Shown here one piece after another: positions 1 through 64,000 of a DNA stretch of 64,000 bases. Position 1 is the first letter of the stretch, and each line of letters starts with the position of its first letter. The position numbers and the translations under genes are program-made. The notes beneath the pieces are model-generated. The model did no database searches. It saw only the letters and a list, made by a program, of their open reading frames with translations, and was not told the DNA's origin. The DNA is taken from contig DASZZH010000028.1 of assembly GCA_035543335.1 (NCBI GenBank), positions 80,392 through 144,391 of the forward strand, written 5' to 3'. This DNA comes from Burkholderiales bacterium (GTDB lineage: Bacteria > Pseudomonadota > Gammaproteobacteria > Burkholderiales > JAHFRG01).

Positions 1-714
1 GAGACGCCCGCGTCGGATGCGCCCGATGCCGATGCGCCCAACGAAGCTTGAATAATCCAGCGCACTGATCTGAAGCTGGAGCGGCTCGTCGGGATTGCCG
101 ACGGGAACCGGCACATGTTTGAGTATGGTATCGAACAGCGGCCGCATGGACAGCCCCTCACCCGCGCCGCTGCTCGGCGCATCCGCAAGATCGAGCACCG
201 CCCAACCATTAAGCGCGGAGGCATAGACGACGGGAAAATCCAGTTGCTCCTCGGCGGCGCCCAGTTTGTCGAATAAATCAAAGGTGTGGTTCACCGTCCA
301 GTCCGGGCGGGCGCCGGGGCGGTCCATCTTGTTTACCACCACGATAAACTTCAAACCTTGGGCCAGGGCCTTGCGTGTCACAAAACGGGTCTGGGGCATG
401 GGCCCCTCTACTGCATCCACCAGGAGCAGCACGCCGTCCACCATTGACAGCACTCGCTCCACTTCGCCACCGAAATCCGCATGACCCGGCGTATCGACGA
501 TGTTGATGTGGGTGCCTTGGTAATTGACCGCCGTGTTTTTTGCGAGAATGGTGATGCCGCGCTCCCGCTCCAAATCATTGCTGTCCATGACTCGCTCAGC
601 CACGTGCTGGTGGGCGGCAAATGTCCCCGCCTGGTGGAGCAGCTTGTCCACCAGCGTGGTCTTGCCATGGTCCACGTGGGCAATGATGGCGATGTTGCGG
701 AGTGCGCGGGGCAT
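1..714 (-). CDS. typA: Ribosome-associated GTPase TypA/BipA (N-terminal part, runs off the window)
   Basis: This is a translational GTPase that binds the 70S ribosome and helps ribosome assembly and stress adaptation. The reverse complement starts at an ATG at 714 and stays open to the edge (238 codons). It shows the G1 motif AHVDHGKT at residues 12-19, [15 protein letters not shown] for switch II/G3 and NKMD for G4. After the G domain comes a domain II segment ending in [16 protein letters not shown], which fits TypA rather than LepA (LepA has IIAHIDHGKS). The C-terminal domains lie outside the window. No gene precedes it closely on this strand; the 172 bases up to 886 hold a possible extended -10 (TGTTACAAT on the minus strand, around 745-753) and nothing else I recognise. 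Confidence 0.95.
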
Positions 715-886
715 GATGAGCTAACGGTTTGACAAAAGTCGCGCATTGTAACACGGAGAGCCCAGGCAGCCCGCATAATTCATGCTGAGTCGTGGGCAGT
801 TTGATTCAGAATAGACCGTTCGCCTATGGATACATTTGTTTTATGTTTTACCGTTTGATGGGGGCTGATGAAATTCGTCTGTGGCC

Positions 887-2095
887 CTATTTTTCCTCAA
901 GATGCACCTTGCGGATTCCAAAGCCGATGAGCCGGGCAGGAAGGGCGCGCAGCAAGGGCAGGCGAAACAGCGCGGGCGGCCTGAACGAAGCATCGGGATT
1001 CAATGCCGTTTTAATCACCCGGTTTTGAATAAAAGTCTGAAAGGCCTGAATCACCCGCGTGGCAAAGTAACGCTGCTTTTGCACTGCGGCCAAATCGTTT
1101 TCGCTAACCACGCCGCGCTGTAACGGGCGAGTGAGCACGTTGGCCGCCGCCACCGCGTCCTGAATCGCGTAATTGATACCTACCCCGCCTACCGGCGACA
1201 TGACATGTGCCGCATCGCCGATGAACAGCAATCCTGGCTTATACCATTGTTTCAGACAACTTGATTCCACCGATAGCACTGAAAGCTGGCCCCAGCCTTG
1301 CAGGGAAGACACCCGGTCGGCGAATTCCGGAGCCAGAGACAAGAGGGACTGGTGAAATTTTTCCATGCCCTCTTCGCGGAGCGCGTGATAGCCTCCCTTG
1401 AAAATCACGTAGCCGAGTTGGTAATGGTTTTCCCGAGGCAGGATAGCAAGCATATGCCCTTGCCCGATGCGGCCGCCAAAACCCAGGGTATCGTCCGGCC
1501 GCTTGGGCAGCCGGAACCACAACACGTCCATCGGCGGGGAACTCTTCACCGGTTCCAGGCCCGCAAGTTTTCTGAGCCGGGAAAAACGGCCGTCAGCGGC
1601 CACAGTGAGCAGTGCCCGCAATTCATGTTCCTGCTCGTTTAAGTCCTGATAGCGCACGCCGCGGCATATCCCGTCCTCCATGATCAGCTCGCGGGCATGG
1701 GCGCCCATGAGGAGCTTGAAGCCGGGATACCTCTGGGCCTGCTCGGTAATGAACTCCAGAAACCGTGCTTGCGGCATGAGCGTGATGTAGGGAAAACGCG
1801 TTTTGAGAACGCTCAAATCCACCATGGTGAACGAATCGGTTTTAGTCCGCAGGGTCAGCTGGTGCAGCTTGGTATGCGGCAGTTGCAGCAGCAGGTCGGC
1901 CAGCCCGATTTCGTCCAGGATCTCCATGGCGGAAGGATGCAGCGTGTCGCCCCGGAATTCCCGGTCGAAGTCCTTGTGCCCTTCAAGCAAAGTGACGCGA
2001 ATGCCTTTTCGCGCCAGCAGCAGCGACAATAAGGCGCCGGCAGGGCCGCCGCCGACCACGCAGCAAATGTTTTTTTCAATGGAGTTCAGGCTCAT
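887..2095 (-). CDS. FAD-dependent monooxygenase (PHBH-fold, UbiH/geranylgeranyl-reductase-like superfamily)
   Basis: This 402-residue flavoprotein belongs to the FAD-binding-3 family of aromatic hydroxylases and related oxidoreductases. The N-terminal dinucleotide-binding motif VVGGGPAGALLSLLLARKG starts at residue 13, an acidic strand end (LLEGH) follows, and the second FAD motif GDAAHVMSPVGGVGINYAIQD lies near residue 290. A central substrate-binding sheet separates the two, and the C-terminus is helical and basic. The substrate cannot be deduced. Its ATG at 2095 has no clear Shine-Dalgarno sequence. It sits 81 bases downstream of cusA on the same strand but is not overlapped with it, so membership of the copper operon is possible but unproven. 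Confidence 0.85.
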   Translation of the reverse strand: MSLNSIEKNICCVVGGGPAGALLSLLLARKGIRVTLLEGHKDFDREFRGDTLHPSAMEILDEIGLADLLLQLPHTKLHQLTLRTKTDSFTMVDLSVLKTRFPYITLMPQARFLEFITEQAQRYPGFKLLMGAHARELIMEDGICRGVRYQDLNEQEHELRALLTVAADGRFSRLRKLAGLEPVKSSPPMDVLWFRLPKRPDDTLGFGGRIGQGHMLAILPRENHYQLGYVIFKGGYHALREEGMEKFHQSLLSLAPEFADRVSSLQGWGQLSVLSVESSCLKQWYKPGLLFIGDAAHVMSPVGGVGINYAIQDAVAAANVLTRPLQRGVVSENDLAAVQKQRYFATRVIQAFQTFIQNRVIKTALNPDASFRPPALFRLPLLRALPARLIGFGIRKVHLEEK

Positions 2096-2176
2096 GGGAA
2101 AGCCGAGCGGCTAAGGCGCTTGTCCTCAAAGGTGTTCCTCTCGCACCATTCAAGGCGAAATAATACACCGGGTAAA

Positions 2177-5100
2177 TTATTTCGCGGCAATCCCCTTCAA
2201 CGTTAATCCGGCGCTTTTCATCAGGAAATAAACCGCAGGAATCACGAACATGGAAAGGAGCGGCGCGGAAATCATGCCACCCACCATCGGCGCGGCGATG
2301 CGCCGCATCACTTCCGACCCCGTTCCCGAACCCCACATGATGGGCAGTAGACCCGCAATGATGACAGCCACCGTCATGGCAATCGGCCGCACCCGGAGGG
2401 CTGCCCCTTCGATGATTGCCTGAACAAGTTCCTGCTCGCTATGAAGGCGCCCCTCGGCTGTGCGGGCGGCCACCGCCTGATTCACGTAGATCAGCATCAC
2501 CACGCCGATCTCCGCTGCCACACCCCCCAGCGCGATAAACCCCACCGCGGCGGCGATCGACATGTTGTATCCCAGCAGAAAGATCAGCCAAAAGCCGCCC
2601 ACCAGCGCAAATGGCAGCGTGGCCATGATCAGAAACGCTTCGTCGAAGCGTCGAAACGTGAGATAAAGCAGGACGAAGATGATCACGAGCGTCGCCGGCA
2701 TGACGATCTTGAGCTTGGCGGTGGCCCGTTCCAGAAACTCGAACTGGCCTGACCACGACATGGAGTAGCCGGCCGGGAGCTTGATCTCCTTTGCAACCGC
2801 CTTCTGCATCTCGCGCACCGCGGAACTGAGATCGCGTCCATGGAGGTCGATGTACACCCAGCTCGACAGCCGCGCGTTCTCGCTCTTCAGCATCGGCGGG
2901 CCGTCGCTGATGGTGATGGCCGCAACGTCGCCGAGCCTGATCTGCGCGCCGCGCTCGGTGAGCACCGGCAGGTCGCGGATTTTCTCGACCGTGTCGCGTA
3001 CCTCGCGCGGGTAGCGCAAGTTGATGGGGAAGCGCTGCAGCCCCTCGATTGTCTCGCCGATGTTCTCGCCGCCGATCGCCGCCGAGACGATGCTCTGCAC
3101 GTCGGCGATATTCAGCCCGTAGCGCGATGCCCTGTCGCGGTCGATCTTCACGTCGATGTAGCGCCCACCGGACAGGCGTTCGGCAAACGCCGAGGTTACC
3201 CCCGGCACCTGCTCCACCACGCGCTGGACCTCGGCCGCGATGCGGTCGACCTCCTGCAGGTTCATTCCCGCGACCTTCACGCCGACAGGACTCTTGATGC
3301 CGGTGGCGAGCATGTCGATGCGGTTGCGGATCGGCGGCACCCAGATGTTGGACAATCCGGGCACCTTGACGATGCGGTCGAGCTCCTCGACCAGCTTGTC
3401 CGGGGTCATGCCCGAGCGCCATTGGTCGCGCGGCTTGAACTGGATCGTCGTCTCGAACATCTCAAGAGGCGCCGGGTCGGTCGCGGTCTCGGCGCGCCCG
3501 GCTTTGCCGAAGACGCTCGCGACTTCGGGCACGGTCTTGATCAGCCGGTCGGTCTGCTGCAGGAGCTCTGATGCCTTGCCCGCGGAAATGCCCGGCAATG
3601 CCGATGGCATATAGAGAAGATCACCCTCATCGAGCGGCGGCATGAATTCACCTCCGATCTGCGTCGCCGGGTAGAGGGTCGCGAGCAGGATCAGCAGGGC
3701 AACCACGAGCGTAATTTTGGGAAAAGCCAGCACCTTGGCGAGCAACGGCTGATACACCGCAATGAGCCCGCGGTTGAGCGGGTTTTTCTTTTCCTCGGGA
3801 ATCTTGCCGCGGATGAGATAGCCCATCAGCACCGGAATCAGTGTGACCGCCAACCCCGCCGCCGCTGCCATCGCGTAGGTCTTGGTGTAGGCCAAGGGCG
3901 AGAAGAGCCGCCCCTCCTGCGCTTCGAGCGTGAAGACTGGAATGAAGGAAAAGGTGATGATCAACAGCGAGGAGAACAGCGCCGGCCCCACCTGGGCCGC
4001 CGCGTCGCCGATCACGCACCACTGTTCGACGCCTTCAAGCTTCTGGTCAGGGTGCGCGTGGTGCCACGCCTCGATGTGCTTGTGCGCGTTTTCGATCATC
4101 ACCACCGCAGCATCCACCATGGCGCCGATGGCGATGGCGATGCCGCCGAGCGACATGATGTTGGCGTTTACCCCCTGGTAGTACATGACAATAAATGCCA
4201 TCAGTATGCCCAGCGGCAATGAGACGATCGCGACAAAGGCAGAGCGCAGATGAAACAAGAATATGACACACACAAGCGCCACGACAATGAACTCCTCGAC
4301 GAGCTTTTGCTCGAGGTTAGCGATGGCGCGCTTGATCAAGCTCGAACGATCGTAGGTCGGCACGATCTCGACGCCCGGGGGAAGGCTGGTCTTCAGGGTT
4401 TCCAACTTCCGCTTGACTGCATCGATCGTCTCGAGCGCGTTCTTACCTGAGCGCATCACGATGACGCCGCCCGCCACTTCGCCCTCACCGTTGAGCTCGG
4501 CGATGCCGCGCCGCATCTCCGGGCCGACCTGCACTCGCGCGACGTCGCCAAGCCGCACCGACACGCCTGCCTCGGTCGTCATCAGCGGGATCTTGCGAAA
4601 ATCGTCGAGCGACTGCAGATAGCCGCTTGCCCGCACCATGTATTCGGCTTCCCCCAGTTCCAGCACCGAACCGCCGGTCTCCTGGTTGGCGCGCTGCACC
4701 GCTTCTATGACTTTCATATGCGGGATGTTGAATGCCCGCATGCGGTCGGGATCCAGCACGATCTGGTACTGGCGCACCATGCCGCCCACGCTCGCCACCT
4801 CGGAGACGTTGGACACCGTTTTCAACTCGTACTTGAGGAACCAGTCCTGCAAGGCACGCAGCTGCGACAAATCCATCTTGCCGCTCCTGTCGATGAGCGC
4901 GTATTCGTACACCCAACCCACGCCGGTCGCATCCGGCCCGAGCGCAGTCTTGGCTTGCGGCGGCAGCCGCGACTGCACCTGGTTCATATATTCGAGCACG
5001 CGCGAACGCGCCCAGTACGGATCGGTGCCATCTTCGAACAGGATGTACACGAACGAATCGCCGAACATCGAGTAGCCGCGCACCGTTCTCGCGCCCGGCA

Positions 5101-5326
5101 CCGACAGCATGGTGGTGGCGAGCGGATAGGTCACCTGGTTCTCGACGATCTGCGGCGCCTGCCCCGGGTAGCTGGTGCGGATGATGACCTGCACGTCTGA
5201 CAAATCGGGGATCGCGTCGAGCGGCATCCTGAGCATCGCCCACACCCCCCAGGCGGAGATCATCAAGGTCGCCAGGAGAACGAGAAAGCGGTTGGCGATC
5301 GACCAGTGGATGAGCTTGGTGATCAT
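2177..5326 (-). CDS. cusA: Cu(I)/Ag(I) efflux RND pump, inner-membrane subunit CusA
   Basis: This heavy-metal-efflux RND proton antiporter pumps Cu(I)/Ag(I) from periplasm and cytoplasm out through CusB and CusC. It has 1049 residues, close to the E. coli length. The three substrate methionines fall exactly at 573 (LLYMPS), 623 (PLEMFETT) and 672 (RIDMLATG), the E. coli CusA positions, and the proton-relay Asp is at 405 (GAMVDAAVV). This supports monovalent Cu/Ag rather than Zn/Co/Ni specificity. The start is the ATG at 5326, which overlaps the cusB stop as ATGA; the open frame continues 66 codons upstream but that part is out-of-frame cusB. About twelve membrane segments are visible. Confidence 0.95.
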
Positions 5327-6912
5327 GGCTTCATCCCTTTCATGCCGTCCTTCATCGTGCTGTCCAGCGGTTTCTGAGCGGGGCCGGCGGCAGGGGCGAT
5401 GCTCGTGATCTCGAACATCCCGTCTTGGGTCTGACGGAACTCGAACGACACGGTGTCGCCTACTGCCACATTCTTCGGTAGACCCGGGGCGGGGACACGG
5501 AAGCCCATTGTCATCGCGCCCCATTTCATCGACGGAATCGGCCCGTGCGATAGCGTGACCTCTTCTTTGCCGATGCTCTCGACCTTGCCTTCGCCGCGAT
5601 GCGTCACGCCTCCGGATTTGCCGGAGTCCATCGCGGGCGCATCGCCCATGCGCATCGTTGTGGCCTTGAGGCTCGCTTCGGAGTCGATCAGAAACTGGGC
5701 CGAGACAACCACCTTTTGGCCTGCTTCAAGTCCTTTGCGGATTTCGGTTTGGCCGTTGGCCTCCATACCGACGTCGACATCGACCGGGACGAACTTGCCG
5801 GCATCCTGCTCCACTATGACTACGCTGCGCGCCCCCGTCTGGATCACCGCTTCGGTTGGCACCAGTAGCGCCTCTTTGCGCGCCATCGGTGTGAAGTTGA
5901 CAGTGGCGAACATGCCGGGCACCAGCCGGCCGCCCGGATTGGCGAGCTCGACGCGCGCCTTGAACGTGCGCGTTGTCGGATTGACTTCCGGCAGGATGGC
6001 GCTCACTCGCCCTTTGAACACGGTGCCGGGCAGAGCAGGCGTGCGGGCTTTGACCAGGTTGCCTGGCCGTACTTCGCTTGCCTGACTTTCACGGACTTCT
6101 GCGTTCACCCAGACGGTGCCGAGTCCGTTGATCCGAAACAGCGGCGCCCCCGCCATTACTGTCATGCCCTCGCGCGCGCCGAGCTCCGCGACCACGCCGC
6201 CTAAGGGCGCGATCACCGTCAGGCGCGGGTGTACCTTGCCAGTCGATTCGACCAATCGGATCTGGTCTTCGCTCATGCCGACCAGGCGCATACGCTGACG
6301 CGCGCCGTCAATCAACGCTTCCAACCGGGTGCCGGCCATGCGCCGCACGGAGAGGTATTCCTCCTGCGCCGCCACCCATTCGGGCACGTACAGTTCCGCC
6401 AGCGGCTGGCCCTTGCGCACCGGATCGAGAGGCGCACGGACGTAGAGTTTTTCGACGAAGCCGTTGCTGCGTGCTTGCACCACGGCAACGTCGCGTTCGT
6501 TGTACGCGACGTTGCCCACGGCTTCGACGGCCGGCGCAAGCGCGCCCTGGGTGACTTCCGTTGTGCGCACGCCCAGATTTTGCTGAACACGCGGGCTGAT
6601 TGTGACCTTGCCTTCGTCGCCATCCGCGCCGGCGTAAACCGGCACCAGTTGCATGTCCATGAAAGGCGACTTGCCCGGCTTGTCAAACTTCTGTTCCGGC
6701 TTCATCGGGTCGTGCCAGTAAAGGATTTTCTTGTCGGTAACGGGGTCGATGGCGCCGGCTTGTTGCGCGCTGCCGCCCGCAGGCGCCGCGGCGCCGGAAA
6801 CCGGGCTCGCCATCTTCATGCCCTGGTTCATGCCAACCCAATAGAGGCCATAACTGGCTGCGCCGAGGAGGCCTGCGGCGGCGAGCGCGAGGATGAGGTT
6901 CGTGGTCTTCAT
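5323..6912 (-). CDS. cusB: Cu/Ag efflux periplasmic adaptor CusB with a fused C-terminal CusF-like domain
   Basis: This membrane-fusion adaptor links CusA to CusC. Domains in order in 529 residues: an N-terminal membrane anchor (about 5-27); a heavy-metal-binding segment with YWHDPM and MDMQLVP (about 62-92); the hairpin, lipoyl and barrel domains (about 100-425); and a CusF-like copper chaperone domain (about 436-506). In the last, H456, W464, M467 and M469 match the His/Trp/Met/Met Cu(I) site of CusF. In E. coli CusF is a separate protein, so here the chaperone is part of the adaptor. The start ATG at 6912 overlaps the cusC stop by four bases, and its own stop overlaps cusA in the same way. 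Confidence 0.93.
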
Positions 6913-8231
6913 TTTGCGTCCTTTGTCTGGGTTGCGGTGGACTGGGCCGGGACGCTTGTATGGGTCGTTCCGACGTTGTCCGGGAAGAGGAAATTGAGTT
7001 GCGCCCACAGGCGTGCGGTTTCCATCTCCAGTTGTACCGCCTGCAAGCGCACGTCAATTTCGTTGCGGCGAGCGAGCAACAGATCGGTCAGGTTCGCCTT
7101 GCCGCCCAAGTAGGCCGTCAGCGCAGCGTGTGTGTGCTCTTTGGCGAGCGGGATGATTTCACGCGCGTAGCGGGCGAGGCGTTCGCGGCCGTTCTCCCAT
7201 TCGGCAACCATTGCCTGCACTTCGCCTACGTGTGCGCGCAGTGCCTCCTCGCGTTGGGCCTTGGCCTGCTCGACCATCGCCAGCTTGGCTGCCAGCTCGC
7301 GATTCTGGCGATTTTTCTGGTCCCATTGCAGCGGGATCGATACGCCGATCGACACCATGTTCGAAAACGATGGGCCGCGCTGGCTATACGTCGCTTCGAC
7401 GCTCCAGTCCGACTTCTTGTTGGCTTGGGCGAGCCTGACTTCGGTCGAAGCGATTTCTTCCAGCCTCGAGAACACAGCGATCTGCGGGTGATGGGCGAGC
7501 TGGGTCTCGAGCGCGCCCGGATCCAACCGTATCGAATCGATAGCGGGCTTGCCCGCCAGCGGCGCGTCGGCGCCATCACCTATCCAGCGGGCGAGGCCGG
7601 TCTTGGCGGTGCGGATGCGACGGTCGAGTTCGCTCGCCCGGTCCTCAAGCGCGACCAGGGCGCTGTGCACCGCGAATACGTCGGCCTGGTTGCCGCGCCC
7701 GCCGCGGTAGGCGCCTTCGGCGGCCACGATTTCGAGCTTAACCTCCTTGGCCTGCTCGACAATCACCGCCGCCATGGCTTCGGCGTAGTAGCGGTCGAGC
7801 CAAGCGAGCGCGGTGTCGCGCTGAATCGTGGCGACCGTGGCGACTTTTTCGGCGAGGGACTTTTCGGCTTCGCGCTCGAAGCGCTGGGCACGCAGCTGGC
7901 GTTTCTCCTCGCGCGTGAACTCCTGCATGAGGCCGATGCGGCGCATCGTCATGAAGTCGCGCGTGACGCTGAACTGGTCGGGACCGTTAATCGGCAGGTT
8001 GTCCAGCCCGAGCTTGAGCGCCGGGTCGGGAAGCTGGCCGGCGGCGACCGCCATTTCGCGAGACGCGGCCACTGCAGAGTCTTGTGCGGCGAGTTGCCGT
8101 GAGCGTTCGACCGCGATGCGCTGCGCATCGGACAGGCTAAGAAGGGGCGTGGCGGCTGCGGCGCTCTCGGCCAGAGCCAGCAGGTTTAACAATGCAATGA
8201 GCGCAAGCCGCGCCCGGATTTTGAATGACAT
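6909..8231 (-). CDS. cusC: TolC-family outer-membrane channel of the copper pump (CusC-like)
   Basis: This is the outer-membrane exit duct for the CusBA pump. It has 440 residues with a signal peptide (hydrophobic core IALLNLLALAESAAAA), followed by two outer-membrane-efflux-protein repeats rich in long alpha-helical Ala/Glu/Arg stretches. There is no lipobox Cys, unlike E. coli CusC. The ATG at 8231 is preceded by a perfect GGAGG Shine-Dalgarno at about 8236-8240, which lies inside an 8-bp inverted repeat with the end of the preceding gene. The stop overlaps cusB as ATGA. Family and position make the copper assignment firm; the sequence alone would only say TolC family. Confidence 0.9.
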   Translation of the reverse strand: MSFKIRARLALIALLNLLALAESAAAATPLLSLSDAQRIAVERSRQLAAQDSAVAASREMAVAAGQLPDPALKLGLDNLPINGPDQFSVTRDFMTMRRIGLMQEFTREEKRQLRAQRFEREAEKSLAEKVATVATIQRDTALAWLDRYYAEAMAAVIVEQAKEVKLEIVAAEGAYRGGRGNQADVFAVHSALVALEDRASELDRRIRTAKTGLARWIGDGADAPLAGKPAIDSIRLDPGALETQLAHHPQIAVFSRLEEIASTEVRLAQANKKSDWSVEATYSQRGPSFSNMVSIGVSIPLQWDQKNRQNRELAAKLAMVEQAKAQREEALRAHVGEVQAMVAEWENGRERLARYAREIIPLAKEHTHAALTAYLGGKANLTDLLLARRNEIDVRLQAVQLEMETARLWAQLNFLFPDNVGTTHTSVPAQSTATQTKDAK

Positions 8232-8234
8232 GAT

Positions 8235-8298
8235 GCCTCCGCAAACGAAATACCAATTCGCCGCATGCGCGGCGCGTGCATAACGCTTAAGCGGAGGC
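8235..8298 (-). promoter_or_regulatory. Inverted repeat that can hide the cusC Shine-Dalgarno sequence
   Basis: The eight bases GCCTCCGC (8235-8242, plus strand) are the complement of the cusC Shine-Dalgarno region. They recur inverted as GCGGAGGC at 8291-8298, touching the stop codon of the preceding small gene. The 48-base loop contains a further stem (GCCGC-ATGC-GCGGC). In the transcript the arm just after the small ORF stop would pair with the cusC Shine-Dalgarno sequence. That geometry predicts translational coupling: a ribosome finishing the small ORF opens the hairpin. The arms are seen directly; the mechanism is inferred. Confidence 0.55.
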
Positions 8299-8663
8299 TA
8301 ATTCAGAAAACGGCAGAATAGGATGGTTTGCGGCGGATCGGTATGTGCAACAGACTGCGCAGGCATGGCTGGCGCAGCGGCCACTTCAAACAAGGCAAGC
8401 TGCAGCACCGGCAAGGTTGCTGCGGGTATGGCAGGTGCTTCATAAGCGCCGGAATTTTGATTCGCTACGGTGCAGTGTGTGTGACAAGCGTTAGGGTTGA
8501 ACTTGTCTGCATGATGGAAAACAGCGTCTGCGGCCGGGTTAAAAACACCGCTAGGCGCCGAATCAGGAAGAATGCAGGCGTGCGCAGCCAGGCTTAACTG
8601 GGCGAATACCATCAGCCCCAGGGTAAGGCGGGAGACAATTGATAAAAAACGCCGCATGCTCAT
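8298..8663 (-). CDS. Small exported His/Cys-containing protein heading the cus operon
   Basis: This 121-residue protein has a signal peptide ending in LSLAAHA before Cys30. The mature part carries a His/Cys cluster: H50, H51, then NACHTHC with C60, H61, H63 and C64. The tail is Ala/Pro-rich with a second hydrophobic stretch. I do not recognise a characterised family; similar small periplasmic proteins often accompany metal-efflux operons. It is co-directional with cusCBA and 66 bases upstream of cusC, so a role in periplasmic copper binding or as a translated leader is plausible. Start choices are the ATG at 8663 or the one at 8657. Confidence 0.75.
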   Translation of the reverse strand: MSMRRFLSIVSRLTLGLMVFAQLSLAAHACILPDSAPSGVFNPAADAVFHHADKFNPNACHTHCTVANQNSGAYEAPAIPAATLPVLQLALFEVAAAPAMPAQSVAHTDPPQTILFCRFLN

Positions 8664-8693
8664 GCCGCTCGCAATTGATGAGGTTTGACTGTG

Positions 8694-8714
8694 ACCTTAC
8701 TGCAACTGTTAGGT
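8694..8714. promoter_or_regulatory. Candidate MerR/CueR-type operator dyad upstream of the cus operon
   Basis: A 21-bp imperfect dyad has 7-base arms ACCTTAC and GTTAGGT around a 7-base centre (one mismatched pair). Its size and outer ACCT/AGGT match CueR-class operators of copper-responsive MerR regulators. It lies 31 bases upstream of the first cus ORF. The -35 and -10 elements flanking it on the minus strand are poor, and no cueR gene is in the window, so this is only a candidate. Confidence 0.3.
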
Positions 8715-8828
8715 TCCGCACAGCACTCTAACCGCTTTGGCTGCGCGTGGCAATCGGTTTTGCCTTTTCCTTGGGGCCTTTCCCCACTATGATTCTCTTA
8801 TAGAACCGAATAAAATTGGCCGCTTTCC

Positions 8829-10178
8829 GTGGCTGTTTCCTTAAAACGTATGCAACACACCACCCCCACTGACGCCATTGCCTTCGTGCAATGGCTACGT
8901 TCGGTCGCGCCCTACATTCACGCGTTCCGCGGGCGCACCTTTGTCATCGCCTTCGGCGGCGAAGTGGTGGGCGACGGCGGCTTTGTCGAACTTACCCATG
9001 ATTTCAATCTGTTGCACAGTCTGGGCGTGCGCCTGGTGCTGGTGCACGGTGCGCGCAATCAAATCGAAGCGCGGCTCAAGGCGCTCAGGCATGCAAGCCG
9101 TTATGTGCGGGGCCTGCGGGTGACCGACGACACCGCTTTGCAATGCGCCAAGGAAGCGGTGGGACGCATCCGCGTGGAAATCGAGGCATTGCTTTCCATG
9201 GGCCTGCCCAATTCGCCGATGGCCGGCGCGCAAATCCGCGTGGCGAGCGGCAATTTCGTCACCGCCAAGCCGATGGGCGTGATCGGCGGCGTGGATTTGC
9301 AGCACACCGGCGAAGTGCGCAAAGTGGACGCGCAGGCGATTCAACAGCGTCTTGACGACGGCGAGATGGTGCTGCTCTCGCCGCTTGGCTATTCGCCGAC
9401 CGGGGAGATTTTCAACCTCACGCTGGAAGATGTGGCAACGTCGGCGGCGATCGCGCTGCACGCCGACAAGCTGATTTTCCTCATGGACGAAACCGGGGTC
9501 ACCGATACTTCGGGCGTGCTGCTGAACGAGCTTACTGCGCGCGACGCGGAAAAGCTGCTGGCAAAAAGTAGAAAACTTGCGGGTGATGTTCAACTTTATC
9601 TCCCCTGTGTGGTGCGCGCCTGCAGCCAGGGTGTGCCGCGAGCCCATCTTTTGTCGCGTCATGTGAGCGGTGCGGTGCTGTTGGAGCTTTTTACCCATTG
9701 CGGCATCGGCAGCATGGTGACGCAATCCGGATTGGAAAAACTGCGCCGGGCGCGGATCGAAGACGCGGGCGGTATACTGGCTCTGATTGAGCCGCTGGAG
9801 AAAGAAGGCGTGCTGGTGCGGCGCTCCCGCGAGCGGCTGGAAAGGGAAATCAGCCGCTTCAGCGTGCTCGAGCACGATAGCGTGATTATCGGCTGCGCCG
9901 CGCTTTATCCTTTTCCCGGGGACGGGGCGGGTGAATTGGCGTGTCTAGTGGTAAGCGAGGATTACCGCAACGGCGGTTGCGGTGATACGCTGCTTAAACA
10001 CGTGGAAAAGCAGGCGCGCGAAGCGGGAATGAAGCGGCTTTTCGTGCTCACCACGCACGCCGCGCACTGGTTTATCGAGCGCGGCTTCAGGGAAACGGGT
10101 CTCGAGCAGCTGCCGAAAGAGAAGCAGGCGCTCTACAATTACCAGCGCCGCTCGAAAGTGTTTTTGCAGCGCCTGTGA
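8829..10178 (+). CDS. argA: N-acetylglutamate synthase (amino-acid N-acetyltransferase)
   Basis: This catalyses the first step of arginine synthesis, acetyl-CoA plus glutamate to N-acetylglutamate. An amino-acid-kinase domain comes first (about residues 25-290: FVIAFGGEVVGDGG, LVLVHGARNQIE, MDETGVTD), then a GNAT acetyltransferase domain (about 300-449: GELACLVVSEDYRNGGCGDTLL). This is the classical bifunctional-fold ArgA of beta- and gammaproteobacteria, at the usual length (449). The annotated start is a GTG at 8829; an in-frame ATG at 8850 would remove seven residues, and neither has a convincing Shine-Dalgarno sequence. Arginine feedback inhibition through the kinase domain is expected from the family. 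Confidence 0.95.
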   Translation: MAVSLKRMQHTTPTDAIAFVQWLRSVAPYIHAFRGRTFVIAFGGEVVGDGGFVELTHDFNLLHSLGVRLVLVHGARNQIEARLKALRHASRYVRGLRVTDDTALQCAKEAVGRIRVEIEALLSMGLPNSPMAGAQIRVASGNFVTAKPMGVIGGVDLQHTGEVRKVDAQAIQQRLDDGEMVLLSPLGYSPTGEIFNLTLEDVATSAAIALHADKLIFLMDETGVTDTSGVLLNELTARDAEKLLAKSRKLAGDVQLYLPCVVRACSQGVPRAHLLSRHVSGAVLLELFTHCGIGSMVTQSGLEKLRRARIEDAGGILALIEPLEKEGVLVRRSRERLEREISRFSVLEHDSVIIGCAALYPFPGDGAGELACLVVSEDYRNGGCGDTLLKHVEKQAREAGMKRLFVLTTHAAHWFIERGFRETGLEQLPKEKQALYNYQRRSKVFLQRL

Positions 10179-10221
10179 CAAAAGCGTTGTCACGCCGACG
10201 GCGCACAGGGGGAGTCAAACC

Positions 10222-13011
10222 GTGATAGGGTTTTTCCGCACCACATCGCTGCGCCTGAAGCTGGTATTGATCAGCTTCGTGGTGGAAGCGGTGATGCTCA
10301 CCCTGCTGGTCGCCAACAGCGTTTGGCTTATCGACAATGTGCTCGACGAGCAAGCGCGCCTGCAGATGAAGATGCTGGGCCCCCTTCTCAACGTTTCGCT
10401 CGCCGGGCCACTGGCCGACGGTGACATCGCTTCCGCCAGACAAATCCTCGCGGAAGTCCGGGCGAAAGAAAGACTCGCCTACGTGGAACTGTTTAACGAT
10501 AAAGGTGAAATTCTCGCCGGCGCGGAACCGTCGGCAGCCTCGCATTACGAAAGCTGGGTGACGATCGAGCAAGAAGGCAAAAGCTACGGCCGGCTGCGCC
10601 TCGGCATTTCCACCGATTTTCTCGCCGCCGCCAAGCAGAAACTTTTTCTCGAAAGTTCGGTGATTGCTGTTGCCGAGGTGCTGCTTTCGCTGCTGCTTTT
10701 CCTCGGGCTTGGTTTTTGGCTGACGCGGAACCTTAAGGAACTGACCGATGCGGGAAAAGCGGTGGCGGGCGGTAATTATGCGGTGCGCGTGCAGGTGGTG
10801 TCGTCCGACGAAGTCGGCCGGCTTTCCACCACCTTCAATGCCATGGCCGAGGCGGTGCAGAATCAGGTCAAGTCGCTTAAAGAGGGTGAAGCGAAATTCC
10901 GCGCGATTGCCGATTACAGCTATGACTGGGAGCTGTGGGCCGACCCCACCGGCAAGGTAGTGTGGGTGAACCCTTCGGTGCAGCGGCTCACCGGCTATTC
11001 CCCGCAGGAATGTCTGGAGATGCAAGGCTTCCCTGCAGCGATTGTCCATCCCGAGGACAGCGATCGCTTCCGCGAAGGATCGCGCCGCATTCTGGACAAC
11101 AAAACTACCAGCGGCAGCGGCTTCGAGTTCCGCGTGCTGCGCAAGGATGGCATTAGCTTCTGGGCGGCAGCGGACTGGCAGCCGATTTACGGCGCCCGCG
11201 GTGAACATCTCGGCGTCCGCGGCAGCATTCACGACATCACCGAACGCAAGCAGGCGGAACTGAAGATCTTGGCCACGGTGCAACAACTCGAACAGGCACA
11301 GCAGTATCAGCAGCGGTACTACGCCCAGGCGCAGGAAGAACGAGCGCGCTTCAATTCATTACTTAACGCGATGGACTTGGGCATCCTGTTTGTCGGCAAC
11401 CAGAACAGCACGGCTTATTACAATCCGGCGTTCTTGCGCGTCTGGGAGCTGCCTGCGGATACCCAGCTTGCCGGCACGTCGACCGACGAGCTCCTGGCCA
11501 CTTTGGAAAAACAGCTGGCGCGTTCCGCGGACTATACCCAGCATGTGCACGAAATAATTCAGACCAAGGAGAGTTCCCACAACTATGAACTCACGCTGGT
11601 CGATGGGCGCATGTTGTTGGAGACGAGCTATCCCGTCCCGGGCGCTGATGGCCGGTATATGGGCCGGCTGTGGCTATTCAAGGATGTCACCCAGGAGCGC
11701 CGCACCGCCGATCAGATAATTTATCTGGCCGAGCGCGACGCGCTGACCGGGCTTTACAACCGGCACCGCTTCCAGGAGGAATTAACGCGCATGCTGGCGG
11801 ACGCCGGGCGCCGCAATTCCGCGATGGGGCTTTTGTTTTTTGACCTAGACGAGTTCAAGGTCATTAACGACACCTACGGCCACCGCGCGGGCGACTCCGT
11901 ACTGATTCGCGTGGCCGCGGAAGTGGGTACGCAGGTGCGGCGCAACGAAATCTTCAGCCGCTTGGGGGGAGACGAGTTCGCCATTCTGGTCCCGGATGTG
12001 CGCGAGGACGAATTGCAGGTGCTGGCGGAACGCGTGGTGCATTCGATTCCGCAGATCCCGTTCCATTTCGAGGGGCATAACCTGAGGCTGACCACCAGCC
12101 TGGGGATTGCGGTGTTTCCCGATCATGCGCAAAACGCGGAGGAGCTCATAGCGCACGCCGATGCGGCGATGTACCAGGCCAAGGAAGCGGGCAAAAACGC
12201 CTGGCGCATCTACGCCCAGCAAAGTGATACCTCGCGACAGATGCTCACCCGCATCACGTGGAACGAACGCATCCGCAGCGCGCTGCGCAATAACCTGCTC
12301 TATCTGGATTTCCAGGGGGTGTACCGCGCCGATGATGGCCGCCTTTCGCACATCGAGGCACTGGTGCGAATGAAGGACGAGGAAAATCTCGGTAACATCG
12401 TCATGCCGGTGAGCTTTATCCCGCTCGCGGAAAAAAGCGGAGCAATCCTGGAAATCGACCGCTGGGTAATTGGCCAATGCATCGCCCTGCTGGCGACCTC
12501 AGGCAAAGTTCCGCCGATCTCCGTGAACATTTCCGCCCGCTCGTTCGACGACCCGAAACTGCCGCACTATATCAGCGACGAACTGCGCCGCCTCGACGTG
12601 AATCCCAAACGGCTGATCGTGGAGCTCACCGAGACTTCGGCGGTGGCGGATTTGCACGATGCACAGCGCTTCATCGAAGCGCTGCACCAAGCCGGCTGCC
12701 GCGTCTGCCTGGACGACTTCGGCAGCGGCTTTTCCTCGTTTGCCTATCTCAAGCACCTGCAAGTGGATATCGTGAAAATTGACGGTATGTTTATCCGCAA
12801 CTTGCCCAACGACAGCGACAACCAGGTATTCGTCCGGGCCATCGTGGATGTGGCGCGAGGCATGCGCAAGATTACCGTGGCGGAATCGGTGGAAGACAAA
12901 GAAACACTGGAGATGCTGAAAGGTTTCGGCGTGGACATGTTACAGGGCTATTATCTGGAAAAGCCGCACGCCGATCATGTGGCGATAACCCATATAGGAA
13001 CGGCGGTATAA
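10222..13011 (+). CDS. Membrane-bound HAMP-PAS-GGDEF-EAL cyclic-di-GMP enzyme
   Basis: This is a dual c-di-GMP synthase/phosphodiesterase-type sensor of 929 residues. Order: membrane segment (about 13-37), periplasmic sensor (38-143), second membrane segment (about 146-168), HAMP (about 168-220), PAS (about 225-345), short coiled coil, second PAS-like region (about 378-495), GGDEF (motif GGDEF at 582-586) and EAL (EAL at 712-714). EAL-domain residues needed for phosphodiesterase activity appear intact (EALVR, NISARSF, ELTET, DDFGSG, KIDGMF, LQGYY). The inhibitory site upstream of GGDEF reads RRNE rather than RxxD. The GTG start at 10222 follows GGGGGAG by seven bases. The gene lies 43 bases after argA. 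Confidence 0.93.
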
Positions 13012-13039
13012 TAAAACGATACTTTCCGGAGGAACGCCA

Positions 13040-13312
13040 ATGGCCAGGATGGTGAAATGCGTGAAGCTCGGACACGAAGCTGAGGGCCTGGATGTGCCGC
13101 CCTATCCGGGGGAACTGGGAAAACGCATTTATGAGAACGTCTCGAAACAGGCGTGGGGGGGCTGGCTGGAGCACCAGAAGATGCTGATTAACGAGAACCG
13201 CCTCAACCTCGCCGATTCGAAAGCAAGAAAATATCTCGCCGAGCAGATGGAAAAGCATTTCTTCGGCGCGGGCGCGGAGGTGGCGTCCGGCTACGTGCCA
13301 CCGAAGAAGTGA
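13040..13312 (+). CDS. yggX: Oxidative-damage protection / Fe(2+)-trafficking protein YggX
   Basis: This is a 90-residue YggX family protein that protects Fe-S clusters from oxidants and is thought to handle labile iron. It has the diagnostic N-terminus [11 protein letters not shown] with the conserved Cys7, the [31 protein letters not shown] core and the [18 protein letters not shown] segment. An AGGAGG-type ribosome site precedes the ATG. Length and sequence are typical. It follows the c-di-GMP gene by 28 bases, so co-transcription is possible but no functional link is known. Confidence 0.96.
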
Positions 13313-13313
13313 A

Positions 13314-13357
13314 GAGGTGAATGAGGTGAATGAGGTGAATGAAGTAAAGAGGTGAAG
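13314..13357. repeat. Tandem GAGGTGAAT nonamer repeat
   Basis: Three perfect copies of GAGGTGAAT (13314-13340) are followed by a degenerate copy (GAAGTAAAG) and AGGTGAAG. The array begins two bases after the yggX stop. Related purine-rich strings occur at 41033-41062, 51052-51078 (minus strand) and 57041-57140. Confidence 0.8.
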
Positions 13358-13366
13358 ACTTCGCGC

Positions 13367-14023
13367 CTAGGTGTAGGTCTTCACCCCGTCCGCAGTTCCT
13401 AAAAGCAGCACGTTCGCCGGGCGCTTTGCGAAAATCCCGTTGCATACCAAGCCGTCGATTTGATTGAGTTTTTCTTCAAGCTCCGGGGGATTATGAAGCG
13501 TGAGGCCGTACACGTCGATAATGATGTTGCCGTTGTCGGTGGTGAAGCCCTGGCGCAGCTGGGGGGAGCCGCCCAATTTAACGAGCTGACGTGCCACATA
13601 GCCTCGTGCCAGCGGTATCACTTCCACCGGGAGCGGGAATTTGCCAAGCACATCAACCAGCTTGCTTCGATCGGCAATGCACACGAATTTCTTCGCCGCC
13701 GCGGCGATGATTTTCTCCCGAGTCAATGCTCCGCCCCCGCCTTTTATCATGTGCAGGTGCTCGGTGATTTCATCCGCGCCGTCCACATAAACCGGCAGCT
13801 CGTTCACGCTGTTTAAATCCAGCACCGGAACGCCCAGGTTTTTCAACCGCTGCGCCGTGGCTTCGGAGCTGGCTACCGCGCCTTCCAGCTTGTGCCTGAT
13901 TTTGCCGAGCTCGGCAATGAAATAGTTGGCGGTTGAGCCGGTGCCCACGCCGACTACGCAGCCTTCCGGCACATACTGGATTGCCACGCGCGCCGCCGCC
14001 TGTTTCAATTCATCCCGGGTCAT
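13367..14023 (-). CDS. rpiA: Ribose-5-phosphate isomerase A
   Basis: This interconverts ribose-5-phosphate and ribulose-5-phosphate in the pentose phosphate pathway. Family motifs are present: [12 protein letters not shown] near the N-terminus, SSEAT, VDGADEI, the [11 protein letters not shown] phosphate loop, and [10 protein letters not shown] near the end. I chose the ATG at 14023 (218 residues) because MTRDELKQ aligns with known RpiA N-termini and AGAGAA precedes it; a GTG six codons upstream (14041) is the alternative. It faces away from ilvA across a 139-base divergent region. Confidence 0.95.
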
Positions 14024-14162
14024 TTTTAGTTCTCTAGGCACAGGCGGCTAGAATAGCGTCTGGCCGAATTTTGCACAAATCGGCGGTGAACAACTGGACG
14101 CCGATGGCTGACAGCTGAAAATCCTGCTAACCTTTGCGCTGGTTTGTGCCATCTATTTCGAT

Positions 14163-15674
14163 ATGCATACGGATTATCTGGAAAAAATTCTCGCTTCCCG
14201 CGTCTACGACGTGGCGCACGAGACGCCACTGGAGCTTGCACCCGGCCTTTCCGCGCGAATACACAATCGTTTGTTATTGAAGCGCGAAGACATGCAGCCG
14301 GTGTTTTCCTTCAAGCTGCGCGGCGCCTACAACAAGATGGTGCAGCTTTCCGAGGAGAAGTTGCAACGCGGAGTAATCGCCGCTTCCGCCGGCAACCACG
14401 CGCAAGGCGTGGCGCTGGCCGCGCAAAAGCTCGGCTGCAAGGCGGTCATCGTCATGCCGGCGACCACGCCGCAAATCAAGGTGCAAGCGGTGACGGCGCG
14501 CGGCGCGGAAGTCGTGTTGCACGGTGACTCGTACGACGAAGCGTATGCTGCTGCACGCAAGCTCGAAAAAGCGCGCAAGCTCACTTTCGTTCACCCCTAC
14601 GATGACCCGGATGTGATCGCCGGTCAGGGCACGGTGGGCATGGAAATCCTGCGCCAGTGCAGCAAACCCATTCACGCGATTTTCGTTGCCGTAGGCGGCG
14701 GCGGGCTGATTTCCGGAGTGGCGGCGTACGTGAAACGCCTGCGGCCTGAAATAAAAATCATCGGCGTGGAGCCGCAGGATGCGGACGCCATGACGCGCTC
14801 TCTAAAGGCCGGCCGGCGCGTAAAACTCAGCCAGGTGGGATTATTTGCCGACGGCGTGGCTGTGAAAGAGGTGGGCAAGGAAACCTTCCGCCTTTGCAAA
14901 GAATATGTGGACGACATGATTCTGGTGGACACCGATGCGATTTGCGCCGCCATCAAGGACGTGTTCGAGGATACCCGCTCAATACTCGAGCCGGCGGGCG
15001 CGCTCTCGGTGGCCGGCGCCAAGGCCTATGTTCAGCGCAAGAAGCTCAAGGGCAAAACGCTGGTGGCGATTGCCTGCGGCGCCAATATGAATTTCGACCG
15101 TTTGCGCTTCGTTGCCGAGAATGCCGAACTCGGCGAGCGGCGCGAAGCGATCCTTGCCGTGACTATTCCCGAGCGGCCGGGGAGCTTCAAGAAATTCTGC
15201 TCGCTCCTGGGCAAGCGCAACATCACCGAATTCAACTATCGCATTGCCGACCCGAATGAAGCGCATATCTTCGTCGGTATACAGGTGCATAACAGCGAGG
15301 AGACCGCAAAACTGGTCGCCACGCTGAAGCGGCATCACCTGCGCACGCTGGATTTTTCCGACAACGAAATGGCCAAGCTCCACGTACGCCATCTCGTAGG
15401 CGGCCATGCCTTGCTCGCCGACAACGAGTTGCTTTACCGCTTTGAATTTCCGGAGCGTCCCGGAGCACTGATGAAGTTTTTGAACAGCATGCGCTCGGAC
15501 TGGAACATCAGCCTGTTCCACTACCGCAACCATGGCGCGGACTACGGCCGGGTGCTGGTGGGCATGCAGGTGCCGCCGCGGGAGATGGGGGAATTCCGCC
15601 AATTTCTCGCCAAGCTCGGCTACGCCTATTGGGACGAAACCAAAAACCCTGCTTACAAGCTGTTTCTGAGTTAA
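14163..15674 (+). CDS. ilvA: Threonine ammonia-lyase, biosynthetic (IlvA)
   Basis: This PLP enzyme converts threonine to 2-oxobutanoate, the first step of isoleucine synthesis. The catalytic lysine K51 lies in SFKLRGAYNK, the PLP phosphate loop is VGGGGLISG (about 177-185), and ASAGNHAQGVA matches the family. Two C-terminal ACT-like regulatory domains follow (about 330-415 and 420-503, the second opening with LLYRFEFPERPGALMKF), as in the isoleucine-inhibited long form. The 503-residue length is typical. It converges with fau, whose stop is six bases past the ilvA stop. Confidence 0.96.
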   Translation: MHTDYLEKILASRVYDVAHETPLELAPGLSARIHNRLLLKREDMQPVFSFKLRGAYNKMVQLSEEKLQRGVIAASAGNHAQGVALAAQKLGCKAVIVMPATTPQIKVQAVTARGAEVVLHGDSYDEAYAAARKLEKARKLTFVHPYDDPDVIAGQGTVGMEILRQCSKPIHAIFVAVGGGGLISGVAAYVKRLRPEIKIIGVEPQDADAMTRSLKAGRRVKLSQVGLFADGVAVKEVGKETFRLCKEYVDDMILVDTDAICAAIKDVFEDTRSILEPAGALSVAGAKAYVQRKKLKGKTLVAIACGANMNFDRLRFVAENAELGERREAILAVTIPERPGSFKKFCSLLGKRNITEFNYRIADPNEAHIFVGIQVHNSEETAKLVATLKRHHLRTLDFSDNEMAKLHVRHLVGGHALLADNELLYRFEFPERPGALMKFLNSMRSDWNISLFHYRNHGADYGRVLVGMQVPPREMGEFRQFLAKLGYAYWDETKNPAYKLFLS

Positions 15675-15680
15675 GCGGAA

Positions 15681-16361
15681 TCAACCTTTCTCGCCGCCAA
15701 AATAATCCGGGGCGATTTCGTGGGGCGAGCTGTATGGTCCCGGTTTGTACTTCTGTCCGCGGCGAGCCAGCAGTTCGATTTTGCCACTGCCTCGCTCATA
15801 CACCCCGCGTTCGGTGACGATGAAGTCCATCGGGAGGTCGTAAGCCTGCGGATGGATAGTGGCAAGCCTTGCGAGTTCATAAGTTACGCCGATCACCAGC
15901 GGTTTTTTATTCAAGCTTGCCAACGTGCGGTCGAAATAACCGCCGCCGTAACCCAGGCGGTAGCCTTCTTCATCAAAGCCGTTCATCGGCAAGAGCACCG
16001 TATCCGGCACGACTTCGGATGATTGCGCCGGATAGGGAATGTCGAGGACGCCGTTTGCCATTTTCACGCCGGGATGCCATTCACGGAAAATGAGCGGCGT
16101 CTTAGGCGCGACGACGACAGGCAGTGCCGTGACCGCGCCACGTTCGCGCAGTTTACGCATCAGGAAGCGCGCATCGAATTCATTTTTATGTGGCCAGCAA
16201 AAAACTACCACGCCGCGCGCCAGATTCGGAAACGCGCGCTCGAGATGATTGCTAATGGCGTCGTTCCAAGCGCTGCGCTCCGCGGGATTCGCCGCAAGGC
16301 GCCGGGCAATCAGTTCGGCACGCAATTCTTTGCGCCAGGTTTTGAGTTCGGCTGTGTTCAT
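15681..16361 (-). CDS. fau: 5-formyltetrahydrofolate cyclo-ligase
   Basis: This ATP-dependent enzyme converts 5-formyl-THF to 5,10-methenyl-THF and so rescues an inhibitory folate by-product. The 226 residues contain the N-terminal basic helix (RKELRAELIARR), the VPDTVLLPMNGFDEEGYRLGYGGGYFDRTL signature and GVTYELARL. The C-terminal 25 residues extend past the usual end. In many bacteria 6S RNA lies next to this gene; only 41 bases separate it from slt here, so no such RNA fits. Confidence 0.93.
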   Translation of the reverse strand: MNTAELKTWRKELRAELIARRLAANPAERSAWNDAISNHLERAFPNLARGVVVFCWPHKNEFDARFLMRKLRERGAVTALPVVVAPKTPLIFREWHPGVKMANGVLDIPYPAQSSEVVPDTVLLPMNGFDEEGYRLGYGGGYFDRTLASLNKKPLVIGVTYELARLATIHPQAYDLPMDFIVTERGVYERGSGKIELLARRGQKYKPGPYSSPHEIAPDYFGGEKG

Positions 16362-16402
16362 ACCTTATTTCTTGCATCCGGTCGTGGTATGCTAAATCCT
16401 CC

Positions 16403-18349
16403 ATGAGACAGACTATAGCAGGAACCCGAATTTCTTTGTTTGCGCTGTGCGCCGCGTTGAGTTTGGCTTGGCCTGCCCGCGCGGACCAGGGCGATGATTT
16501 TTTAACGGCGCGCGCAGCCTACGCGGGCGGCAACATCCCTCGCCTGGACCAATACGCCAAACGCCTGCAGGGTTATGTGCTGGAACCCTACAGCGCTTAC
16601 TGGCAATTGCGCTCGCGGCTGGAGGATGCGCCGCCGGAAACGGTAAGGGCGTTTATCTGGCGTTACAGCGATACGCTGCTGGCCAACCGCTTGCGAGCGG
16701 AATGGCTGAAAGTGCTGGCGCGCAAGGCCCGGTGGGAGTTGTTTGCCGCTGAATTCCCGCCGCTGCGCAATGAAAGCGCGGAGCTTACCTGTTATGCGCT
16801 GCAGGGGCGGCTGCGCAATAAAGATGACACGGCGTTCATCGAGGCGCGCAGCCTCTGGTTTTCCGCGGAGGAGCGGCCCGACAGTTGCACGCCGCTGTTT
16901 CAGGAGATGTTTGTCCACCAGGCGCTGGACATCGAGGACGTGTGGCAGCGGTTGCGCCTCGCCTTGGAAGCCGGCAACCTCGGCGCCGCGAGGCGCGTCA
17001 TCCAATATCTTCCGGCGAAACTGGCGCCCAATCCGCGCCTATTCAAAAGCATCGCCAACCGGCCGGAGCGTTATCTCGCCAAACCGACCTACAATATGAA
17101 GACCCGGCTCGGCCATGAGCTCACTTTGTTCGCGCTCTACCGCCTGGCAAGCAATGAGCCGAAACGGGCGTTGTCCTTCTGGAACAAGCTGGCGGACGCG
17201 TTCGACGAAGAGGAACAACAATATGTCCGGGGCCAGCTGGCGTACCAAGCGGCGCTCAAGCACGAGCCCGACGCGCTTAACTGGTTTGCCAACGTGCCGG
17301 TGAATCTGCTCAACGACCAGCAGCTTGGCTGGAAGACGCGTGCGGCTTTACGCGCGCTGGACTGGCAGGCGGTACTCGACGGGATCGGAGCGATGACGGT
17401 CATCGAGGCGCGCGACCCCACTTGGCGCTACTGGAAAGCGCGGGCGCTCAGGGAGCTGGGAAAAAATGCCGAGGGCGACGCGATTTTGCAGGAGCTGGCA
17501 AACGAGCATCATTACTACGGTCAGTTGGCCAGCGAAGAGCTGGGCGTGGCGCACAGCGCACCCGCCGTTACGTACAGGCCGAGCGAACAGGAATTATCCG
17601 CAATCGAGCAATTGCCCTCCATCCAGCGCGCGCTGGCGCTGTACCGGCTGGAGCTGCGCTACGAAGGCAACCTCGAGTGGCAATGGGTGATTCGCAGTTT
17701 CGACGACATGCAGCTGGTGGCCGCGGCGGAAATAGCGCGGCGCCACCAGTTGTATGAGCGCGCCGTCTTTACCGCGAACCAAACGCTCCAGCTGCATGAT
17801 TTCAGCCTGCGCTATCCCGCTCCCTACCGCGAGCATGTCCAGGAATACGTGCGCCAGTCCGAGCTCGATGAAGCCTGGCTTTATGGCGTGATTCGCCAGG
17901 AAAGCCGTTTCGAGCTCGACGCGCATTCCAGCGCCGGCGCGCGCGGGCTGATGCAGCTCATGCCGGCCACCGCCAAATGGGTGGCCAGGCGCATCGGCCA
18001 CAAGGGCTACCGGCATACCAAGGTGAATGACCTTGAGACCAATCTCAGTCTTGGCATTTTTTACTTGAAACACATCCTGGATATTTCCGGCGGCCAGATG
18101 GTGCTGGCTTCCGCGGCGTATAACGCCGGACCGACGCGGGCACGGCAATGGAGCGCGGAGGTGCCGCTGGAAGGCGCGATTTACGTGGAAACCATTCCTA
18201 TTAACGAAACGCGCGGCTACGTCAAAAAAGTGCTCTCCAACACACTCTATTACGCCGGCATCCTTGGCCAACAGCCGCTCACGCTGAAAGGCTTGCTCGG
18301 CACCGTCCCGCCGCGCGCGCAGAGCCGTTCGTTGCAAGACGAGAGGTAG
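16403..18349 (+). CDS. slt: Soluble lytic murein transglycosylase (Slt70-like)
   Basis: This periplasmic enzyme cleaves peptidoglycan to 1,6-anhydromuropeptides. It has a signal peptide (cleavage after AWPARA), a long alpha-helical superhelix (about residues 28-470) and a C-terminal lysozyme-like domain. The catalytic glutamate is E500 in IRQESRFELDAHSSAGARG, followed by LMQLMPATA and ASAAYNAGPTRARQW. Length (648) fits Slt70. The next gene follows after five bases. Its product feeds the muropeptide importer AmpG, whose gene begins at the end of this window. Confidence 0.95.
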   Translation: MRQTIAGTRISLFALCAALSLAWPARADQGDDFLTARAAYAGGNIPRLDQYAKRLQGYVLEPYSAYWQLRSRLEDAPPETVRAFIWRYSDTLLANRLRAEWLKVLARKARWELFAAEFPPLRNESAELTCYALQGRLRNKDDTAFIEARSLWFSAEERPDSCTPLFQEMFVHQALDIEDVWQRLRLALEAGNLGAARRVIQYLPAKLAPNPRLFKSIANRPERYLAKPTYNMKTRLGHELTLFALYRLASNEPKRALSFWNKLADAFDEEEQQYVRGQLAYQAALKHEPDALNWFANVPVNLLNDQQLGWKTRAALRALDWQAVLDGIGAMTVIEARDPTWRYWKARALRELGKNAEGDAILQELANEHHYYGQLASEELGVAHSAPAVTYRPSEQELSAIEQLPSIQRALALYRLELRYEGNLEWQWVIRSFDDMQLVAAAEIARRHQLYERAVFTANQTLQLHDFSLRYPAPYREHVQEYVRQSELDEAWLYGVIRQESRFELDAHSSAGARGLMQLMPATAKWVARRIGHKGYRHTKVNDLETNLSLGIFYLKHILDISGGQMVLASAAYNAGPTRARQWSAEVPLEGAIYVETIPINETRGYVKKVLSNTLYYAGILGQQPLTLKGLLGTVPPRAQSRSLQDER

Positions 18350-18354
18350 CGGGC

Positions 18355-19302
18355 GTGAAACTGGATAAGGTTTGTGTCGTTGGCGGTTCAGGATTTGTAG
18401 GCAGGCACATTGTCCACCTGCTGGCGGCACAAGAGAAAAAAGTGCGGGTGACTACGCGCAACCGCGAGCGCTCCAAGGGGCTCATCGTTCTGCCCACCGT
18501 GGATGTGGTGCAGGCGGACGTGCACGATGATGCACAGCTTGAGCAAATGCTTGAGGGAATGGACGCGGTCATCAATCTCGTGGGGATTCTGCACGAGGAG
18601 AGAAGCGGCGATTTCCAGCGCGTGCATGTGGAGCTGCCGCAGCGCATCGCCAGAACATGTGAGCGCCTCGGTATACCGCGCTTGGTGCACATGAGCGCGC
18701 TCAATGCTGATGTGAACGGCCCCAGTGCTTATCTGCGTTCCAAAGGCGAAGCCGAGGCGACTCTCAAGAATCAAACCAGGGCGCCGGCAGTCACGATATT
18801 TCGCCCTTCGGTGATTTTTGGGCGTGAAGACAAGTTTCTCAACCTATTTGCGAAACTGCTCAGGTTTTTTCCCGTATTGTTTCTCGCCTGCCCCAACGCC
18901 CGCTTCCAACCGGTTTTTGTGGAAGACGTGGCGCGCGTGTTTGTGGACAGCCTCGCCAGGCTTGAAACCTTTGGCCAAAGCTACGATCTGTGCGGGCCAA
19001 AAGTGTATACGCTGCGTGAACTGGTGAAATACATGGCGGTGCTCACCGGCCGCTATCGCCCGATTGTTGGCTTAAGCGACCGGCTGTCGTATTTGCAAGC
19101 CTGGAGCATGGAATTCCTGCCGGTCAAGCTCATGACCCGCGACAACTATTATTCGATGAGAATCGACAGCGTGTGCGACTGTGCTTTTCCGGAAATTTTT
19201 GGCTTCCAGCCTGCCGCGCTGGAGGCGGCGGTGCCGCTTTATCTTGCGGGTGGAACGCCGCGCGGGCGGTATCGGTGGTTCCGCTACAAGGCGGGGCGCT
19301 AG
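18355..19302 (+). CDS. Complex I NDUFA9-like NAD(P)-binding epimerase/dehydratase
   Basis: This 315-residue atypical short-chain dehydrogenase has a Rossmann motif (VVGGSGFVGRHIV, residues 8-20), NLVGIL after strand 4, MSALNAD and the YLRSK Tyr-x3-Lys pair. The C-terminal region (KVYTLRELVKYMAVLTG) is that of NDUFA9-like proteins, which are often found apart from complex I in betaproteobacteria. Substrate unknown. The GTG start at 18355 lies five bases after the slt stop, suggesting an operon. Confidence 0.87.
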   Translation: MKLDKVCVVGGSGFVGRHIVHLLAAQEKKVRVTTRNRERSKGLIVLPTVDVVQADVHDDAQLEQMLEGMDAVINLVGILHEERSGDFQRVHVELPQRIARTCERLGIPRLVHMSALNADVNGPSAYLRSKGEAEATLKNQTRAPAVTIFRPSVIFGREDKFLNLFAKLLRFFPVLFLACPNARFQPVFVEDVARVFVDSLARLETFGQSYDLCGPKVYTLRELVKYMAVLTGRYRPIVGLSDRLSYLQAWSMEFLPVKLMTRDNYYSMRIDSVCDCAFPEIFGFQPAALEAAVPLYLAGGTPRGRYRWFRYKAGR

Positions 19303-19545
19303 GTTAAATTGCTGGAGGCGGCCGCGACACGGTGGGCGAAGCCCGAGTGCGGGAGCGGCCGCAAAAGCCTCGGATAGAAGATGTTTCTTGCAGCCGCTGC
19401 CCCCGCCTCCGCACCAAGCTGTGCTCACCGTGATCCGAGGCGCCCCGGCGGCGCGCAGGGGCAATATTTAGATGCTGATATGCGTAGTCACAATGAATGC
19501 CAGGGACTTAAAAGCTGAAATCATCAACGCTTGGTTGAATGAACC

Positions 19546-19722
19546 GTGTCCTGGCGACAACAATATTGCGGCCGGCACGACGGGCTATCCTCTGCTGTCG
19601 AACTAGTCGCTTCGGCGCAAGTTTGCGCGGAACATTTGCTTGGCCTTCCCGCCGTGCGGCAATGGGTGACGGAAGCCGAAACTGAAAGCGAAATCATTCC
19701 CGAATTCAAACCTCAGTCCTGA
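19546..19722 (+). pseudogene. Remnant of a glutathione S-transferase C-terminus
   Basis: The 424 bases between the epimerase and cca hold no full gene. A 58-codon frame ending at 19722 closes with HLLGLPAVRQWVTEAETESE and then IIPEF, which resembles the C-terminal helix of bacterial GSTs (LPAxxEW followed by an E-rich tail). Nothing GST-like is readable in the N-terminal direction, and a 44-codon frame starting at 19471 stops inside it. I read it as the decayed end of a deleted GST gene; an unrelated small protein is the alternative. 19303-19470 shows only GC-rich sequence. Confidence 0.4.
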
Positions 19723-19726
19723 ACCC

Positions 19727-20950
19727 ATGAAAATTTATTCGGTAGGCGGCGCGGTGCGCGATGAGATTTTGGGCCTCAAAGTGACGGATCGGGATTACGT
19801 AGTGGTGGGAAGCACGCCGCAGGAAATGCAGCGCCTGGGCTTCAAGCCGGTGGGCAAGGATTTTCCGGTGTTTCTGCACCCGAAAACGCACCAGGAATAC
19901 GCGCTCGCCCGCACCGAGCGCAAAACCACGCGCGGCTACAGAGGCTTCAGGATTTATAGTGCGCCGAATGTGACGCTGGAGCAGGATTTGGCGCGGCGCG
20001 ACCTCACCCTCAACGCCATTGCCAGGGATGAACGCGGCAAAATAATTGATCCTTACGGGGGCATCAAGGATTTGCAGGCCGGCGTGTTGCGCCATGTCAG
20101 CCCGGCTTTTACCGAAGACCCGGTGCGCATCCTGCGCGTGGCGCGATTTGCCGCGCGCTACGGCTTCAAAGTGGCCGGGGAAACCATGGCTTTGATGCGC
20201 GAGATGGCGAAAAACGGCGAAGTGGATGCATTGGTGGCGGAACGCGTGTGGCAGGAGCTTTCAAAGGGTCTGATGGAAGCGAAACCCTCGCGCATGTTCG
20301 AAGTACTGCGCGAGTGCGGGGCGCTCGCCAAAATCCTGCCGGAAGTGGACCGGTTGTTTGGCGTGCCCCAGGCGAAAGAGCAGCATCCGGAAGTGGATAC
20401 CGGCATGCACATCATGCTGGCGATCGACTATGCCGCCTCCAGGAATTTTTCGCTGCCGGTGCGCTTTGCCGCGCTCACCCATGACTTGGGCAAGGGGGTG
20501 ACGCCGCAAAAAGATTGGCCGCGCCATCCCGGCCATGAAACGAAGAGCGTGGAATTGGTGAAAGCATTGTGCAAGCGCATCAGGGTTCCCGCCGCCTGCC
20601 GCGATCTGGCCGTGATTACGGCGCGCCATCATGGCGAAGCGCACCGCGCGCTCGAGCTTGACGCGGCAAGCATCGTCAAGCTGTTGCAGGCAACCGATGC
20701 TTTGCGCAAGCCGCAGCGTTTTGCCGAGTTCCTGGACGCCTGCGGCTGTGATTTTTACGGCCGTCCCGGTTACGAGACCAGGATTTTTGCGCAGGCCGCC
20801 CGCCTGCAAGGCGCGTTGCGCGCGGCAAAAGGCGTGGATGCCGGCAAAATCGCCAAACGGCTTAAAGATTCCCGGCAAATCGCGGCCAGGATACGCATGG
20901 CGCGTACCGCCGCGGTCGACACTTGGCTTGCCGGCGAACGGATTGTGTAA
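19727..20950 (+). CDS. cca: Multifunctional CCA tRNA nucleotidyltransferase
   Basis: This adds or repairs the 3' CCA of tRNAs. The nucleotidyltransferase head has GGAVRDEILG and the metal ligands D21 and D23 (TDRDYVVVG), then RRDLTLNAIA and the EDPVRILRVARFAARY neck. The C-terminal half is an HD phosphohydrolase domain (LTHDLGKG; TARHHGEAHRA), as in the gamma/betaproteobacterial enzymes with phosphatase and phosphodiesterase activity. Length 407. The ATG lies four bases after the GST remnant. Confidence 0.96.
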   Translation: MKIYSVGGAVRDEILGLKVTDRDYVVVGSTPQEMQRLGFKPVGKDFPVFLHPKTHQEYALARTERKTTRGYRGFRIYSAPNVTLEQDLARRDLTLNAIARDERGKIIDPYGGIKDLQAGVLRHVSPAFTEDPVRILRVARFAARYGFKVAGETMALMREMAKNGEVDALVAERVWQELSKGLMEAKPSRMFEVLRECGALAKILPEVDRLFGVPQAKEQHPEVDTGMHIMLAIDYAASRNFSLPVRFAALTHDLGKGVTPQKDWPRHPGHETKSVELVKALCKRIRVPAACRDLAVITARHHGEAHRALELDAASIVKLLQATDALRKPQRFAEFLDACGCDFYGRPGYETRIFAQAARLQGALRAAKGVDAGKIAKRLKDSRQIAARIRMARTAAVDTWLAGERIV

Positions 20951-21008
20951 ACTGATAGCCTACTGAAACGTTTATCCAGTGCCCCATTACTGAATAGAGG
21001 AGAACATC

Positions 21009-21482
21009 ATGCTAAAACCCGTTTTGATTGCCTTGCTGTTGCTGGTTCCCGCGTTCGCGCTCGCCGATGACGCCGGAAAGCCCGGCGAGAAAAAGTACCG
21101 GATGGAAGAGCACTTCAAAAAAGCCGACAAGGACAACGACGGCACGCTGACCAGGGACGAAGCCAAGGCCATGCCGCATGTCGCCAAGCATTTCGATGAA
21201 ATTGACGCCGACAAGGACGGCACCGTTTCCATGGATGAAATTCGCGCGTTTGCCAAAGCGCATCATAAAGACGCGCATCACCGCGGTGAGGAACGCTTCA
21301 AGAAAGCCGACAAGGACAACGACGGCACGCTGACCAAGGACGAAGCCAAAGCCATGCCGAATGTCTACAAGAACTTCGATGCCATAGACACCGATAAGAA
21401 TGGCACGGTCACGCTGGATGAAATCCACAACCACATGAAGTCCCGGCGGGAAACGCGCCAAGGCCAGCCGAAGGCGTATTAG
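21009..21482 (+). CDS. Exported four-EF-hand protein
   Basis: This 157-residue protein has a signal peptide (LLLVPAFALA) followed by four canonical EF-hand loops: DKDNDGTLTRDEA, DADKDGTVSMDEI, DKDNDGTLTKDEA and DTDKNGTVTLDEI. The first pair and the second pair are near-identical in protein and DNA, so the gene arose by a recent internal duplication. It would bind Ca2+ in the periplasm; target unknown. AGAGGAG lies seven bases before the ATG, and a strong terminator follows. Confidence 0.9.
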   Translation: MLKPVLIALLLLVPAFALADDAGKPGEKKYRMEEHFKKADKDNDGTLTRDEAKAMPHVAKHFDEIDADKDGTVSMDEIRAFAKAHHKDAHHRGEERFKKADKDNDGTLTKDEAKAMPNVYKNFDAIDTDKNGTVTLDEIHNHMKSRRETRQGQPKAY

Positions 21483-21493
21483 CCGCATATTGC

Positions 21494-21530
21494 AACGCCG
21501 GTGGGTCACCATCGGCGTTTTTTATTTTTT
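21494..21530 (+). terminator. Rho-independent terminator of the EF-hand gene
   Basis: An 11-bp stem, AACGCCGGTGG (21494-21504) with CCATCGGCGTT (21509-21519), has a GTCA loop and one G-T pair. It is followed by a T-rich tract to 21530. This is the strongest terminator in the window. Confidence 0.92.
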
Positions 21531-21610
21531 AAAGCCGGGAATCCTGTTACCCGCTGGATGTCGGAACGCGGCAACCGATGATTCCGCAAAATTATGGCAC
21601 AGGATTGAAA

Positions 21611-22228
21611 ATGATAGACCTTTATACCTGGTCCACACCCAACGGCCGCAAGATTTCCATCATGCTGGAAGAAACCGGCCTGCCCTATCGCGCGCACCCC
21701 GTTGATATCACCAAGGGCGAGCAGTTCCAGCCGGAATATGTGGCGATTTCCCCGAACAGCAAGATTCCGGCGATTGTGGATGAGCAAGGACCGGAGGGTA
21801 TGCCATTCAAGCTGTTCGAATCCGGCGCGATCCTGATTTACCTTGCGGAGAAAACCGGAAAGTTCTTACCCCGGGCGGTTTTGCCGCGCTACGAAGTGTT
21901 GCAGTGGCTGATGTTCCAGATGGGCAATGTCGGCCCGTTTTTCGGTCAGGCGCACCACTTTCTGCGTTTCTCCAAGGAAAAAATACCGTATGCCATCGAG
22001 CGCTACAGCAGGGAAACCGCGCGGCTCTACGGCGTGCTCAACCGGCAGCTGGCGGGCCGCGAATATCTTACGGATGAGTATTCAATTGCCGATATCGCGA
22101 CTTTTCCCTGGGTGGCGCGCTATGAGTGGCAGCAAATCCGGCTTGAGGAGTACCCCAACGTCAAGCGCTGGTTTGACGCCATTGCGGCGCGGCCGGCCGT
22201 CAAGCGCGGCATGGCGGTGCCCATGTGA
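21611..22228 (+). CDS. yfcG: Nu-class glutathione transferase / disulfide-bond oxidoreductase (YfcG-like)
   Basis: This 205-residue protein aligns throughout with YfcG, a GST-fold enzyme with glutathione-dependent disulfide reductase activity. It keeps the YfcG active-site residues T9 and N11 (YTWSTPNGRKIS). KIPAIVD, FESGAILIYLAEKTG and YSIADIATFPWV follow. I start at the ATG at 21611 (MIDLYTW, AGGA upstream) rather than at 21578, because the extra eleven residues have no counterpart in the family. It stands alone after the terminator and before the kinase gene. Confidence 0.9.
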   Translation: MIDLYTWSTPNGRKISIMLEETGLPYRAHPVDITKGEQFQPEYVAISPNSKIPAIVDEQGPEGMPFKLFESGAILIYLAEKTGKFLPRAVLPRYEVLQWLMFQMGNVGPFFGQAHHFLRFSKEKIPYAIERYSRETARLYGVLNRQLAGREYLTDEYSIADIATFPWVARYEWQQIRLEEYPNVKRWFDAIAARPAVKRGMAVPM

Positions 22229-22283
22229 CGCAGTTCACTGTGCAGCACTCGGCAATCACTTAAAATACGCAACGCTTTAATCG

Positions 22284-23558
22284 ATGATGGCAAATCCGGC
22301 AATGGGACTTCTCGTTCCTATACAAATCGGCAAGTATCCGGTGATCCGCGAGCTGGGGCGCGGCATGACCGGCCGCGTCTATCTCGCGCGTGACCCCTTT
22401 GGCGGGCGCGAGGTGGCCATCAAACTGGTGAGCACTGAAGACATTGGCAACCCCGAGGACCGCAAGGTTTTCCGTAAAGCTTTCCTGAACGAGGCGTCGC
22501 TTGCCGGCAAGCTTTCGCATCCGCACATCGTCGGTATTCTCGACGCGGTAGTGGAAAAAGCGATGAGCTACATCGTGATGGAATATGTCGACGGCAGCAC
22601 TCTCGACCAGTACTGCAGCGTGGATCATCTGCTGCCCCTGGAGAAAGTCGTGGAAATCACCTTTAAATCCAGCCGCGCGCTGGAGTTCGCCAATCACGCC
22701 GGGGTAATCCACCGCGACATCAAGCCGGCCAATATCCTGATGCAAAGCAATGGTGACATCAAGATCAGCGATTTCGGAGCGGCGCTCCTGCGCGATACGG
22801 AAGAAACGCAATTAACCGGCGTCGGTTCGCCCGCTTACATGTCGCCCGAGCAGCTGCGCGAACAGCCGCTCACGCCTCAAACCGATATTTATTCGCTGGG
22901 AGTGGTGATGTACCGGCTGCTCACCGGGAAGTTTCCCTTCAACGCCGCGAGCAAGGCGAGCCTGATTTACCAGATCCTCAACATTGACGCACTTCCGCCC
23001 AGCGTGCACCGGAGCAATCTTCCTGCGCAACTTGACAGCATCGTGTTATGCGCGCTGCAAAAGGATTTGAGCTTGCGCTATCGGAACTGGAACGAATTCG
23101 GCAGGGATCTCACCGGCGCGTTCAAGAACCTGGTCATGCCTGGTGAAAACATCCCGGAAACCGAAAAATTCAACATCATAAAAAGCCTGCCGTTTTTCCG
23201 CGATTTTCACGACGTGCAAATCTGGGAAGCGCTGCGCATTACGGCCTGGAAAAAGCTGCCAAAAGGAACGGTGATCATCCGCGAAGGCGACCAGGGCGAC
23301 TGCTTCTACGTCCTCGCCGAAGGCGAGGTCACGGTCAGCAGGCAGGGCAAACCCCTCAACGCCCTCAAGCGCGGCGACTGTTTCGGGGAAATGCTGTACT
23401 TTCGCGCCGCCACCGCGGAGCGTAAGACTTCGGTAATTGCCTCGACCCCGGTCACCGTGGTTGAAATCAAAGCCTCGTCGTTGATCCAGGCCTCGAATCC
23501 CTGCCAGAATCAGTTCAACAAGGCATTCCTCTCCATCCTCATCGAGCGGCACGGCTAA
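22284..23558 (+). CDS. Ser/Thr protein kinase fused to a C-terminal cyclic-nucleotide-binding domain
   Basis: This single-chain, PKA-like architecture has 424 residues. The kinase domain spans about 17-275: Gly loop GRGMTGRVY, ATP lysine K47 (VAIK), catalytic HRDIKPAN with D145, metal DFG at D163, and activation-end GSPAYMSPEQ. The CNB domain spans about 297-410: LPFFRDFHDVQIWEAL, EGDQGDCFYVLAEGEV, and the phosphate-binding cassette FGEMLYFRAATAERKTS with an Arg in place. All catalytic residues appear intact. There is no membrane segment, so it is cytoplasmic. Regulation by cAMP or cGMP is inferred. It converges with the cytochrome gene and overlaps its end by four bases. Confidence 0.9.
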   Translation: MMANPAMGLLVPIQIGKYPVIRELGRGMTGRVYLARDPFGGREVAIKLVSTEDIGNPEDRKVFRKAFLNEASLAGKLSHPHIVGILDAVVEKAMSYIVMEYVDGSTLDQYCSVDHLLPLEKVVEITFKSSRALEFANHAGVIHRDIKPANILMQSNGDIKISDFGAALLRDTEETQLTGVGSPAYMSPEQLREQPLTPQTDIYSLGVVMYRLLTGKFPFNAASKASLIYQILNIDALPPSVHRSNLPAQLDSIVLCALQKDLSLRYRNWNEFGRDLTGAFKNLVMPGENIPETEKFNIIKSLPFFRDFHDVQIWEALRITAWKKLPKGTVIIREGDQGDCFYVLAEGEVTVSRQGKPLNALKRGDCFGEMLYFRAATAERKTSVIASTPVTVVEIKASSLIQASNPCQNQFNKAFLSILIERHG

Positions 23559-24214
23559 GGTCGACTGTGACGCTTTAAGAATTCAAGGATGTCCTCGACC
23601 TTGAGCGGGTGAGGATTCAGGCCCTTGCCCTTGATCACGCCCACCCACGCCATGTTCTTCTGCATCCGTTCCACCACCTCCGGCCACTCCTTGGCGGTAT
23701 GGCGCTTGGGATCGGGCAGCTCATGGCATTGTATGCAGGCCTCGGTGTAAGCCCGACCCGCCGTGGTGGTCTTGAGATCGGGATAGCGCCCGGGGTCTAT
23801 CGCTTTCTGCCCATATTCGCTCAAGTAGGCAAGCAGGTTCTCGACTTCCGCCTCCGACGGCGCTTCCACGTCTTCCATCAGTTCCTTCATCACCACACCG
23901 AGATTACCTTCCCCTTGCATGCGCCGCACCATGCGCTCGGCCACCACTTCCCAGCGCTCCGGGGTGTGCATGTAGGGACTGGGCAGATAATGACACTGCA
24001 CGCAATAGCGGGTGAGCGTCCGCGCTCCCGCCGAGGCGGGTTCCGGCAACTCTTCGGGTTTGGGCCCGGACGGCAGGATACGCAGCAGCATCAGGCCATG
24101 CGGTCCCTGCTCCCATTTGGCTGGCCCCGCGGTCTTTACGCTTTCCTGTTGCTGCGCCAGCGCCGCGCCCGAGGCAGCAAAAAACAGGACCAAGCAATAA
24201 AGTTTCAGCCTCAT
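23555..24214 (-). CDS. Exported diheme c-type cytochrome
   Basis: This 219-residue protein has a signal peptide (ending GAALA) and two haem-c sites, CVQCH (C71, C74, H75) and CIQCH (C160, C163, H164). The two halves resemble each other (xxCHxLPxPxxHTxxxW, then a helix with RMQ), pointing to a duplicated monohaem unit. It would be a periplasmic electron carrier; partner unknown. It sits back to back with the flavin reductase at 24328 across 113 bases. Confidence 0.9.
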   Translation of the reverse strand: MRLKLYCLVLFFAASGAALAQQQESVKTAGPAKWEQGPHGLMLLRILPSGPKPEELPEPASAGARTLTRYCVQCHYLPSPYMHTPERWEVVAERMVRRMQGEGNLGVVMKELMEDVEAPSEAEVENLLAYLSEYGQKAIDPGRYPDLKTTTAGRAYTEACIQCHELPDPKRHTAKEWPEVVERMQKNMAWVGVIKGKGLNPHPLKVEDILEFLKRHSRP

Positions 24215-24327
24215 ACGGTTTGGAAATTTGCTGATGCGCTCCTGCTCCTAAGCGGCCCGGGGTAAGCGTGATTATATTGTGCTAACCTGCAATTGTGCCA
24301 GACTCAACACGGCGCAAAGGAGCGAGT

Positions 24328-25716
24328 ATGCCTGCACACTACGATGCAATTATCATCGGCACCGGCCAATCGGGCAAGCCTCTCGCCGGGACGCTCGCCA
24401 AGGCCGGCTGGAAGACTGCAGTGATCGAACGCGAGCATGTGGGCGGCACCTGCGTCAACGTCGGCTGCACGCCGACCAAGACCATGGTGGCGAGCGCGCG
24501 CATCGCGTATCTGGCGCGCGGCGCCGCGAATTACGGCGTCAACACCGGGGACGTGAGCGTGGATATGGCCAAAGTTTACGCGCGCAAAAAAGCCATAGTG
24601 GAAAGTTTCCGCAAAGGCGGGCAGGACCGGCTGGAGAACACGCCCAATCTCGAGCTCATTTTCGGCGTGGCGCGATTCAAGGATCACCGCACGGTGGAGG
24701 TGCGGTTGAACGGCGGCGGAACGAGGGAAATGACCGCAGACAGAATCGTCATCAACACCGGCGGCACTCCCGCGCTGCCGCCGCTACCCGGATTGAGCGA
24801 AGCCCGGCCCCTTAATTCTTCCACCATCATGGAGCTGCAGGCGCTGCCCAAGCATCTGCTGGTGCTGGGTGGAAGCTACATCGGCCTCGAGTTCGCGCAG
24901 ATGTTCCGTCGCTTCGGCAGCCGCGTCACCATCATTCATCGTGATGACCGGCTGATCAACCGCGAAGATCCGGATGTATCCGAGGAAGTGCAGAAAATCC
25001 TGCGCCAGGACGGTCTCGAGATTTTGCTTAATGCGCAAGTCGTGCGTATTTCCCTGCAGCCAAACGGCCGGACCGAGGTGAACATCAGGACGCCGGCGGG
25101 AGAGCAGACGGTGGCGGGCTCGCACCTGCTCGCGGCGCTGGGGCGCGTGCCCAGCACGGCGGAATTGAATCTCGCGGCGCCGGGGATCGAGACCAACAAG
25201 CTGGGCTTTATCAAGGTCAATAACAAACTGGAAACCAATGTCCCGGGCATCTACGCCATCGGCGATGTCAAGGGCGGCCCCGCGTTCACGCACATTTCCT
25301 ATGACGATTTCCGCATTCTGCGCGCGAACTGGCTGGAAGGCGGGAATGCCACTGTGGATGGGCGCCTGGTGCCCAACACCATGTTCATCGATCCACAGCT
25401 GGCAAGCGTGGGGCTTAGCGAAACCGAGGCGCGGGTACAGAAGCGCAACTTCCGCGTCGCGAAACTGCCGATGACCCACGTGGCGCGGGCGATCGAAATG
25501 GGAGAAACACGCGGTTTCATGAAAGCCATCGTGGACGCGGACAGCGGGCGGATTCTCGGCTGCACCATATTGGGCGTCGAGGGCGGCGAGGTCATGGCGG
25601 TGCTGCAAATGGCAATGATGGGCGGGGTGCACTACGCGCAAATCAAGGAAGGGATTTTTGCCCATCCCACTCTCGCCGAGTCGCTCAACAACTTGTTCAT
25701 GGCGATGGATGCGTGA
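24328..25716 (+). CDS. Pyridine nucleotide-disulfide oxidoreductase (mercuric-reductase-like, without the Hg-binding tail)
   Basis: This 462-residue FAD/NAD(P)H class-I disulfide reductase has an FAD motif (IIIGTGQSGKPLA), the redox disulfide C42-VNVG-C47, the NAD(P) motif LGGSYIGLEFAQ, the second FAD motif YAIGDVKGG, and HPTLAE near the C-terminus. It lacks the N-terminal HMA domain and the C-terminal Cys-Cys pair of MerA, and no lipoyl-complex genes are nearby, so neither MerA nor Lpd is supported. The ATG at 24328 follows AAAGGAG; the upstream GTG at 24295 is less likely. Substrate unknown. Confidence 0.85.
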   Translation: MPAHYDAIIIGTGQSGKPLAGTLAKAGWKTAVIEREHVGGTCVNVGCTPTKTMVASARIAYLARGAANYGVNTGDVSVDMAKVYARKKAIVESFRKGGQDRLENTPNLELIFGVARFKDHRTVEVRLNGGGTREMTADRIVINTGGTPALPPLPGLSEARPLNSSTIMELQALPKHLLVLGGSYIGLEFAQMFRRFGSRVTIIHRDDRLINREDPDVSEEVQKILRQDGLEILLNAQVVRISLQPNGRTEVNIRTPAGEQTVAGSHLLAALGRVPSTAELNLAAPGIETNKLGFIKVNNKLETNVPGIYAIGDVKGGPAFTHISYDDFRILRANWLEGGNATVDGRLVPNTMFIDPQLASVGLSETEARVQKRNFRVAKLPMTHVARAIEMGETRGFMKAIVDADSGRILGCTILGVEGGEVMAVLQMAMMGGVHYAQIKEGIFAHPTLAESLNNLFMAMDA

Positions 25717-26051
25717 GGCTTGCGCTTGCAGCGGCGCCGGGACATGATGGCCATCTGGATGACCATTTAGGGAACTGATGCGCAGCGTGCAGATCATCCG
25801 CAAGGCGCACTGGCGTTCGAGCAAATGCTTGAGAATTCCTTCCAGGTGATTGCTCCCGCCGTCACCGCTTTCGATCCGGCCACGCGGCTGCAGCAGCGGC
25901 GCGGTGGCGGCCTGCGCATCGGCGATGCGCTTCAAGTCAACGACAGCGTCACTCTGTTCTATACGCTTGGCGACGGGCTGCTCAAAGTCGCCACCGCGTT
26001 TCACGTTCCTGCCAGTCGTGGCGTTTGAGCCGTGTTGCCCTGAGTCATTCT
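25717..26051. other. Gap with one unrecognised 67-codon open frame
   Basis: A plus-strand frame from the ATG at 25825 to the stop at 26028 encodes a protein-like string (APAVTAFDPATRLQQRR; LYTLGDG-like centre), and the frame is open back to a stop near 25771. It matches nothing I can name, has no ribosome site and ends inside the presumed start region of the next gene. It may be the remnant of a lost gene or chance coding in GC-rich DNA. No RNA or terminator is seen. Confidence 0.3.
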
Positions 26052-26711
26052 GTGAAAATCATTTTATCCTGGAGCGGGGGCAAGGACAGCATGCTCATGT
26101 TGCACAAGCTGCTGCAGGAAGGTGAATGCGAGATTCTGGCGCTGATTACCACCGTGATTGAGGGCGAAGGCAAAATCGTCATGCACGAAGTGCCGCAGGC
26201 CCTTCTGGAAACGCAGGCTTGCGCCCTGGGTTTTCCGCTATACACCCTCGCTCTTCCACGCAATCCAGGCAATGCCGTTTATGAAGAAAAATTCGGCGGC
26301 ATGCTGGAGAGGCTCAAGCGGCGCGGCGTGGAAGGCATTGCCTTCGGCGACATATTCCTGGAAGACATCCGCGACTATCGGGAAGGTTTTTTGCAAAAAG
26401 TCGGCGTGCAGCCTTTGTTTCCCATCTGGAAAACCGACAGCCGCCGGCTGGCCCGGGACTTCATCGAGCTGGGATTCAAGGGCATCACCGTGTGCGTGGA
26501 CAGCCGCGCGCTGGATGCCTCGTTCGCGGGCCGGGAAATCAACGAGGATTTTCTGCAAAGCCTTCCCGCAGGGGTTGATCCCTGCGGAGAAAACGGCGAG
26601 TTTCACAGCTTTGTGTATGACGGGCCGTTATTCAAGGACCGCGTGCATTTTAAAAAAAGTCAAATAAGTCAACGTGACCTCTTTTATTATTGCGACCTCA
26701 TCGCGCAATAA
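26052..26711 (+). CDS. PP-loop ATPase of the diphthine-ammonia-ligase (Dph6/MJ0570-like) family
   Basis: This 219-residue adenine-nucleotide alpha-hydrolase-fold enzyme has the pyrophosphate loop SWSGGKDS at the N-terminus and the family-specific GENGEFHSFVYDGPLF near the C-terminus. Dph6 amidates diphthine in archaea and eukaryotes, but bacteria have no diphthamide, so the bacterial substrate is unknown. I favour the GTG at 26052 (residue V in VKIILSWSGG) as the start; a TTG at 26025 would add nine residues. Neither has a good Shine-Dalgarno sequence. The CWC gene follows after seven bases. Confidence 0.8.
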   Translation: MKIILSWSGGKDSMLMLHKLLQEGECEILALITTVIEGEGKIVMHEVPQALLETQACALGFPLYTLALPRNPGNAVYEEKFGGMLERLKRRGVEGIAFGDIFLEDIRDYREGFLQKVGVQPLFPIWKTDSRRLARDFIELGFKGITVCVDSRALDASFAGREINEDFLQSLPAGVDPCGENGEFHSFVYDGPLFKDRVHFKKSQISQRDLFYYCDLIAQ

Positions 26712-26718
26712 AGAGCCC

Positions 26719-26928
26719 ATGGATAAACCCAACAAACACTGCGCTGAATGCGGCGCTGCTTTTGTCTGCGATTACGCGCTGGGCAAGCAGACGTGCTGGT
26801 GCAGCCAGAATTTTCCGGCGGTGATGCCGATGAAGAACTCCGAGTCGGGTTGCTATTGTCCCGTCTGCTTGGAGAAGAAAATCGCCGCCTTGATGTTGGA
26901 AGCTTCCGCCAAACGCGGTGCCGGCTAG
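26719..26928 (+). CDS. Small cysteine-rich CWC-family protein
   Basis: This 69-residue protein has the layout CAECGAAFVCD, then the CWC signature (QTCWCSQNFP), then CYCPVCLEKK. Nine cysteines suggest one or two structural zinc sites. Function is unknown for the family. The ATG at 26719 follows AAAGAG. It lies seven bases after the PP-loop ATPase, so the two are probably co-transcribed, and its end overlaps the convergent MidA gene by four bases. Confidence 0.85.
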   Translation: MDKPNKHCAECGAAFVCDYALGKQTCWCSQNFPAVMPMKNSESGCYCPVCLEKKIAALMLEASAKRGAG

Positions 26929-28082
26929 CCCAGGATTCCGCTCTTGTCGCCGCGGGCAAAGCCTAGTAGTTTTTCGGTAAAGCCTTTGCCGAGCGCCAAC
27001 ACTTTAAACAGCTCCCCCATTTCCGCGGGGCTTAACAGCTTTTGCGCGGCCGAAGCCAGAGGCAGGTAAGCTGCGGCATCGTCGGGCGGAACCTCGGCAA
27101 GAATTTCGGTGATGCCGCAGTTAATCAGAAACTGCGCCTGGCCGGTGTAACCGAGCAGACTTAAGCCCGCGTCCACGCCGGCACGGGCGATAGCGCTGAA
27201 GTCGACGTGGCTGGTGATGTCCTGCAGCCCGGGCAGGAAAAACGGGTCGGCGTGCGCGTGGTGCCGGTAGTGGCACATCAGCGTGCCCCGGCTGCGCTGC
27301 GGATGATAGTACTCGCGCGCCGGGAAGCCGTAGTCGATGAACAATGCAACGCCCTCCTGTAATGTGCTTGCCAGCGAGTGCAAGAAGCCTTGCGCGGCAA
27401 GTCCGATTTCGGTCCGGTAATTGTCCGCGGGGAGGTTGAGCCGCGAGGCCGCTTCGCGCAAGGAATCGGGCGCGCGCGTTTCGTGCCAGCCCAATCCGTT
27501 TTTGTCAGTGTCATACTGGACATCGGCTTCAAGTATGTCGCGCTTGCGCATCACGACGACATTCACCGGCATTGCGTCGAGAACTTCATTGCCGATGATG
27601 AGGCCCGAGAACGCGGGCGGAAGCTGGTTCAACCATGCGACACGCTCCAACAGATGCGGCACGCGGGCCGCAAGCCTGTCGCGGCTGCGCTGGCGCAAAT
27701 CGGGACTGATTTCCAGGATATGGTAATGGCGCGGCAGGCGTCCGAGCCGCTCCAGCTCTTCCAGCAGGGCGGCGGCGAGCGCGCCGCTGCCCGCTCCGAT
27801 TTCCAGGATCTGGTCGTAGCCCTGCTCGAGTATCTGCTTTGCTTGCTGCGCCAGCGTCCGGCCAAACAGCGGCGAGAGTTCGGGTGCAGTGAGGAAGTCA
27901 CCGCTGGCTCCGAGCTTGCGCGCCCCGGCGTTGTAATAGCCCAGCCCCGGCGCGTAAAGTGCGAGCTCCATGTAGCGGGCAAAGGAAATCCTGCCGCCGT
28001 TCGCGGCGATTTCACCGCGAATCAGCTGGCAAAGCTGGTCACTGTGCTGCTGCGCTTCGGCGCTGGGCGGAGGAAGTGGCAT
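26925..28082 (-). CDS. MidA/NDUFAF7-family SAM-dependent methyltransferase
   Basis: This 385-residue protein of the SAM-dependent MidA family has the NDUFAF7 N-terminus (RISFARYMELALYAPGLGYY), GDFLTAPELSPLFG, the SAM loop ILEIGAGSGALA, IIGNEVLDAMPV and the VDFSAIA segment. NDUFAF7 methylates an arginine of complex I in mitochondria; the bacterial target is not established. It is divergent from the pteridine reductase across 81 bases. Confidence 0.9.
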   Translation of the reverse strand: MPLPPPSAEAQQHSDQLCQLIRGEIAANGGRISFARYMELALYAPGLGYYNAGARKLGASGDFLTAPELSPLFGRTLAQQAKQILEQGYDQILEIGAGSGALAAALLEELERLGRLPRHYHILEISPDLRQRSRDRLAARVPHLLERVAWLNQLPPAFSGLIIGNEVLDAMPVNVVVMRKRDILEADVQYDTDKNGLGWHETRAPDSLREAASRLNLPADNYRTEIGLAAQGFLHSLASTLQEGVALFIDYGFPAREYYHPQRSRGTLMCHYRHHAHADPFFLPGLQDITSHVDFSAIARAGVDAGLSLLGYTGQAQFLINCGITEILAEVPPDDAAAYLPLASAAQKLLSPAEMGELFKVLALGKGFTEKLLGFARGDKSGILG

Positions 28083-28163
28083 CGGTTGAAAGCGCGTATG
28101 GCGGAGACGCCATCAGAATTGCTGTAAAATTTCAGTTTCACTGCAATATAGCGGAGAAACGGG

Positions 28164-28904
28164 GTGCAAGGCAAAGTAGTGCTGATTACCGGCGGTGCTA
28201 GGCGCGTGGGCGCCGCGATTTGCCGCCATCTGCATGCGCGCGGCGCCGGCATCATGGTGCATTACCGTACTTCGTCGAAGGAAGCGCGCGCGCTCGCCTC
28301 CGAGCTCAATTTGAAGCGCGCCGATTCGGTGGCATTGATTCAAGCGGATTTGCTCCATCTGTCGGGGCTGCCGAACCTGGTGAACGACACGGTGAAGCGC
28401 TTTGGCAGGCTGGATGTGCTGATTAACAACGCTTCGAGCTTTTTCCCGACGCCGCTCGGGGAAATCAGCGACAAGGTGTGGGAGGATTTGGTTGGCACCA
28501 ACCTCAAGGCGCCGCTGTTTCTGTCGCAGGCGGCGGTGGCGCAGCTCAGGAAAAACCGCGGCTGCATCGTCAACATCGTGGACATCCACGCCGAGCGGCC
28601 GATGAAGAACTACGTGGTGTACAGCACGGCGAAAGCCGGGCTGGTAAACCTTACGCGCTCGCTGGCGCGGGAGCTCGCGCCGGAAGTCAGAGTGAACGGC
28701 GTCGCGCCCGGCGCCATCGTTTGGCCGGAGGACGAGGCGTGGTCGGATGAAGTCTCGCGCCAGCGCATTATCCATTCGACGTTGTTGAAGCGCGTCGGCG
28801 ACCCGGAAGACATCGCCAAGGCGGTATATTTCCTGATTGACGATGCGCCTTATATTACGGGTCAGATTATTGCTGTGGACGGCGGCAGGAGTATCAACAT
28901 ATGA
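28164..28904 (+). CDS. Pteridine reductase (short-chain dehydrogenase, FolM/PTR1-like)
   Basis: This NADPH-dependent SDR has 246 residues. The cofactor motif TGGARRVGAAI, with two arginines, is the pteridine-reductase variant; HYRTSSKEA, NNASSFFPTPLG, the catalytic YSTAK (Tyr-x3-Lys) and NGVAPGAIVWPED follow. It likely reduces dihydrofolate or dihydropterins. The GTG start at 28164 follows GGAG. Its stop overlaps the start of the TtcA-like gene (ATGA), so they form a translationally coupled pair. Confidence 0.9.
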   Translation: MQGKVVLITGGARRVGAAICRHLHARGAGIMVHYRTSSKEARALASELNLKRADSVALIQADLLHLSGLPNLVNDTVKRFGRLDVLINNASSFFPTPLGEISDKVWEDLVGTNLKAPLFLSQAAVAQLRKNRGCIVNIVDIHAERPMKNYVVYSTAKAGLVNLTRSLARELAPEVRVNGVAPGAIVWPEDEAWSDEVSRQRIIHSTLLKRVGDPEDIAKAVYFLIDDAPYITGQIIAVDGGRSINI

Positions 28905-29644
28905 CACCAGTTCCGGTTAAACCCCCGCGCACTTTATTAAGCCTCGCCGGCAAGGCGATTGCCGATTACGCGATGATTCGGCCGGGCGACCGTGTATTGC
29001 TCGGCCTGTCCGGCGGCAAGGACAGTTTGTCCTTGCTGCATGTGTTATTGCATCTTAAGGCGAAATCGCCGGTGAAGTTTGAGCTTGCCGCCGCGACTGT
29101 GGATCCGCAATCGCCGGAATACCATCCCGAGCCGCTCAAGGCCTATATGGCCGGGCTGGGCGTGCCGTATTTCTATGAAAGCTACCCGGTGCTGGAGCTC
29201 GCCAAGGAAAAAATGGGCAATGCTTCGTTCTGCGCGTTTTGCTCGCGCCTGCGCCGCGGCATGCTCTACGGCGCCGCGCGGCGCGAAGGCTGCAATGTAC
29301 TGGCGCTGGCGCAGCATCTGGATGACTTCGCCGAGACCTTCATGATGAGCGCGATGTTCGGCGGGAAGCTGCGCACCATGCGCGCGCATTATGTCAACGA
29401 CGACGGCGATCTGCGGGTGGTACGCCCGTTCGTTTACGTGCGCGAACGGCAAACCCATGCTTTTGCCAAAAGCACCGGGCTGCCGGTGATTACGGAAAAT
29501 TGCCCGGCCTGTTTCGCCATGCCGATGCAGCGCTGGAACATCAAGCAGAAGCTAGCCCAATGGGAAGGCGAAAACCGCCAGCTCTTCGCGAGCCTGCTTA
29601 CCGCCATGCGCCCGCTGCTCACGGCATCACCAGGGGATGATTAG
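28901..29644 (+). CDS. TtcA-family tRNA 2-thiolation PP-loop protein
   Basis: This 247-residue protein has the PP-loop SGGKDS (37-42), the Cys pair C111/C114 in CAFCSRLRRG, HLDDFAETFMMS and a second pair C201/C204 (CPAC). These match TtcA, which makes 2-thiocytidine-32 in tRNA with a [4Fe-4S] cluster. It is shorter than E. coli TtcA (311) and diverged, so it may be a paralogue acting on another nucleotide. It is coupled to the pteridine reductase. Confidence 0.85.
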   Translation: MTPVPVKPPRTLLSLAGKAIADYAMIRPGDRVLLGLSGGKDSLSLLHVLLHLKAKSPVKFELAAATVDPQSPEYHPEPLKAYMAGLGVPYFYESYPVLELAKEKMGNASFCAFCSRLRRGMLYGAARREGCNVLALAQHLDDFAETFMMSAMFGGKLRTMRAHYVNDDGDLRVVRPFVYVRERQTHAFAKSTGLPVITENCPACFAMPMQRWNIKQKLAQWEGENRQLFASLLTAMRPLLTASPGDD

Positions 29645-29749
29645 CGCTTTGTTTATGCGCTTATTATTGGGCGCGGTAGGAAATGGGGTTTGGAATCAAT
29701 TTACCGAGGGTTTAGAAACAGTTCGGGCTTTTTATCAAATGGATAGTGC

Positions 29750-29778
29750 TTGACTCCGCCATCGATCCAGCCTATATC
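29750..29778 (+). promoter_or_regulatory. Sigma-70-type promoter
   Basis: TTGACT (29750-29755), a 17-base spacer and TATATC (29773-29778) lie 66 bases upstream of the SnoaL-like gene start. The rest of 29645-29844 is relatively AT-rich and holds no gene. Confidence 0.6.
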
Positions 29779-29844
29779 CAAAAAGGTTACCCTAGCCGTA
29801 CTTCGGCCACAGCGGGCCAATAACCAAACCAAGGGAGGTTAATC

Positions 29845-30299
29845 ATGAGACGCTCTATCTACTCTTTGCTGTTGCTTATCCTGTTGGTAATTGTACCCAG
29901 TGCTTGGGCGGGGCCCAAGGAGGAGGTTGCTGCCACCACCGCGAAATGGGCGGAGGTTTTCACGGACGACAACCCCGACAAGATCCTCGCGCTCTATGCC
30001 AAGGATGGCGTGCTGTGGGGAACGCTATCTCCCAAACGGGGGATGATCCGGAAGCGATTCGGGATTATTTTGTGAAAGCCTTTGCGGCGCTACCGGCCCA
30101 CAAAGTCAGTTTCGGAGACCAGTTAATCCGGGTATATGGCAACACCGCCATCAACACCGGCTATTACACGTTCTCTTATGTAAAAGACGGCGAGGCTAAG
30201 TCTCTCCCCGCGCGCTACAGTTTTACCTACGTGAAGAAGGGAAAAAAATGGTTGATCGTCGATCATCACTCGTCCGCCATGCCCGCGCCGCCCAAGTAA
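29845..30299 (+). pseudogene. Exported SnoaL/DUF4440-like protein, frameshifted
   Basis: The gene starts at the ATG at 29845 after a good AGGGAGG site and encodes a signal peptide (IVPSAWA) and the first half of a cystatin/NTF2-like fold (KILALYAKDGVLWGTLSP). The frame then breaks at 30034-30041 (AAACGGGGG) and the correct continuation (DDPEAIRDYFVKAFAALP, then the IVDHHSSAMP tail) lies one frame back and ends at 30299. Adding one base in the A or G run restores a 151-residue protein. It may be a true pseudogene or a sequencing error. The family includes secreted proteins of unknown role. Confidence 0.75.
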
Positions 30300-30346
30300 C
30301 AAGTAAAAGGAAAACCCGGGGTCAGGTCTTGAAACATGAGAGTTCG

Positions 30347-30415
30347 ATTTTCTCTGCGTCTTCCGCGCCCTCTGCGGTGAAAGGTTTTCTTGGTGTCCTG
30401 CGTCATGGCGGTTTA
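30347..30415. repeat. Dispersed CTCTGCG/GCGGTGAAA intergenic repeat, copy 1
   Basis: On the minus strand it reads AAACCGCC, then CACCAAGAAAAC, then TTTCACCGCAGAGGG, then GACGCAGAGAAAA, a low-complexity string of related 9-12-mers. The same modules occur at 41975-42000 and 63849-63880. Just before it, 30317-30333 carries GGGGTCAGGTCTTGAAA, a string I associate with ends of IS200/REP-type elements, but no transposase remains. Confidence 0.6.
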
Positions 30416-30469
30416 AACTCTAAAAAATGGGGGCGGAGTCAATTTCGCTTCCAATGCGAAGCGTAGGCG

Positions 30470-31147
30470 CTACTTCCGCCGCGGCGCTGGATACTGGAGC
30501 AGCTTTCCGGTCTTGCGTTCAAACGCATCGCGGCGGTGCAGAAGCCGCGCTTGCTTTGCGGTTATGAGCGGGTAGTGCCGGATTTCATCCAGCATCTCCA
30601 CCACCTTCCAGCAATCGTCGCCATTCGTCACCCACAGCTTGGGATTCACTTTGCGCAGATCGAAGGCGCGCGAATACTGCCGCAGTGTCTGGCGGCCTTT
30701 CTTGTTGGTGTATTCGTGAAAATAGGATATCGCGAGTTCCCGCAAGCTGCGGTACACGGCGTCGCGGTGACGCAGCTGGGGATGGTTGGTCTTGGAAATC
30801 GCGCCCCAGCACCCGCCGCGGCGAAACAGCGCCACCACGTGATCGTAGTCGTGCACGGCCTTGAAATCGAGAAGCAGCGGCGGCTCGCCCTGGATCCACA
30901 GCGCGCAGGCGGCGAGCAGCGCTCCCTCGATGCAATGTGCGCGTCGCTGTTTCAGCACTTCGCGCACCGACAGGACAGTGTCGCCGTGCGGTTCGAAGTT
31001 GGCCTTGATGCCGTTTAAATATTCCTGGATTTTGTGCGGCGTGCTCAGCCGCTTGAGCGTGTCAAATTCCCGTTGGCTCAGGTCGAGGTCCGGACGGAGC
31101 GCGCGCCGCACCGCGCCGGATTTCGCTTTTTTTGATTTTCGGGTCAC
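30470..31147 (-). CDS. Transglutaminase-like hypothetical protein
   Basis: This protein of about 225 residues has a Cys-His-Asp thiol-protease-like layout: RAHCIEGALLAACAL (candidate Cys nucleophile), DFKAVHDYDHVVALFRRGG (His) and a downstream Asp. It has no signal peptide. I take the GTG at 31147 as the start because it follows the small ORF at 31164-31271; the frame is open to a TTG at 31204, which would overlap that ORF. It is the last gene of the cyclase operon. No characterised relative is recognised; the catalytic reading is an inference from residue spacing. Confidence 0.7.
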   Translation of the reverse strand: MTRKSKKAKSGAVRRALRPDLDLSQREFDTLKRLSTPHKIQEYLNGIKANFEPHGDTVLSVREVLKQRRAHCIEGALLAACALWIQGEPPLLLDFKAVHDYDHVVALFRRGGCWGAISKTNHPQLRHRDAVYRSLRELAISYFHEYTNKKGRQTLRQYSRAFDLRKVNPKLWVTNGDDCWKVVEMLDEIRHYPLITAKQARLLHRRDAFERKTGKLLQYPAPRRK

Positions 31148-31163
31148 GCTGCGCGCGATGCTT

Positions 31164-31271
31164 TTATTTGCGCCTGCCGCCCGCGGGCTCAAGCGTGCCG
31201 GCAAAGCGCGCGGCCTGCGCAGGAAAACAGAAGGCTGCGAACAGGATCAAGAGGAAAATTCGGCTTCCCAT
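31164..31271 (-). CDS. 35-residue secreted peptide (candidate small gene)
   Basis: An ATG at 31271, 17 bases after the M48 stop, opens a 35-codon frame. It encodes a near-ideal signal peptide (MGSRIFLLILFAAFCFPAQA), leaving a 15-residue mature tail rich in Gly/Arg. The TAA at 31164-31166 precedes the next gene's GTG by 16 bases. The only ribosome-site candidate is a GGGG string. The position between two operon genes and the strong leader favour a real gene; chance is possible given its length. Confidence 0.4.
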   Translation of the reverse strand: MGSRIFLLILFAAFCFPAQAARFAGTLEPAGGRRK

Positions 31272-31287
31272 TCGCAACCCCGGGGAA

Positions 31288-32148
31288 TTACTGCGAGGAG
31301 AGATGCAACTTCCCGGTGTACTGCTGGAAGCGCATCATGTTCTGCGGCGCCTTGATGCCGTCGAGCGTGGCCAAGCCGGGCGCGAGCTTGTCGAGCCGGT
31401 CCTGCGGCAGCGGGTGGGTCTTGTACAGCAGCGTTAGGTAATTATCCTTGGGATCGGCGCTGGCGAGCGTGGTCAGCACCGCCGGCAATCCATACGGATC
31501 ATAGCCCGCCCGCGCCGCCAGCACCACTCCCATACGGTCGGCTTCGTATTCGTCGGTCTTGTCGAGACCGCGGGCGTAGAGCTCCTTGGTTGGACCCGCC
31601 AACTTCTGCACCAGATCGGCGTGCCGGCTTTCGGCGGTAGCCGCCGCCGCCCCCGCGCTCAGCAGATTCATCACGGCGGACTTGCGCAACGCCTTGAGAT
31701 GATGCTTCTGCGTCACGTGCGCCACTTCGTGACCGAGCACACCGGCAAGCTCGGCTTCGTTGCGCAACTGCTTCATCATGCCTTTGGTGACAATGATGTA
31801 GCCGCCCGGCGCAGCAAACGCATTGATGTGGTCCGAATCGTTGACGCCGAAATGCCAAGGCAGGTCCGGCCGTTCCGACTGCTGTGCCACCCACATGCCG
31901 ACGGCATTCACGTAGCGCTGCAGCTCTGCGTCATTGAACAGCGGGCGGGCACCGAGCAGCGTTTCGGCAATGCCGTCGCCGATTTCGATCTCCTCGGCCT
32001 GCGTCGGCTCGCGCAGGTTCTTGAGCGATTGCTGCAGACCGCCCGACTCGTTGATGTTGCGAAAGAAGGCCTGGGTCTGTTGTTGCGAGCAGCCACTGAG
32101 CGCCAACGCCGATAGGAGCAGAATGAAAGCAAAGCGCATCGAGCTCAT
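31288..32148 (-). CDS. M48-family zinc metalloprotease lipoprotein
   Basis: This 286-residue lipoprotein has a lipobox LALSGC (C20). The gluzincin motif is HEVAH (H140, E141, H144) with the third zinc ligand E202 in DEYEADRMG. Family relatives include BepA and LoiP, which act on outer-membrane protein quality control. A tail of about 70 residues follows without obvious TPRs, so it is a short M48 rather than a BepA. Its start overlaps the SH3 gene stop (ATGA). Confidence 0.92.
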   Translation of the reverse strand: MSSMRFAFILLLSALALSGCSQQQTQAFFRNINESGGLQQSLKNLREPTQAEEIEIGDGIAETLLGARPLFNDAELQRYVNAVGMWVAQQSERPDLPWHFGVNDSDHINAFAAPGGYIIVTKGMMKQLRNEAELAGVLGHEVAHVTQKHHLKALRKSAVMNLLSAGAAAATAESRHADLVQKLAGPTKELYARGLDKTDEYEADRMGVVLAARAGYDPYGLPAVLTTLASADPKDNYLTLLYKTHPLPQDRLDKLAPGLATLDGIKAPQNMMRFQQYTGKLHLSSQ

Positions 32149-32669
32149 TTTGTTTCCTTAAGCGGCTTGCCGTTTTCGTCGAAGTAGGCGACCTGGTGTT
32201 GCCCTAGTTTGCCCTTGGCGGCCAGTTGCTGCGCGTTAGCCGGGGTCGCGGCAAAGCCCTTCATCTTTACCACTTCAGCGGGATTCGGCGCGGCTTTGGC
32301 GAGATCCTCCTCGGAGAAGCCGCGCACGCCGGTGGTCACCGTCGCGGTCGTCACTGGTCGCGGCCGGTTGGAGAATCCAATGGCCGACAACAGATTGCCG
32401 CCCTGGGGTTTCTGGTCCGGATTGCCGAGGCGCACCGACAGCATGCGCACCCAGCCCTGCTGCTCTTCCTTGGTCTTGATCTGCATCCAGGCGCCTTGGC
32501 GGGTCAGGATCTCAACCTGGGATTTCTCAGCGAGCGTCGTCACCGTTTCCGCGTCTAGAAAAGGCTTCGCCTTCAATTCGGTCGGGCCCAGCGTGTAGCC
32601 GGTTTCGGCTGTGTGTGCCGGCGGGATGAACAGGGTAAGTACGGCGGCAAGCCATGCCCAGCGTTTCAT
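32145..32669 (-). CDS. Exported SH3-domain protein
   Basis: This 174-residue protein has a signal peptide (LTLFIPPAHT) and then a bacterial SH3 domain (about residues 23-85: LKAKPFLDAETVTTLAEKS, WMQIKTKEEQQGWVRMLSVRLG). The C-terminal half is Ala/Gly-rich and ends charged. Such SH3 domains bind cell-wall or surface ligands. It is coupled on both sides by four-base overlaps, to the cyclase upstream and the M48 protease downstream. Confidence 0.85.
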   Translation of the reverse strand: MKRWAWLAAVLTLFIPPAHTAETGYTLGPTELKAKPFLDAETVTTLAEKSQVEILTRQGAWMQIKTKEEQQGWVRMLSVRLGNPDQKPQGGNLLSAIGFSNRPRPVTTATVTTGVRGFSEEDLAKAAPNPAEVVKMKGFAATPANAQQLAAKGKLGQHQVAYFDENGKPLKETK

Positions 32670-34559
32670 GCGGATTTTCTCTCCGGTTCGAACAATTCGA
32701 CCTCCTGCGTTCTGCCTTTGACTTTATAGCGTCCGCGTGGAACAAAGTCAAAGGCGTCTGGGCACAGCCGCAGGGTGTCTTCGGAAACCAGAATTCTCGC
32801 CACGCCCTTGGTCAGCCCTTCGATGCGGCTCGCCAGGTTGACCGTGTCGCCGATGGCGGTGTACTCACGCCGCTGGTCGGAACCGATTAGGCCCACCACC
32901 GCCGAGCCCGAGTGGATGCCGATGCCGGCGTCGAATTCGCCACCCATGTCGCCGAGTTCCTTCCGGAATGCCTCGAGCGTGTCTGCCATGTCCAGTGCGC
33001 AGCGAATTGCATTCTCGGCGTGCTTCGGGTCGTCGAGCGGCGCACCCCAGATCGCCATGAGGGCGTCGCCGATGAATTTTTCGAGCGCACCCGCCGTGGC
33101 GGAAGATCACGTCCACCTGGCGGCTGAAGTAGCGGTTGAGCAGATCCACAACTTGTTGGGGGGTGCGGGATTCCGACAAGGCGGTAAAGCCGCGAATGTC
33201 GGAGAATAGCAGCGTCACCTGCCGGCTCTGGCCTTCGCGTGACAGTCCGCCGTGCGCCATCAGCTCCTTCACCACGTGCGGATTGACGAAGCGGGAAAAC
33301 TGCGCGATTGCCTGCTCGCGCCCGCGCCGCTCGCGCAGATACTCCTGCAACGCGGCGATGAAATAGAACGCCCAGCCGAACAGCAGCGGCCGCAGCACCG
33401 GCACCAGCAGCAACTTGCCGACTGCGAGGTACTGCCCGATTAGCAGAACGGCCGAAGCCCCCGCCAGCGCCGCGCCGATCTTCAGCGTATTGAATCGGGC
33501 GCGAAATCCCGCATACAGCAGCGCCAGCACGATCAAGGTCAAAGCCGCCGGCCAGGCAACCGATACCTGCGACAGGTAGTTTCCGTTCTTGAGGTTGTCG
33601 ATCGCCGTGGCGAGGATATCGACGCCATCCGAGCGTATGTTCACCGGAGTGGGTCGGATGTCGTGCAGCCCGGTCGCCGTGACGCCTATGATGACGATCT
33701 TGTCCTTGAACTCGTTCGGATCACGCTTGCGTTTTTGGCTGTTGAAATCGACGTAGAGGTCGGCGTAGGAGACGTACGCTCGTGCAGCCTTGCCACCCGG
33801 CCAGCTCAGTAGGATGGACTTGACATCAGGCACCGCCAGTCCGAGGTCCTGCGCCACCCTGGCGGGAAGAGAAGGAATCTTCCAGCCATACGCGTCCTGA
33901 TACACGAAGTACCGCCGCCCGACGCCATCGCGGTCGGCAAGAAAATCGATTGTGCCCAGGCGCCAGTTCTCCGGCAGCAACGCCTTGGGCAGGCCGATGT
34001 TCAACGTGGCCTTCCGGTCGGCCCGCGCACCGGCGACCGCGCCGAGCGCGCCTTGCATTTCCGCGAGCGGCACGCCATAAGGGTCTGCCGCGGCATCCTG
34101 GCGTGCAGTCGGAAAGAACACGTTCTTGTGGGGAGAGATTGCCTTGTTGAACAACTCGTCCGCATCCAACCGGTAGGTGTCCGGCTCGAAAAACAGGATG
34201 TCGAATACGATGGCGCGCGGCTTCTGTGCGGCGAGGCCCTGCACCAGTTCGCCATGCACGGAGCGCGGCCACGGCCAGCGCCCCGCGTAGTCGGCCATTC
34301 GCTCCAAACTGTCCTCGTCGGCGACGACGACGACTATATCGGGATCCGGCCTGAGTCTCTCCGCCTGACCGGCGACGAAAAGATCGGAGAAGCGTGCCTC
34401 CGGCGTGCGCAGCCAGTTCAGCCAGGAGAATTCGACGACCACGGCAAGCACGATGGCAAGCGCCAATAGATTGAGAGGGTCGCCGAGGGTGCGCTTCGCC
34501 TCGACGCGGCCGAGGCCCGCGATCAGTTCCAGCACGTGCGCGACGAAGGCGTCGGACAT
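32666..34559 (-). pseudogene. CHASE2-domain adenylyl cyclase, split by a one-base frameshift
   Basis: Read through, this is a 630-residue membrane class III cyclase: N-terminal membrane segment (LNLLALAIVLAVVVEFSWL), extracytoplasmic CHASE2 domain (about 45-340), a cluster of three membrane segments and the cyclase domain. Both metal aspartates (LFSDIRGFT; FIGDALMAIWG) are present. The substrate residues, Lys in EKFIGD and Asp in AIGDTVN, favour ATP. The frame breaks at the CCC of 33090-33092 (plus strand); removing one C gives HGGALEKFIGDALM. If the base is real, the catalytic domain is cut. It lies five bases after the MetF-like gene and overlaps the SH3 gene. Confidence 0.85.
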
Positions 34560-34564
34560 GGTCT

Positions 34565-35500
34565 CTAGCGCGTGCGCGCGGCGAGCACTTCGGAAAGTGC
34601 GTGGAACAGGTCCACCGAGGCGTCGATCTCGTCGCGGTTGATCGAGACGCTTTCCACGTTGATGCCGAGCGGCACCTTGCTGAAATAGTCGTGTTCCAGG
34701 ATGCGGCGCAGGTTGTCGCGGCAAATCTCGATCGATTTCGCAAGCGGCTTCGCCGCGCCGAGGATCTCGCGCTCGGTCTCGGGCGGGACGTTCACGCCGA
34801 GCCACTTGATGAACGCCAGGGTCTTCGCGCGTCCGACCGGCGAGAAGGTGAGCACCACGCGCTGCGGCTCGACGCCTGCGCCGCGGCAGTCGCGCAGGTA
34901 GTCGCGCAGCAGCCGCTCGGTGGCGCGCGCGTGGTACACGGTCTGCGAGATGAAATAGCCGCAGCCTTGCAGGCCCTTGGCGAGCATGCGCGCCGATTCG
35001 CTTCTTTCGGCCGAATGCCGCTCGGCGATCACCACGCAGCCGACGGTGAAGCGCGCCTCGTGGCCGGCGGCAAGCTGGATTGCGCGCGACAGCGCGAGCG
35101 GATAGCGCACGCCCGAGGTCGGCCGGCCGACGATGGACAGGAACCCGATGCCGAAGTCGCGCGCGCTTTCGGTGAGCCACGCGTTCCACGCGTCCTCGGG
35201 CATTTCGCCGACGCACTTGTAGGTGATGGCCGGCTTTCCGGCGAGCCGCGTCAGCACGCGCGAATATTCACGCGGGTCGATCGTGCCGGTGAACGCGAAC
35301 GGTCGCGGCGACTCCTTGCGGCCCGACTCGTCCTGGATGTCGTAGACGACGACCGCGTCGATCGGAAGCGTCGCGAGCCGCGCGGCCAGCTTCCCGGCCG
35401 CAGCCTGAACGGCGTCTTCTGTGGAACCCGCGCGCGGCGGCGTGGTGCCGTACAGCAGCACCGTGTGCCGTGCGTCGAGCAGCCTGATTTTGAGGTCCAT
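34565..35500 (-). CDS. Diverged MetF-like (methylenetetrahydrofolate-reductase-family) protein
   Basis: This protein of about 311 residues has an N-terminus like MTHFR (VLLYGTTPPRAG in place of FEFFPP), a middle VVYDIQDESGR, and a C-terminal part with QTVYHARATERLLRDY, VVLTFSPVGR and WLGVNVPP, which follow the TIM-barrel pattern of MetF. Key FAD/folate residues cannot be confirmed. It lies ten to twenty bases after ahcY on the same strand, where many betaproteobacteria carry metF, so it may be the organism's methyl-folate reductase or a paralogue. Start is the ATG at 35500 or the GTG at 35509. Confidence 0.7.
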   Translation of the reverse strand: MDLKIRLLDARHTVLLYGTTPPRAGSTEDAVQAAAGKLAARLATLPIDAVVVYDIQDESGRKESPRPFAFTGTIDPREYSRVLTRLAGKPAITYKCVGEMPEDAWNAWLTESARDFGIGFLSIVGRPTSGVRYPLALSRAIQLAAGHEARFTVGCVVIAERHSAERSESARMLAKGLQGCGYFISQTVYHARATERLLRDYLRDCRGAGVEPQRVVLTFSPVGRAKTLAFIKWLGVNVPPETEREILGAAKPLAKSIEICRDNLRRILEHDYFSKVPLGINVESVSINRDEIDASVDLFHALSEVLAARTR

Positions 35501-35519
35501 CTGGCACACCCGCGCCGGG

Positions 35520-36932
35520 TCAGTACCGGTAGTGATCGGACTTGTACGGGCCGTATTTGGACACGCCGATGTATTTTGCCTGTTCGTCGGTGAGCTCGGT
35601 GAGCTTGGCTCCGATTTTCTTCAAGTGCAGCCGCGCCACCTTTTCATCGAGGTGCTTGGGCAGCACGTACACCTTCTTCTCGTATTTGGCGCCATGCTGA
35701 TAGAGCTCGATCTGCGCAATGACCTGATTGGTGAAGGAATTGGACATCACGAATGAAGGATGTCCCGTGGCGCAACCCAGGTTCACCAAGCGTCCCTCGG
35801 CAAGTACGATGAGGCGCTTGCCGTCGGGGAAAATCACATGGTCCACTTGCGGTTTGATGTTCTCCCACCGGTACTGGCGAAGCGATGCGATGTCGATTTC
35901 CGAATCGAAATGACCGATGTTGCACACGATGGCGTTATGTTTCATTTTCTTCATGTGCTCGAGGGCGATGACATGCAAGTTGCCGGTGGCGGTTACAAAA
36001 ATATCCGCCTTGTCGGCCGCGTCCTCCATCGTCACCACGCGATAGCCTTCCATCGCCGCCTGCAGCGCGCAGATGGGGTCGATTTCGGTGACCCACACCG
36101 TTGCGCCGAGGCCGCGTAAAGACTGCGCGCAGCCCTTGCCCACGTCGCCATGGCCGCACACCACGGCGATTTTGCCGGCGATCATCACGTCGGTCGCGCG
36201 CTTGATGCCGTCCACCAGCGATTCGCGGCAGCCGTAAAGGTTGTCGAACTTGGACTTGGTGACTGAATCGTTGACGTTGATGGCGGGAAACGGCAGCCGC
36301 CCTTCCTTCTGCATCTGATAAAGGCGCTTGACGCCAGTGGTGGTCTCCTCGGTCACGCCCTTGATATTTGCCAGCGCTTTGGAATACCAGCCCGGTCTTC
36401 CGTCGAGGCGCTTTTTGATTGAAGCGTAGAGCGCCTTTTCTTCCTCGTTGGCCGGTTTGGCAATCACCGTCGGGTCTTTTTCCGCCTTTGAGCCCAGGAT
36501 GACCAGCAGTGTGGCATCGCCGCCATCGTCGAGAATCATATTGGGAAAGCCGCCGTCCGCCCATTCGAAAATGCGGTGGGTGTAATCCCAGTATTCGTCC
36601 AGCGTTTCGCCCTTGTAGGCGAACACCGGCGTGCCACCCGCCGCAATCGCCGCCGCCGCGTGATCTTGCGTCGAGTAGATATTGCAGGAAGCCCAGCGCA
36701 CCTCCGCACCAAGTGCTTTCAGCGTTTCAATCAGCACCGCGGTCTGGATGGTCATGTGCAGCGAACCGGCGATGCGCGCGCCCTGCAACGGCTGCTGCGC
36801 GCGGTATTCCTCGCGCACGCTCATTAAGCCGGGCATTTCGGTTTCGGCGATCGCGATTTCCTTGCGGCCCCAGTCGGCCAGGGAAATATCCGCGACTTTG
36901 TAGTCCTGTTGGGATTTGAGTACAGCGCTCAT
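35520..36932 (-). CDS. ahcY: S-adenosylhomocysteine hydrolase
   Basis: This NAD-dependent enzyme splits SAH to adenosine and homocysteine, relieving inhibition of methyltransferases. It has 470 residues with [26 protein letters not shown], the NAD motif [13 protein letters not shown], and the C-terminal KSDHYRY whose Lys and Tyr reach the neighbouring subunit's NAD. The ATG at 36932 has GGAG seven bases upstream (36940-36943), and that site lies in a hairpin below a SAH riboswitch. It includes the roughly 40-residue insertion typical of many bacterial enzymes. Confidence 0.97.
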
Positions 36933-36939
36933 AATGTTT

Positions 36940-36962
36940 CTCCATTCAAAAAATCTGAATGG
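36940..36962 (-). promoter_or_regulatory. Shine-Dalgarno-sequestering hairpin of ahcY (riboswitch expression platform)
   Basis: On the transcript CCATTC (36962-36957) can pair with GAATGG (36947-36942) around a nine-base loop, burying two bases of the GGAG site. The upstream arm shares its first two C residues with the 3' strand of aptamer stem P1 (GGCGCCC). Aptamer folding and this hairpin therefore compete, which predicts translation ON when SAH is bound. Confidence 0.5.
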
Positions 36963-37038
36963 GCGCCGTTGCAACTTTAGATACCCCCTATTCCGAGCCT
37001 GGCGGATATAAACCCCGCTGCAGCGCCCCTCAGAACGG
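36961..37038 (-). ncRNA. S-adenosylhomocysteine (SAH) riboswitch aptamer
   Basis: The minus strand reads CTGAGGGGCGCTGCAGC, then a short stem-loop, GCCAGGCTCGGAA, and finally CAACGGCGCCC. These are the conserved blocks of the SAH riboswitch in the right order and spacing. GGGGCGC and GGCGCCC form stem P1, and the position directly upstream of ahcY is the usual one. The element turns on SAH recycling when SAH accumulates. Confidence 0.88.
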
Positions 37039-37049
37039 CAGGTGTTCGA

Positions 37050-37055
37050 ATTATG
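37050..37055 (-). promoter_or_regulatory. Candidate -10 element of ahcY
   Basis: CATAAT on the minus strand lies 12 bases ahead of the riboswitch, so a transcript would begin just before the aptamer. The matching -35 region is weak. Confidence 0.35.
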
Positions 37056-37138
37056 CGATCATGGTTTCGCGTTTCATACTGGCGGTGTCGGCGAGCGCCA
37101 TCGTCTTATCGGTGCTCTGGCTCCGGTCGCCGAAAAGC

Positions 37139-37168
37139 GGCTTAACCCGCACAATGCGCGGGTTAGCC
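37139..37168 (-). terminator. Possible terminator hairpin after metK
   Basis: GGCT(T)AACCCGC and GCGGGTTAGCC pair over 11 bp with one bulge around a seven-base loop, 34 bases past the metK stop. On the minus strand only CTTTTC follows, so the U tract is poor. Confidence 0.35.
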
Positions 37169-37201
37169 TTCGCCGAAATGCGGACAAGTGGCATTATGCC
37201 C

Positions 37202-38386
37202 TCAGGCGTGAACCGCCTCGCGATTCACGCCTGCGTCAGCGGCAAGCGCCGCCGCCTTGTCCAAATTTTCCCACGTGAATTCGGGCTCATCGCGGCCGAA
37301 GTGTCCGTAGGATGCGGTCTTGAGATAAATCGGTCGCAGCAGATTGAGCGACTGGATGATGCCTTTGGGTCGCAGATCGAAATGCACCTCGATGAGTTTT
37401 ACGATCTTGTCGTCGCTGATTTTGCCGGTGCCGAAGGTATTGACCATCAGCGACACCGGGCGCGCCACGCCAATCGCGTAAGCGACTTGCACCAGGCATT
37501 TGGAGGCGAGCCTGGCGGCAACGATGTTCTTCGCCACATAGCGCGCGGCGTAAGCGGCGGAACGGTCCACCTTGGACGGATCTTTGCCAGAAAACGCGCC
37601 GCCCCCGTGAGGCGCCGCGCCGCCGTAGGTATCGACGATGATTTTGCGGCCGGTCAGGCCGCAGTCGCCCTGCGGGCCGCCGACCACGAATTTTCCGGTA
37701 GGATTGACCAGATACTTGATGCCGGCACCGACCATGTTTTTCGGCAGCACCGGCTTGATGATTTCCTCGATTACCGCTTCCTTGAGCTTGTCGTACCCGA
37801 TGTCCGGAGCGTGCTGGGTCGACAGCACGACGGTGTCGATTTCTTTCGGTTTGCCATCCACGTAGCGGATGGTGACCTGCGACTTGGCATCGGGGCGTAG
37901 CCACGGCAGGCGCCCGTCGCGACGGATCTCCGACTGGCGCTCCACCACGCGGTGCGCGAGGAAGATCGGTAGCGGCATCAGCTGTGGAGTCTCGTCGCAG
38001 GCGTACCCGAACATCAACCCCTGGTCGCCGGCACCCTGGTTGAGAGGATCGTCCTGCGCTTTGTCCACGCCTTGCTTGATATCGGGGGACTGCTTGTCGT
38101 AGCAGACCATCACCGCGCAGCCCTTGTAGTCGATGCCGTACTCGGTGTTGTCATAGCCAATGCGCCTGATGGTCTCGCGCGCTACACCGATGTAGTCGAT
38201 GTTGGCGCTCGTGGTGATTTCCCCCGCCAGCACCACCAGCCCGGTGTTGCACAGAGTTTCCGCGGCGACTCTGGAGGTTTTGTCTTGCGCTAGAATAGCG
38301 TCCAGAATAGCGTCGGAAATCTGGTCCGCGACCTTGTCCGGGTGCCCTTCCGAAACCGATTCGGAAGTAAACAGATATTCGTTCAT
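37202..38386 (-). CDS. metK: S-adenosylmethionine synthetase
   Basis: This makes SAM from methionine and ATP. It has 394 residues with [18 protein letters not shown] near the N-terminus, [16 protein letters not shown], the P-loop-like [19 protein letters not shown] and [14 protein letters not shown] at the C-terminus, all standard. The ATG at 38386 follows CGAGGTTATC. It is divergent from the lipid A acyltransferase and lies upstream of ahcY, so the two SAM-cycle enzymes are adjacent but separated by the riboswitch leader and a possible terminator. Confidence 0.97.
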
Positions 38387-38522
38387 GATAACCTCGAGTG
38401 CGGCCGATAAAAGACCGTCTAGGATACCAAATTAGCCCCAATAACGAAAGCCGTTTTCTCTCTAAAGCCATGCTGCAATGGGTGTTATTTGAGCGGCCGC
38501 CAGGTTTTATTTGGAGGTGCGC

Positions 38523-39392
38523 ATGATAGTCCGCATTGGCCTTGCGCTGGTGTGGCTGCTGCATTTTTTGCCGCTTGGCGTTTTGGTCAAGCTCGGCGAA
38601 TGGATGGGCATGCTGCTGTTTGTGCTCGGCCACGAACGCCGCCACGTGGCTCGCACCAATCTACAGCTGTGTTTTCCGCAGTGGAGCGATGAAAAGCGCG
38701 AGAACATATTGCGCCAGCATTTCCGCGCCTTCGGCCGCAATTTTCTGGAACACGGTATTTTGTGGTGGTCATCGCGTGAGCGCATTGAAAGACTGGTGCG
38801 CATCGAAGGTCTGGAAAACTGGCAAGCGGTGCGCAACCAGCCGGTAATCTGGCTTGCGCCGCACTTCGTGGGACTCGACATGGGTGGCGTGCGCATCACC
38901 AGCGAATATCCCCTTGTGTCGATGTACAGCCAGCAGAAGAATTCGCTAGTGAACGGCCTACTCCTGCATGGGCGCACACGCTTTGGTACCGCGATACTGG
39001 TATCGCGGCAGGAAGGCATCCGTCCCATCATCAACGCATTGCGTGAGGGCGTGCCGTTTTACTATTTGCCGGACATGGATTTCGGGCCCCGCGATTCCCT
39101 GTTCGTGCCTTTTTTCGGCGTCCCTGCCGCAACCATTCCTGGCTTGTCGCGGCTCGCGCGCATGACCGGAGCGAAAGTCGTGCCTTGTGTGACCCGACAG
39201 CTTCCAGGCGGTGCGGGTTATGTGCTTAAGTTCTACCCTGCGTGGGATGATTTTCCAGGCGATAATATCGAAGCCGACACGCGACGTATGAACGCCTTTA
39301 TCGAAGAACGGGTGCTGGAAATGCCGGAACAGTATTACTGGTTGCACAGGCGCTTCAAAACCCGCCCCTCGGGGGAGCCAAAGCCTTACTAA
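38523..39392 (+). CDS. Lipid A biosynthesis acyltransferase (LpxL/HtrB family)
   Basis: This inner-membrane enzyme adds a secondary acyl chain to lipid A. It has 289 residues with an N-terminal membrane anchor (IGLALVWLLHFLPLGVLVKLGE), the catalytic H(X4)D motif in LAPHFVGLDMGG, and the family blocks DMDFGPRDSLFVPFFGVPAAT and EQYYWLHRRFKTRP. I start at the ATG at 38523, six bases after GGAGG. LpxL versus LpxM cannot be decided from sequence alone. It is divergent from metK, a common betaproteobacterial arrangement. Confidence 0.92.
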   Translation: MIVRIGLALVWLLHFLPLGVLVKLGEWMGMLLFVLGHERRHVARTNLQLCFPQWSDEKRENILRQHFRAFGRNFLEHGILWWSSRERIERLVRIEGLENWQAVRNQPVIWLAPHFVGLDMGGVRITSEYPLVSMYSQQKNSLVNGLLLHGRTRFGTAILVSRQEGIRPIINALREGVPFYYLPDMDFGPRDSLFVPFFGVPAATIPGLSRLARMTGAKVVPCVTRQLPGGAGYVLKFYPAWDDFPGDNIEADTRRMNAFIEERVLEMPEQYYWLHRRFKTRPSGEPKPY

Positions 39393-39538
39393 CCCCAAGA
39401 AACATTGGAATCTTGACTTACATTTAAGATATAACCTCGACGCACCTTGGGGTCTATGGCAGACTATGTTTTCTCAAGGAATCAATCTGTTACGAAAATT
39501 ACGTCAACTTCTGTGATTTACACACATTTTGCATCTAA

Positions 39539-40369
39539 ATGCTTCTAAAATTCACTAAAATGCACGGATTGGGCAACGATTTCGTTGTTTTAGACGGGAT
39601 TTCCCAACGCATCATACTGACTTCAAACCAATACCGCGCAATCGCCGACCGCCATTGTGGGATAGGCTGCGACCAGATTTTGCTGGTGGAAAAAACCGCA
39701 AGCGCCGACGCCGATTTTTGCTACCGGATTTTTAATGCCGACGGCAGCGAAGTTGAGCAATGCGGTAACGGCGCCCGTTGTTTCGTGCGTTTCGTTCGCG
39801 ACAAGGGGCTCACCAATAAAACGGAAATCCGCGTGGAAACCAGGGGCGGAATTATCGTTCCCCGCCTTGAAGCTGACGGCCAAGTCACAGTCAACATGGG
39901 TGTACCGCGTTTTGCGCCTGAAAAGATTCCTTTTGAAGCAAAAAAGCGTGCGCTTACTTACTCGATAATGGTTAAGGGACGACAGATTAAAATAAGCGCC
40001 GTCTCCATAGGGAATCCTCACGCCGTGCAAGTGGTGAAGGACGTGGACAAGGCTGCGGTGAGCACTCAGGGTCCGTTGATTGAAAAGCACGCGCGCTTTC
40101 CACAAGGAGTGAACGCATGTTATATGCAGGTTGTGGATCGCGGCCGCATCAAGCTCAGGGTCTATGAGCGCGGGGCGGGGGAGACGCTCGCCTGCGGCAC
40201 TGGCGCCTGCGCCGCGGTGGCGGCGGGCATCCAGCGTGACCTGCTTGATAAGCGTGTAGTGGTGCAAACGCAGGGAGGAGAGTTGACCATCTGCTGGGAA
40301 GGCGAGGGTAAGCCGGTATGGATGACCGGCGACGCGGCCACGGTTTACGAAGGCACAATCAAAATCTAA
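39539..40369 (+). CDS. dapF: Diaminopimelate epimerase
   Basis: This converts LL- to meso-diaminopimelate for lysine and peptidoglycan. It has 276 residues with the acid/base cysteines C75 (CGNGARC) and C219 (LACGTGACA), [11 protein letters not shown] at the N-terminus and the family segment SIGNPHAV. It begins the conserved order dapF-DUF484-xerC. The 146 bases upstream hold no gene; a TTGACT there has no properly spaced -10. Confidence 0.97.
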
Positions 40370-40381
40370 AAAGGGGCAAGG

Positions 40382-41032
40382 ATGAAAATAAAAGCGGAAG
40401 ACGTGGCGGCCTATCTTGAAGCCCATCAGGAATTTTTCGAGGATTACGCGGATTTACTCGCCAACATTTACGTTCCACACCCGCATGGCGGCCGGGCAAT
40501 TCCCATCAGCGAGCGGCAGATTCTCACGCTGCGCGAGCGCAACCGCCAGATCGAAAACAAGCTCAGGGAGTTGATCCAGTTCGGCGAGGAAAACGACGCC
40601 ATCGGCGAGCGCGTGCACCGCATGGCGCTGGCGCTGCTCGGCGCGCGCAACCTGGAAGGCCTTTTGCACTCGCTGTATTTCAACTTGCGCGAGGATTTTG
40701 CCGTACCGCACGTGATGCTGCGGCTGTGGGGCGTCAACGGCAACCCGCAAGCGCTGCCGGAATTCGGCGAAGTCAAGGAAGAACTGCGCGCCTCTGCCGA
40801 AGCCCTCATCAACCCCCATTGCGGCGCGCAGTTTGAGGGCACAGACTGGTTTGGCGAAGACGCCACAAGGCTGCGTTCATTCGCGCTGGTGGCGCTGCGC
40901 AGCGAGCGCGCCTTCGGCCTGCTTGTGCTGGCGAGCGCGGACGCGCAGCGCTTCTACCCGGAGATGGGAACCTTGTATCTGAAGCGTCTTGGTGAGCTTG
41001 CCAGTGCGGCACTCCTGCGCCATTTGACGTGA
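40382..41032 (+). CDS. DUF484 (GAF-like) protein
   Basis: This 216-residue protein of the DUF484 family is almost always encoded between dapF and xerC in proteobacteria. It has the family N-terminus (VAAYLEAHQEFFEDYADLLANIYVPHP split across the first helix), a coiled segment (SERQILTLRERNRQIENKL) and a GAF-like C-terminal half. Function unknown. It lies 12 bases after dapF. Confidence 0.92.
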   Translation: MKIKAEDVAAYLEAHQEFFEDYADLLANIYVPHPHGGRAIPISERQILTLRERNRQIENKLRELIQFGEENDAIGERVHRMALALLGARNLEGLLHSLYFNLREDFAVPHVMLRLWGVNGNPQALPEFGEVKEELRASAEALINPHCGAQFEGTDWFGEDATRLRSFALVALRSERAFGLLVLASADAQRFYPEMGTLYLKRLGELASAALLRHLT

Positions 41033-41062
41033 AGAGTCAGGAGTGAGGAATGAGGAGTAAAA
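41033..41062. repeat. Purine-rich GAGTGAGG repeat overlapping the xerC start
   Basis: GAAGAGTCAGGAGTGAGG, then AATGAGGAGTAAAAG, immediately follow the DUF484 stop. The string supplies both the Shine-Dalgarno-like GGAGTGAGG and the ATG (41050) of xerC. It belongs to the same family as 13314-13357. Confidence 0.6.
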
Positions 41063-41967
41063 GCACGGAAGGTGGCATTGCGCGGAGTTCGCGCAATGAC
41101 CACCTCGCGCGCTATCTTTCGCACCTCGCCACTGAGCGACGCTTGAGCCGCCATACCTGCGAAAACTACGCGCGCGATGTGGCGATGCTGCTGCAACTCG
41201 CCGGCACAACGCCTCTCAAGGACTTGCAGATCCAACATATCCGCCGTTTTGTGGCGCAACTGCACGCGCAGGGCTTGAGCGGCAAGACGCTCGCGCGCAT
41301 GCTCTCCGCCTGGCGCGGGTTCTACCGTTATCTTGCGCGCGATAGCGGCTTTACGCATAACCCCTGCCAGGGCTTGCGCGCTCCGAAATCGGCCAAGACC
41401 CTGCCGCACGCGCTGTCTCCCGACGAAGCGAATCGGCTGATGGAAATCTCAATGGACGGCCCGCAGGCGTTGCGCGACAAGGCGATACTTGAATTGTTGT
41501 ATTCCTCGGGCCTGCGCTTGAGCGAACTGACGGGATTGCAGGTGCTGGATGTAAATCTCGACAATGCCACGGTGCGCGTCACCGGCAAGGGGAGCAAAAC
41601 CCACATCGTGCCGGTGGGCAGTCACGCGCTAAACGCGATTCGCGCCTGGCTGAGCGAGCGGGATAAAACCGCCAGAAGCGACGCGTTGTTTGTGAACAGG
41701 GACGGCAAGCCCATAAGTGCCCGCGCCATCGAGTATCTCGTCAAAAAATGGGCGGTGAAGCAGGGGATCAGCAGCCATGTTCATCCGCACATGCTGCGCC
41801 ACTCGTTTGCCTCGCATCTATTGCAATCGAGCGGCGATTTGCGCGCGGTACAGGAGATGCTGGGGCACGCCAGCATTTCCACCACGCAGATTTATACGCA
41901 TTTGGATTTCCAGTACCTGGCCAAAGCCTACGACAAGGCGCATCCCCGCGCCAAGAAGAAACCGTGA
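41050..41967 (+). CDS. xerC: Site-specific tyrosine recombinase XerC
   Basis: With XerD it resolves chromosome dimers at dif. It has 305 residues: SAM-like core-binding N-terminal domain (LSRHTCENYARDV), then the catalytic domain with Arg in SGLRLSELTGLQ, Lys in GKGSKTH, HMLRHSFASHLL (His-x-x-Arg), and the His and Tyr of LGHASISTTQIYTH. All catalytic residues are present. The start lies inside a purine repeat; the first 15 residues are non-conserved, so the true start could be slightly downstream. Confidence 0.95.
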   Translation: MRSKSTEGGIARSSRNDHLARYLSHLATERRLSRHTCENYARDVAMLLQLAGTTPLKDLQIQHIRRFVAQLHAQGLSGKTLARMLSAWRGFYRYLARDSGFTHNPCQGLRAPKSAKTLPHALSPDEANRLMEISMDGPQALRDKAILELLYSSGLRLSELTGLQVLDVNLDNATVRVTGKGSKTHIVPVGSHALNAIRAWLSERDKTARSDALFVNRDGKPISARAIEYLVKKWAVKQGISSHVHPHMLRHSFASHLLQSSGDLRAVQEMLGHASISTTQIYTHLDFQYLAKAYDKAHPRAKKKP

Positions 41968-41974
41968 AACCGCT

Positions 41975-42000
41975 GAACCGCCAAGGAGGCCAAGAAAATG
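41975..42000. repeat. Dispersed AACCGCCAAGG/CCAAGAAAA repeat, copy 2
   Basis: The bases ACCGCCAAGGAGGCCAAG followed by AAAA match the module at 30383-30415 (reverse complement). It abuts the inverted repeat at 42008-42082. Confidence 0.5.
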
Positions 42001-42007
42001 TACCCTT

Positions 42008-42082
42008 GTCATCCTGAGCGCGGCGAAGGATCGGCTTGTAAAATCAAAAAACAGATTCTTCGGGTTTTACCTTCAGAATGAC
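42008..42082. repeat. 75-bp imperfect palindrome (GTCATCCTGAG ... CTTCAGAATGAC)
   Basis: GTCATCCTGAG (42008-42018) pairs with the inverted CTTCAGAATGAC (42071-42082), and CGAAGGATC (42024-42032) with GATTCTTCG (42054-42062). This is the pattern of a widespread family of intergenic mobile-like palindromes seen in unrelated bacteria. No coding capacity. Confidence 0.7.
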
Positions 42083-42120
42083 GAACTGAGTACCTTGGCG
42101 ATGGCGGCTCACAACGATCA

Positions 42121-43299
42121 ATGAACGAACTTATTCTCAAGCCGGGGCGCGAGAAATCGCTGCTGCGCCGTCACCCCTGGATTTTCTCCGGCGCGGTGGA
42201 AAAAATTCAAGATTTGCCACAAGCGGGCGATACCGTAGAAATTGTTTCATCCAACGGGGAATTTCTCGCCCATGCCGCCTTCAGTCCTCACTCGCAAATC
42301 GTGGCACGGGTGTGGGATTGGCAAGAGCAAGGCCGCATTGATGCCGGATTTTTCCGTTCCCGTTTAGCCCGAGCCTTTGAGACGCGAAAAAATCTGATTC
42401 AGGATACTGATGCCCTGCGACTGGTGCATGGCGAATCGGATGGTTTGCCCGGCTTAATTGTTGACTGTTACGGCGACACATTGGTGTTGCAAGCCTTGAG
42501 CGCGGGCGCCGAGCGCTGGCGCGAGACCTGCGCCGATATTCTGATCGAATTGACCGGCGCGACGAGAGTCTTCGAGCGTTCGGATGCCGAAGTCAGACAA
42601 CTGGAAGGCTTGCCCCCACGCATGGGTGTGTTGCGCGGCTCGCCGCCGTCTGAAGTCATCAAAATCAGAGAAGGGCGGTTACAATTCCAGGTAAACGTGC
42701 AGGCAGGGCAGAAAACGGGTTTTTACCTCGATCAGCGCAGCAACCGTGCGCACATAGGCGAACTTGCAGAAGGCAAGGAAGTGCTGGACTGTTTTTGCTA
42801 CAGCGGCGGCTTCAGCGTCCATGCGCTTGCCGGCGGCGCGAAATCGGTGATGTCTGTGGATGCTTCAGCGGATGCGCTTACGCTGGCGCGGCAAAATCTC
42901 GAGCTTAACCAATTGGCCCGGAAAAATGCTGAATTGCACGAAGGCGATGTATTTGAAGTTTTGCGCACGCTTCGTGACCGGAGCAAACGCTTCGATCTGA
43001 TTATTCTCGATCCGCCGAAATTCGCGCCGACCGCAAAATTTTCCGAGCGCGCGGCGCGCGGTTACAAGGATATCAACCTGCTCGCTTTCAAGCTGCTGCG
43101 CCCGGGTGGCTTGCTTGCCACATTTTCGTGTTCAGGTGGAATATCGGCGGAACTCTTTCAGAAAATCGTCGCCGGCGCGGCGCTGGATGCCGGAGTGGAC
43201 GCTCAAATCGTCGAACAGTTTGCCGCAGCCCCCGATCATCCGGTGGCGCTCAATTTTCCTGAAGGCGCTTATTTGAAAGGCTTGCTTTGCCGCGCTTAA
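42121..43299 (+). CDS. rlmI: RlmI-family 23S rRNA (cytosine-C5) methyltransferase
   Basis: This 392-residue SAM methyltransferase has an N-terminal PUA domain (about 1-75), a linking region (FYLDQRSNR), and a Rossmann methyltransferase with VLDCFCYSGGFSVHA, LILDPPKFAPT (motif IV) and FSCSGGIS. This is the RlmI/RlmK-C layout that makes m5C1962 in 23S rRNA. The exact nucleotide is inferred from family. It starts directly after the palindromic repeat. Confidence 0.88.
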   Translation: MNELILKPGREKSLLRRHPWIFSGAVEKIQDLPQAGDTVEIVSSNGEFLAHAAFSPHSQIVARVWDWQEQGRIDAGFFRSRLARAFETRKNLIQDTDALRLVHGESDGLPGLIVDCYGDTLVLQALSAGAERWRETCADILIELTGATRVFERSDAEVRQLEGLPPRMGVLRGSPPSEVIKIREGRLQFQVNVQAGQKTGFYLDQRSNRAHIGELAEGKEVLDCFCYSGGFSVHALAGGAKSVMSVDASADALTLARQNLELNQLARKNAELHEGDVFEVLRTLRDRSKRFDLIILDPPKFAPTAKFSERAARGYKDINLLAFKLLRPGGLLATFSCSGGISAELFQKIVAGAALDAGVDAQIVEQFAAAPDHPVALNFPEGAYLKGLLCRA

Positions 43300-43627
43300 G
43301 CGGGCTTTCGGCCACCGTTTCTCAACGCCGGGCTGGGCACCACGATCACGCTCGGCGCCAATCCAACTGCGGCTACCGGCCAACCGAACGCCAACGCCTT
43401 CGACGAGAGTGACATGAAGACCTATCAAACTCTGCGCTTGGCGGCGAATGATAATTGATGCGTGATGCAGCTGCCCTGCGTCAATCCGGTGAGTTGGCTG
43501 GTGCAGGAGCCGAAGAGTGGGACTGCAGCTGGGCACGAATTGACAGTGCTGCGCGGGCTTGGGAAAACATGGAAAACGGTATAAAATTGCCGACGGTGCT
43601 CAGAACCGGCAAAGAGTAAGCGCAAAA
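43300..43627. other. Intergenic region with an unidentified gene fragment
   Basis: A 45-codon frame, 43324-43458, reads as a protein C-terminus (LGTTITLGANPTAATGQ ... LAANDN) without a start codon or ribosome site, probably a remnant of a deleted gene. From 43459 to 43627 there is a TATAAA (43580-43585) that could serve as the -10 of the next gene, with TTGGGA 15 bases upstream. Confidence 0.3.
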
Positions 43628-43936
43628 ATGAAGCTCCGACAGTGTTTTTACGCCGCCCTCGCGGCCTTGTTGCTCTTCGCGCAGCAAGGCTCGCTGCTGC
43701 ACGCGGTTACGCATGTCCCGTCCCAAACGCCGGCGCAGCACGAGCGGCAGCTTCCCCATTCCAAGGTGTGCGACAAGTGCATTGCCTATGCCGAATTTGG
43801 CAGTGCGCTAAATTCCGCCAATCCGATTTTGCTGCTGGCGGATTTCGGCGCGGTGCTCGCCGGCGATATCCCGCAATCTTTTTTCACTGCGCTTCTTCAC
43901 GCTTTTTCCTCCAGGGCCCCGCCCGCTTTCCTCTGA
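43628..43936 (+). CDS. Small exported protein with a CxxC motif, leading a metal-uptake cluster
   Basis: This 102-residue protein has a signal peptide (AALAALLLFAQQGSLLHA), a His-containing stretch (THVPSQTPAQHERQLPHSK), the pair VCDKC and a hydrophobic C-terminal half. It resembles DUF2946-type proteins in layout. It precedes the porin/ZnuA/ZnuB genes by 67 bases, so a metal-related role is plausible. I start at the ATG at 43628; 23 upstream codons lack leader character. Confidence 0.65.
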   Translation: MKLRQCFYAALAALLLFAQQGSLLHAVTHVPSQTPAQHERQLPHSKVCDKCIAYAEFGSALNSANPILLLADFGAVLAGDIPQSFFTALLHAFSSRAPPAFL

Positions 43937-44003
43937 ACCGCTGACAATTCGCGCACCCTGAAGCCACGGGTTGTGTTGTTGTGTTTGTTCGGAGGAATAA
44001 ATC

Positions 44004-45425
44004 ATGATGAAGCTCATTGCGGCCGCGCTTTCGGCCGCCATAGCACTTGGTCTGTCGCATGCGGCCCGCGCCGCCAATGACGCGGAGCTGCAGGCCATAC
44101 GTGAGGAAATCAAGCAGCTCAAGCAAAGTTACGAAACGCGCATCGAGGCGCTGGAAAAGCGCTTGCACGATGCGGAAGCCAAAGCCGCCCAGGCAGAAGC
44201 GAGCGCCGCCCAGGCGCAAACTGCGGCTGTGGCCGCCGCGGCCCGGCCCGTTTCGGAGAACGCATTCAATCCTGCGATCTCGGTAATTTTGCAAGGCACT
44301 TTCAACAATTTTTCAAAAGATCCCAACACATTCCGTATCGGCGGCTTTATCCCGTCGGGAGGCGAAGGCTTGGGCAAGCGCGGTTTCAGCCTCGGTGAAT
44401 CTGAATTGGATATCACCGCCAACATTGATCCGTATTTCCGAGGCAACCTCACCGTCGCCCTGACGCCGGACAACAGCGTGGATGTCGAGGAAGCGTTTTT
44501 CCAGACGCTCGGGCTGTCGAACGGCCTTACCCTCAAAGGCGGACGCTTCTTTTCCGGCATCGGTTATTTGAACGAAATCCACCAGCATGCCTGGGATTTT
44601 GTCGATGCGCCGCTCGCTTACCAGGCATTCCTAGGCACCGGTGCGCGCGGCAATTACAGCGACGACGGACTTCAGCTTAAATGGATCGCGCCCACCGATT
44701 TGTTCATCGAGCTGGGTGCGGAAGCAGGGAGCGGCAAAAACTTTCCGGGAAGCGATCGCGGCAAGAACGGCATTGGCTCGGCAGTCCTGTTTGGCCATGT
44801 GGGCGGGGACATCGGTGACAGTTACGCCTACCGTGCCGGGGTTTCCTCTCTCTGGACTTCGCCGCGCGACCGGCAATTTAATGACCTCGATTCCGCGGGC
44901 AATGCGGTGGTGAACAGCTTCAGCGGCGACAGTCGCTTGTGGGTTGCCGATTTCGTCTTGAAGTGGGCGCCCAACCGCAATTCCACCGTTACCAACTTCA
45001 AGTTGCAGGGTGAGTACCTGCACCGCATCGAAACCGGAACACTTAATTTCGACGTGAACGGCATGGGCTTGCTCGGGATGCCGGTTGCGGGCGCATACAG
45101 TTCGAACCAGAGCGGCTGGTATCTGCAGGGTGTCTATCAATTTGCGCCGCGTTGGCGGGTGGGCTTGCGCCATGATCAGTTGCAGGCGGGAACGGTCAAC
45201 ATCGCACAGGTGCTAAATGGCACCCTTACGCCGCAGGACTTTCCCGCCCTGGCGAGCCACACTTCCAGGCGCAATACGATGATGTTCGACTACAGTCCCA
45301 GCGAATTTTCCCGCATCCGGCTGCAGTACGCCCGTGACGAGTCCCGGCCTGATGGAGTTGAGGACAACCAGCTGTTGCTGCAATACATCTACAGCCTGGG
45401 CACGCATGGTGCGCATAAGTTTTAG
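44004..45425 (+). CDS. Outer-membrane porin-like protein of the metal-uptake cluster
   Basis: This 473-residue protein has a signal peptide (cleavage near HAARA), an Ala/Glu/Lys coiled coil (about 26-78) and then a beta-barrel-like domain with repeated amphipathic strands and a C-terminal aromatic residue (HGAHKF). N-terminal coiled coil plus barrel recalls trimeric porins. The position before znuA-like and znuB-like genes, 31 bases apart, suggests passage of a metal or its chelate through the outer membrane. GGAGG lies before the ATG. Confidence 0.8.
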   Translation: MMKLIAAALSAAIALGLSHAARAANDAELQAIREEIKQLKQSYETRIEALEKRLHDAEAKAAQAEASAAQAQTAAVAAAARPVSENAFNPAISVILQGTFNNFSKDPNTFRIGGFIPSGGEGLGKRGFSLGESELDITANIDPYFRGNLTVALTPDNSVDVEEAFFQTLGLSNGLTLKGGRFFSGIGYLNEIHQHAWDFVDAPLAYQAFLGTGARGNYSDDGLQLKWIAPTDLFIELGAEAGSGKNFPGSDRGKNGIGSAVLFGHVGGDIGDSYAYRAGVSSLWTSPRDRQFNDLDSAGNAVVNSFSGDSRLWVADFVLKWAPNRNSTVTNFKLQGEYLHRIETGTLNFDVNGMGLLGMPVAGAYSSNQSGWYLQGVYQFAPRWRVGLRHDQLQAGTVNIAQVLNGTLTPQDFPALASHTSRRNTMMFDYSPSEFSRIRLQYARDESRPDGVEDNQLLLQYIYSLGTHGAHKF

Positions 45426-45456
45426 TCCGAAGGCATGACTACGAAAGGATATCCAA

Positions 45457-46362
45457 ATGAACAAGTGGTTTGAATTTTTGGCCTTGGCGTTGCTGTCCAG
45501 CTTAAGCCAAGCGGCTCCGGCCGCTCTCAATGTGTTTGCCTGCGAGCCTGAGTGGGGAGCACTGGCGTGGGAACTGGGCGGTGACAAAGTGAGCGTTTAT
45601 AGCGCGACCACTGCCTTGCAGGACGCGCACCATATCGAAGCGCGCCCCAGTCTGATTGCCAAGGCGCGCAGCGCCGATTTGCTGATTTGCACTGGCGCGG
45701 AGCTTGAAATCGGCTGGTTACCGCTTTTGCTGACGCAGTCAGGCAATGGCAAAATCCAGCCTGGAACGCCGGGCTATCTGGAAGCATCGAATTTCGTGCT
45801 GAAGCTCGAAGTCCCCAAGCTGCTTGACCGCGCGCAAGGCGACATTCACCCGGCAGGCAATCCGCATATTGATCTCGACCCACGCAACATCGCCAGAGTG
45901 GCAGAGGTGATCACTGATCGGCTATCGCAACTCGATTCTGTGAACACGGCAACCTACCAAGCCCGCGGCAAGGCGTTTCAAGAACGCTGGCAAGCGGCGA
46001 TTCAGCGCTGGGAACAGGAAGGAGCGCCGCTCAAAGGGCTGCCGGTCATTACCCATCACAAAGACATGACTTATCTCATCCACTGGCTTGGTATGCGCGA
46101 AGTCGGTAACCTGGAGCCCAAGCCCGGTTTACCGCCGACCGCGGGGCATCTGGCGGAGCTCTTTTCCAACATGCAGCGCGACCCGGCGAAAATGATACTG
46201 CGTACGCCGTTTCAGGATACCCGGCCCTCCGAATCGCTGGCAAGCCGCGCCAAGATCCCCGCCGTCGTATTACCTTTCACCGTAGGCGGAAGCGACAAAG
46301 CGAAAGACTTGTTCGGCTTGTTTGACGACACTATTCAACGTTTACTACAAGCGGCGAAATGA
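45457..46362 (+). CDS. Metal ABC-transporter substrate-binding protein (ZnuA-like, cluster A-I)
   Basis: This 301-residue periplasmic protein captures Zn2+ (or Mn2+) for an ABC importer. It has a signal peptide (LSSLSQAAPA), CEPEWGALAWELGG, candidate ligands H in AHHIEARPS, GNPHIDLDP and ITHHKDM, and a C-terminal acidic ligand region. It lacks the long His-rich loop of typical ZnuA. The stop overlaps the permease start (ATGA). Confidence 0.88.
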   Translation: MNKWFEFLALALLSSLSQAAPAALNVFACEPEWGALAWELGGDKVSVYSATTALQDAHHIEARPSLIAKARSADLLICTGAELEIGWLPLLLTQSGNGKIQPGTPGYLEASNFVLKLEVPKLLDRAQGDIHPAGNPHIDLDPRNIARVAEVITDRLSQLDSVNTATYQARGKAFQERWQAAIQRWEQEGAPLKGLPVITHHKDMTYLIHWLGMREVGNLEPKPGLPPTAGHLAELFSNMQRDPAKMILRTPFQDTRPSESLASRAKIPAVVLPFTVGGSDKAKDLFGLFDDTIQRLLQAAK

Positions 46363-47120
46363 ACTTCAGCGCGCTCGATTTCAGCATACTTGCTCCGGCG
46401 TTCCTCGCGGGCCTGCTGGTGCTTGCTACCCATGTGCCGCTCGGCATTCAGGTTTTGAAGCGCGGCATCGTGTTCATTGATCTGGCGATTGCGCAAATTG
46501 CGGGAATGGGCGTGATTGCCGCGGATTTCATGGGTTTTGAACCGCAAGGTTGGGCGGTGCAGCTTGCTGCGGTGAGCGCGGCGCTATTCGGCGCGCTGCT
46601 ATTGACCTGGACCGAGCGGCGCTGGCCGGAAGTACAGGAGGCGCTAATTGGCGTGCTGTTCGTGCTCGCCGCCACCGGCGGCATTCTGCTGCTCGCCAAC
46701 AATCCGCATGGCGGGGAGCATCTGAAGGATTTGCTGGTCGGCCAGATTCTATGGGTGAGCTTCGCGCAACTGATTCCGGTGGCGGTATTGACTGCCGTGA
46801 TTTGCATCCTGTGGTTCAGGTTCGAACAAAAACTCGGGCGCACCGGTTTCTATCTGCTGTTTGCCGTTTCGGTCACTGCCTCTGTGCAGCTGGTGGGCAT
46901 TTATCTGGTGTTTGCCAGCCTGATTATTCCTGCTTTGGCCGCACGCAATTACGCGCGCCTGCGGCTGGCCGCGGGTTATGCGCTTGGCGCGGCGGGTTAC
47001 GCCCTCGGTCTCGTATTATCCGCCCTGTTCGATTTGCCATCGGGAGCAGTGATCGTTTGGGCGCTCGCCGCACTGGGTATCGTGTTTTATTTGTTGCAGG
47101 GGGAAACAACCCGGATTTAA
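46359..47120 (+). CDS. Metal ABC-transporter permease (ZnuB/ABC-3 family)
   Basis: This 253-residue inner-membrane protein has about eight membrane segments and the ABC-3 signature (HVPLGIQVLKRGIVFIDLAIAQIAGMG; LVGIYLVFASLIIPALAA). It is coupled to the substrate-binding gene. The ATPase subunit needed for transport is not in this cluster and must be encoded elsewhere. Confidence 0.9.
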   Translation: MNFSALDFSILAPAFLAGLLVLATHVPLGIQVLKRGIVFIDLAIAQIAGMGVIAADFMGFEPQGWAVQLAAVSAALFGALLLTWTERRWPEVQEALIGVLFVLAATGGILLLANNPHGGEHLKDLLVGQILWVSFAQLIPVAVLTAVICILWFRFEQKLGRTGFYLLFAVSVTASVQLVGIYLVFASLIIPALAARNYARLRLAAGYALGAAGYALGLVLSALFDLPSGAVIVWALAALGIVFYLLQGETTRI

Positions 47121-47242
47121 AAGCGACCCGCAATGATTTTCTGGTCTAATTGCGAGGATCCGGTTGGTGTTATAAAATTCAACTGCAGTATCGCCCGCCC
47201 AACATCCCCATTCTCACGAAATCACTAGAACTAAGGTGGCAA

Positions 47243-48363
47243 GTGGTTTTTCCATTTTTTCGCAAGAAAGATCAGGAGGAGGGCAGGTCTGATCGCACCT
47301 CAGGCGCGAAGAAGGACAAGGCCGGCTCTCGAGCCGCTAAAACCGAGTTCGGCACCGACACCGAAATGGAAGTCCTTGATAGAACCAGCGAGCTTTCCGC
47401 TGCGGCTGAAGAAGCGGCGTTACTCTATGCCAACAACCTGACCGAGCTGGCTTACGAGTTATTGTTAACCACAGTCAAGGCGGGCGCACCCGACCTCGAA
47501 GCCTGGCTGATGCTGTTCGATCTTTACCAGCAAAGGGGATGCAGAAGGAATTCGAGGAGTTGGCGCTGAAATTTGTAGTCAAGTTCGAGCGCTCGCCGCC
47601 CGCCTGGCGCGAAATCAAGGCGGCAAGCTCCGCGCTCGCCCAGCAAGACGGCACCTTTGCCTTGTCCGGGGAGTTGAACGCAGCTTCCGGGTCGCAGTTC
47701 GATGAGATAGCGAGAATTGCCGAAAACACGGATCAGTTGCACCTGGATTTCAGCGAAATTGAAAGTGTTGCACCCACGGGGTGCGTGCTGCTGCTGCAAA
47801 CCTTGCGCAACATCCGCAAGAGCGGGCACCGCATTGCGATTATCGGCCTTGGCCACCTGGTGCAAATGATACAAAGCGCAACCAATCCGGTTTCCGAACG
47901 AGAGCAGCAAATACTGTTGCTAGAACTGTATCAAGTGAAAGGCATGCAGACGGAGTTCGAGGACCTGGCTTTGCAATACGCGGTGAAGTTTGAAGTCTCG
48001 CCGCCCTCGTGGGAACCTTTGCCACAAGAGCAGGCGCTTGCAGGAAAAGACAGCCCGGAACCCGCGCCGGCAGCACCTGAAGCCGACCCGGAGAACTATG
48101 CCATGCACGGCGAGGTGGTCGGCTCCACCGATCCGCAATTGCAAGGCATCACTGGATATGCCACGCAGCGGCAGGACGTGAATATCGACATGTCGGATGT
48201 GAGCCGCATGGATTTTGTCAGCTGCGGAATGTTCCTCAATATCCTCGCCAGTTTGAAGCAGGGCGGCAAAAACATTACTATCACCGGCGCCAACGAAATG
48301 ATCCTCGCCCTGTGCCGGGTGATGGAGGTGCACAAGATGGCAACCCTCATTCGAAAAAAATAA
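47243..48363 (+). pseudogene. Double-STAS-domain protein, split by a one-base frameshift
   Basis: Read through, it is a 373-residue cytoplasmic protein made of two repeats, each a helical unit (LYQxxGMQxEFExLALxxxVKF) followed by a STAS domain (about 130-210 and 285-373). STAS phospho-acceptor positions hold Thr (APTGCVLLL) and Ser (VSCGMFLN). The GTG at 47243 follows AAGGTGG. The frame breaks at AAAGGGGATG (47535-47539): a one-base deletion, or a -1 slip on the G run, gives the expected QQRGMQKEF. A candidate promoter (TTGCGA, 15 bases, TATAAA at 47171) lies upstream. Confidence 0.8.
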
Positions 48364-48374
48364 CCTACCAGACC

Positions 48375-48752
48375 ATGCCTTGCCCAACCCGCCAACTCGT
48401 CCGCCGTATCGTGCTGTTCGCGCTGGTGTTCAGCGCAATTTCACCCGCGCTTGCGGCGTTGCGCTTCTACGGCAACGCGGAAGTTTTGACGAACATCGCC
48501 AGCGTTCACACGGCGGCGCACAACTCGGCAGAGCACCAGCATTCCGGCCACACAAAATCCGGGGCAAACGGGATTTATTGCTCGTTTTGTCTGGACGCGG
48601 CATCGGTTCAGGCGCTCACGCTGGCCGCGCCGCATTTGCCGCTCTCCGCAATGGCGGTGGAACCACCGCCCCGCGCTGTTCCGCACAGCGTTGAGCCGGC
48701 GCCCTATTACTCCCCGCAACATTCCCGAGCTCCTCCCGTAGTCCTAGCCTGA
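48375..48752 (+). CDS. DUF2946-family exported protein
   Basis: This 125-residue protein has a signal peptide (FSAISPALAALR), a His-rich stretch (HTAAHNSAEHQHSGH) and the DUF2946 Cys pair (YCSFCLDAA). DUF2946 proteins often sit beside copper genes. It starts 11 bases after the STAS gene and precedes an outer-membrane protein and CopC, which supports a role in metal handling. Confidence 0.78.
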   Translation: MPCPTRQLVRRIVLFALVFSAISPALAALRFYGNAEVLTNIASVHTAAHNSAEHQHSGHTKSGANGIYCSFCLDAASVQALTLAAPHLPLSAMAVEPPPRAVPHSVEPAPYYSPQHSRAPPVVLA

Positions 48753-48847
48753 TTTCGGCGGGCGGCCAGGCCAAAAGCTCGCCGAGTCTCGCGCGTTGTG
48801 CGCGGCTTGGCGTGGTTCCATTTTCTATTCGTTTAGGGAGGAACAAA

Positions 48848-49785
48848 ATGCAGGTGTTGGAGCGGGGGTTTTTGTTCTTGACAACTTTTTTCCTGCTTGC
48901 CGCGACCGAAGCTTGGGCTCATGGTTTCGCCGGCAAGCGATTCTTTCCCACCACACTGGCGGTGGACGATCCTTTTATTTCCGACGAGCTGACATTTCTG
49001 ACCAATCACATTCGGGAGCCTGACCAGGTGACCAATGAGTTCTCGATTGCTTACTCAAAGCGCATCACGCCAAACTTCGGGTTCGAGCTGGGCGAGACGT
49101 ACCAACACCTGAAACCGAATGAAGGCGGAAGCAAAAACGGCTTCGCAAACCTTGAGGTGGGCGCCAAATATCAGTTTTTCACAAGCGAGGTTCACGAGGC
49201 CATCCTTTCCGTCGGGCTCGACGCCGAGCTCGGTCGCACGGGCAGCCGCAGCGTGGGCGCCGAGTCGTTTTCGACGCTTTCCCGACCTTCTTTTTTGGCA
49301 AGGGTTTGGGTGACCTCCCCGAATCATTCAGGTACCTCAAGCCTGTTGCAATCACAGGCGCTATTGGCCCCAGCTTCCCGACGCGCAAGACCAATGTGAC
49401 AACCACCATGGATCCCGTTACCGGAGATATCGACCAGGACATCGAGCGCAACCCGACAAGTTTAAACTGGGGGCTCACTTTCCAATACAATCTTCAATAT
49501 CTGCAATCCTTCGTGAAGGATATCGGGCTCAAAGAGCCGTTTAGCCGGATGATCCCCGTGGTGGAGCTCGCCCTCAGTACTTGCCTCAACGCAGACTGCA
49601 AAGGACAAACCACCGGTACGGTGAATCCGGGCATCATCTGGTTCGGCAAGCATGTTCAACTCGGGCTCGAGGCGCAGATCCCCGTCAACCAAAGAACGGG
49701 AAACTATGTCGGCGTGTTGTTCCAGATGCATTTCTTCATTGACGATCTGTTCCCGCAAAGCGTGGGGCGGCCGCTGTTTCGTTAA
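48848..49785 (+). pseudogene. Outer-membrane beta-barrel protein of the CopC locus, frameshifted
   Basis: The start follows GGGAGGAAC. The signal peptide ends at TEAWAHG, and strand-like repeats follow (NEFSIAYSKRITPNFGFEL; FANLEVGAKYQFF). The frame breaks at CCC (49281-49283); the continuation FRYLKPVAITGAIGPSFPT through LFQMHFFIDDLFPQS lies one frame back and ends at 49785. One added C restores 312 residues. It resembles conserved hypothetical outer-membrane proteins; role unknown. It lies six bases before copC. Confidence 0.75.
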
Positions 49786-49791
49786 CCGCAT

Positions 49792-50157
49792 ATGAAGAAT
49801 GTCTTTCAGGTCGTGGCAGCCATGCTGCTTGCCGGGTGGACCGCAGCGGCCGTAAGCCATGCCATGCCCCAGCGCGAAGAGCCGGCTGCGGGAAGCGTGG
49901 TTGAACATTCACCTGACTTGGTGCAAATCTGGTTCGATGCCGAGCTTGAGCCCGGGCTGTGCAGTTTGCGCGTGGTGGATGGGCACGAAAACCAGGTCAG
50001 TCGCGGGAAAGCGGAGGTCGATCCGGCCAACCCGAGTTTGCTCAAAGCCAGCATGCTGCCATTGCCAGTCGGTGTGTACCGGGTTTACTGGCGCGTGCTT
50101 TCCAAGGACGGCCATATCACACAGGGCGACTACCGTTTTACCGTTCGTACGAAATAG
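49792..50157 (+). CDS. CopC-domain periplasmic copper-binding protein
   Basis: This 121-residue CopC/YobA-type protein has a signal peptide ending near AVS before HAMPQREEPAAGS. The predicted Cu(II) site uses the N-terminal His of the mature protein plus Asp and His of SKDGHITQGDYRF, all present. The Cu(I) Met-rich site of Pseudomonas CopC is absent. No copD follows. It converges with rlpA with no gap. Confidence 0.88.
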   Translation: MKNVFQVVAAMLLAGWTAAAVSHAMPQREEPAAGSVVEHSPDLVQIWFDAELEPGLCSLRVVDGHENQVSRGKAEVDPANPSLLKASMLPLPVGVYRVYWRVLSKDGHITQGDYRFTVRTK

Positions 50158-51072
50158 CTAGCGCACCAGTAGCAGCGGCTTGAAGCCGAGCGCCTCACCG
50201 ATTTTTTCCGCGGCCTGCTGTGCATCATTGCGGTTGGCGTAAGGGCCTGCGTGCACCCGGAACAGGCCGTCCCTGGTGAAGATCGAGAGCGTTTCGCTTA
50301 AGCCAGCAAGCTGCGAGCGCAGCCGCGCGAGAAACTGTTCCGCGTTGCCCTGTGAGCTGAACGCGCCGAGCTGCAAGTAGATGCCGCTGCTATCCGCCGC
50401 CGCCGGCAACACTTGGGCGGGAGCGGGCGGCGGCGCAGCGGGTTCGACCGGCTTCGGCGCTTGCGCCACCAGCGTTTCCATGCCGGGCATCACGCTTTCC
50501 ACTTCTACCCAGCTGCTGCCCAGAGCAGTGATTCCCAGCTTGTATGCAGCGGCGTAGGAAAGATCGATGACGCGGCCGGCATAAAACGGCCCGCGGTCAT
50601 TGATGCGTACGATCACCGACTTGCTGTTCCTGAGGCTGGTGACCCGCGCATAGCTCGGTATCGGCAGCGTGGGATGCGCCGCGGTCATGGCGTACATGTC
50701 GTAGGGTTCTCCCGAGGAGGTTTTCTGGCCGTGGAATTTTCTGCCGTACCAGGAAGCGATGCCACGCGCCTTGTAAGGGACAAGCCGGGTCTCGGGAACA
50801 AAGGTTTTGCCGAGTACGGTGTAAGGACGGTTGGCGTACTTGTTGAGCGGCTCTGCCCGTGGTTTAGCGTCGGGCAGCAAATCGAGATTGGGCGGCGGAT
50901 TATCGCCCGGGCCGTCGTCGAGGTAATAGCCTTTGCCGGTTTTGCCGGCGGCGGATTCGGAAGCGCGTTTGGGAGAGCTGCCGCAAGCGGCGAGAGCGAA
51001 GGAAATAAGAAGAAAAAGAATTAAGCGGGGCCAAGCGTGCGATGCGTTCTTCTCTTCACCCCTCACCTTCAC
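50158..51072 (-). CDS. rlpA: Septal-ring lytic transglycosylase RlpA (lipoprotein)
   Basis: This outer-membrane lipoprotein cleaves denuded glycan. It has a lipobox FALAAC (C30), a double-psi barrel domain (GIASWYGRKFHGQKTSSGEPYD ... VRINDRGPFYAGRVIDLSYAAA, about 100-200), a Pro-rich linker and a C-terminal SPOR domain (about 228-304). The GTG at 51072 lies in a purine-rich repeat that provides its ribosome site. It ends the mreBCD operon, three bases after rodA. Confidence 0.94.
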   Translation of the reverse strand: MKVRGEEKNASHAWPRLILFLLISFALAACGSSPKRASESAAGKTGKGYYLDDGPGDNPPPNLDLLPDAKPRAEPLNKYANRPYTVLGKTFVPETRLVPYKARGIASWYGRKFHGQKTSSGEPYDMYAMTAAHPTLPIPSYARVTSLRNSKSVIVRINDRGPFYAGRVIDLSYAAAYKLGITALGSSWVEVESVMPGMETLVAQAPKPVEPAAPPPAPAQVLPAAADSSGIYLQLGAFSSQGNAEQFLARLRSQLAGLSETLSIFTRDGLFRVHAGPYANRNDAQQAAEKIGEALGFKPLLLVR

Positions 51073-51078
51073 TCCTCA
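51052..51078 (-). repeat. Purine-rich GTGAGGAGTGAAGG repeat at the rlpA start
   Basis: On the minus strand GTGAGGAGTGAAGGTGAG continues into GGGTGAAGAGA across the rodA stop and the rlpA start codon. It belongs to the same sequence family as 13314-13357, 41033-41062 and 57041-57140. Confidence 0.55.
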
Positions 51079-52170
51079 CGATTTGACCAATTTCTGGTGC
51101 GCCTGGATGCTCATCAAAATACCAAAGCCCAGGCAGATTGTCACCAGCGAAGTGCCGCCGTAGCTCAGGAGTGGCAGCGGCACGCCGACCACCGGCAGGA
51201 TGCCGCTTACCATGCCCATGTTGACGAAGGCGTAGGTAAAAAACGTGAGCGTGATTGCCCCCGCCATTAATCGCGTAAAGAACGTCGAGGCATTGCTGGC
51301 GATAACCAGTCCCCTGCCGATCACCAATGCGTACAGGAACAGCAGCAACAGGTTGCCGAGCAGGCCAAATTCCTCGCCGAACACGGCGAAAATGAAATCA
51401 GTGTGGCGTTCCGGCAGGAACTCCAGGTGCGACTGCGTGCCGTTCAGCCAGCCCTTGCCGGTTACGCCGCCCGAACCGAGCGCAATGTTGGATTGAATGG
51501 TGTGATAGCCCGCGCCCAGCGGATCGGTGGAAGGATCGAACAATGTGAGAATGCGCTGCCGCTGGTAGTCGTGCATCACTGACCACAGCACCGGCAGACT
51601 CGCCAGCCCCAGCGCGAGAAAGCCGAGCATGATGCGCCAGCTCAAGCCCGCGAGAAACAGCACATAAAAGCCGGAGGCGGTGATAAGTATGGCGGTGCCG
51701 AGATCCGGCTGGCGCGCAATCAGCGCTACCGGCACCAGCAGCGACAAGATCGCCACCACGTAATTCTGGAGTTTCAGCGCCGTTTCGTGCTTGTCGAAAT
51801 ACCAGGCGAGCATCAACGGCACCGCGATTTTCATCAGCTCGGAAGGCTGGATGCGGGTCACGCCCACATGCAGCCAACGCCGCGCGCCGTTCACCACATC
51901 GCCGAACAGCGCCACGCAAATCAGGAGCACCATGCCTATAACATACATCGGCAGAGACAGGCGCATCAGGTAATGCGGCGGCATCTTGGCAATCGCCCAC
52001 ATCAGCGCGAGCGCGATCAGCATGCTGACAAGCTGGTTGCTGACGCGGCTTAAGTTTTGCCCGGTGGCACTATAGAGCACGAACAGTCCGAGCAGCATCA
52101 GCACGCACACCGTAGCGAGGAGAAAACCATCAATATGCGCGGTGAGATGATGCCACAAGCGTTTAATCAT
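51076..52170 (-). CDS. rodA: Rod-shape SEDS peptidoglycan glycosyltransferase RodA
   Basis: This SEDS polymerase of the elongasome works with PBP2. It has 364 residues with ten predicted membrane segments, GARRWLHVGVTRIQPSELMKIAVP and the C-terminal PLPLLSYGGTSLV typical of the family. The ATG at 52170 is preferred; 39 upstream codons belong to mrdA in another frame. It overlaps mrdA by eight bases. Confidence 0.95.
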   Translation of the reverse strand: MIKRLWHHLTAHIDGFLLATVCVLMLLGLFVLYSATGQNLSRVSNQLVSMLIALALMWAIAKMPPHYLMRLSLPMYVIGMVLLICVALFGDVVNGARRWLHVGVTRIQPSELMKIAVPLMLAWYFDKHETALKLQNYVVAILSLLVPVALIARQPDLGTAILITASGFYVLFLAGLSWRIMLGFLALGLASLPVLWSVMHDYQRQRILTLFDPSTDPLGAGYHTIQSNIALGSGGVTGKGWLNGTQSHLEFLPERHTDFIFAVFGEEFGLLGNLLLLFLYALVIGRGLVIASNASTFFTRLMAGAITLTFFTYAFVNMGMVSGILPVVGVPLPLLSYGGTSLVTICLGFGILMSIQAHQKLVKS

Positions 52171-54064
52171 TGGCTTCGTCCTTTTTGTCCAGTTTGGGCA
52201 GAGGGCTTTGCGGGCGTTTGCCGAGCAGATAAAAATCCAGCACCTGGCGGGCGAGCGGCGCCGCAGTGGAGGCGCCGTGGCCGCCATTTTCCACTAGTAC
52301 CGCCAGCGCAATCTGCGGCTTGTCCGCCGGCGCGTAGGCGATGAACAGCGCATGATCGCGCTGACGCTCCGCCACCTTGCTCTCATCGTATTTTTCGTTT
52401 TGCTTTAAGGCGATGACCTGCGCAGTCCCGGTCTTGCCGGCAATCGGGTACAAGCTTTCGGCACCGGCGCGCGCCGCAGTGCCGCCGGGACGCATGACGT
52501 CGATCAGCGCTTTTTTCACCAGCTCCAGATTCGACTGTTTGAGGTTGAGTGCATAGGACACTTTATTGGAAACGCCGCGCAACTGCCCGGTCTTGCCGTT
52601 CTGTATGTTGTGCACCAGATGCGGGCGGAAGGCAATGCCGTTGTTGGCGAGAATCGCGGTGGCGTTGGCGAGCTGCAGGGGCGTCACCAGGTTGTAGCCC
52701 TGGCCGATGCCGACGGACACGGTGTCGCCCGCGAACCATTTTTCCCGGTAGCGATTTTGCTTCCATTCCTGCGACGGTAGAATGCCGGCCGCTTCGCCTT
52801 CGATGTCGATGCCGGTCTTGCTGCCCAGGCCGAACTGGCTAATGAAGGAATGAATGTTGTCGATGCCCAATTCGTTGGCGAGGCCGTAGTAATAACTGTC
52901 GCATGAAATCACCAGCGACTTGTGCAAATCGACGATGCCATGGCCGCCGGCTTTCCAGTCGCGGTAGCGGTGAGTGCTGCCGGGAAGAGTGAAATAGCCC
53001 GGATCATAGATGGTGTATTGCGGCGAGCGCTTGTTGAGCTCAAGTCCGGCCAGCGCCATGAATGGCTTGAAGGTCGAGCCGGGCGGATATTGCCCATGCA
53101 TCGCGCGATTGGTGAGCGGCTTGTCCGGGGAACCGTTGAGCGCATCCCAATTTTGCGGATCGATGCCGTCGACGAAGAGGTTCGGATCAAAACCCGGCTT
53201 GCTGATCAAAGCGAGGATCCCGCCGCTCGCGGGCTCAATCGCCACCAGCGCGCCCCGATAGTTGCCGAAAGCTTTCTCCGCAAACTCCTGCAGCCGCGCA
53301 TCCAGCGAAAGCAGCAGATTGTTTCCGGAAATCGGCGGCGTGCGATCGAGCGTGCGCACGGCCCGCCCGCCGGCATCGATTTCCACCTGCTCGAACCCGG
53401 CCCGGCCGTGCAATTCCATTTCATAGCTTTGCTCGATGCCGGTCTTGCCGATGTAATCCGAGCCGCGGTAATTGGGAAGCATGCCCTGCTCCTCCAGCCA
53501 CTCGAGGTCGTCGTCGTTAATGCGGCTGATGTAGCCGATGACGTGCGAGGCCCTTTCGCCGAGCGGATAATGCCGGAACAGGCGCGCCTTGATTTCCACG
53601 CCGGGGAAGCGGTAGCGGTTCACTGCGAAGCGCGCGACCTCCACGTCATTCAGGCGGGTGCGGATCGGAAGGCTTTCGAAATTCTTGCTTTCCTCGAGAA
53701 GTTTCCTAAAACGCTTGCGGTCCTTCGGTGTGATTTCCACCAGCGTGGCGAGCTGATTGATGAGCGCTTCGAGGTTGTCCACCCTGGACGGCGTGATTTC
53801 CAATGTGTAGGCGGAATAATTGTGCGCCAGTACCGCGCCGTTGCGGTCGAGAATCAGCCCGCGGTTGGGGACGATGGGCACCACGGAAATGCGGTTGTTT
53901 TCGGCGAGCGTGTGGTAGTGCTCGTGCTGAATGACTTGCAGGTAAAAAAAACGGCCAAACAGCAGAAAGAAAAAAAACAGCACGAAGCCCGCCGCAATCG
54001 CGAGCCGCAGCTTAAAATAAAGGAGCTCGCGCTGATGATCCTTGAGCTCGACGCTGCGGCTCAT
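52163..54064 (-). CDS. mrdA: Penicillin-binding protein 2
   Basis: This transpeptidase of the elongasome has 633 residues: N-terminal membrane anchor (AAGFVLFFFFLLFGRFFYLQV), a pedestal/dimerisation domain, and a transpeptidase domain with the acylated serine S330 in GSTFKP, the second motif SCD (VISCDSYYYG) and KTGTAQ. It is coupled to mreD by a four-base overlap. Confidence 0.96.
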   Translation of the reverse strand: MSRSVELKDHQRELLYFKLRLAIAAGFVLFFFFLLFGRFFYLQVIQHEHYHTLAENNRISVVPIVPNRGLILDRNGAVLAHNYSAYTLEITPSRVDNLEALINQLATLVEITPKDRKRFRKLLEESKNFESLPIRTRLNDVEVARFAVNRYRFPGVEIKARLFRHYPLGERASHVIGYISRINDDDLEWLEEQGMLPNYRGSDYIGKTGIEQSYEMELHGRAGFEQVEIDAGGRAVRTLDRTPPISGNNLLLSLDARLQEFAEKAFGNYRGALVAIEPASGGILALISKPGFDPNLFVDGIDPQNWDALNGSPDKPLTNRAMHGQYPPGSTFKPFMALAGLELNKRSPQYTIYDPGYFTLPGSTHRYRDWKAGGHGIVDLHKSLVISCDSYYYGLANELGIDNIHSFISQFGLGSKTGIDIEGEAAGILPSQEWKQNRYREKWFAGDTVSVGIGQGYNLVTPLQLANATAILANNGIAFRPHLVHNIQNGKTGQLRGVSNKVSYALNLKQSNLELVKKALIDVMRPGGTAARAGAESLYPIAGKTGTAQVIALKQNEKYDESKVAERQRDHALFIAYAPADKPQIALAVLVENGGHGASTAAPLARQVLDFYLLGKRPQSPLPKLDKKDEAND

Positions 54065-54582
54065 ATCTCTTCAGGATCGGGCTTGGGGCGCTGCGGAAGC
54101 AAAAGCAATATCGAAAGTGCTGGCCACAACAACGCGCCGGTGATGCTGCTCAGGAAAATCCCCCAGCCGATGAAATTCGCACCGCTATAAATGTTGATGA
54201 GGAGTATGGCCATCTGGGTCAGCAGCAATACCGGCAAAACATGCCAGATCTGCTTGCGCAACCCGAACATCAGCACGCGGCGATGCAGCAGGATGGCGAG
54301 ATAAGCGAGCAGCGCGTAAGCGAGCGCGTGCTGGCCGAACACCGCGCCGTCAGCGATATCCATCAATAATCCCATGAACCACGCCGTCCAGAAACCGACC
54401 TTGTGCGGCCGGTGAATGCACCAGTAGAGCAGGGTGAGCGCGACGAAATCGGGGCGCACAAAAAGCATCACGCCCGGCCACGGCAGTAGGTTAAAAAACA
54501 GCGCCGCAATCAGTGACACGGCGATCAAGCCCGGCTTGACCGGCGAAAGAATTTCATGGGCTCGGGCGGCGGGTACTGACAT
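54061..54582 (-). CDS. mreD: Rod-shape-determining protein MreD
   Basis: This 173-residue integral membrane protein has five or six hydrophobic segments and the MreD pattern (LPWPGVMLFVRPDFVALTLLYW; MGLLMDIADGAVFGQHAL). It connects MreBC to PBP2/RodA. Its ATG overlaps the mreC stop by one base (TGATG). Confidence 0.93.
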   Translation of the reverse strand: MSVPAARAHEILSPVKPGLIAVSLIAALFFNLLPWPGVMLFVRPDFVALTLLYWCIHRPHKVGFWTAWFMGLLMDIADGAVFGQHALAYALLAYLAILLHRRVLMFGLRKQIWHVLPVLLLTQMAILLINIYSGANFIGWGIFLSSITGALLWPALSILLLLPQRPKPDPEEI

Positions 54583-55487
54583 CAGTTGAACCTCTTCTTT
54601 TTGCTTTTGCCTGCAGATAGCGGCGCGGGCTGCCCCAATGGATTGTCCGCTATTTTTGGCTCCAGCGTGAGCACCAATATCTGGTGGTGGCGGTCCACGC
54701 CCGCTTTCGGGATGCAGCTGATGCGGGCGAATGCGTACGCGCTGTTGCGCTCGATTTTGGTCACTACCGCGACCGGCAGGCCGCGCGGATACAAGCCATC
54801 GATTCCCGAAGTCACCAGCTCATCGCCGTTCTGGATTTCCACGTTGACCGGCATGTAGCGCAGTTCGAGTTCGCCCGGTTCGCCGGCGCCGAACAGCACC
54901 GCGCGCAGGCCGTTGCGCGCCACTTCCACCGGAACCGTCTGCTCCTTGTCGGTAATTAGCGTCACTTCGCTCACGAAAGGGTAAACCCGCGTGACCTGGC
55001 CGATGACTCCGATATCGTCGACCACCGCTTGCCCCGGCTTGATGCTGCTTTGCATGCCCTTGTCAATGACGATGCGGCGTGAAAACAAATCGCGGCCGGT
55101 GTAGAGGATTTCCGCCAGCGCGGCATTGCCCTGAAAGCGATCGCGGGTATTCAGCAGCCGCCGCAAGTGGTTGTTTTCTTCCTGCAGCGCCTGGTAACGC
55201 TGCAGCATCGCTGCATTGGCGAGGTTCTTCTCGTTTAATCGGGCATTCTCGGCCGTAAGATAGGATTGGGTGGCAAAGAAATCACCGGCCTGCCCGAGCA
55301 GATAGCCCGGCGTGGTGCCGAGCTTTTGCAGCGGGTAGATGAGTACCGAAAGTGCGGCGCGCACCGCATCGAGGTACTTGAAGCGGGCGTCGGTGGAGAG
55401 AAGCAGCAGGGACAACAGAGTGAAAATCACCAGGCGGATAAAAGGACTGGGACCGCGTTTGAAAAATGGCGGAAGCTGGGTGTCCAT
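54582..55487 (-). CDS. mreC: Rod-shape-determining protein MreC
   Basis: This 301-residue single-pass protein has an N-terminal membrane segment (FIRLVIFTLLSLLLLST), then a coiled coil (ENARLNEKNLANAAMLQRY) and two beta domains (VIDKGMQSSIKPGQAVVDD; GLRAVLFGAGEPGELEL). It activates PBP2. A Lys/Arg-rich tail follows. It lies 76 bases after mreB. Confidence 0.95.
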   Translation of the reverse strand: MDTQLPPFFKRGPSPFIRLVIFTLLSLLLLSTDARFKYLDAVRAALSVLIYPLQKLGTTPGYLLGQAGDFFATQSYLTAENARLNEKNLANAAMLQRYQALQEENNHLRRLLNTRDRFQGNAALAEILYTGRDLFSRRIVIDKGMQSSIKPGQAVVDDIGVIGQVTRVYPFVSEVTLITDKEQTVPVEVARNGLRAVLFGAGEPGELELRYMPVNVEIQNGDELVTSGIDGLYPRGLPVAVVTKIERNSAYAFARISCIPKAGVDRHHQILVLTLEPKIADNPLGQPAPLSAGKSKKKRFN

Positions 55488-55563
55488 GAATCAGCCTTCA
55501 GTTATCAGCTTTCAGCCCCATCATGATGCCGCCGACATGCTGAACGCCGAATGCCGAAGTCCA

Positions 55564-57140
<1,577 letters not shown>

Positions 57141-57149
57141 ATTTTCCGA

Positions 57150-58607
57150 ATGCTTAACTCCAGTTTAAAACAATTGTCCGGCCTGCTGGCCGCGAAAAAA
57201 ATATCCAGCGTCGAACTCACCCGCGAATTTCTCTCGCGCGCCGCGAAACTCAATCCTGAATTGAACGCGTTTATCACGCTGAACGAGGAAGTGAGCCTGA
57301 GGGAAGCGCGAGCCGCGGACGTGCGGATTGCTCAAAGCCGGGCGCAGCCGCTCACCGGCATACCGATTGCGCACAAGGACATCTTTTGCGCCAAAGGCTG
57401 GCTGACCACTTGCGGTTCGAAAATTCTCTCCAACTTTGTTGCGCCCTACGATGCGCATGTTATAGAGCGCTGCAGAGAGGCGGGGATGGTCACTTTAGGC
57501 AAAACCAACATGGACGAATTCGCCATGGGGTCAAGTAACGAAACTTCTTATTATGGGCCGGTGAAGAACCCGTGGGACGTGAGAACGGTGCCGGGAGGAA
57601 GCTCGGGTGGTTCGGCTGCGGCGGTTGCAGCGCGCATGGCGCCGGTCGCGACCGGCACCGATACCGGCGGCTCGATCCGCCAGCCGGCAGCGCTCACCGG
57701 GATTTCCGGCATCAAGCCGACCTACGGCATGGTCTCGCGCTACGGCATGATTGCGTTTGCTTCCAGCCTGGATCAGGGCGGGCCGCTGGCGAAAAGCGCG
57801 GAAGACCTGGCGCTCATGCTCAACGTGGTAGCGGGATTTGATGCCCGCGATTCCACCAGCCTCAACCGGCCCCGGGAAGATTACACCCGCGATTTGGCTA
57901 GGCCGCTGGCCGGCTTGAAGATCGGTCTGCCCAGGGAATATTTTGCCGAAGGCTTGAGCAAAGATGTGGCGCGCGCGGTGGAGGCGGCAATCGCCGAATA
58001 CAAAAAGCTTGGCGCCGCCACGGTCGGGATTTCTTTGCCCAACACCCGGCTTTCCATTCCGGTGTATTACGTGCTGGCGCCGGCGGAAGCATCGAGCAAT
58101 CTTTCGCGCTATGACGGCGTGCGCTACGGCTACCGCGCACCGCGATACAGCGACCTGCTCGACATGTACAAAAAAACCCGCTCCCAGGGTTTCGGCGCGG
58201 AAGTTAAGCGCCGGATATTAATCGGAACCTACGTGCTGTCGCATGGCTATTACGACGCGTATTACCTCAAGGCGCAGAAGCTGCGCCGGCTGATCGCCCG
58301 GGATTATGCCGACGCATTCAAGAAATGCGACATCGTCATGGGGCCGACCAGTCCGACCGTCGCTTTTGAGCTCGGCGCCAAAGCGGCAAACCCGGTGGAG
58401 ATGTATCTCTCCGACATCTACACCATCGCGGCGAATCTCGCCGGGCTGCCGGCGATGTCCATCCCTTGCGGCTTCGGCGACAACAGCCGGCCCGTCGGAC
58501 TGCACATCGTCGGCAATTATTTTGCCGAAGCGAAAATGCTCAACGTCGCGCACCAGTACCAGCAGGCGACGGATTGGCATCTTCGTCAACCCCCAATAAC
58601 GGAGTAA
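57150..58607 (+). CDS. gatA: Amidotransferase subunit A (amidase)
   Basis: This is the glutaminase subunit of GatCAB. It has 485 residues with an amidase-signature Ser-cisSer-Lys triad: Lys in [24 protein letters not shown], and [15 protein letters not shown]. Length and sequence are standard. It is normally followed directly by gatB; here a restriction-modification system intervenes 25 bases downstream. Confidence 0.97.
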
Positions 58608-58632
58608 AATCCTCTTTGATGAGGACGTGGCG

Positions 58633-59499
58633 ATGAGATTTATTGCGGAGATTCATCAAGGCGATTGTGCTGAAATCCTGCGTGAATATAAGGATTCCAG
58701 GTTCGACCTTATTGTCACGTCCCCACCCTACGCGGACCGCCGGACGCATACCTATGGCGGAGTAAGCCCGGAGAAATATGTCGATTGGTTTTTGGTCCGT
58801 TCCGAGCAATTCTTTCGCGTGCTGAAGCCCACAGGTTCTTTTGTGCTCAATATCAAGGAAAAAGCCGAAAACGGCGAAAGACATACCTTTGTTTTGGAAT
58901 TGATCCTTGCGTTGCGTAAGCAAGGCTGGCTATGGACTGAAGAGTATATATGGCATAAGAAAAACTGCTACCCGGGAAAATGGCCAAATCGTTTTCGAGA
59001 TGCTTGGGAGCGTTGCCTGCATTTTACTAAGGCCAAGAAATTTAAGATGAATCAGACGGCGGTGATGGTGCCGATGGGAGATTGGGCTGACACCAGACTG
59101 AAAACCCTGGGTAAAAATGACGTTGTGCGCTACGACTCTCAAGTCGGCAGCGGTTTCGGAAAAAACATCGCGAATTGGCTATCCAGAAACAAAGCCTATC
59201 CAACGAATGTTCTTCATTTGGCCACAGAATGCGGAAATAAAAATCATAGCGCTGCTTTCCCAAAAGCATTGCCTGAATGGTTCATCAAACTTTTTACCGA
59301 TGAGGAAGACTGGGTGCTTGATCCATTTATGGGTTCAGGCACAACCCTCGAGGTTGCGAAGGAGCTACACAGAAATTCAGTGGGCATTGACGTGCTGCCA
59401 GAATACTGCGAGATGGCAAACGCAAATGTTATGAATAAACAGTTCATGCTATTGCAAGAACGGAAATCTTATGGCCAATCTGAGAACGGAAGACATTAA
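58633..59499 (+). CDS. Type II DNA methyltransferase (beta-class, N4-cytosine or N6-adenine)
   Basis: This 288-residue MTase has motif IV TSPPY at residues 29-33 and motif I DPFMGSGTT near 236, i.e. catalytic motif before the SAM motif, which is the beta class. TSPPY favours N4-cytosine. YGGVSPEKYVDWFL, FVLNIKEKAENGERHTFV and WHKKNCYPGKWPNRFRD are family blocks. Start is the ATG at 58633 after GAGG; a GTG at 58627 is possible. The gene is visibly more AT-rich than the gat genes, indicating transfer. It overlaps the restriction gene. Confidence 0.92.
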   Translation: MRFIAEIHQGDCAEILREYKDSRFDLIVTSPPYADRRTHTYGGVSPEKYVDWFLVRSEQFFRVLKPTGSFVLNIKEKAENGERHTFVLELILALRKQGWLWTEEYIWHKKNCYPGKWPNRFRDAWERCLHFTKAKKFKMNQTAVMVPMGDWADTRLKTLGKNDVVRYDSQVGSGFGKNIANWLSRNKAYPTNVLHLATECGNKNHSAAFPKALPEWFIKLFTDEEDWVLDPFMGSGTTLEVAKELHRNSVGIDVLPEYCEMANANVMNKQFMLLQERKSYGQSENGRH

Positions 59500-60215
59500 A
59501 GACATTCATCGCAAAAAACATCCCGGACTTTCACCGGAAGCGTCTCGAAAGCCTGGCCGAATTAAAGCTTAAACGAGTTCTTCGGCGCAAGAATCCATAT
59601 CTGTTTAAAGCCAAGAATGTTGAAACAGCCGAAGTGCTGGTGAGACAGTTTCTAGATGCCCATCTTTCTTCCCAGGAGGAAACGATATTTGGCGAATTTC
59701 TCGAGAAGTTAGCGATTTATGTTTGTGAAGAAACTTATAGAGGGCGCAAATCCAATGCGGAGGGTATCGATATAGAATTTGATCGGGATGGAATTCGCTA
59801 CCTGGTTTCGGTCAAAAGCGGACCGAATTGGGGAAATTCAAGTCAAATTAAAAAGATGCGCGAGTACTTTCGACAAGCAAGAAAAATTTACGGCACCCAA
59901 AAGCATTTGGTGGCGATCAACGGTTGTTGCTATGGCAAAGATTCTAGCCCTGATAAGGGTGATTATCTAAAATTATGTGGCCAGACTTTTTGGGAGCTTA
60001 TTTCTGGCAACAAGAGAATGTATCTGGATATCTTTGAGCCGCTTGGGCATAAAGCCAAGGAACGAAATGAAGAGTTTCGCGGCGAGTATGCGAAGGTTGT
60101 GAATCGATTTACCGCTGAATTTATTAAAGCTTTTTGTTTGGCGGATGGTGGTATAGATTGGAAAAAAGTTGTTGCCTTCAATTCTTCCGCAGCCAACCTT
60201 AGCTCGAAGCAGTGA
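59471..60215 (+). pseudogene. PmeII-family type II restriction endonuclease, frameshifted near the N-terminus
   Basis: The body is open from the GTG at 59634 to 60215 (193 residues) and carries the family blocks SSQEETIFGEFLEKLAIYV, SNAEGIDIEFDRDGIRYLVS, SVKSGPNWGNSSQIKKMR and INGCCYGKDSSPDKGDY. The D...ExK-like core lies around GIDIEF...VSVKSG. The missing N-terminus starts at the ATG at 59471 (MANLRTEDIK) but needs the G at 59501 removed to continue TFIAKNIPDFHRKRLESLAEL. The shift falls two bases past the MTase stop. Restored length is 247. It may be an inactivated enzyme, a sequencing error, or unusual coupling. Confidence 0.82.
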
Positions 60216-61717
60216 TGAATTGGGAAACCGTCGTCGGGCTTGAGACGCACGTGCAGCTTTCGACACGCTCGAAAATTTTTTCGAGCGCCTCCACCGCGTT
60301 TGGCGCCGCGCCCAATACCCAGGCATGCGCGGTAGATATCGCGCTTCCCGGCGTGTTGCCGGTTTTGAACCGCGCGGCGGTGGAAAAGGCTATCAAATTC
60401 GGCGTTGCCATTGGTGCAACCATCAACCGCCGTTCGGTATTCGCTCGCAAGAATTATTTCTATCCCGATTTGCCCAAGGGTTACCAGATCAGCCAGTACG
60501 AGCTGCCCATCGTGCAGGGCGGCCAATTGCAGATTGTGGTGGGCGATGCCGAAAAAACCGTGCGGCTAACGCGCGCGCATCTGGAAGAAGACGCGGGCAA
60601 GTCACTGCACGAAAATTTCCAGGACATGTCGGGGATTGATCTTAACCGCGCCGGCACGCCGCTGCTGGAAATTGTCTCGGAGCCTGACATGCGCTCGGCC
60701 GAGGAGGCGGTGGCTTACGCCAAGGCTTTGCATACGCTGGTACGCTGGATCGATATCTGCGACGGCAACATGCAGGAAGGATCTTTCCGCTGCGACGCTA
60801 ATGTCTCGGTGCGCACCGCCGGCTCAGTCAAGCTGGGCACGCGCTGCGAAATCAAGAATCTTAATTCCTTCCGCTTTCTGGAACGGGCGATTGAGTTTGA
60901 AGCCAGGCGGCAAATCGAAATTCTGGAAGACGGCGGGGCGATCGAGCAGGAAACACGGCTCTACGATCCCGACAAAGACGAGACCCGCTCGATGCGCACC
61001 AAGGAAGATGCGCACGACTACCGTTATTTCCCCGATCCTGATTTGCTGCCGCTGGAGATCAGCACGGAATGGATCGATAAGGTCGCGCGCGATATACCAG
61101 AGCAGCAGGACGCAATGCGGATGCGTTTCGTGCACGAGTATCAAATCAAAGACGATGAAGCCAATTTGCTAACAGCCACGAAAGCGACAGCGGAATACTT
61201 TGAAGATTCAACAAGGCGACTACTTGAGTTGAACCCGGCTGAGTGGAGCGAAGGCGGTACTGGCCCCACTGATGCGCGTTGGATGTACGGAGGAGCGATT
61301 GCCAGAGGTGTTATTGGGCTGCTTGCCGCACAGCTCAATCGAGAAGGCCTTGAGATCGACCAATCACGCGTTACAGCCGGCCAGTTTGCCGTACTGCATG
61401 CCCGCATGATAGATAACACCTTGAGCGCAAAGTCAGCGCGAGAAGTTTTTCAAGCGTTGTGGGAAGCAGGCACCCAGAGCGAAGACACGGTAGACGCTGT
61501 CATTGAAGCGAAGGGGCTAAGACAGATTTCCGATGCCGGCACGGTCGAGAAAATTGTGGACGATGTCATTGCTGCCAATCCCGCTCAGGTTGCCGATTAC
61601 CGGGCGGGCAAGGAAAAAGCCTTCAACTTCCTTGTCGGGCAGGCGATGAAGGCGACTAAGGGCAAGGCCAATCCAGCGCAGCTCACTGAGATATTAAAGC
61701 GCAAGCTGGCGGACTGA
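60215..61717 (+). CDS. gatB: Amidotransferase subunit B
   Basis: This GatCAB subunit transfers ammonia to Glu-tRNA(Gln)/Asp-tRNA(Asn) after activation. It has 500 residues with [47 protein letters not shown] and [15 protein letters not shown], plus a C-terminal YqeY-like tail. The ATG at 60215 overlaps the endonuclease stop by one base (TGATG), so its translation appears tied to the R-M genes. Confidence 0.96.
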
Positions 61718-61729
61718 AAGGCGGGGAAA

Positions 61730-62359
61730 TTACTTTTTCGAGTCGGGCGCGTTCTGAGACAGCTCGATGTAGCGCTTCTTGTCTTCCTCAAAGCGCGCGC
61801 GGATTTCTTTCGCTTCCGCGCGTTTTTGCAGAATGGCCAGTTCCGCGTTCTGCTTGTTTCGTTCCACTAAGTCAATGTCCGCTTGCAACTGTTCGGGCAC
61901 CGGTTGGTCGTTTAGGGCATAAGCTCTAGTCTGCTTGCGGCTTGCATCCAACTCGGCCTCCATCCCCTTCAGCCGTATCTCCATGTCTTCGATGGCCGGC
62001 TCGATTTGTTGCAGATTGCGGTCGCGCGCGAGATCAATTTCATCGACGCTGGTATAGGTTCTCATCAAGATTGAGTCCCTGCGTTTTTCCTCCGCTTCCT
62101 GCCTGCGTTTTACCAGTTCCGCCTCTTTGGCCTTGAGCTGCTCGGGTGTTAGCGCCGGTGCATTCTTTTTGAGGATCACGCCCCCCTTGTTCATCTCGGT
62201 GCTGGCGCGGTCGCGGTATTCGGTGGGGATGTTGTCGCCGTAATGGGTGACGCCATTCTCGTCCACCCACTTGTAAGTTACGGCAAAAGCAGGCAGGCCC
62301 GGCATGAGAAGGAGCAAAACCCAGGCCAGGTTTTTGGGGATGAGAAACTTAGACAGCAT
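61730..62359 (-). CDS. DUF4124-domain exported protein
   Basis: This 209-residue protein has a signal peptide (LLLLMPGLPAFA) followed by the DUF4124 motif (VTYKWVDENGVTHYGDNIP), then a long charged coiled coil (about 70-205). Function unknown; such proteins are common in beta/gammaproteobacteria. It overlaps the pyrE end by 11 bases and converges on gatB. Confidence 0.88.
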   Translation of the reverse strand: MLSKFLIPKNLAWVLLLLMPGLPAFAVTYKWVDENGVTHYGDNIPTEYRDRASTEMNKGGVILKKNAPALTPEQLKAKEAELVKRRQEAEEKRRDSILMRTYTSVDEIDLARDRNLQQIEPAIEDMEIRLKGMEAELDASRKQTRAYALNDQPVPEQLQADIDLVERNKQNAELAILQKRAEAKEIRARFEEDKKRYIELSQNAPDSKK

Positions 62360-63002
62360 TTGCGTTTACACCGTACATGTCGCGGTATTTCTGCACCGCC
62401 AGCAAATTATGCACTAATTCTTCCCGGCTTTGTAGATAGCTTAATACATCGTTCAGGGTGGCGATGCTGATGACCGGCAGCCCATAGTTTTTCCGCACTT
62501 CCTGCACTGCCGAAAGCCCGCTGCCGCCGCGTTCCATGCGGTCGAGCGCAATCGCCACGCCACAGGGTTCCGCGCGGCTCAAGCGAATCAGTTCCACCGA
62601 TTCACGCACCGAGATGCCGGCGGAGATCACATCGTCCACGATCAGCACCCGCCCTTTAAGCGGGGCGCCGATGATAAAGCCGCCTTCGCCGTGCTCCTTG
62701 ACTTCCTTGCGGTTGAAGCTGAACGGCACATTGCGCCCTTTTTGCGACAGGGCGATGGCAATGCTTGCTACCAACGGAATGCCCTTGTAAGCCGGGCCGA
62801 ACAGCATGTCGAAGGGCATGTCAGCGGAGAGAATAGCTTTGGCGTAGAATTGCGCAAGTTCAATCAGGGACGCGCCGTCGTGAAACAGACCGGCGTTGAA
62901 AAAATACGGCGACTGGCGGCCGGCCTTAGTCTTGAATTCGCCGAAGCAGATGACCTTGTGGTCGGCCGCAAATTTTATGAATTCCTGTCCCAGGACCGAC
63001 AA
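62349..63002 (-). CDS. pyrE: Orotate phosphoribosyltransferase
   Basis: This makes OMP from orotate and PRPP in pyrimidine synthesis. It has 217 residues with FGEFKTKAGRQSPYFFNAGLF, the flexible-loop KEVKEHGEGG and the PRPP motif VLIVDDVISAG. The start is a TTG at 63002 after GGA; its N-terminus aligns with other PyrE proteins. It is divergent from the exonuclease gene across 27 bases. Confidence 0.95.
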   Translation of the reverse strand: MSVLGQEFIKFAADHKVICFGEFKTKAGRQSPYFFNAGLFHDGASLIELAQFYAKAILSADMPFDMLFGPAYKGIPLVASIAIALSQKGRNVPFSFNRKEVKEHGEGGFIIGAPLKGRVLIVDDVISAGISVRESVELIRLSRAEPCGVAIALDRMERGGSGLSAVQEVRKNYGLPVISIATLNDVLSYLQSREELVHNLLAVQKYRDMYGVNANAV

Positions 63003-63029
63003 GTTGATCCGTCCTCATGAGATTTCATA

Positions 63030-63806
63030 GTGCTGCGTATTATAACTCTTAACCTCAACGGCATCCGCTCGGCGGCGAAAAAGGGGTTTTTCGAATGGCT
63101 GGCGAAAACGCACGCCGATGTCGTCTGCGTGCAGGAAGTGAAAGCGCAAGCCGCGGACATGACGCCGCAAATGCTTAAAACACGAAATTACAGCGGATAC
63201 TTCCACTACGCAGAGAGAAAAGGCTACAGCGGCGTGGGGCTCTATTGCAGGCACGAGCCGGATAAGGTGATTACGGGGCTGGGCATTGCCGACATCGATG
63301 CTGAGGGGCGCTACCTGCGCTGTGATTTCGGAAACCTGAGCGTGGTTTCGGTTTATCTGCCTTCCGGCTCCAGCTCGGAGGAACGCCAGCAAATCAAGTT
63401 CAGCTTCATGGGAAGATTTTTTCCGCACCTGCAAAAGATCGTGAAAAGCGGCAGGGAATTCATTCTGTGCGGCGACTGGAATATCGCGCACCAGGAAATC
63501 GACTTGAAAAACTGGCGCGGCAACCAGAAGAATTCCGGCTTCCTGCCCGAGGAGCGGGCGTGGCTTACTCAAGTGTTCGGCGAGCTGGGCTGGGTGGATG
63601 TATTCAGGCGTTTGAACAAGGAACCTGAGCAGTACACCTGGTGGTCGAACCGCGGCCAGGCCTGGGCCAAGAACGTCGGGTGGCGTATCGATTACCACCT
63701 CGCCACGCCGGGCATTGCAGCCAAGGCAAAAAAGGTGGCGATATATAAGGAACGACGATTCTCCGACCATGCGCCGCTCACCATAGACTATGATTACACC
63801 TTATGA
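63030..63806 (+). CDS. xthA: Exonuclease III family AP endonuclease
   Basis: This repairs abasic sites and 3' blocked ends. It has 258 residues with LNLNGIRSA, the metal Glu in VCVQEVKAQ, SVYLPSGS, the catalytic GDWNIAHQEIDLKNW and SDHAPL. The GTG start at 63030 lies in a short divergent region with pyrE. Of the two subfamilies, it resembles the shorter ExoA/Xth type. Confidence 0.93.
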   Translation: MLRIITLNLNGIRSAAKKGFFEWLAKTHADVVCVQEVKAQAADMTPQMLKTRNYSGYFHYAERKGYSGVGLYCRHEPDKVITGLGIADIDAEGRYLRCDFGNLSVVSVYLPSGSSSEERQQIKFSFMGRFFPHLQKIVKSGREFILCGDWNIAHQEIDLKNWRGNQKNSGFLPEERAWLTQVFGELGWVDVFRRLNKEPEQYTWWSNRGQAWAKNVGWRIDYHLATPGIAAKAKKVAIYKERRFSDHAPLTIDYDYTL

Positions 63807-63848
63807 CTTGACACAGAGGCACCGGGAACTCGAAGGATTCAAGTTGCA

Positions 63849-63880
63849 CTTTTTCTCTGCGCCTCCGCGGTGAAAATAAC
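63849..63880. repeat. Dispersed CTCTGCG/GCGGTGAAA repeat, copy 3
   Basis: TTTTTCTCTGCGCCTCCGCG continues into GTGAAAATAA. It matches 30350-30383 in the same orientation with an internal deletion, just ahead of ampG. Confidence 0.55.
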
Positions 63881-63885
63881 AAGAA

Positions 63886-64000
63886 TGAATTCGAATCCCT
63901 ATCTTGCAATTTTCCGCAGCCGGCGCATCGCGGTGGTGCTGCTGTTCGGCTTTTCGTCGGGACTGCCGCTCGCGCTGACCAGCAGCACGCTGCAGGCCTG
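63886..64000 (+). CDS. ampG: AmpG-like muropeptide MFS transporter (N-terminal fragment)
   Basis: From the ATG at 63886 the frame is open to the window edge (38 codons). FRSRRIAVVLLFGFSSGLP and LALTSSTLQA match the start of AmpG, the inner-membrane importer of anhydromuropeptides. The rest lies outside the window. A repeat lies just upstream, and no clear Shine-Dalgarno is seen. Confidence 0.8.

Follow-up and report, generated by a model that had tools for sequence, protein, structure and literature searches.

Does the making of a CusCBA copper pump at this locus hinge on the translation of a small open reading frame (ORF) that precedes the pump genes? CusCBA pumps are usually described as being under two-component promoter control. 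In the window examined here, that is, the whole stretch of 64,000 nucleotides analysed from a contig of a Burkholderiales bacterium (DASZZH010000028.1), a preliminary description had proposed such a dependence on the small ORF, with the Shine-Dalgarno sequence (SD) of cusC hidden in a hairpin. Our results indicate that production of the pump is very probably decided by translation of this ORF, which we call the leader. We also consider it likely that it acts as a translational leader of the CutF kind, in which a hairpin would bury the cusC SD, the ribosome translating the leader would open it and copper would switch the pump on.

The leader is separated from cusC by a gap of 66 nt on the same strand, and the features of the operon are collected in Table 1. 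The chaining of cusC, cusB and cusA by ATGA overlaps, already remarked on earlier, is exact at both junctions, cusC/cusB at 6912-6909 and cusB/cusA at 5326-5323. The CusF domain (PF11604) of cusB occupies residues 469-539 of the longest ORF and constitutes a fused copper-chaperone domain. A promoter of its own for cusC had been named as one finding that would speak against control by the leader, and the scan of the gap gave no sigma-70-like site between 8232 and 8297. The sole match lies upstream of the leader ORF; chance alone would give 1.3 matches over the scanned region.

Table 1. Position of the leader, hairpin and pump features, numbered from the first base of the window.
Feature	Position	Strand	Remarks
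Sigma-70-like promoter match, weak candidate	8725..8753	-	upstream of leader ORF
Leader ORF (CusD/SilD/CutF-like), 121 aa	8298..8663	-	stop codon TAG at 8300-8298
CxxxC codons (C60-H-T-H-C64)	8472..8486	-	presumed Cu(I) site; C60 invariant in 22 aligned members
PP codons (residues 110-111)	8331..8336	-	45 residues after C64, 10 before stop
Complete SD-hiding hairpin, 23 bp (8+5+4+6)	8235..8298	-	fold prediction, -38.1 kcal/mol
Anti-SD arm GCCTCCGC	8291..8298	-	begins at last base of leader stop codon TAG
Inner apical hairpin CGCCGC-GCAT-GCGGCG	8259..8274	-	fold prediction, inside the large hairpin
cusC SD arm GCGGAGGC	8235..8242	-	carries GGAGG, just 5' of ATG 8231
cusC, outer-membrane efflux protein, 440 aa	6909..8231	-	PF02321, E 3.3e-31
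cusB, adaptor with C-terminal CusF domain	5323..6912	-	PF16576, PF11604
cusA, heavy-metal RND pump (CusA/CzcA)	2177..5326	-	TIGR00914, 1344.8 bits

The 8-bp inverted repeat starting at the stop codon of the leader could be confirmed, bases 8298-8291 being the exact complement of 8242-8235 on the minus strand. The pairing over the SD therefore stands as first described, but the size of the hairpin had been understated, as pairing runs on through the whole gap to 23 bp. In the predicted fold, 8298-8291 pairs with 8242-8235, 8288-8284 with 8247-8243, 8281-8278 with 8253-8250 and 8274-8269 with 8264-8259. The folding check that had been suggested for the gap thus returned a single hairpin (8298-8235), with a minimum free energy (MFE) z-score of -4.33 that was equalled in stability by 0 of 200 dinucleotide shuffles. 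It persists in longer sequence contexts and is retained in the MFE and centroid structures of the 464-nt leader context. A further 100 shuffles left the SD unchanged and randomised the interior; in these, the SD paired with the 26 nt that begin at the leader stop codon with a probability of 0.29, against 1.00 at the locus itself (p<0.01). Taken by itself an 8-bp inverted repeat is unremarkable, with 20 listed pairs of at least 7 nt in 1 kb here; the whole hairpin element is not a chance product.

Two other readings of this RNA were discarded. Membership in a known Rfam cis-regulatory RNA was rejected, as none of the covariance models scored above its gathering threshold and only two sub-threshold matches appeared (E 3.8 and 4.2). 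The PP codons of the leader (CCGCCGCAAAC, 8336-8326) are also complementary to GTTTGCGGAGG (8246-8236) at the SD, with 10 of 11 bp formed in the window and, as judged by eye, all 11 in a relative of the same genus; the family-wide signal for this alternative pairing is weak (z -2.7 against -14.7 for the main pairing), and it is probably incidental.

A scan of genome contigs with the single leader protein found only the same-genus relative, whose leader is 83% identical and whose anti-SD arm carries one C-to-T change that keeps a G-U pair, so we turned to a profile built from 22 relatives. This profile matched in 86 of the 399 sampled genomes of the order, representing 49 of 159 genera, and in very few genomes of the class outside the order; a plasmid search with the window leader protein gave nothing convincing. 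For 104 of 120 profile hits (duplicates still included) the next gene codes for an outer-membrane efflux protein. After duplicate removal 85 junctions were left, and SD pairing was assessed in 82 leader-cusC junctions, almost all of them belonging to this order. The gap from leader to next gene has a median length of 72 nt (interquartile range 66-76.5). The family also precedes a c-type cytochrome-like gene in place of the efflux gene at a few loci (L010/L057, L019). The sequence CAGTAAGGTC(A/G)CAGT, upstream of the leader at about 8688-8703 of the window (minus strand), is kept in the same-genus relative (L024) and might be a regulator site.

In 78 of the 82 junctions, the cusC SD was paired, with a probability >0.5, to the 26-nt stretch that opens with the leader stop codon; these counts come from related loci and are thus non-independent events, with cusC start codons partly picked by their SD. 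The SD-hiding pairing, as modelled, is absent from the remaining four. Over all 82, the mean pairing probability was 0.85 compared to 0.34 in shuffled sequences (Wilcoxon p 3.6e-14), the median MFE z-score was -3.57 and 74 fell below -2. Measured from the first base of the leader stop codon, the partner of the SD sits at a median distance of 6.5 nt. The start and SD of the leader itself served as a control; by the same measure, they are much less hidden than the cusC SD (0.21 vs 0.89, n=20 loci).

The arm sequences themselves diverge between groups, e.g., TAGACTCTTCAGGT...ACCTGAAGGATTC against TAGCCTCCGC...GCGGAGGC. Cognate arms form duplexes averaging -18.7 kcal/mol, compared to -13.3 when permuted (z about -15), so that exchanging arms among loci brings a mean loss of 5.4 kcal/mol, and 0 of 10,000 permutations fell below -14.7. 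With the SD core left out, cognate arms still reach -7.6 against -5.5 for permuted ones (permutation minimum -6.45). The partners of the SD core are C/U-rich throughout, while the stem positions on either side show several pair types each. In an alignment of six Cupriavidus-like junctions, 6 of 24 pairs show double compensatory changes; the RNAalifold covariation term is unfavourable (+0.89) in this small and hard-to-align set. The comparison of arms in relatives with the same gene order, proposed at the outset as a test, therefore came out in favour of the pairing, which is maintained through compensatory changes. A T-rich run comes after the inner hairpin in 8 of 74 gaps (L020, L072, L093 and five more), compared to 0.7 in mononucleotide-shuffled sequence; this terminator-like arrangement suggests attenuation as an added layer at those loci. 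An intrinsic terminator was rejected as the general function, since only these eight loci qualify.

What kind of protein is the leader? The published CutF-like class is defined by a length of <150 residues, PP in the last 15 residues, a Sec signal peptide, a Cys motif and a same-strand gene within 1000 nt (PMC9973294). The window leader has 121 residues, PP at positions 110-111, the Cys metal motif C60-HTH-C64 and cusC 66 nt downstream; its N-terminus, MSMRRFLSIVSRLTLGLMVFAQLSLAAHAC, resembles a signal peptide (basic, hydrophobic, AHA-C) as judged by eye. To this is added the stem-loop masking the SD of the next gene that belongs to the CutF mechanism, here indicated by the predicted fold, the shuffles and the covariation. 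The fit with the class is well supported, the signal peptide being a by-eye call, and so is the view that the window locus is a new member of the CutF-like leader kind.

In the window leader, C64 and P110 are separated by exactly 45 residues, a spacing that differs by a few residues among relatives, and the protein ends in a conserved tail, ...DPPQTILFCRFLN-stop. CxxxC is present in 73 of 83 relatives, and PP is followed by 10 residues to the stop in 59 and by 9 in 16 of the 83. Of 85 relatives, 84 have proline at -11 and 78 at -12, counted from the end, and the tail, I-x4-F-x2-stop, shows good conservation. C30 (8574-8576, minus strand), at the likely end of the signal peptide, is invariant in 22 of 22 aligned leaders and may be a ligand, a lipobox residue or neither.

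The closest known parallel is CutF, from the cutFOG operon of Rhodobacter capsulatus (PMC9973294, PMC8456105). Both systems have a short leader ORF in first position, with an exported product in CutF and a probably exported one in the window, CxxxC with a C-terminal PP about 40-45 residues further on (45 from Cys motif to PP in CutF, according to its authors; PMC9973294), and a short gap with a stem-loop over the SD of a next gene that detoxifies copper. They differ in this gene, cusC of an RND pump in the window and a multicopper oxidase in the CutF system, in the distance from PP to the stop, 10 residues with the conserved I-x4-F-x2 tail here but about 2 in CutF, and in the gap, about 66-76 nt in the window family and 40 in CutF. 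Expression of cutO depends on translation of cutF in cis and on its CxxxC, its C-terminal prolines and its signal peptide, requirements that disappear once the stem-loop over the cutO SD is disrupted (PMC9973294). In fusion tests, CutF gave no measurable stalling. The commonest neighbours of CutF-like genes are outer-membrane efflux genes, and CusD and SilD are labelled nodes in the CutF-like network, for which the main text gives gap lengths and not hairpins (PMC9973294).

CruR of Bordetella pertussis (DUF2946; PMC9426467) is an exported leader ORF, as the window leader probably is too, and likewise heads a copper operon, with paired cysteines 45 residues before PP. It differs in having CxxC, RAPP three residues from the end, a 162-nt gap and a copper response that switches expression off through Rho (PMC9426467), and the window leader family has no profile similarity to DUF2946 relatives (profile-profile probability 0.3%). 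None of 22 leader family members matched PF11162 (DUF2946) at E 0.1. Membership in the DUF2946/CruR family was rejected on this absence and on the presence of CxxxC and DPPQTILFCRFLN instead of CxxC and C-terminal RAPP. CopL of Xanthomonas is, according to the summary in PMC9973294, a leader needed in cis for copper-regulated expression, as the window leader may be, and differs in that the gene downstream is the copper oxidase CopA. One member of our family matches the NCBIfam CopL model NF033807 (E 3.5e-5); the window leader does not match it.

The idea that pump expression hinges on translation of the small ORF is thus supported by the pairing kept at 78 of 82 junctions, by a gap devoid of promoter-like sites and by the cutF-cutO genetics, which prove the mechanism for a homologous arrangement. 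In the mechanism that we favour, the mRNA would start upstream of the leader ORF and, by default, the gap would form one hairpin that buries the cusC SD and leaves the pump off. A ribosome at the leader stop codon would cover the anti-SD arm and free the SD, and cusB and cusA would be translated after cusC through their overlaps. The nascent leader peptide would be exported co-translationally, and periplasmic Cu(I) bound at CxxxC would slow the release of the ribosome at the conserved C-terminus, which would lengthen the open state and turn the pump on. We infer that the hairpin is opened by a dwelling ribosome and that the signal is copper, with the pump turned on in response; a copper response and translational coupling would likewise operate at the window locus. 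The direction of the copper effect may be a different one, because in CruR, for which translation arrest has been shown (PMC12992588), copper relieves the arrest and does not prolong it.

The position of the prolines bears on where such a ribosome would have to wait. The 3' edge of a ribosome usually lies 15-16 nt beyond the P-site base; for a ribosome halted on PP in this leader, that edge would fall short of the stop codon by about 20 nt. Since PP stands 10 residues before the stop, a ribosome stalled there would leave the hairpin closed, and one with the stop codon in its A site covers the anti-SD arm, so that the decisive event would be the dwell time at or near termination.

Published work on Cupriavidus metallidurans CH34 offers an opportunity to look at this junction in a model organism. 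Its CusD and SilD match our leader profile (E 1e-20 and 3e-18, in searches of one or two sequences), and the cusD-cusC and silD-silC gaps fold to SD-hiding hairpins of -43.9 and -32.3 kcal/mol. Both proteins share with the window leader the family, the position before cusC or silC, the kind of tail and the SD-hiding hairpin, and differ from it in their divergent protein sequence and in the sequence of the hairpin. In unchallenged cells, RNA-seq gave 291 NPKM for cusD and 1.7 for cusC, and 129 for silD and 4.0 for silC (PMC11647585), which places cusC RNA about 170-fold below that of cusD without metal. A metal mix induced cusC 14-fold and cusD 1.7-fold (PMC11647585), and under acute copper the entire cus cluster was induced apart from cusD (PMC7563307). 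One transcription start was mapped to a site 20 bp 5' of cusD as annotated (PMC9045368); for silC, silB and silA, the published search detected no primary start (PMC7563307). A lacZ study pointed to periplasmic Cu(I) as the likely regulator of cus (PMC10304878). The published data put a metal-controlled step at the cusD-cusC junction; being at the RNA level, they may reflect a signal carried by polarity, Rho termination, decay or antisense RNA. The authors favour antisense RNA or CopRS for the cusD-cusC pattern.

One rival explanation is plain translational coupling, in which the hairpin would only set the stoichiometry of leader and pump, the leader being a periplasmic copper-binding protein or chaperone and copper control being purely transcriptional. 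Such hairpins are common in operons. The interpretation of CusD as a Cu-binding lipoprotein that passes Cu(I) to CusF, rather than a leader sensor, also speaks for it (PMC10304878). However, the nearly fixed distance from PP to the stop in otherwise divergent leaders and the conserved C-terminal tail suit a function of the nascent chain better than one of the mature protein, and the high cusD RNA of C. metallidurans without metal, with cusC so much lower, argues for much control after initiation at the leader promoter; we regard coupling of this simple kind as quite improbable. The hairpin could also lack regulatory meaning, being a GC-rich inverted repeat that arose incidentally or an element of mRNA stability, as 8-bp repeats are common in the GC-rich DNA of the window, but chance is already refuted and position and pairing are conserved with covariation in nearly all loci, which makes this reading highly implausible.

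Transcription attenuation is the other mechanism to be weighed, one in which a stalled or terminating ribosome on the leader would set read-through against termination (intrinsic or by Rho) within the gap, hiding of the SD being secondary. The drop in RNA from cusD to cusC in C. metallidurans, the terminator-like gaps described above and the action of CruR through Rho (PMC9426467) all point this way. Nevertheless, a convincing U-tract is absent from most gaps, including that of the window (tail AATTGGTATT), the covariation extends to the SD arm and to bases 3' of the SD that a terminator does not need, and polarity after blocked translation would likewise yield a drop in RNA. We thus consider attenuation unlikely as the main mechanism and retain translational gating by the leader.

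If translational gating is correct, the conserved and covarying hairpin indicates a second gate between promoter and pump in many relatives, which would be read by the ribosome making a copper-binding peptide. With such a gate, CusD and SilD of the model organism C. metallidurans can be reinterpreted in concrete terms, and the published RNA-seq patterns ascribed to antisense RNA or CopRS would be explained; the junction set also provides many natural covariants for testing nascent-chain metal sensing. We also put forward, tentatively and as a serious possibility rather than an expectation, that CusD/SilD-type leaders constitute an arrest class of their own, with copper holding the ribosome at the stop codon and not at PP. 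CusD and SilD would in that case be leader sensors and not copper chaperones, and this step would be a main point at which copper controls such pumps throughout the order. The hairpin would be opened solely by a ribosome that dwells at termination, because PP has by then moved about 10 residues into the exit tunnel, the tail is conserved up to its last residues and the anti-SD arm has its first base within the stop codon. Arrest of this kind, if true, would explain the roughly 170-fold fall from cusD to cusC in C. metallidurans.

The window also contains a second, different copper-type leader, a DUF2946 (CruR-like) ORF at 48375-48752 on the plus strand (E 1.2e-7) with CSFC and a C-terminal RAPP. 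The gap after it folds with a z-score of only -1.9, and the ORF sits just upstream of a gene for an outer-membrane-like protein (ORF from 48812, likely ATG at 48848).
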